Positions 1 to 20,533 of a stretch of DNA of 20,533 nucleotides are shown here, one piece after another (the stretch's first letter is position 1; every line of letters begins with the position of its first letter). A program made the position numbers and the translations under genes. Under the pieces are notes generated by a model that worked only from the letters and a program-made list of their open reading frames with translations, was not told the DNA's origin and ran no database searches. The DNA lies in the IMG/VR virus record IMGVR_UViG_3300033153_002816, positions 1 to 20,533 of that record; one strand, 5' to 3'. Origin of the DNA: a virus.

Positions 1-237
1 GTAGTAGAGTATGTTGCTAGTAGAACATTTTTACATACAGAAGGTGCTCCTGCTGCGACATGGACAATTAACCATAATTTGGGTTTTAAATATTGTAATG
101 TTGAAGTTATCGTTGGAGATGTATCTGTTGCTGGAACTTATGATGAACCCGTAATTACATTTGTAACTGTCAATCAGTTAACAGTTGAGTTTGATGCCGC
201 AACTGAAGGAGTTGCTCAAGTAGTTGGAGGGGATTAA
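1..237 (+). CDS. Phage appendage/surface protein, C-terminal fragment (5' end outside window)
   Basis: Frame 1 is open from the first base to TAA at 235-237, followed at once by a second in-frame TAA at 238-240. The 78 visible residues contain a W-T-I-N-H-N-L-G motif near residues 21-28, then alternating beta-strand-like segments ending in a short Gly-containing tail. This W-x-I-x-H-N-L-G type of beta domain is common at the C-terminus of phage tail fibre and other virion surface proteins, so a structural role is likely. The rest of the protein lies upstream of the window and its size is unknown. The second stop overlaps the ATG of the Cys-rich gene (A of ATG is base 240), so the two are probably translationally coupled. 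The assignment as appendage rather than head decoration is inference. Confidence 0.6.
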   Translation, partial: VVEYVASRTFLHTEGAPAATWTINHNLGFKYCNVEVIVGDVSVAGTYDEPVITFVTVNQLTVEFDAATEGVAQVVGGD

Positions 238-239
238 TA

Positions 240-1070
240 ATGGCAGAGCAAGAGTGGACAGCTCCAGATCCGATAACTTCTGGTGCTAATAGAGTTCGTA
301 AAAGAACAATACATTTCACAGAACTACAGGATGCAATAGATGCGTGGTTAGCTGCGTATGGTGAAGCTCCTACTGGTTTTACTGATAGTCCTGCCACCGG
401 AGTTAGAATTAAAGTAACAGCTATTACGGAGATGCAAGATGCGGTAGACTACTTATATGGTTTATCCGATGATCCGGGTTGTGCTGTTTGTGATGAAGAT
501 GTCCCTTGGGGATGGACAGTACCAATTCTAACGTCATCTGTTTTACCTGATCATATAAACGAAATACGAGACAATACAAATACACTACAAGATGAACATT
601 GTTATCTATGTGATCTGTGTGATGGTGATGATGGTTGTACTCTTTGTGATTCGAGTTGCCACGAGGACGCTTGTGAGACTTGTGATGCGAGTTGTAATGC
701 AGATGCATGTGATTTATGTGACAGTGGGTGTAATGGATATTCTGGTTGCAGTCATTGTCATTCTTCTTGTTATAGTAATTCTTGTGATACATGCAACTCT
801 ACATGTTATCAATGGGATACAAAAGGCTCTTGTAGTCTGTGTGATAATAAATGTTACAATAATTCTTGTGATACATGTAATACATCTTGTCATAGTGGTT
901 ATTCCACATGTTCATGCAACTCTACATGTTATAATGATGAAGAGGCGTGTTCACTCTGCCACAATGAATGCTATGAAGATGCCGTATGTGATACGTGTGA
1001 TGCTTCATGTAATGTGGACGCTGGATGTGATGCCTGTGATGGTGTGGCATATAGGTATCCTTGGACATAG
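240..1070 (+). CDS. Cys-rich repeat protein, putative substrate of the adjacent radical SAM enzymes
   Basis: A 276-residue acidic protein with 37 Cys. Residues 1-118 hold three related motifs of the form aromatic-T-x-P ... h-x-E-[LMI]-[QR]-[DA]: W6 to about 38 (HFTELQDAID), F47 to about 73 (ITEMQDAVD) and W92 to about 116 (HINEIRDN). I recall such motifs in bacterial and phage surface proteins. C81 and C84 form a CxxC between motifs two and three. From C121 the chain is almost wholly Cys repeats: C121/C124/C127, then ten units of C-x2-C-x3-C starting at 133, 145, 157, 170, 182, 198, 210, 224, 237 and 250 (the one at 224 is C-x-C-x3-C), and a last CxxC at 263/266. There is no signal peptide or membrane segment. 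Two radical SAM genes follow directly, which suggests post-translational modification, probably of a virion component. A plain metal-binding or disulfide-rich protein is the alternative. Confidence 0.8.
   Translation: MAEQEWTAPDPITSGANRVRKRTIHFTELQDAIDAWLAAYGEAPTGFTDSPATGVRIKVTAITEMQDAVDYLYGLSDDPGCAVCDEDVPWGWTVPILTSSVLPDHINEIRDNTNTLQDEHCYLCDLCDGDDGCTLCDSSCHEDACETCDASCNADACDLCDSGCNGYSGCSHCHSSCYSNSCDTCNSTCYQWDTKGSCSLCDNKCYNNSCDTCNTSCHSGYSTCSCNSTCYNDEEACSLCHNECYEDAVCDTCDASCNVDAGCDACDGVAYRYPWT
636..1037 (+). repeat. Degenerate tandem repeats encoding C-x2-C-x3-C units
   Basis: This stretch codes for the ten Cys units (residues 133-266 of the Cys-rich protein). The units often form A/B pairs: A begins C-[ST]-[LH]-C and B begins C-[DE]-T-C. 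Pairs are at residues 133/145, 170/182, 198/210 and 237/250; units 157 and 224 stand alone. Spacing between units varies from 4 to 8 residues. At DNA level an 18-base stretch is identical at 776-793 and 860-877, and a 20-base stretch is identical at 790-809 and 913-932. This points to growth by duplication or recombination. The repeat is coding and is neither spacer-repeat nor intergenic. Confidence 0.85.
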
Positions 1071-1074
1071 GGGG
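1069..1074 (+). promoter_or_regulatory. Ribosome binding site deciding the radical SAM start
   Basis: AGGGGG overlaps the TAG stop of the Cys-rich gene (1068-1070). Its spacing of 4 bases to ATG 1079 is acceptable, while ATG 1076 would be only 1 base away and TTG 1061 lies upstream of it. It therefore supports 1079 as the start. Confidence 0.6.
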
Positions 1075-1078
1075 AATG

Positions 1079-2185
1079 ATGGAAATAGTACACGGATTAG
1101 ATATAGATAGAAAAATTGTAGAAAAAGAATTATACACTTCCAAAAAGAAGGGTGCTTTTTTAAGATACGAAGGTGAAGATACTATTTTAGAACCCGATTT
1201 AAAAGTATGGAATAAGATACATAGACTCAATGAAGAATCAGTGGGATATTTACATGCGTTTTACCACATGACTAATGAGTGTAATAAACATTGTGACTAT
1301 TGTTATAATAGATATTTGTTATTACAACTTCCGGGAGATACGTCTACAGAAAAACTTATAAAAAGTCTAGATGCATTCGTTCCTTCTGAACCAAAAGATT
1401 TATCTAGTACCTCTTTAAAAGAATATGTATATGATGGTGTTCATCCTATGATTAAATTCGTTGGTGGAGAACCGACAGTAGCAGATAGTTTACCTTCTTT
1501 TATAAACCACATTACTAACACAAGACAAAATAAAATATATATTTATACAAACGGTATAAAGTTATTAGATGGAGATTATTTAAAACAATTTGAAAATACA
1601 AATAAAATAATGTGGTCTTTGAGTACTGATAAAAATACACCGGAAGATTTTATCAGAAGTGTAACAGAAAATTTAATAAAGTTTAATTTTGAATATGGAT
1701 ATAATATAGTTATAGGTAAAACAGAAGATACCATTCAAAAAAATATGGTGATTGATAAAATTTGTAGGAGTTATGAACCGCAGGAAATTAGATATAGAGC
1801 ATTAGCTGATCATGTAAAAGGAGAATCAGATCATCTGAGTTCTGTTATGAAATTTATAGAAAGAACTAGAGATATAACATATGATTACTTTTTAAATAAT
1901 GCAGACTTTGGTCAGAGTGGATATGTTTCTATTTTACCATATGATAAAACAGAAAATCCAAATACAGGTCATGTAACAATAGCAAAAATTCCTGTATGGA
2001 AACACACTATTGCAGAATCAATAAACAAATGGGGGTCTTTCATTATAAATTCTACTTATATCAATACAGCAGGTGAATGTCATATGAACTCTCCTGACTT
2101 ATATAGGTTTAGAATGAAACATACAGAGGATTATATTTCGGAAGGGACAAAAATCATATGGGGTAAACAAAACCCCTACTGTTAG
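1079..2185 (+). CDS. Radical SAM enzyme lacking a SPASM domain
   Basis: A 368-residue protein when read from ATG 1079. The radical SAM cluster motif C-x3-C-x2-C is at C68, C72 and C75 (N-E-C-N-K-H-C-D-Y-C). The SAM-binding G-G-E-P is at about 129-132, and a Y-T-N-G strand is near 156-159, all in the usual order. This predicts a [4Fe-4S] cluster that cleaves S-adenosylmethionine to start a radical reaction. The C-terminal half has no multi-Cys auxiliary cluster motif; it holds only scattered Cys and ends in Cys. TTG 1061 in the same frame overlaps the upstream gene, but AGGGGG at 1069-1074 sits 4 bases before ATG 1079, so I prefer 1079 (ATG 1076 is also possible). The stop is 9 bases before the next ATG. 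The substrate is not known; position directly after the Cys-rich gene suggests that protein. Confidence 0.85.
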   Translation: MEIVHGLDIDRKIVEKELYTSKKKGAFLRYEGEDTILEPDLKVWNKIHRLNEESVGYLHAFYHMTNECNKHCDYCYNRYLLLQLPGDTSTEKLIKSLDAFVPSEPKDLSSTSLKEYVYDGVHPMIKFVGGEPTVADSLPSFINHITNTRQNKIYIYTNGIKLLDGDYLKQFENTNKIMWSLSTDKNTPEDFIRSVTENLIKFNFEYGYNIVIGKTEDTIQKNMVIDKICRSYEPQEIRYRALADHVKGESDHLSSVMKFIERTRDITYDYFLNNADFGQSGYVSILPYDKTENPNTGHVTIAKIPVWKHTIAESINKWGSFIINSTYINTAGECHMNSPDLYRFRMKHTEDYISEGTKIIWGKQNPYC

Positions 2186-2194
2186 GAGAAGCAA

Positions 2195-3052
2195 ATGAAA
2201 ATAGTACAAGGTAATAATCCGATAAAAGAAATTTTAGATGCGAATCCTGATAAAAAAATTGGTAAGTTGAGTATTAATTATAATAAAATAAATGACACTG
2301 AACTTTCTATGCACGCAGGACATAAATATTGTATTAGTGAGCTTCGTGCTGCTGGGTGTGAAATTATTATATTAGAGTTTATTAATACTTATAATATGTA
2401 CAGAGGTATTTCCGAAGATGGAAGAGTACTCCTCCTTGTTAATCAAGAGAAAGTATTAGAACTTTGTGAATTAGAAGAGATAGATATAGATTATGTGATA
2501 TATGATGCACTGGATTTAAAAGCAAAACTAACTCCAGAGTTTATTAAACTAGTTGATGATAGATTACAAATAGAAAATTATAGAGTTAATTTAAATATAC
2601 CTGATGATATGTTTAAAATGATGCGAGCAGTCTGTTTGTTTGCAACTAGAAGAAAGAATTCAAAAGATATTACAATGGTTCGATCATATAAAAATGGGTC
2701 GGATACTTTTGCAATACAACACTATTTAAAAAAATATTTATCTTGTGATCTTTTAGTTGTAAAACCTTTGATGATAGAAAATACTAATATCCCATACAGT
2801 ACTTTTACCGATTTTAATCCTGATGCGGAACAATTTAGGAATTATTTTTATAGTATAACAAAACAAGATTTAATATCTGATCTAAAGAATACCAAATTAA
2901 AACTACAAAAATATGCTAGTGGTTTAAATGTACGCATAGACAATTTATTAATTACAAAGAAGTCAGAGTTTGTCGGGGAAAATAATGTGCTCATTGCATT
3001 ACGATTCAGAGGAATGTTTAACACATCACTTTTTTTTAATAACTTACTATAA
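2195..3052 (+). CDS. Putative PanC-like HxGH nucleotidyl-transfer ligase
   Basis: A 285-residue protein that I place, with caution, near pantoate-beta-alanine ligase (PanC) in the HxGH nucleotidylyltransferase superfamily. Visible support: a short M-K-I-V start and a K-I-G strand at 21-23; then H-A-G-H at 40-43 matching the ATP-binding HxGH motif; then a helix and a hydrophobic strand ending near I-N (about 55-64), as in PanC G-H-x-x-L ... V-x-I-F-V-N. Later come a Y-K-N-G-S-D segment, a helix, and V-V-K-P-L-M-I-E, which sit where PanC has its E-K-D-x-Q-Q and P-T-x-R-E segments. The family adenylates a carboxylate and forms an amide bond, so a role in making or attaching a small group is conceivable. 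The MSSRN-like loop is poorly conserved and catalysis is unproven. The gene is sandwiched between two radical SAM genes, with GGAG at 2185-2188. Confidence 0.5.
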   Translation: MKIVQGNNPIKEILDANPDKKIGKLSINYNKINDTELSMHAGHKYCISELRAAGCEIIILEFINTYNMYRGISEDGRVLLLVNQEKVLELCELEEIDIDYVIYDALDLKAKLTPEFIKLVDDRLQIENYRVNLNIPDDMFKMMRAVCLFATRRKNSKDITMVRSYKNGSDTFAIQHYLKKYLSCDLLVVKPLMIENTNIPYSTFTDFNPDAEQFRNYFYSITKQDLISDLKNTKLKLQKYASGLNVRIDNLLITKKSEFVGENNVLIALRFRGMFNTSLFFNNLL

Positions 3053-3065
3053 CGGGGGAATTTAA

Positions 3066-4442
3066 ATGGGAGTACCTAAACCAACAGGTACAACAATAGA
3101 TTTAACAGAGGCTTGTAATTTAGCTTGTGACTATTGTTTTACATGGAATGCTAAACATAAGAGAAAGAGTATCACTGAGGGGATGGCTAAGAAAATTATA
3201 AAGTGGTGGCTTCCACAAACAGATGATACACAAAATAACCAACTTTCTTTTTGGGGTGGAGAACCTCTTTTAGAATATGAGTTGATGAAAAAATTAGTAC
3301 GCTTTGCGTCCAACATGTGTGAACAAATCGGACACAAACCTTTAGAGTACGGTGGAACAACAAATGGATTACTCTATACTCCTGATAAAGTTGAATGGTG
3401 TTTAGAAAATAATTCTTTATTTATGGTATCACTAGATGGTATTCAACCATTGCATGATAAACACAGAATTCTACCATCAGGAAAGGGCAGTTGGAAAATA
3501 ATAGATAAAAATTTAAGAGCAGCATTAAAAATATTTCCCCAGCAAAAAATAAGATCATCATTAACAGATGATACGATAGAATATTTTTTTGAGAGTATAC
3601 AGTATTTTGTAGAGGACTTAGGTATAACAGATTTAGCATACTCTCCCGTGTATGAGAATGAATGGAATCAAAAATCATTAGATATATTGGCAGAACAGTT
3701 TGAACTGATAATAAACTTCGTAATTAAAAAAGCCAAAGAAGGTACTATTGTTAGCCTAAAACATCTCAATGATGAAGCAAATTTATCTGGAAAGAAAACT
3801 ATTCGTAATCCATGCGGTGCTGGTAGGGGTTATTCTGCATGGTCAGTAGATGGGTTTATGTTTCCATGCCATAGATTTAATAAGCATGGTATAACATCAT
3901 TCGTGAGAGCAAATCTTCCCACTATTATTGCGAAACCCAAAGGCAATTGGTTTGAATATTGCAATGAGGAATGGAGGAAATCATTTTATGAATGGAAAAA
4001 TAACGTTCCTAAACAATGTACTGATTGTGATATATTTGATAAGTCTATATGTAATGGTGGATGTTATGCTGTTAATTGGGACTTAACTGGTTCCTTATAT
4101 AAACAACCAGAGAGCGTGTGTAATTATAGTAGAGTTCAACATGAGGCTGGAATGAAATATAAAGAAGCAGCTAAGGAAGCAGGTATAGTTATACCCAAAT
4201 CAAAATGGGAACCACGGGTTAAAAAGAATAAAGGTTGTGTTTGTTATAATGCATGTTATAATGAAGGTACAGAGCAGGAAATTACACATATAGATAGAAG
4301 TACAGATATGTCTTGTGTGTGTTATAATGCTTCTTACAGTGGTGAGAAAAACCCACAACACAGAACAATACAAGAATTAGATAAACAACGTGCAGCAGAA
4401 CGAAGAATAATAGAAGCTGCTCAAAAGCTGATAAAGGAATAG
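3066..4442 (+). CDS. Radical SAM/SPASM maturase with substrate-like C-terminal extension
   Basis: A 458-residue protein. Radical SAM motif C17-x3-C21-x2-C24, G-G-E-P at 64-67, T-N-G at 99-101 and S-L-D-G at 122-125. The SPASM region has the expected seven Cys: C250-x12-G-x4-C268, then C318-x2-C321-x7-C329-x3-C333, and C352. The middle gap is x7 rather than the more usual x5. SPASM proteins bind two auxiliary Fe-S clusters and are typical maturases of RiPPs and anaerobic sulfatases. After about residue 375 an extra basic tail follows, carrying C391-V-C393-Y-N-A-C397-Y-N-E and C417-V-C419-Y-N-A-S423-Y, then a charged helix. The first motif has the same Cys spacing and following Y-N-acid as unit C224-C230 of the upstream Cys-rich protein. 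This ties the enzyme to that protein as its likely substrate. GGGGG at 3054-3058 is the ribosome binding site. Confidence 0.88.
   Translation: MGVPKPTGTTIDLTEACNLACDYCFTWNAKHKRKSITEGMAKKIIKWWLPQTDDTQNNQLSFWGGEPLLEYELMKKLVRFASNMCEQIGHKPLEYGGTTNGLLYTPDKVEWCLENNSLFMVSLDGIQPLHDKHRILPSGKGSWKIIDKNLRAALKIFPQQKIRSSLTDDTIEYFFESIQYFVEDLGITDLAYSPVYENEWNQKSLDILAEQFELIINFVIKKAKEGTIVSLKHLNDEANLSGKKTIRNPCGAGRGYSAWSVDGFMFPCHRFNKHGITSFVRANLPTIIAKPKGNWFEYCNEEWRKSFYEWKNNVPKQCTDCDIFDKSICNGGCYAVNWDLTGSLYKQPESVCNYSRVQHEAGMKYKEAAKEAGIVIPKSKWEPRVKKNKGCVCYNACYNEGTEQEITHIDRSTDMSCVCYNASYSGEKNPQHRTIQELDKQRAAERRIIEAAQKLIKE
4236..4346 (+). other. Substrate-mimic segment in the SPASM enzyme tail
   Basis: This codes for residues 391-427 of the SPASM enzyme. 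Two copies of C-V-C-Y-N-A-[CS]-Y are separated by 19 residues. The first copy, C-x-C-x3-C-Y-N-E, matches the shortened unit C-S-C-N-S-T-C-Y-N-D of the Cys-rich protein (DNA 909-944). The second copy has Ser for the third Cys and a Ser-Gly after the Tyr. It may be an evolutionary capture of a substrate repeat, a docking mimic, an auto-modified tail, or an extra metal site. Confidence 0.65.
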
Positions 4443-4445
4443 ATT

Positions 4446-5111
4446 ATGGCTGAGTGGATAGGTAGCCCTGATAATTATGAATCATCCAGTACAACTACAG
4501 TAGGCGCTCTTCTTACGAGTGCTAGGTATGATTTACAAGATAGAGGTGGTCAGAAGTGGGATGACGATCAGATGGTTGATTATATTAACCGTGTGATACA
4601 ATTGTTAGATAAACTTTTGATAGCACGAAATTCTGATTTCACAATAACACATAGTTCTACAACTCTAGCTGATGGTGACAATACCGTTTCCCAACCTTCT
4701 AGGAGTGTTAATGTTCTTGCAGTGTATCGTGGAATCCATTTAATTTGTAAAGCACCATTGATAGATGTAATGCATCGGTTCCAATCAAATGATGAAAATT
4801 CTAATACGGGCATACCTAATTACTGGTCACACAATGCAACTAATTTTTATTTTGATATTGAATCTGATGCTGATTATACTATAGATGCTTATTACCATGT
4901 CAAATCTGCCGTACTAACTATATTAAGTTACATGCCATACGATGATTATTTCAATGAGTATATAAGAGAGGCTCTCGTTGTTATGGCTACGAAAGCTAAA
5001 GAGGATAAACCAGTTAATGTTGATTTGTTATTTTTAGATATGTTTAAGCAAGCTGTAAATAGTATGGTTGTCGGACGTAACTTTGTAAAAAAATATAACT
5101 TGGGGTTTTAA
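4446..5111 (+). CDS. Phage adaptor-like head-tail connector protein
   Basis: A 221-residue protein. After a short Thr/Ser-rich N-terminus comes a helical segment with L-L-T-S-A-R-Y-D-L-Q-D ... K-W-D-D-D-Q-M-V-D-Y-I-N at about 22-47, the pattern of phage adaptor proteins (short helical bundle that joins portal and tail, often starting I-x-x-x-R-x-x-L-x-D ... W-x-D-x-E-L-x-x-W-I-N). A central beta part and a C-terminal helix (about 165-205) follow. No Cys motifs or membrane segments. It begins 3 bases after the SPASM gene stop with AAGGA upstream, and is followed by a second adaptor-like gene 1 base later. The family call rests on pattern and order only. Confidence 0.6.
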   Translation: MAEWIGSPDNYESSSTTTVGALLTSARYDLQDRGGQKWDDDQMVDYINRVIQLLDKLLIARNSDFTITHSSTTLADGDNTVSQPSRSVNVLAVYRGIHLICKAPLIDVMHRFQSNDENSNTGIPNYWSHNATNFYFDIESDADYTIDAYYHVKSAVLTILSYMPYDDYFNEYIREALVVMATKAKEDKPVNVDLLFLDMFKQAVNSMVVGRNFVKKYNLGF

Positions 5112-5112
5112 A

Positions 5113-5730
5113 ATGGCATATTCAGTAGCAAACGCAATCACAGAAATTAGAGCTTTAATAAATGAGCCTACTCCGGGGTTCTGGACTGATACAGAAATAA
5201 CTAATTGGATTAAAGAGGGCACTCTGGATTTGAGTACCAAATTGTTATGTGTTGAGAGTGAGGAAACTATTACTCTAGTTACTGATCAGTGGGTATACTC
5301 ATCCAGTGACGAGACGTGGTTAGGCACTTCATTAAAAGTAAAAGCATGTTACTATGATGATGATACTACAGCCAGAGGATTGCAACGAATAGACGTTCAG
5401 AAATTTGGTCATGTGCAGAACACGACAGGTAATCCTACACATTTCTATGAGAACAATAGGAAGTTTTACATATCTCCAACACCCACATCAACTCAAAATG
5501 GTAATGATATTACAGTTCTTGTTTCATCTGAGACTGATGATTTCACTGAGTTGCGAGATGAACACCAACCAATAGTCTTTTTATTTTGTGCATCTAAAGC
5601 CAAAGTTAAAGATAGGTTGTTTCAGGAATCAGCTTTATATTTAACACAATATATAAATACAATCAATCACGAAAGAAAAGACAAGTACGATTTCGGAACT
5701 GAGCCGTTTAGTAACTTCACATTAAAATAG
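5113..5730 (+). CDS. Second phage adaptor-like head-tail connector protein
   Basis: A 205-residue protein with the same N-terminal layout as its upstream neighbour: A-I-T-E-I-R-A-L-I-N-E-P ... F-W-T-D-T-E-I-T-N-W-I-K-E-G at about 8-37, typical of phage adaptor/connector proteins. The middle is beta-rich with an F-Y-x-x-x-x-x-K-F-Y-I-S-P-T-P segment near 115-130, as in related adaptors. A helix near 150-190 ends the fold. Two consecutive genes of this kind suggest two rings of the neck, as in podoviruses with separate adaptor layers, or a duplication. GGGG at about 5103-5106 serves as the ribosome binding site. Confidence 0.68.
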   Translation: MAYSVANAITEIRALINEPTPGFWTDTEITNWIKEGTLDLSTKLLCVESEETITLVTDQWVYSSSDETWLGTSLKVKACYYDDDTTARGLQRIDVQKFGHVQNTTGNPTHFYENNRKFYISPTPTSTQNGNDITVLVSSETDDFTELRDEHQPIVFLFCASKAKVKDRLFQESALYLTQYINTINHERKDKYDFGTEPFSNFTLK

Positions 5731-5733
5731 GGA
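5729..5733 (+). promoter_or_regulatory. Ribosome binding site supporting a TTG start
   Basis: AGGGA lies 9 bases before TTG 5743 and overlaps the stop of the preceding gene. The next in-frame ATG of the long gene is about 28 codons further in and has no comparable upstream site, so the rare TTG start is preferred. Confidence 0.45.
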
Positions 5734-5742
5734 CATACCGTT

Positions 5743-8454
5743 TTGACACAAAGAAATAAAAAGAAAGAACCATTTGAACCTATTAAAGCTGACGTACCAA
5801 AGATTGAAAACGTACCTCTAAAAGATGAGATGTTCAGTTTCAATGGTCAGTGGCTTCCGAGTGTTGATGCTGCTCTAATAGGTGCTGAAAATTATCAAGA
5901 GTTAACTAATATGCGTTATAACGAAGGTGGGATTGAGGGTGTTAATGGACACCACGACTTCAATTCCACAGCTATAACTGATAATATTAATATAAAAACA
6001 GGTTTACATTTTAGAACAAATAGAGATGACGACTCCTACATTTTAGTTCATGCTAAAGATGGAGATGATGATGGTAAAGTTTTTTATAGTACATCGGCAG
6101 TAGGAATTGCTGAAGGTACTGGAGCATTTAATGGCACAGCGTTACACACAGATGTTGATAACGATCTTACTGGTAGATTTAGTAATGGCCCATCTGGAGC
6201 CATAGCTTATTGTAATCAAAAAGAATCTCTTATTTGGGAGGGTACAGAGGCAGACATAATGACTCTGTTCACTACTGAAACAGCCGATCCAGATGCTGCG
6301 GCAGCTTATCCTATAGATAAAACAAGTGAAGTTAGAAATACCATAGTTGCTGATTACTTTCAAATAGATACCGCAGCCAGAGCAACAGGTATGGTTTTAT
6401 CAACAGCCCCATTACAGGGAATTAAATTATATATAGATCCTAATAATGTTAATGGTAATGCCGTGGGTACAGATGCTATCGTAGTTAAATATTGGAACGG
6501 TACTGCGTTTGCTGCTGTCGGCGGTCTTGCAGATGGAACTAGCAAATTAACTGAAACAGGTGTACTGTCTTTTAATAGTACAATTGATGTAGCGAAAGCA
6601 AAACATTATAAAGAGAGATATGCCTATGCATATACATGGGAAGTAACAGCCGATGAGGCAGAATGTTCAGCTAATATTTATCAGGTAACTGTTGACAAAC
6701 CCATGCAAACACCCACAAATATTTGGGATGGTATTTACAGACAACCTATTCAAGCACAAAGATATACTAATGCTACAGAAACATATGAAGATTTTACTGT
6801 GCATGTACACGAACCATCTACAATAGACATTCCCGTTGGTTTATATATGGGGCAATTGGCTGCTACTGGTCATATATTATTAATGTTTAATGAGGCTATG
6901 GCTGGTATTAAGTTAACTATGTTAGGTGATTTAGTAAATACAAATAACGCACAGTTTGATGCTACTGATGGGATACAATATTGGGATGGAAATTCATGGG
7001 CAAATTTAACATTTACAGATGGTACTCTAGATGCTACAGCAGATTCTAGCTGTGCTAAAACTGGATTGTTGTACTGGACTCCGCCTGACGATGAAGAACA
7101 GACAGAGTTATTTGGCACAATAGGATATGCATATAAACTTTCTGTGGATGCTGCATTTGTTGGTGCTGCTAGTAATGATGTTGTAATAGATTTAATAACA
7201 TCAATTCCAAAACAAACAGAACTAGAAGTATATAAGTTTCCAACTCAGTATAAAAACAAATTAATGTTTTGTGGTTATGTTGAGGGTAATGAGGGTAATA
7301 GAATTGATTTCTGTGTAGATAATAATCCTCACATGTGGAATGGTGTTGATAGTTCTGATGATGGGTATCAGAGTATATACGTGGGATCTGTTGAGGAGAT
7401 TACTGCTGCCCAACAGTTGTACAATAGATTTGGTTCTAACATTTTTAGTATGCTTGTCATTTTGAAAAATAATGAAGTGTGGTTAATGACAGGAGATACA
7501 CCAATAGATTATAAATTATTTCCTATTTCATTTAGAATAGGATGTCCTGCCCCCGGCACATTGTGTACAGCAGAAGTTGGATTTGAATTGGGTGAAAAAG
7601 TAGAACGTAATGTTGCTATGTGGATTAGTCATCAAGGGCCAGTTATGTTTGATGGTGCTGTATTACATCAAGTTAAAGGTGTAGAAAACTATTTTGATCC
7701 TAATGAATCAGACAGTGTTAACTTTGATTATTTTAATGAATCACAAGCATGGTTCGATAGTACATATAATGAATGGAACATTTTAATACCAACTGGTAAT
7801 GCGACCTATTTAAATACATGGCTCGTATATGATGTTAAAAAACAAAAATGGTTTAAAAAGAATACTAATTACGGTGAGATTATACAATGTGGTATACAAT
7901 CTATAGCCACAACTGGTGATCAGTTTATTTATGGTGGGTCTGATGATGGTAGACTGTATGAATTAGAAACTGGTAACAGTTGGAACGGTGCAAATATTGT
8001 TGGTGTAGTTACTGTTGGTGATTTCTTCCCAACAAAAAACCAATGGGATGAAACTCTAATACGAAGATTTAAATTAGTAACAAAGAAGATAGATGGTACG
8101 GCTGCTGTTAGTATTTTTTATAGGAAAGATACTGATACAGATTCTGGATTATCTATTGCGTGGTCGGATGTTACAGCAGATAAAGCTGTTACTGCTGCTG
8201 GATTAGCATTCACAGATGTTATTCCATCTCTATCTGATGACGGTGTAGCGGGGGTGTCATTTAGTTCTGCTCCGGCTAGTAGTTTAGATATGACGACAGC
8301 CGTTGGATCGAATAGATTAGTTAAAGTAACTAAAGATATGAATGAAATAGCATGGTCACATTCTTTTCAATTTAAATTTGAATCGGCTACTGATAAATTT
8401 GAACCCATTATGTGGGGTATTCAGAGTTCTAAGATACGTACAGAAATGAGATAA
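5743..8454 (+). CDS. Large tail nozzle/hub-like structural protein
   Basis: A 903-residue protein starting at TTG. The N-terminal part has G-A-E-N-Y-Q-E-L-x-N-M-R-Y-N-E-G-G-I-E near residues 45-64, like the start of podovirus nozzle and stabilisation proteins (P22 gp10 or T7 gp12 type), where a 'clean list of genome-specific loops' precedes a beta propeller. Residues about 500-770 have propeller-like strands (N-K-L-M-F-C-G, E-V-W-L-M-T-G-D, W-L-V-Y-D-V-K-K-Q-K-W-F). Two inserted domains are related to each other: about 205-330 and 368-497, each with Y-W-[ND]-G-x-x-[FW]-A then D-G-T and a later Y-A-Y. The position after two adaptors and before appendage genes fits a nozzle. The exact family is inferred from pattern and order. 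Confidence 0.65.
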   Translation: MTQRNKKKEPFEPIKADVPKIENVPLKDEMFSFNGQWLPSVDAALIGAENYQELTNMRYNEGGIEGVNGHHDFNSTAITDNINIKTGLHFRTNRDDDSYILVHAKDGDDDGKVFYSTSAVGIAEGTGAFNGTALHTDVDNDLTGRFSNGPSGAIAYCNQKESLIWEGTEADIMTLFTTETADPDAAAAYPIDKTSEVRNTIVADYFQIDTAARATGMVLSTAPLQGIKLYIDPNNVNGNAVGTDAIVVKYWNGTAFAAVGGLADGTSKLTETGVLSFNSTIDVAKAKHYKERYAYAYTWEVTADEAECSANIYQVTVDKPMQTPTNIWDGIYRQPIQAQRYTNATETYEDFTVHVHEPSTIDIPVGLYMGQLAATGHILLMFNEAMAGIKLTMLGDLVNTNNAQFDATDGIQYWDGNSWANLTFTDGTLDATADSSCAKTGLLYWTPPDDEEQTELFGTIGYAYKLSVDAAFVGAASNDVVIDLITSIPKQTELEVYKFPTQYKNKLMFCGYVEGNEGNRIDFCVDNNPHMWNGVDSSDDGYQSIYVGSVEEITAAQQLYNRFGSNIFSMLVILKNNEVWLMTGDTPIDYKLFPISFRIGCPAPGTLCTAEVGFELGEKVERNVAMWISHQGPVMFDGAVLHQVKGVENYFDPNESDSVNFDYFNESQAWFDSTYNEWNILIPTGNATYLNTWLVYDVKKQKWFKKNTNYGEIIQCGIQSIATTGDQFIYGGSDDGRLYELETGNSWNGANIVGVVTVGDFFPTKNQWDETLIRRFKLVTKKIDGTAAVSIFYRKDTDTDSGLSIAWSDVTADKAVTAAGLAFTDVIPSLSDDGVAGVSFSSAPASSLDMTTAVGSNRLVKVTKDMNEIAWSHSFQFKFESATDKFEPIMWGIQSSKIRTEMR

Positions 8455-8469
8455 AGGAGATAATTTCAA

Positions 8470-9309
8470 ATGGCTAATAATTTTTATGCCGCAAATATTT
8501 TAACAGGTGGTGGGGCTGGTTCATTAGATGATATAGATCATTCTGTCTTGACTGATGATGATCTCTGTATGACTGTTGTTGCAACAACAGCATTAGTGTA
8601 TTTTCATGTGTATGATTCTGGTAGTGCGGCAGTAGATGACGGTGTTGATTATATTACACCTACTAGTGCTGCCGGGGATGAACGTTGGGTTTTAACACAT
8701 TTGCAATCGTTCAGTGATTTCTTTAGAGACTCTGCTAAAGCAACAGATTTAGATGAGTTTTATACAGGATTGGGATTGAAGTATGACCATATGTGGTTAG
8801 GTGCTGGTGCGTGGAATGCTAATGAAACGTCTGGTGCTGGGTTTGGTGGGGAAGAGTTTGCTACTAATGATGTTACTGTATCATATTATGGATTTGATGA
8901 CACAACAAAAGAATATATTGAATTCGATATTGTGATGCCACCCACATGGAATCGTGGTACTATTAAAGTAAAATTTTACTGGCTCTCAACATCAGATGCT
9001 ACTGCTGGGGAAAAAGTTAGATGGGGTCTTGCGGGAGGTTCATATAGTAATGTTGAAGAAATGGATGCCGCTATGGGTACATTAAAAGAAGTATCAGATA
9101 CACTCGCAGCAGGAGAAGAAGAGATGCTGCACATATCCCCTGCTACAGCAGCTATAACAATAGCGGGTGCGGCAGCATTAGGAGATGTCATTCATTTGAA
9201 AGCGCATAGAGATCCAGATCATGCTGATGATGATTTGGTTGGGGATGCCAATTTATTAGGTATCGTTGTTGAGTTTGCTAATACTAACGAAGTTGTAGCG
9301 TGGGCATAA
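8470..9309 (+). CDS. Phage tail appendage/surface structural protein
   Basis: A 279-residue protein. Residues about 105-273 contain a beta-rich module that I recognise from many phage late operons: M-W-L-G-A-G-A-W, then T-N-D-V-x-V-x-Y-x-x-F-D, then V-M-P-P-T-W-N-R-G-T-I-K-V-K-F-Y-W, then L-H-I-S-P-A-T-A-A-I-T-I-A-G and a final L-L-G-I-V-V-E-F. These proteins are usually annotated only as phage structural or hypothetical. The N-terminal 100 residues (D-D-x-C-M-T-V ... D-G-V-D-Y-I-T-P-T) look like a separate attachment domain. AAGGAGA at about 8454-8460 is a strong ribosome binding site. A role in receptor contact is inference from position next to the tail-collar gene. Confidence 0.6.
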   Translation: MANNFYAANILTGGGAGSLDDIDHSVLTDDDLCMTVVATTALVYFHVYDSGSAAVDDGVDYITPTSAAGDERWVLTHLQSFSDFFRDSAKATDLDEFYTGLGLKYDHMWLGAGAWNANETSGAGFGGEEFATNDVTVSYYGFDDTTKEYIEFDIVMPPTWNRGTIKVKFYWLSTSDATAGEKVRWGLAGGSYSNVEEMDAAMGTLKEVSDTLAAGEEEMLHISPATAAITIAGAAALGDVIHLKAHRDPDHADDDLVGDANLLGIVVEFANTNEVVAWA

Positions 9310-9312
9310 ATT

Positions 9313-10368
9313 ATGAAACGATACGGATTATATAGTTTACATTCAAACAGACCATATAAAGATAATATTCCCGTAGGATTAATTATACCATATCAGGGTG
9401 GGGATGCAGCTCCCGCCGGATGGGATTTATTTGAATCTGCTAATGGCAAATGGATAATTGGTGCTGGAGATACATATGATGTTGGTGATAATAGTGCCGT
9501 CAATGCGGATATAGTTTGGACTACGAGTGATGGCGGGTCACATACTGGAAGTACATTTTATGGTTATAGTGATGGTGGGATCGGCGGCAACGATGGAGCA
9601 GATTCTAGTGGTGCAAAAACTGGTGGGACACATACAGTAACAGTTGAAGATTATGATCCGGGATACGAGCAATTAGTACTTATTAAATCACAACTAGGTA
9701 ATGTATTCTATCCACAAGATGGGATAGTATTAGGTGCTCAAGATTTTGGTGGTCTCGCAGTTGTAAAAGATACTGCTAGATTATTAAAAGCTGGTACTAC
9801 AATGGCTAGTGGTGCTGCTCAAACAGTAGATAGTGTAACATCTGGTACGTCAGGAAATCATGATCATAGAGTGACAGGCGCCAAACGTACTCTCTCTAAT
9901 GGACATACAGTTTATGACTACATTGCTGCTGGTGCACATTCACATACTGTGGGTATTGCTTTAACACAACAAACTAAAAGATTTTATTTATCTGCTTGGA
10001 CAGATGCCGCAGCTAATTTTAAAAATGCTTCTGGTATGATAGCTATGTATGAAAGTACAACTCCACCCCCCGGTTGGATATTGTGTGATGGAGATAGTGG
10101 TACACCAGATTTGACAGATCATTTTATTCAATTAGATTCTGCTGCAAATGATAATCAGAGTGCTGGTGATAACACAGTTAATGGGACTGAAAGTTCTATT
10201 TCATCATCCGGTGGACATACCCATCAGGGCGAATCACATGGGGGGTTATTAAATCGTCGGGCTGTACACCACATAGCTACAGCAGGAGCACATACAAATC
10301 ATACCTTTGATGCTGATAAATCATGGTTGCCACCGTATTACGCACTGGCATTTATAATGAGAGGTTAA
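9313..10368 (+). CDS. Duplicated tail-collar-domain protein
   Basis: A 351-residue protein with two tail-collar-like segments: P-V-G-L-I-I-P-Y ... A-P-A-G-W-D-L-F at about 21-40, and G-M-I-A-M-Y ... P-P-P-G-W-I-L-C-D-G from about 241, ending in L-P-P-Y-Y-A-L-A-F-I-M-R-G. This is the layout of phage tail collar / microcystin-dependent-protein type domains found in short tail fibres. His motifs (N-H-D-H, A-H-S-H, G-H-T-H, T-N-H) lie in Gly-rich loops between strands; in the T4 short tail fibre similar HxH motifs bind metal. The gene starts 3 bases after its neighbour. Likely a receptor-binding fibre or tip. Its ribosome binding site is weak (TGGG at about 9301), suggesting coupling to the upstream gene. 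Confidence 0.75.
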   Translation: MKRYGLYSLHSNRPYKDNIPVGLIIPYQGGDAAPAGWDLFESANGKWIIGAGDTYDVGDNSAVNADIVWTTSDGGSHTGSTFYGYSDGGIGGNDGADSSGAKTGGTHTVTVEDYDPGYEQLVLIKSQLGNVFYPQDGIVLGAQDFGGLAVVKDTARLLKAGTTMASGAAQTVDSVTSGTSGNHDHRVTGAKRTLSNGHTVYDYIAAGAHSHTVGIALTQQTKRFYLSAWTDAAANFKNASGMIAMYESTTPPPGWILCDGDSGTPDLTDHFIQLDSAANDNQSAGDNTVNGTESSISSSGGHTHQGESHGGLLNRRAVHHIATAGAHTNHTFDADKSWLPPYYALAFIMRG

Positions 10369-10372
10369 AATT

Positions 10373-10852
10373 ATGGCAATACGAAGAGAAATAAGAAACT
10401 TTAATAACCCCATGTTACAAAAGGCTATGCTTTTAAATGAGCAGAGGAATGCGAATGCTGCTATTAAAGGGATGTTAAATCGTAATCTCTATGGTAATTA
10501 TGCTGCCCGAGAAGGTGCTCGTGAGGTAGAAGGTGCAGCTTTTGGTCGTAGTCATGCGTTAGCAAAAAGAACAATGGCGGATAAGCAGAGTAGGCATACG
10601 CAAAGTTATGGTGCTAAAGCTAGATCCATAAAAGATGCGAAGAGGGGAGCCAACATTGCTACAATTCTAGGGTTAGGTAGTCTAGGAGTAACATGGCAGG
10701 GCAATAGAGATGCTTCTAAACAAAGAGTGGCGGATAAAAAACATAGATTACTAATGGAGAAATATTTTTTGAATGCACAAAAGAGGATTCCCCAATTCAC
10801 TGGCGGAGCAATGGAAGATTTCTATTACGGTGGAAATCCTAACATAACATAA
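10373..10852 (+). CDS. Small basic protein of the internal-virion gene block
   Basis: A 159-residue, Arg/Lys- and Ala-rich protein. Mostly helical in appearance, with repeated R-E-x-A-R-E type stretches (about 35-75), then a short Gly-rich hydrophobic patch A-T-I-L-G-L-G-S-L-G-V-T near 95-108 and a basic tail. No known family recognised. It opens a set of five genes between the tail-fibre block and the holin whose members share Gly/Ala-rich hydrophobic patches and long helices, as in ejected internal virion proteins of podoviruses. It starts 4 bases after the tail-collar gene. Function assigned by context only. Confidence 0.5.
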   Translation: MAIRREIRNFNNPMLQKAMLLNEQRNANAAIKGMLNRNLYGNYAAREGAREVEGAAFGRSHALAKRTMADKQSRHTQSYGAKARSIKDAKRGANIATILGLGSLGVTWQGNRDASKQRVADKKHRLLMEKYFLNAQKRIPQFTGGAMEDFYYGGNPNIT

Positions 10853-10864
10853 TGGAGAATAGTT

Positions 10865-11365
10865 ATGGCAATAAATATGTATAGTTCAGGACAGCGTAGT
10901 ATGAGAGGCCAACCTAAGAAAAAAGATCCATGGTTATACATGCTTCAAGCCCGTGCTGCGTCAGGAGAGGGTGCTAGAAGCGTTTCAGGTAGGATGCAGT
11001 CTGATTTAGCTGAACAAGACAGATCACAGTCCCAATCCAATTGGCAGTCTGATTTTAATTTGAATCAGAAAGCTGCAAGAACTGCTGCGGATGCTGCTCA
11101 AACAGGAGTTGGTTTAAAAATGATAGGCTTAGGTTCTAATATTGGTAGCAAGTATGGTTCCAGTGGAACTAGATGGGGTGGTGATGGTGCTAGTGGCGGT
11201 GTAGGTATGGGGACTGCTAATTCTTGGGGTAGTAAAATAGGTGGCGCATTAGGTGGAGCTGGTATAGGTTATGGTATAGCTTCTGTTATAGGTAGTAAGA
11301 GTGATAAAAATAAAAAATGGGGCACTGCGTTAGGTGGACTCGCTGGCCTTTTAGGTTTCTTATAA
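10865..11365 (+). CDS. Gly-rich putative internal virion protein
   Basis: A 166-residue protein. The N-terminal half is polar and helical, with Q/S/R-rich sequence (about 35-80). The C-terminal half is strongly Gly-rich with small hydrophobic stretches, such as G-G-A-L-G-G-A-G-I-G-Y-G-I-A-S-V-I-G near 127-144 and A-L-G-G-L-A-G-L-L-G-F-L at the end. Such glycine-zipper-like segments are seen in phage ejection proteins and membrane-active peptides, so membrane insertion during DNA entry is plausible. No enzyme motif is present. GGAGA at 10854-10858 is the ribosome binding site. I do not recognise a named family. Confidence 0.5.
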   Translation: MAINMYSSGQRSMRGQPKKKDPWLYMLQARAASGEGARSVSGRMQSDLAEQDRSQSQSNWQSDFNLNQKAARTAADAAQTGVGLKMIGLGSNIGSKYGSSGTRWGGDGASGGVGMGTANSWGSKIGGALGGAGIGYGIASVIGSKSDKNKKWGTALGGLAGLLGFL

Positions 11366-11377
11366 GGATAAAAAATA

Positions 11378-12505
11378 ATGAGTAATGGTAATGAAGAGTT
11401 ATCTCTCGAGAAACAATTAGAATTCCAAAGAATAAATGATTATGGTAACACAGCAGGTGGCCGTAGAAATTTTGATCAGTCAGATTTTGATGCATTAGAA
11501 GAAGCTGATCGCCTAGGTTACGGGCAACGAAATGTCCTATCAGAAATAAACCCACAGGATGATCAGAGAAAGAGAGGTCGAGAGGGCAATAAGGGCGAGG
11601 GTGAGAGTAATCCCTATATGGATATGGGTGGGATGATTACTAGTAATAACTATGATGCTGGGAATGAATTCGAAGGTGGTCAAAAAGGTGATAGTGATGG
11701 TAGAGACGAAACCCCCGGTGAGATTACAAAATCTTATAATACATTTGGTTTAAAAGACATGTTCGGTTTAAAAAGTATGTCTTTGAGTAGTCTTCCGACT
11801 GGAGGTTTAATGGCATATGCCGGTAAATTAGGCGCTAAACTTTCTGACGTTTTAGGGTTGGGTATAAAGGGCATGATACCGGGAGTAGCCCAACAAATGT
11901 TAAGCGCAGTTCCGGGAGCTGTAAAAGCTGGAGCATTACAAGGTAAAGCTGAAAAAGCATTTACAAGTAGAGGATTAGATGCTTATAGTCCAGAAGCAAG
12001 GGCTACTGTTAAAGAAGCATACAATCGAGCTGAAAGGGGTTTCACTACGATGGATGATTTTAATTATGGTGGGGCTGCTGATTGGACTCCCGAGGAAGCA
12101 GAAATAAATGAGGCAGCAAGAAAATCTAAAAATCAAGGGTTTATCGCAGACATTGTGGATGCCTATAAAAATCCAACACAGGCTACGAAAGATCAATTTG
12201 GTAATGACCAACAGCAAGACATCGCAAACGCACGTGGAATGGATGTTAAAGAATCTCAAGAAATGGATAAATATTTAGGGCCGGGTTATATGGGTTATGG
12301 TAAAACTTGGGGGCCGGGTAGTCAAAGTAGTGGTGATAGTGGGTTCGGGCCGGAAGGCATGGGGCCACAACAAAATGTAGGCAGTAATTGGGGTGGATAT
12401 GATGCTAATAATCCATTCGGAGGTTATAGTTTTGATGGTGGTGGAAACCGTGGTAGTGGAATGGGTGGTTACGGAGAAACAGAGAGTGGCGACGCAATTG
12501 GTTAA
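11378..12505 (+). CDS. Gly-rich putative internal virion protein
   Basis: A 375-residue protein of low complexity. Residues 1-120 are charged, with D/E/R-rich and Gly-rich stretches. A hydrophobic helix-like block with M-A-Y-A-G-K-L-G-A-K-L and G-M-I-P-G-V-A-Q-Q-M-L lies at about 148-190. The C-terminal 90 residues are Gly/Asn/Ser-rich (for example G-G-Y-x-x-N-N-P-F-G-G-Y). No catalytic motif is visible. The amphipathic central block resembles membrane-interacting segments of ejected virion proteins, but no family is recognised. AAGGA at about 11366 precedes the start. Confidence 0.48.
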   Translation: MSNGNEELSLEKQLEFQRINDYGNTAGGRRNFDQSDFDALEEADRLGYGQRNVLSEINPQDDQRKRGREGNKGEGESNPYMDMGGMITSNNYDAGNEFEGGQKGDSDGRDETPGEITKSYNTFGLKDMFGLKSMSLSSLPTGGLMAYAGKLGAKLSDVLGLGIKGMIPGVAQQMLSAVPGAVKAGALQGKAEKAFTSRGLDAYSPEARATVKEAYNRAERGFTTMDDFNYGGAADWTPEEAEINEAARKSKNQGFIADIVDAYKNPTQATKDQFGNDQQQDIANARGMDVKESQEMDKYLGPGYMGYGKTWGPGSQSSGDSGFGPEGMGPQQNVGSNWGGYDANNPFGGYSFDGGGNRGSGMGGYGETESGDAIG

Positions 12506-12517
12506 TAGGAGAATATA

Positions 12518-13888
12518 ATGGGATACGGCGTAGAATTTTATGCTCCAATAGAGAGAGGCTTAGATAGTATAGACCAAAATTTAAATCTGCAATCTAAGAG
12601 AGCAGATGACAGAGAAGCCAGAGGTATGCAACAGTTACTGATGTCCTCTCAAATGCAAACAGCCCAAGAGAATAGGGGTCTGGATAGAAGAGCTGCCGAG
12701 AGACAGGACGAAAGGTTAGCTATGGCTATTTCTGCAGCCGAGGCATCTAGAAAACAATCTATAATAGATGAAAATAGAAATGCAACAATACATGCACAAG
12801 CCATAAAGAATTTTGATGTTGCTAATATGGAAGCAGATGAGAAGAGACAACAGTTTAAAATTCAGAATACGCCCAAACCTGTTAATATGTATGAGCAGTA
12901 TGGTGGGAAAACTGATAGATTATTAAATCTATTATCATCTGAAAAGAGCAAAGCTATTATTGAGTCTATACATGGGCCGAATACTAGGTTTGACCCAGCT
13001 ACAGGATTGCTGTATCGTAAAGATAATGGTGAAAAGATAATGATTTCTGAATTTAAATATGATAATCAGTTTGCTGCCAAACTATTTAATCTTCCGTATT
13101 TGATTACAGATCCACAGGCAATATCTCGTGGTGATCAAGCAGAAGATAAACAAAAACTAATTGGTTTAACTGAGGCGTATAAAAAATATAGTTCACCCAA
13201 CAATAAGGGTGTTGATATTAATGTGGCAAATAAAAATAAAATCAAAGTACAGATAAAAAAATTAGAAGCGAAGATGATTAAGTCTTCTAATATTTCTACC
13301 AGTGAGTTTATAGATCGGTATATAGAAAGACAAGATGGGTTAACCAAGTTCGCACTCGCTAATAAATATAATCCAGAACTATTAACACAGGTTGCAGCAG
13401 CTCAGACTCAGAATAAAGCTATGCTCGACAGGTTATATCGAAAACAAAATGCAGAACTCAAAGCACAAGTAGACTCTCTGAAAACAACGGGGGGTAATGT
13501 GGTCAACAAGGTATTAAAAGAACTACGATCAAGTTATGAAGCACGAGTAAAAATAAGAATGAATGCTATTAAGGGCATTGATCCTATGTTGACGGATTAT
13601 AATGAACATGTGGAACGTATTGAATCTGAATCCTACACACAGGAAATGATTATTGCCAGTGAGTATATGAAGAAGGGTGGAAACCCTGCCGATTTGGGTC
13701 GTACTGAAGAAGAAATAGAAGCGTTTGATAAGGAAGCTGAAGCAGAGAAATGGAAACCTTCTACTGAAACAACTAAGGCAGCTATAACTGGTAAATTAAA
13801 ATATAATACGCCAGATAAAATTGCTGCGGCAGTTGCTACTGGAGTATTAGATAGAGACATAGCTATACAAATGTTACAGGAATTATAA
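12518..13888 (+). CDS. Coiled-coil putative internal virion protein
   Basis: A 456-residue, mostly helical protein. It begins with G-Y-G-V-E-F-Y-A-P-I-E-R-G, followed by a long charged helix (about 15-115) rich in R/E/A/Q with heptad-like hydrophobics. Further helical stretches lie near 255-270 and 300-400. No Cys, no membrane segment and no enzyme motif seen. In podoviruses a gene of this kind often precedes the largest ejection protein, which is the case here: the next ATG is 3 bases after the stop. Strong AGGAGA upstream at about 12506. Family not recognised; the role is by position. Confidence 0.5.
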   Translation: MGYGVEFYAPIERGLDSIDQNLNLQSKRADDREARGMQQLLMSSQMQTAQENRGLDRRAAERQDERLAMAISAAEASRKQSIIDENRNATIHAQAIKNFDVANMEADEKRQQFKIQNTPKPVNMYEQYGGKTDRLLNLLSSEKSKAIIESIHGPNTRFDPATGLLYRKDNGEKIMISEFKYDNQFAAKLFNLPYLITDPQAISRGDQAEDKQKLIGLTEAYKKYSSPNNKGVDINVANKNKIKVQIKKLEAKMIKSSNISTSEFIDRYIERQDGLTKFALANKYNPELLTQVAAAQTQNKAMLDRLYRKQNAELKAQVDSLKTTGGNVVNKVLKELRSSYEARVKIRMNAIKGIDPMLTDYNEHVERIESESYTQEMIIASEYMKKGGNPADLGRTEEEIEAFDKEAEAEKWKPSTETTKAAITGKLKYNTPDKIAAAVATGVLDRDIAIQMLQEL

Positions 13889-13891
13889 TAT

Positions 13892-16800
13892 ATGACTAAA
13901 GCAGAAGCGGAAGCCTTTTTAGATTCCAGTAGTGCCCCTGTTGAAAAACAGAGTGGGAGAATGTCTGCGGAAGAAGCGGCAGCATTTCTTGATAAGCCAA
14001 AAGATAATGTTATATCTTATGTAGCTAAAGAAGTTGCAGCCACTCCTCGTGTAGTAGGTTCAACACTGGCTGGATTAGTGGCTTGGCCTATACAAAAATC
14101 GTATGGTATTATGACCCTCGCTACAGGTGGGACAGCAGAGGAAGCATATGCATCTGAAGAGTTTGTTGCCAGTAAGATACCTAAATTTTTACAGCCTAAA
14201 TCCGGTGCTGAGAATGCTGCTATAAATAAGTTGGGTGCTGCTATGGAAGTGGCATTGAAACCCGCTACCATGGCTGGTGAGGCATCAACAAAGAATTGGG
14301 GTAAACGTGCAGGATATATTACTACATTGGTAAGTGAATTATTAATGTTTAAAGGTTTACATAAAGCAGGTACTGCTGGTAAAATTAATCTTAAAACAAA
14401 GAAAGCCTCAGAGCAAGTTCTGAAAAAGAAACTCCAAGCTCTCACACCTGACGAGAGATTCTATATTAAAGAACTGGTTAAAGAACATAAAATAAAACCG
14501 TTCAAACCTAAGAAAAAAGATAGAGAAGAGATAGAGAGGAAGATGCAGGAGTCTGATCCTGAGAAACAGAATGTAGAAACTACTCTAATTAAGGAGGCAT
14601 TTGAACAAGAGTTCTTAGATAAGAAAGTAGTCGAGAAAGTAAAAGAAAAAGTAGAAAAGAAAATAGAGAAAAAGAAATTAAAGAAAGAAGAAAAGAAGGT
14701 AGTAAAAGAAAAAATAGAAGAGGAAGTAAAACCAGAAGTAGAGAAGAGAGAGGTAGTTACTAAACCAACAAAATCTTCTGATATAAAATTAAAGAAGGAA
14801 GATGTAAAACAAAAACCGAAGGAAGTAAAGTATTCTTATAATCAATTAGATACTCCTACTATACGTATGCTCGGTGGTAATACATACACAGGCACACCTC
14901 TTACTAAAGCGTGGTCTTTGTCTAAGCACACAGAGAAAATGCGTAATGAAGTACGTGCGTCCTTTGAGGTAGCGAAAGAGAAAGCCCGTAAAGCAGGAGA
15001 AGTATTAAAGGTAGAAGAAGCAAAGAGTGGAGATGTAGTAAAGAGATATACAAAAGGATTCAATGTTAAAGGTAAGAAAACCAAAGACTCCGGTTATGTT
15101 TCTATGGATGTTATAGGTGAAAGAAAAACTACGTACACTAATGTTAAAGGAGAGAAGGTAACAACTACTATTGCAGAAAGAATTATTGATGCAAAGAAAC
15201 AACGGATAGTAAAACAAGGAAAGAAAGCTGAGAAACCTGTTGTTGTAAAAGATCCAACAAAAGGACTACGTGAAAAAACACCCCAAGACACGGAGGTATT
15301 TAGAAAACTAGTTCCTATTGATACGAATAAGAAATCTAAAACATTTGGTAAGGAAATAACACGCAACAATATAGCTATTAAAGTAGTTAAACGAATTAAA
15401 AACACCAGTATGTTAGCGAAAGATTTCTCCTATGATATATTAAACAACGTAGCGAGAGATGCTATATGGAAGTATGTTAGAAAATTAGATCCCACTGATG
15501 TAGATGCATTCTTAAATGGTAAAGTAACCAGCAAGATAAAGGGTACTGCATATAAGGCAGCCGAAGGTGCTGTTAAAAACCATATCAAAAAACAATTGGG
15601 AGTGAAGCAGGGTAAGACTCGACACCGTGTTGATAAAGAACTAAAGAATCAAACATTCAGAGAAGCAAAAGAATATAAAGAAGATGGTGGTAGAAGTGGT
15701 TCCATTGAAGAGGGTGCGGAAGCTCCTAGTTCTGGCAAGTCAGTTAGAGATAAGTATCTAGGGAAGAAACAAACTGATGAGGCAGCTTACAAAGAAGTAA
15801 AAGACACAGCTTCTAAACCTAAAACCTTAACTAAAGAAGAGTATCTCAAAGCTAAAAGCAAGGAAGCTGCTGCTGAAGCTACAGTGAGAGACAAAACACA
15901 AGCAGAATATAAGAAGAGTTCCGAGAAATTTAAAACTCATAGACCTACCAAAGCGAGTAAGAAAGGTAAGACAACTAGAGCTGAAAGAAAGAGAGAACAA
16001 TTAGCAATACAAGCAGCAACTAAGGCTTCCATTGGTGCTGGTAGTAAAGCAATTACAAAAAAGAAAGTTAAGAAAGTAAAGGAACATCCAGTAACAACTG
16101 AAGGTGGTACTACTCTATATAGTGGATTTCCATTACACAAAGCAGTAGAAGCATATATAAAACATACGAAAGGTAATACATGGGAACACTTAGCTGAGAG
16201 AGTATTTCCAAAAGTTATGGATAAGATACCTCTGATTGGTAAGCCTATCAATAGGGCTTTACTATATAAGTACAGAGGAACCATGAAGAAAACGAAAAAG
16301 TTTATGAATAGCATGGAAGACATGCAACGCCATCAGGCTGTTGGTAGGGAGTACGCTATCAATCTTGGTAACAGATTGCAAGCATTGCCAGAAGCAGCTC
16401 AGTTGAAGGTAGCTCAGAGTATTAAGGGGAAGATGCCCGAGAATATGAGTAAGCTAGAGAAGGCTCTAGTTACAGAGGTACGAGATACATTCATCGCTTT
16501 AGGTAAACAAGCTACTGATTTAGGTTTATTAAATAAGAAAACTTTCTTCAAGAACGTAGGAAAGTATATGCCTAGATTGTATACTAGGATGGAGTATAAA
16601 AAATTAATAAAAAGATATGGAGAGCAAGCACCAGATACACTAGGATTAGATAGGTTTCAATCCCGATTAGATTTAACTAAGGAGAGAAGAAAAGCTCTTG
16701 GTGAGATACTAACTCCGGGTTATCCTGTAGCTAAAGGTATCATTCAGTTAACTCATGATATAGAGATGGGTAAATTCTTTTCGGAAATTTCTAAGAATAA

Positions 16801-18370
16801 GAATTGGACTTTCAATCCTAAGTCTAAGAAGGCTATACCCAAAGGCTTTAGAAAATTACCTATGAATAAAAGATTAGGTAAGCTATCTGGTCAGCGTGTA
16901 CATGCAGAAATATATGAAGATATTACTGCTGTTATACGGGAGCAATCTAAAGGAGAACGAACCAGAGCGAAGATGTTAGCAGCATGGAAGTTTGGTAAGG
17001 TAGTACTATCTCCAAAAACACATGCTAGGAATATGATGTCTAATGCTATCCTCGCTCATCTTGGAGGGATGCCTCTTTATGAACAACCTTACTTTTTATA
17101 TAGAGCAGCTCAAGAAATGCGTGGTAAAAAATCTTATTGGGTAGCAGCTAGTAAAGAAGGATTGATGAAGAGTACCTTCACACATGCTGAATTGAAATCC
17201 ATGTTCCGAGACGTTGAAATACAACTGAAGGGTGCTAAAGCTGGTAGTATGGCAGAGAAGATGGGTACAATAGGCAACCTATGGGAGAAAGGAAAGCAAG
17301 GTGCGTCATGGGCTGCTAAGAAATATGAAGCAGAAGAGCAATGGTTTAAGGTAGCTAAGTTTATACACAACGTAGAGAGACGCAAGATGCCGTTTAAAGA
17401 GGCGGCAATAGATGCGGAGAAATGGCTATTCAACTATTCTAAAGTAACAAAAGCACAACATAAGTATAGAACTAAATGGTACGGTGCTCCATTCGCTACA
17501 TTCACAATGAAAGCAATGCCTAGAATAGCGGAAGCTGCGGTCACTACACCACATAGATTCTTATTACCTGCTGCTATGATATATGGATTAGAGCAGGCAG
17601 CAATGGAGTTTGTTGGTGATACTCCAGAACAATATGAAGGGAAGAAAGAACATCGACCTGATTTCATGAAGGGTGGACTGACTAAATATCTTCCTAGTTT
17701 TCCACGAGTTCCATTCATAGATGATGATGGTAGAGAACACTATCTGAGTCTGTCTTATATATTACCGTGGGGTGATATAGCAGAGAGTGGTGGATTTGCG
17801 GGAGTGATTCCCGGTGGTATATCTCCATTGGGTATGCCAATGGTTAGTGAGTTAGCACAGCAAGCTACTACTCGTGGTTATGATTTTTTTATGCAGAGAG
17901 ATATAGTTCCTGAGACTGAACTCGCTGGTAAATCTACTATGGGTAAAATTAAAACACATGCGAAATACAGAGCAGCACATCTTGCTAAGACAGCATTACC
18001 TACCCCTATAATTGGGGCAGCTAAAATATATCAGGCTGGGAAAGGTAAGGTGAATGCGAGAGGTAAGGAGAGGGCTGCTAGTCTAGTATTACTAGATGAA
18101 TTATTAGGACTCAAAGTATATCCTGTGGATTACGTGGATCAAATGGTCAGGACAGTTGGTAAGATACACCCGAAGAAAGGTATGCTAGCCGGTAGGATTA
18201 AAAGACAAATCAAAACTATGCATATTAAAAGGTCAGCATTAAAGAAAAAGGGTAGGAGTTATAAATATATAGACGAACAAATTGAAGGGAAGATAAAACA
18301 ATTAAAAGGTTTGGCAAAAGAAGTATCTGAAAAAGGTAAATCATTTAGCAAAATAAAGGGGGACAAATAA
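13892..18370 (+). CDS. Giant multidomain internal virion / large polyvalent-type protein
   Basis: A 1492-residue protein. Two short related motifs open it (E-A-E-A-F-L-D at about 5-11 and E-E-A-A-A-F-L-D at about 26-33). Then come a hydrophobic helical region (about 50-165) and a K/E-rich linker (about 236-313). A related motif occurs twice, G-G-N-T-Y-T-G-T-P-L-x-K-A near 325 and G-G-T-T-L-Y-S-G-F-P-L-H-K-A near 736. Between them, about 506-614, is a helical segment with a loose sigma-70 region 2 look. From about 1030, S-P-K-T-H-A-R-N-M-M-S-N begins a helical domain to about 1240 ending in A-P-F-A-T-F-T-M-K; this resembles the helical domain near the end of large phage polyvalent proteins. 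Likely packaged in the virion and ejected with DNA, as T7 gp16 is. No lytic transglycosylase motif was identified. Confidence 0.6.
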   Translation: MTKAEAEAFLDSSSAPVEKQSGRMSAEEAAAFLDKPKDNVISYVAKEVAATPRVVGSTLAGLVAWPIQKSYGIMTLATGGTAEEAYASEEFVASKIPKFLQPKSGAENAAINKLGAAMEVALKPATMAGEASTKNWGKRAGYITTLVSELLMFKGLHKAGTAGKINLKTKKASEQVLKKKLQALTPDERFYIKELVKEHKIKPFKPKKKDREEIERKMQESDPEKQNVETTLIKEAFEQEFLDKKVVEKVKEKVEKKIEKKKLKKEEKKVVKEKIEEEVKPEVEKREVVTKPTKSSDIKLKKEDVKQKPKEVKYSYNQLDTPTIRMLGGNTYTGTPLTKAWSLSKHTEKMRNEVRASFEVAKEKARKAGEVLKVEEAKSGDVVKRYTKGFNVKGKKTKDSGYVSMDVIGERKTTYTNVKGEKVTTTIAERIIDAKKQRIVKQGKKAEKPVVVKDPTKGLREKTPQDTEVFRKLVPIDTNKKSKTFGKEITRNNIAIKVVKRIKNTSMLAKDFSYDILNNVARDAIWKYVRKLDPTDVDAFLNGKVTSKIKGTAYKAAEGAVKNHIKKQLGVKQGKTRHRVDKELKNQTFREAKEYKEDGGRSGSIEEGAEAPSSGKSVRDKYLGKKQTDEAAYKEVKDTASKPKTLTKEEYLKAKSKEAAAEATVRDKTQAEYKKSSEKFKTHRPTKASKKGKTTRAERKREQLAIQAATKASIGAGSKAITKKKVKKVKEHPVTTEGGTTLYSGFPLHKAVEAYIKHTKGNTWEHLAERVFPKVMDKIPLIGKPINRALLYKYRGTMKKTKKFMNSMEDMQRHQAVGREYAINLGNRLQALPEAAQLKVAQSIKGKMPENMSKLEKALVTEVRDTFIALGKQATDLGLLNKKTFFKNVGKYMPRLYTRMEYKKLIKRYGEQAPDTLGLDRFQSRLDLTKERRKALGEILTPGYPVAKGIIQLTHDIEMGKFFSEISKNKNWTFNPKSKKAIPKGFRKLPMNKRLGKLSGQRVHAEIYEDITAVIREQSKGERTRAKMLAAWKFGKVVLSPKTHARNMMSNAILAHLGGMPLYEQPYFLYRAAQEMRGKKSYWVAASKEGLMKSTFTHAELKSMFRDVEIQLKGAKAGSMAEKMGTIGNLWEKGKQGASWAAKKYEAEEQWFKVAKFIHNVERRKMPFKEAAIDAEKWLFNYSKVTKAQHKYRTKWYGAPFATFTMKAMPRIAEAAVTTPHRFLLPAAMIYGLEQAAMEFVGDTPEQYEGKKEHRPDFMKGGLTKYLPSFPRVPFIDDDGREHYLSLSYILPWGDIAESGGFAGVIPGGISPLGMPMVSELAQQATTRGYDFFMQRDIVPETELAGKSTMGKIKTHAKYRAAHLAKTALPTPIIGAAKIYQAGKGKVNARGKERAASLVLLDELLGLKVYPVDYVDQMVRTVGKIHPKKGMLAGRIKRQIKTMHIKRSALKKKGRSYKYIDEQIEGKIKQLKGLAKEVSEKGKSFSKIKGDK

Positions 18371-18371
18371 A

Positions 18372-18800
18372 ATGGGTTGGTTAACAGCAATAAAAACTTT
18401 TGTAGTTGGGGCACCGAAAATAGCCACAGATGTATTCGATAAGGATGGTGGGTTACTCGCCAAAGCAGGTGGGTTCATAAACGACCTACACTATTCTGAT
18501 GTAGAGAAAGCGAGAGACGCATTTAAAATTGGAGAGGCAGTTACAAAGTTTGTGGAAACAACACTCCAAGAATCAACGGAGCGTAGTAAAACTAGAAGGG
18601 TAATCGCTACACTGTGGATTAAAGTGCAGTTAGCATTAGTCTTAATGACAGCAATCTGTATTCCATTTAAAGAAGAATTAGCAATAAAGTATTTTGAATT
18701 GGCAACTTGTAATGTAATGTTATGGGGTACTGGTTCAATCATATGCTTCTTCTTTGGAGCTTACGTATGGGGAACTTATGTAAAAGGAAAAAAGGGATAG
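18372..18800 (+). CDS. Holin-like membrane protein
   Basis: A 142-residue protein. The N-terminal half is helical and soluble; E-S-T-E-R-S-K-T-R-R at about 67-76 precedes two hydrophobic stretches at about 79-99 and 113-136, followed by a Lys-rich tail. The T-x-R-S-x-x-R-R motif before membrane segments resembles the 3TM holin family described from gene transfer agents, though I count only two clear transmembrane helices here. Holins oligomerise in the inner membrane and trigger lysis. The gene sits at the end of the late block, as expected, with GGGGGA ahead of its ATG. Other small membrane proteins cannot be excluded. Confidence 0.6.
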   Translation: MGWLTAIKTFVVGAPKIATDVFDKDGGLLAKAGGFINDLHYSDVEKARDAFKIGEAVTKFVETTLQESTERSKTRRVIATLWIKVQLALVLMTAICIPFKEELAIKYFELATCNVMLWGTGSIICFFFGAYVWGTYVKGKKG

Positions 18801-18801
18801 T

Positions 18802-20106
18802 ATGAGTGAATTAACTAGTACTGGACATTATAAAGCTAGAGGGTTAAAAGGGTTAGCTTCTGACACATGGAATATGTTTAAACCAAGTGAAGAGTCAACC
18901 AAGTTGGGTAGAACTATGTCTACTGGATCTCCTATTAGTGCTAAAGATGCCATTGCTGGTGGGTTATGGTCAGCATTAGATGCATTCCCCGGTGGTGCAT
19001 TAGCTGGGATGACAGCAAAAACATTTGGTAAACAATTGGGTAAACGTTTATCTAAATTGAGAAAGTCATTTAATCCTGTGAAAGATGACCTCGCAATGTG
19101 GCCCGGTATTCATGGTAATAGGGAGCTAGCTGATGTTGGTAAAATATTACCAAATAAAGTACTACATAACATGAGAAAGCTGGATGTGAAAGCAAAAATA
19201 AGAAATGAATTCGGAGATCCTAACTTGGTTACTAAGGCTAGGAATGTACGCTATGTTGGAATGAAAGATTCCGATATAATACTCACACCGGCAGCTAGTA
19301 AAAAGAATGCTTTTCATGAAGGCGATCATTCATATTTAAATTCTATCAGGAAAGATTACACACCACAGGGTATGCGTGCTGACTTAATAGAAACTTTTTC
19401 AGAGGGTGTAACCAAAAAAACATTTAAAGCGTATGAAAGAAAACTAAACGAGAAACATGCTGAAGCTATGGCAGCGAGTGTAACAAATAGAATGGAGAAG
19501 ATAGTAAAGAAGCATGGTAGGAAAGCAATAAAAGAAGGTAAGTTTAGAATAACAGAAAAGAGTTGGAGTGCATTGAGTGATGCTCACTCTAAAAAAATAT
19601 TAAAGGGATACGAAAAGGCTGACCCGAAACATTACAAGAAGATAAAAGATAGACTAATACGAACCCGTGCTAATGATTTAAAAGTAGACAAACTCGTTAA
19701 GAAAAGAAAGTTCGATGAGGCTGCAAAAAGTGAAGATGATTTTTTTATTAGAGAACAAATAAAAGGAACTGTTAGAAAACTAGATAGCACAAGTAAGAGG
19801 TTCCCTAGTGCAGTTAAGAGTCATGCAGAAGCAACAGCATTAGGAAAGAAATACCCACTGAAAGAATTAAACAGGGTCATGCTGAAAGAACGTAAAGCTA
19901 GTCAAAATTTAGTTGAGAAAGCTGGGGGTAAATCTGATGATGAATGGATGTCTCTGATGAATAGGTCACAGGAACATGCTCTGAGGAGTCAGGGTGCGAG
20001 GGAATCTATTGAAGCATCTTATGTTACTAGTAAGAAAGGAATCTACGGTGAGACTCCTTTCAAACCAGCAGAAGTAAATACATGGCTCCATGGTAAACTA
20101 AAATAG
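18802..20106 (+). CDS. Basic helical protein with HExxH metallopeptidase-like motif
   Basis: A 434-residue Lys/Arg-rich protein. A Gly/Ala-rich hydrophobic patch lies at about 50-75. The key feature is H172-E-G-D-H176, preceded by small hydrophobic residues, with E197 and E201 (I-E-T-F-S-E-G) about 21-25 residues later. HExxH plus a downstream Glu is the zinc site pattern of gluzincin-type peptidases. The remainder is charged helix. It follows the holin gene by 1 base with AGGGA upstream and is the last gene of this strand before convergent genes. It might process virion proteins or take part in host-envelope entry; by position an envelope-degrading role is also conceivable, but no endolysin fold was recognised. 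A chance HExxH is possible. Confidence 0.5.
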   Translation: MSELTSTGHYKARGLKGLASDTWNMFKPSEESTKLGRTMSTGSPISAKDAIAGGLWSALDAFPGGALAGMTAKTFGKQLGKRLSKLRKSFNPVKDDLAMWPGIHGNRELADVGKILPNKVLHNMRKLDVKAKIRNEFGDPNLVTKARNVRYVGMKDSDIILTPAASKKNAFHEGDHSYLNSIRKDYTPQGMRADLIETFSEGVTKKTFKAYERKLNEKHAEAMAASVTNRMEKIVKKHGRKAIKEGKFRITEKSWSALSDAHSKKILKGYEKADPKHYKKIKDRLIRTRANDLKVDKLVKKRKFDEAAKSEDDFFIREQIKGTVRKLDSTSKRFPSAVKSHAEATALGKKYPLKELNRVMLKERKASQNLVEKAGGKSDDEWMSLMNRSQEHALRSQGARESIEASYVTSKKGIYGETPFKPAEVNTWLHGKLK

Positions 20107-20111
20107 TTTAC
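20093..20111. terminator. Weak hairpin at the convergent gene junction
   Basis: A perfect 7-base inverted repeat (GTAAACT and AGTTTAC) with a 5-base loop spans both stop codons, TAG 20104-20106 on plus and TAA 20108-20110 on minus. A T-rich tail follows on the plus strand (20113-20122). The stem has only two G/C pairs, so termination would be weak; only the plus direction has a U tract. Confidence 0.3.
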
Positions 20112-20407
20112 ATATTTCTTTTACTATCTAATCCTTCCAGCCTCTTTAGTTCTATATCAATATACTCCTTGGCTTTCCTCAAGTCAAGGACTTTATCATC
20201 CTTCAATCCAGCCCTCCAGATATATTTCATAGCACTCCCCAATGGAAAGTTCATATGCTTAACAATATCTATACACTCAATTCCACTAGGATGTGATGTA
20301 TAGTGTGATGGGTTATGTACGACATCCTCTTTTACTTTATACCCCTGTGTTGTATTTTCTATTACATCTTCACAAACTAATGCCGGCTCCAATAGTTTAC
20401 CATTCAT
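20108..20407 (-). CDS. DUF3310 family protein
   Basis: A 99-residue protein on the minus strand. Residues about 31-90 match the DUF3310 pattern: N-P-S-H-Y, then I-E-C-I-D-I-V, then A-M-K-Y-I-W-R-A-G-L-K, then D-L-R-K-A-K-E-Y-I. The family is common in phages, in the early/metabolic region; T7 gp1.7, a nucleotide kinase, carries a related segment, but whether this short protein is an enzyme is unknown. It lies 1 base after the stop of the upstream minus-strand gene and converges on the HExxH gene with 1 base between stops. A run of seven G (20414-20420, minus sense) acts as the ribosome binding site. Confidence 0.88.
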   Translation of the reverse strand: MNGKLLEPALVCEDVIENTTQGYKVKEDVVHNPSHYTSHPSGIECIDIVKHMNFPLGSAMKYIWRAGLKDDKVLDLRKAKEYIDIELKRLEGLDSKRNM

Positions 20408-20408
20408 G

Positions 20409-20533
20409 TTACACCCCCCCTAATAGTTTTTGTTTATACCATTCAGGTAATCCATGTGTTGATTGTCTCAACAAGTCTTTACCAAAATGATTCCATAGGA
20501 ATTGGCGAATCTCTTCCTCACATTCTTCTGTGA
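20409..20533 (-). CDS. C-terminal fragment of an unidentified phage protein (5' end outside window)
   Basis: The minus-strand frame is open from the window edge to TAA at 20409-20411. It gives 40 residues with an acidic start, then I-R-Q-F-L-W-N-H-F-G-K-D-L-L and a tail E-W-Y-K-Q-K-L-L-G-G-V. It is too short for a family call. The 1-base spacing to the DUF3310 start indicates a shared minus-strand operon. The open frame, the operon spacing and a fitting C-terminal G-run/stop arrangement support a real gene. Confidence 0.55.
   Translation of the reverse strand, partial: TEECEEEIRQFLWNHFGKDLLRQSTHGLPEWYKQKLLGGV

Follow-up and report, generated by a model that had tools for sequence, protein, structure and literature searches.

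Known thioether-forming maturases are found beside the proteins that they modify. In PapA/PapB and the other ranthipeptide systems (NF047865; SCIFF/CteB), a radical SAM enzyme of the SPASM type is encoded next to a Cys-rich substrate, and PapB installs Cys-to-Asp/Glu thioethers in CX3D motifs (PMC9413430). In the case of quinohemoprotein amine dehydrogenase, the SPASM enzyme QhpD crosslinks a structural component of the larger complex, the subunit QhpC, and both are encoded in one operon (PMC7876137). Radical SAM proteins of the same superfamily are also annotated in phage structural blocks (phrog_1802; Cronobacter CR5, Erwinia phiEaH2), each singly and with annotations that draw no link to Cys-repeat genes. 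No account of Cys-repeat proteins paired with radical SAM enzymes in phages was found in the literature covered, outside of which most subscription journals lie.

Here, a viral DNA stretch of 20,533 nucleotides (IMG/VR record IMGVR_UViG_3300033153_002816, positions 1 to 20,533; hereafter the window) is compared with these systems. The gene neighborhoods strongly indicate a pairing of a SPASM enzyme with a neighboring Cys-repeat substrate, and the same pairing recurs in dozens of phages that are unrelated to one another, some of them cultured. We consider it rather probable that the window genes form a phage maturase kit that modifies the adjacent Cys-repeat virion protein, the main reaction being one thioether per repeat unit. 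The four adjacent, tightly spaced same-strand genes named in the original prediction are all present as ORFs at 240-4442 on the + strand, with intergenic gaps of 3-13 bases. The cassette and its surroundings comprise the following features:

1-237, + strand: upstream virion gene (structural/decoration-like) truncated by the window edge, C-terminal part only
240-1070, + strand: Cys-repeat protein of 276 aa with 37 Cys, the presumed substrate (ORF; homologues in L040 and L139)
240-596, + strand: its non-repeat N-terminal region, a candidate virion anchor or leader (three imperfect IR..hhTElQDAID copies)
600-1037, + strand: its Cys-repeat region, with units C-x(1,2)-C-[DNH]-x2-C-[NYH] (35 Cys in residues 121-266)
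1050-1067, + strand: its conserved C-terminus YRYPWT, a candidate recognition tag (Y-x-Y-P-W-T invariant in the window, L040 and L139)
1076-2185, + strand: radical SAM enzyme 1 (rSAM1), 369 aa from the ATG at 1076 (PF04055; homologues in L139 and L113)
2195-3052, + strand: HxGH protein of 285 aa with a predicted PanC fold (HAGH at 2312-2323; fold via a homologue, joined by a profile link)
3066-4442, + strand: PapB-like radical SAM/SPASM enzyme, 458 aa (NF047865, phrog_1802, PF04055)
4236-4343, + strand: its C-terminal substrate-like tail, CVCYNACYN and CVCYNASYSG (motif kept in relatives)
4446-5111, + strand: SU10-type adaptor protein 1, structural context (PF24175, 3.3e-13)
5113-5730, + strand: SU10-type adaptor protein 2, structural context (PF24175, 1.6e-10)
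5743-8454, + strand: large downstream virion protein, context (phrog_3287, virion structural, 1e-3)

The proposed location of the cassette within a structural block is borne out on both sides. The gene at 1-237 matches phrog_30556 (1.4e-10), phrog_16122 (virion structural, 4.5e-6) and phrog_2647 (head decoration, 8e-5), and two SU10_adaptor genes follow on the 3' side. The large protein at 5743-8454 has a weak match in L041 (E 2e-4), where it lies just 3' of a Cys-repeat gene.

The repeat region consists of about 10-11 units of C-x(1,2)-C-x3-C, mostly of the CxxC type, and the repetition is not due to chance (a 63-base two-unit pattern occurs 4 times vs 0 in 100 shuffles). Asp occupies position C+4 10 times vs 4.3 expected (p 0.001), so that the window repeats are enriched for the CX3D spacing; PapB is also the family that the window enzyme matches best. 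The homologue in L040 (5162-6016) is 39% identical over the full length, non-Cys N-terminus included (E 7e-36), and the N-terminal part alone still matches it with E 1.4e-14; this region at 240-596 is shared with L040, and a similar motif is present in the Cys proteins of L113. That the presumed substrate is a large repeat protein and not a small leader-core peptide had been anticipated correctly: with its 276 aa, the window protein is no short precursor that divides into a leader and a core, and its counterpart in L122 is a 736-aa fusion. The window thereby differs from the PapA/PapB ranthipeptides, and also in its additional rSAM1 and PanC-fold genes and its place in a phage structural locus. 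QhpC is likewise different: it is a subunit of a bacterial enzyme, has a leader of 28 residues and receives 3 crosslinks.

The SPASM enzyme scores 46.2 bits against PF04055 (cut-off 29.5). Its radical SAM motif CxxxCxxC lies at 3114-3137 (C17/C21/C24), and these three Cys as well as a GGEP motif are invariant among the aligned relatives. The auxiliary-cluster Cys are complete (3813-4121; C250, C268, C318, C321, C329, C333 and C352) and align with those of known maturases. The match to NF047865 (PapB maturase) covers residues 9-345 (6.5e-59) and reaches 199.8 bits, which is below the equivalog cut-off of 340; further matches are phrog_1802 (8e-37) and CteB (5wgg, 1.4e-26). The enzyme is 53% identical to that of L139, 51% to that of L039 and 46% to that of L040. 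The tail motif C-x-C-x3-Y, or a close variant, is found in L039, L040, L041, L043, L044, L046, L122 and L139, and across 19 loci the Cys segments of the enzymes resemble the repeats of their neighbors (p 0.0013). In the window, the enzyme tail is of the CxC type vs the predominant CxxC of the repeats, the similarity ranks only 42 of 53, and a direct BLAST comparison between this tail and the adjacent repeats is non-significant (E 0.63).

When the four proteins were used singly to scan viral contigs, none gave a match, and relatives were therefore sought with an alignment; initial Cys-pattern scans returned nothing or low-complexity noise. Among named phages, the Cys protein, the HxGH protein and the 903-aa protein have no match. 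Three of the fecal "Bacteriophage sp." matches, L003, L007 and L009, were left out as phage relatives because they have SCIFF-like peptides beside the maturase and their contigs look bacterial. The resulting viral set comprises 67 dereplicated SPASM loci and was compared with 40 cellular SPASM loci.

A same-strand Cys-repeat gene is present at 51 of the 67 viral loci (within 1.5 kb at 42 of these) and at 1 of the 40 cellular ones; the 16 viral loci lacking it include fragments. Cys-repeat genes become rarer with distance: they make up 49 of the 237 genes that lie within 1.5 kb but 12 of the 368 that lie more than 3 kb away (Fisher 6e-12), and the opposite strand holds none (0/165). When the search was reversed and started from the Cys repeat alone, nine of ten records contained a SPASM relative and the tenth another radical SAM gene nearby; the regular occurrence of such repeat proteins without a radical SAM gene, which would speak against the original prediction, is hence not seen in these ten contigs. 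Moreover, loci with similar enzymes tend to have similar types of repeat (Mantel rho 0.48, 0 of 2000 permutations), with a weak correlation among enzyme pairs below 40% identity (rho 0.12, p 0.044). It is quite improbable that the Cys protein is a conventional virion fiber that binds metal or forms disulfides, next to radical SAM genes that modify tRNA, DNA, a small metabolite or similar. A Cys density of 22% in the repeat region would suit such a fiber, and rSAM1 resembles characterized enzymes only in a general, MoaA/viperin-like way, but the pairing holds in both search directions and declines with distance, the SPASM class is specific to peptide maturases, and the enzymes themselves hold substrate-like Cys segments. 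From its sequence context, the neighboring protein would rather be the substrate of the radical SAM enzymes.

As to the arrangement in other viruses, the predicted neighborhood was found again in L139, a misbinned viral contig with the same four genes in identical order, whose radical SAM enzymes are 45-53% identical to those of the window; its cassette precedes a T4-type portal/protease/capsid set, whereas that of the window precedes the SU10-type adaptors. In L040, a Cys protein, an HxGH gene and a SPASM gene adjoin a terminase. In the cultured jumbo phages CR5, phiEaH2, Wellington and pSal-SNUABM-04, a pair of radical SAM genes is accompanied by two Cys-repeat genes, which would allow immediate testing. 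Their Cys proteins are shorter (127-143 aa) and look like leader plus core, an MFS-like gene is included in the L040 cassette, and the layout resembles ranthipeptide clusters, with a PapB-like gene beside a freyrasin-family gene also on a Methylocystis plasmid. A secreted antimicrobial or signaling RiPP, carried as a passenger and forming no part of the virion, could be read from these features; we nevertheless give this little credence, since the substrates measure 276 aa in the window and up to 736 aa elsewhere, neither a peptidase nor an ABC exporter adjoins the window cassette, the repeats in other loci are fused to Tail_P2_I, tail-fiber-J-like and baseplate proteins, and the cassette lies inside structural blocks in the loci examined in detail. 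Cys-repeat proteins in general are likely virion components. The window Cys protein, in which Pfam and PHROG profile searches recognized no tail or head domain, would presumably be one as well.

The layout of known thioether systems, on which the original prediction drew, fits the SPASM enzyme but does not extend to the acceptor residues, which, unlike in the PapA/PapB ranthipeptides, differ among the phage relatives. The repeats of the close relatives L122 and L049 hold only 3-4% Asp+Glu, and this composition rules out Cys-to-Asp linkage as the shared chemistry. Repeat types vary widely between loci (CxCNxxCY, CSGTCSG, CExxCExx, CVxRT), which makes a single acceptor residue unlikely, and one cassette can contain up to four radical SAM genes together with HxGH and GNAT-like genes, which suggests more than one reaction. 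Both observations would also suit enzymes that act on the neighbor and yield, for example, C-C crosslinks, epimerized residues or attached groups, for whose addition the PanC-fold ligase and, in sister cassettes, also the GNAT-like protein would serve. We regard such a non-thioether product as unlikely, albeit worth keeping in mind, because Cys alone is conserved across the different repeat types, and the characterized enzymes that match the SPASM component best (PapB, CteB and QhpD) all make Cys thioethers.

For thioether formation as the preferred reading, the PapB-like SPASM enzyme, assisted by rSAM1 and the PanC-fold ligase, would act on the Cys-repeat domain during virion assembly. In the window phage, the first Cys of a unit would be linked to the Asp/Asn after the second Cys in a CX3D-like manner, with about 10 crosslinks in total, and a soft Cys-rich chain would become a rod or knot, stiff and redox-proof, within the tail or the head-tail region. 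There is in our judgment an even chance that many tailed-phage lineages staple their own tail or head-tail proteins into thioether repeat fibers in this way, with a cassette that moves between unrelated phages and with a built-in repeat copy in the enzymes that aids recognition or is itself modified. If true, phages would build part of their particle by radical chemistry on substrates with dozens to more than 100 Cys, far beyond known RiPPs, and the post-translational modifications of viral structural proteins would gain a class that has not been described before. It would also explain the radical SAM genes listed without a role in phage annotations, and it would offer a large natural collection of maturases with matched repeat substrates as well as an enzyme source for crosslinked protein fibers.

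The PanC-like assignment of the HxGH protein holds at the level of the fold, and for a homologue, but not at the PanC family cut-offs. The HxGH motif, which PanC shares, lies at residues 40-43, the window protein is 28-29% identical to its L139 homologue, and its Pfam search gave no match above cut-off; the closest PanC scorer, the L039 homologue, reaches 15.1 bits vs 20.7 for PF02569 and 12.2 vs 212.75 for TIGR00018. The structure model of the L043 homologue retrieves pantoate-beta-alanine ligase in all of its top 29 PDB matches (Foldseek, Z 14.3). The window protein, whose own model is poor (pLDDT 35), is joined to this predicted fold by a profile comparison (probability 69%, E 4.6e-5), which replaced another one discarded as circular because it shared sequences between the groups. 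The genetic context in the window is unrelated to pantothenate, and the protein would probably activate a carboxylate with ATP and add or join a small group. What we take to be the second PanC signature, GLxxSSR, is seemingly kept in L039 and L040 and absent from the window and L139.

With rSAM1, the score against PF04055 is 28.5 bits, just under the cut-off of 29.5 (E 2e-6); the CxxxCxxC motif is located at 1280-1303, and the SPASM-type Cys set is absent. Its homologues in L139 (45%) and L113 (42%) both adjoin Cys-repeat genes. A TTG at 1061 is a possible alternative start of this gene.

Four plus-strand ORFs with intergenic gaps of 3-13 bases fill positions 240-4442 of the window, which spans an entire IMG/VR virus record (20,533 bases):

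240-1070, plus strand: gene 1, Cys-repeat protein (ORF, 276 aa, 37 Cys)
1076-2185, plus strand: gene 2, radical SAM enzyme rSAM1 (ORF, 369 aa)
2195-3052, plus strand: gene 3, HxGH protein (ORF, 285 aa, contains HAGH)
3066-4442, plus strand: gene 4, radical SAM/SPASM enzyme (ORF, 458 aa)

On the 5' side lies the end of a gene matching PHROGs for virion structural and head decoration proteins, and on the 3' side two SU10_adaptor proteins are encoded, followed by large virion-type genes. The cassette, being flanked by virion-type genes on both sides, therefore lies within the structural block, where the original prediction had placed it. Elsewhere in the window, 13892-18370 encodes a 1492-aa protein that resembles, only weakly, structural proteins of Cellulophaga phage phi38:1 and of one Caudoviricetes record; it is probably a large component of the virion or a protein that is ejected.

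Residues 121-266 of the Cys-repeat protein contain 35 Cys in about 11 units of C-x(1,2)-C-[DNH]-x2-C-[NYH], and the two-unit DNA pattern occurs four times (none in 100 shuffles). Asp is enriched at both Cys+1 (13 vs 6.1 expected, p 0.001) and Cys+4 (10 vs 4.3 expected, p 0.001). No repeat units occur in the first 120 residues, where an IR..hTElQDAID motif is present in three imperfect copies. The SPASM enzyme, in which the set of radical SAM and auxiliary-cluster cysteines is complete, matches the model of the ranthipeptide maturase PapB (NF047865) from end to end (6.5e-59, under the equivalog cut-off), and among solved structures CteB (5wgg) is nearest to it in sequence. The similarity of rSAM1 to viperin/MoaA-type enzymes is general only. 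For the HxGH sequence of the window itself, no protein-family match was found, and the fold was modelled on the homologue from viral locus L043, using an alignment of eight homologues. This model was of good quality (pLDDT 78); 29 of 29 significant Foldseek matches were pantoate-beta-alanine ligases (VIA-align Z 14). The HxGH proteins of the window and of contig L139 were tied to the L043 group by comparing profiles with no sequences in common (probability 69%, E 4.6e-5).

Scans for close sequence relatives of the cassette proteins gave no matches. A scan with the SPASM alignment recovered 80 viral loci, of which L039 (51% SPASM identity) and L040 (46%) are nearest. L040 encodes a Cys-repeat protein, an HxGH protein, and a SPASM enzyme, followed by a terminase. 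Its Cys-repeat protein is 39% identical to that of the window across the whole length (E 7e-36), and because the non-Cys N-terminal part matches on its own (E 1.4e-14), the two are homologous rather than merely alike in Cys content. The four-gene neighbourhood, whose recurrence had been proposed as a check, was found in L139 (JAEHCK010000153.1), a 9.8-kb contig recovered by genome scan and filed under a Thermoplasmata archaeon. Since it encodes a T4-type portal, head protease, and major head protein, it is probably a wrongly binned viral contig. The first gene of L139 is a Cys-repeat gene cut by the contig edge, and rSAM1, HxGH, and SPASM genes follow in exactly the window's order (radical SAM enzymes 45-53% identical, HxGH 28%); the cassette is thus present in phages with different head modules. 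The Cys proteins of the window and L040 end in Y-x-Y-P-W-T, which lies at most three residues from the end in L139 and is a candidate recognition tag. L041, L043, L044, L046, and L122 have a related but larger cassette, in which the SPASM and HxGH genes are joined by a GNAT-like gene and by a second radical SAM gene of SPASM type; all of these except L044 also have a tandem series of paralogous virion-like genes, with the Cys repeat in the last one.

The 80 loci, picked by the enzyme alone, were dereplicated to 67, with genes taken as longest-ORF calls and contigs from IMG/VR being predicted viruses, some of them fragmentary. A Cys-repeat gene, defined by 11 or more Cys in 60 residues, was present on the same strand in 51 of the 67, within 1.5 kb in 42. 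Such genes made up 49/237 of the genes within 1.5 kb of the SPASM gene vs 12/368 of those beyond 3 kb (Fisher 6e-12), and 0/165 on the opposite strand; among cellular SPASM loci, a control not similarity-matched to the viral ones, 1 of 40 had one. In the reverse direction, the DNA pattern of the CxC[ND]xxC[YF]G repeat as sole query found ten viral contigs (five already known from the enzyme side). A relative of the window SPASM enzyme is encoded on nine of them; on the tenth, a radical SAM gene of another kind lies two genes away from the Cys-repeat gene. A radical SAM gene thus accompanies the repeat in 10 of 10, so that regular occurrence of the repeat without one, which would have told against the original prediction, was not seen. 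Overall, repeat composition tracks enzyme similarity (Mantel rho 0.48, a value reached in no permutation), but the correlation is weak for distant pairs (rho 0.12, p 0.044), and part of the relationship could stem from shared phage ancestry. In L051 (11304-12245) and L117 (4990-5874), the repeats adjoining SPASM genes are of a separate type, marked by a conserved C-x-x-R-T motif. Campylobacter phage CP220 (L011) has radical SAM genes clustered with a nucleotidylyltransferase-domain gene near baseplate and portal genes, with no Cys-repeat gene nearby. SCIFF-like peptides with a maturase occur in three fecal 'Bacteriophage sp.' records (L003, L007, L009; MT837846, MT836984, MT835472), which look like bacterial contigs within a phage collection.

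The cassette enzymes probably modify the Cys repeats of the neighbouring protein and, by analogy, thioether crosslinks would be the likeliest modification. PapB forms thioethers between Cys and Asp/Glu (PMC9413430), and QhpD forms thioether crosslinks on a protein subunit (PMC7876137). The CX3D geometry of PapB is also present in the window's repeats. In contrast to PapB's Asp/Glu acceptors, the repeats of L122 and L049 contain just 3-4% Asp plus Glu, with Asn/Tyr in those places; therefore, either the acceptor varies or the bond differs. No paper describing a phage Cys-repeat/radical SAM system was found in the search, which covered an open library with few subscription journals.

Cys segments are also found in the enzymes. 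Beyond its catalytic part, the window SPASM enzyme has a tail containing CVCYNACYN and CVCYNASYSG, and C-x-C-x3-Y-type motifs are kept in the tails of its relatives. CxxC runs resembling the neighbours' repeats stand at the N-terminal start of the L048, L050, and L081 enzymes, and one at the C-terminus of the L056 enzyme. In the 19 enzymes whose extensions contain Cys, these extensions match the repeats of the respective neighbouring protein more closely than expected (mean rank 16.6 of 53, p 0.0013). The window is an exception (rank 42), with a CxC-type tail and mostly CxxC repeats. The tail may act as a docking copy or as a pseudo-substrate, or it may be where the enzyme modifies itself.

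The Cys repeat is fused to Tail_P2_I in L106 (4e-11), to a tail-fibre-J-like domain in L112, and to a baseplate protein adjoining a Baseplate_J gene in L127, and Cys proteins occupy the tail-fibre position in prophage-like loci. These arrangements support a tail or head-tail role for Cys-repeat proteins in general, and we infer such a role for that of the window itself. Among cultured phages, two tandem Cys-rich ORFs (127-143 aa, 20-23 Cys), homologous from phage to phage, adjoin a radical SAM gene pair in a structural region of Cronobacter phage CR5, Erwinia phages phiEaH2 and Wellington, and Salmonella phage pSal-SNUABM-04. With these cultured phages, the hypothesis is testable now. The CR5 ORFs (L180, NC_021531) are:

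3163-3555: Cys-repeat ORF, unannotated, beside radical SAM pair CR5_154/CR5_153
3537-3968: Cys-repeat ORF, unannotated, beside the same pair

The CR5 annotation instead has a short gene, CR5_157, on the opposite strand.
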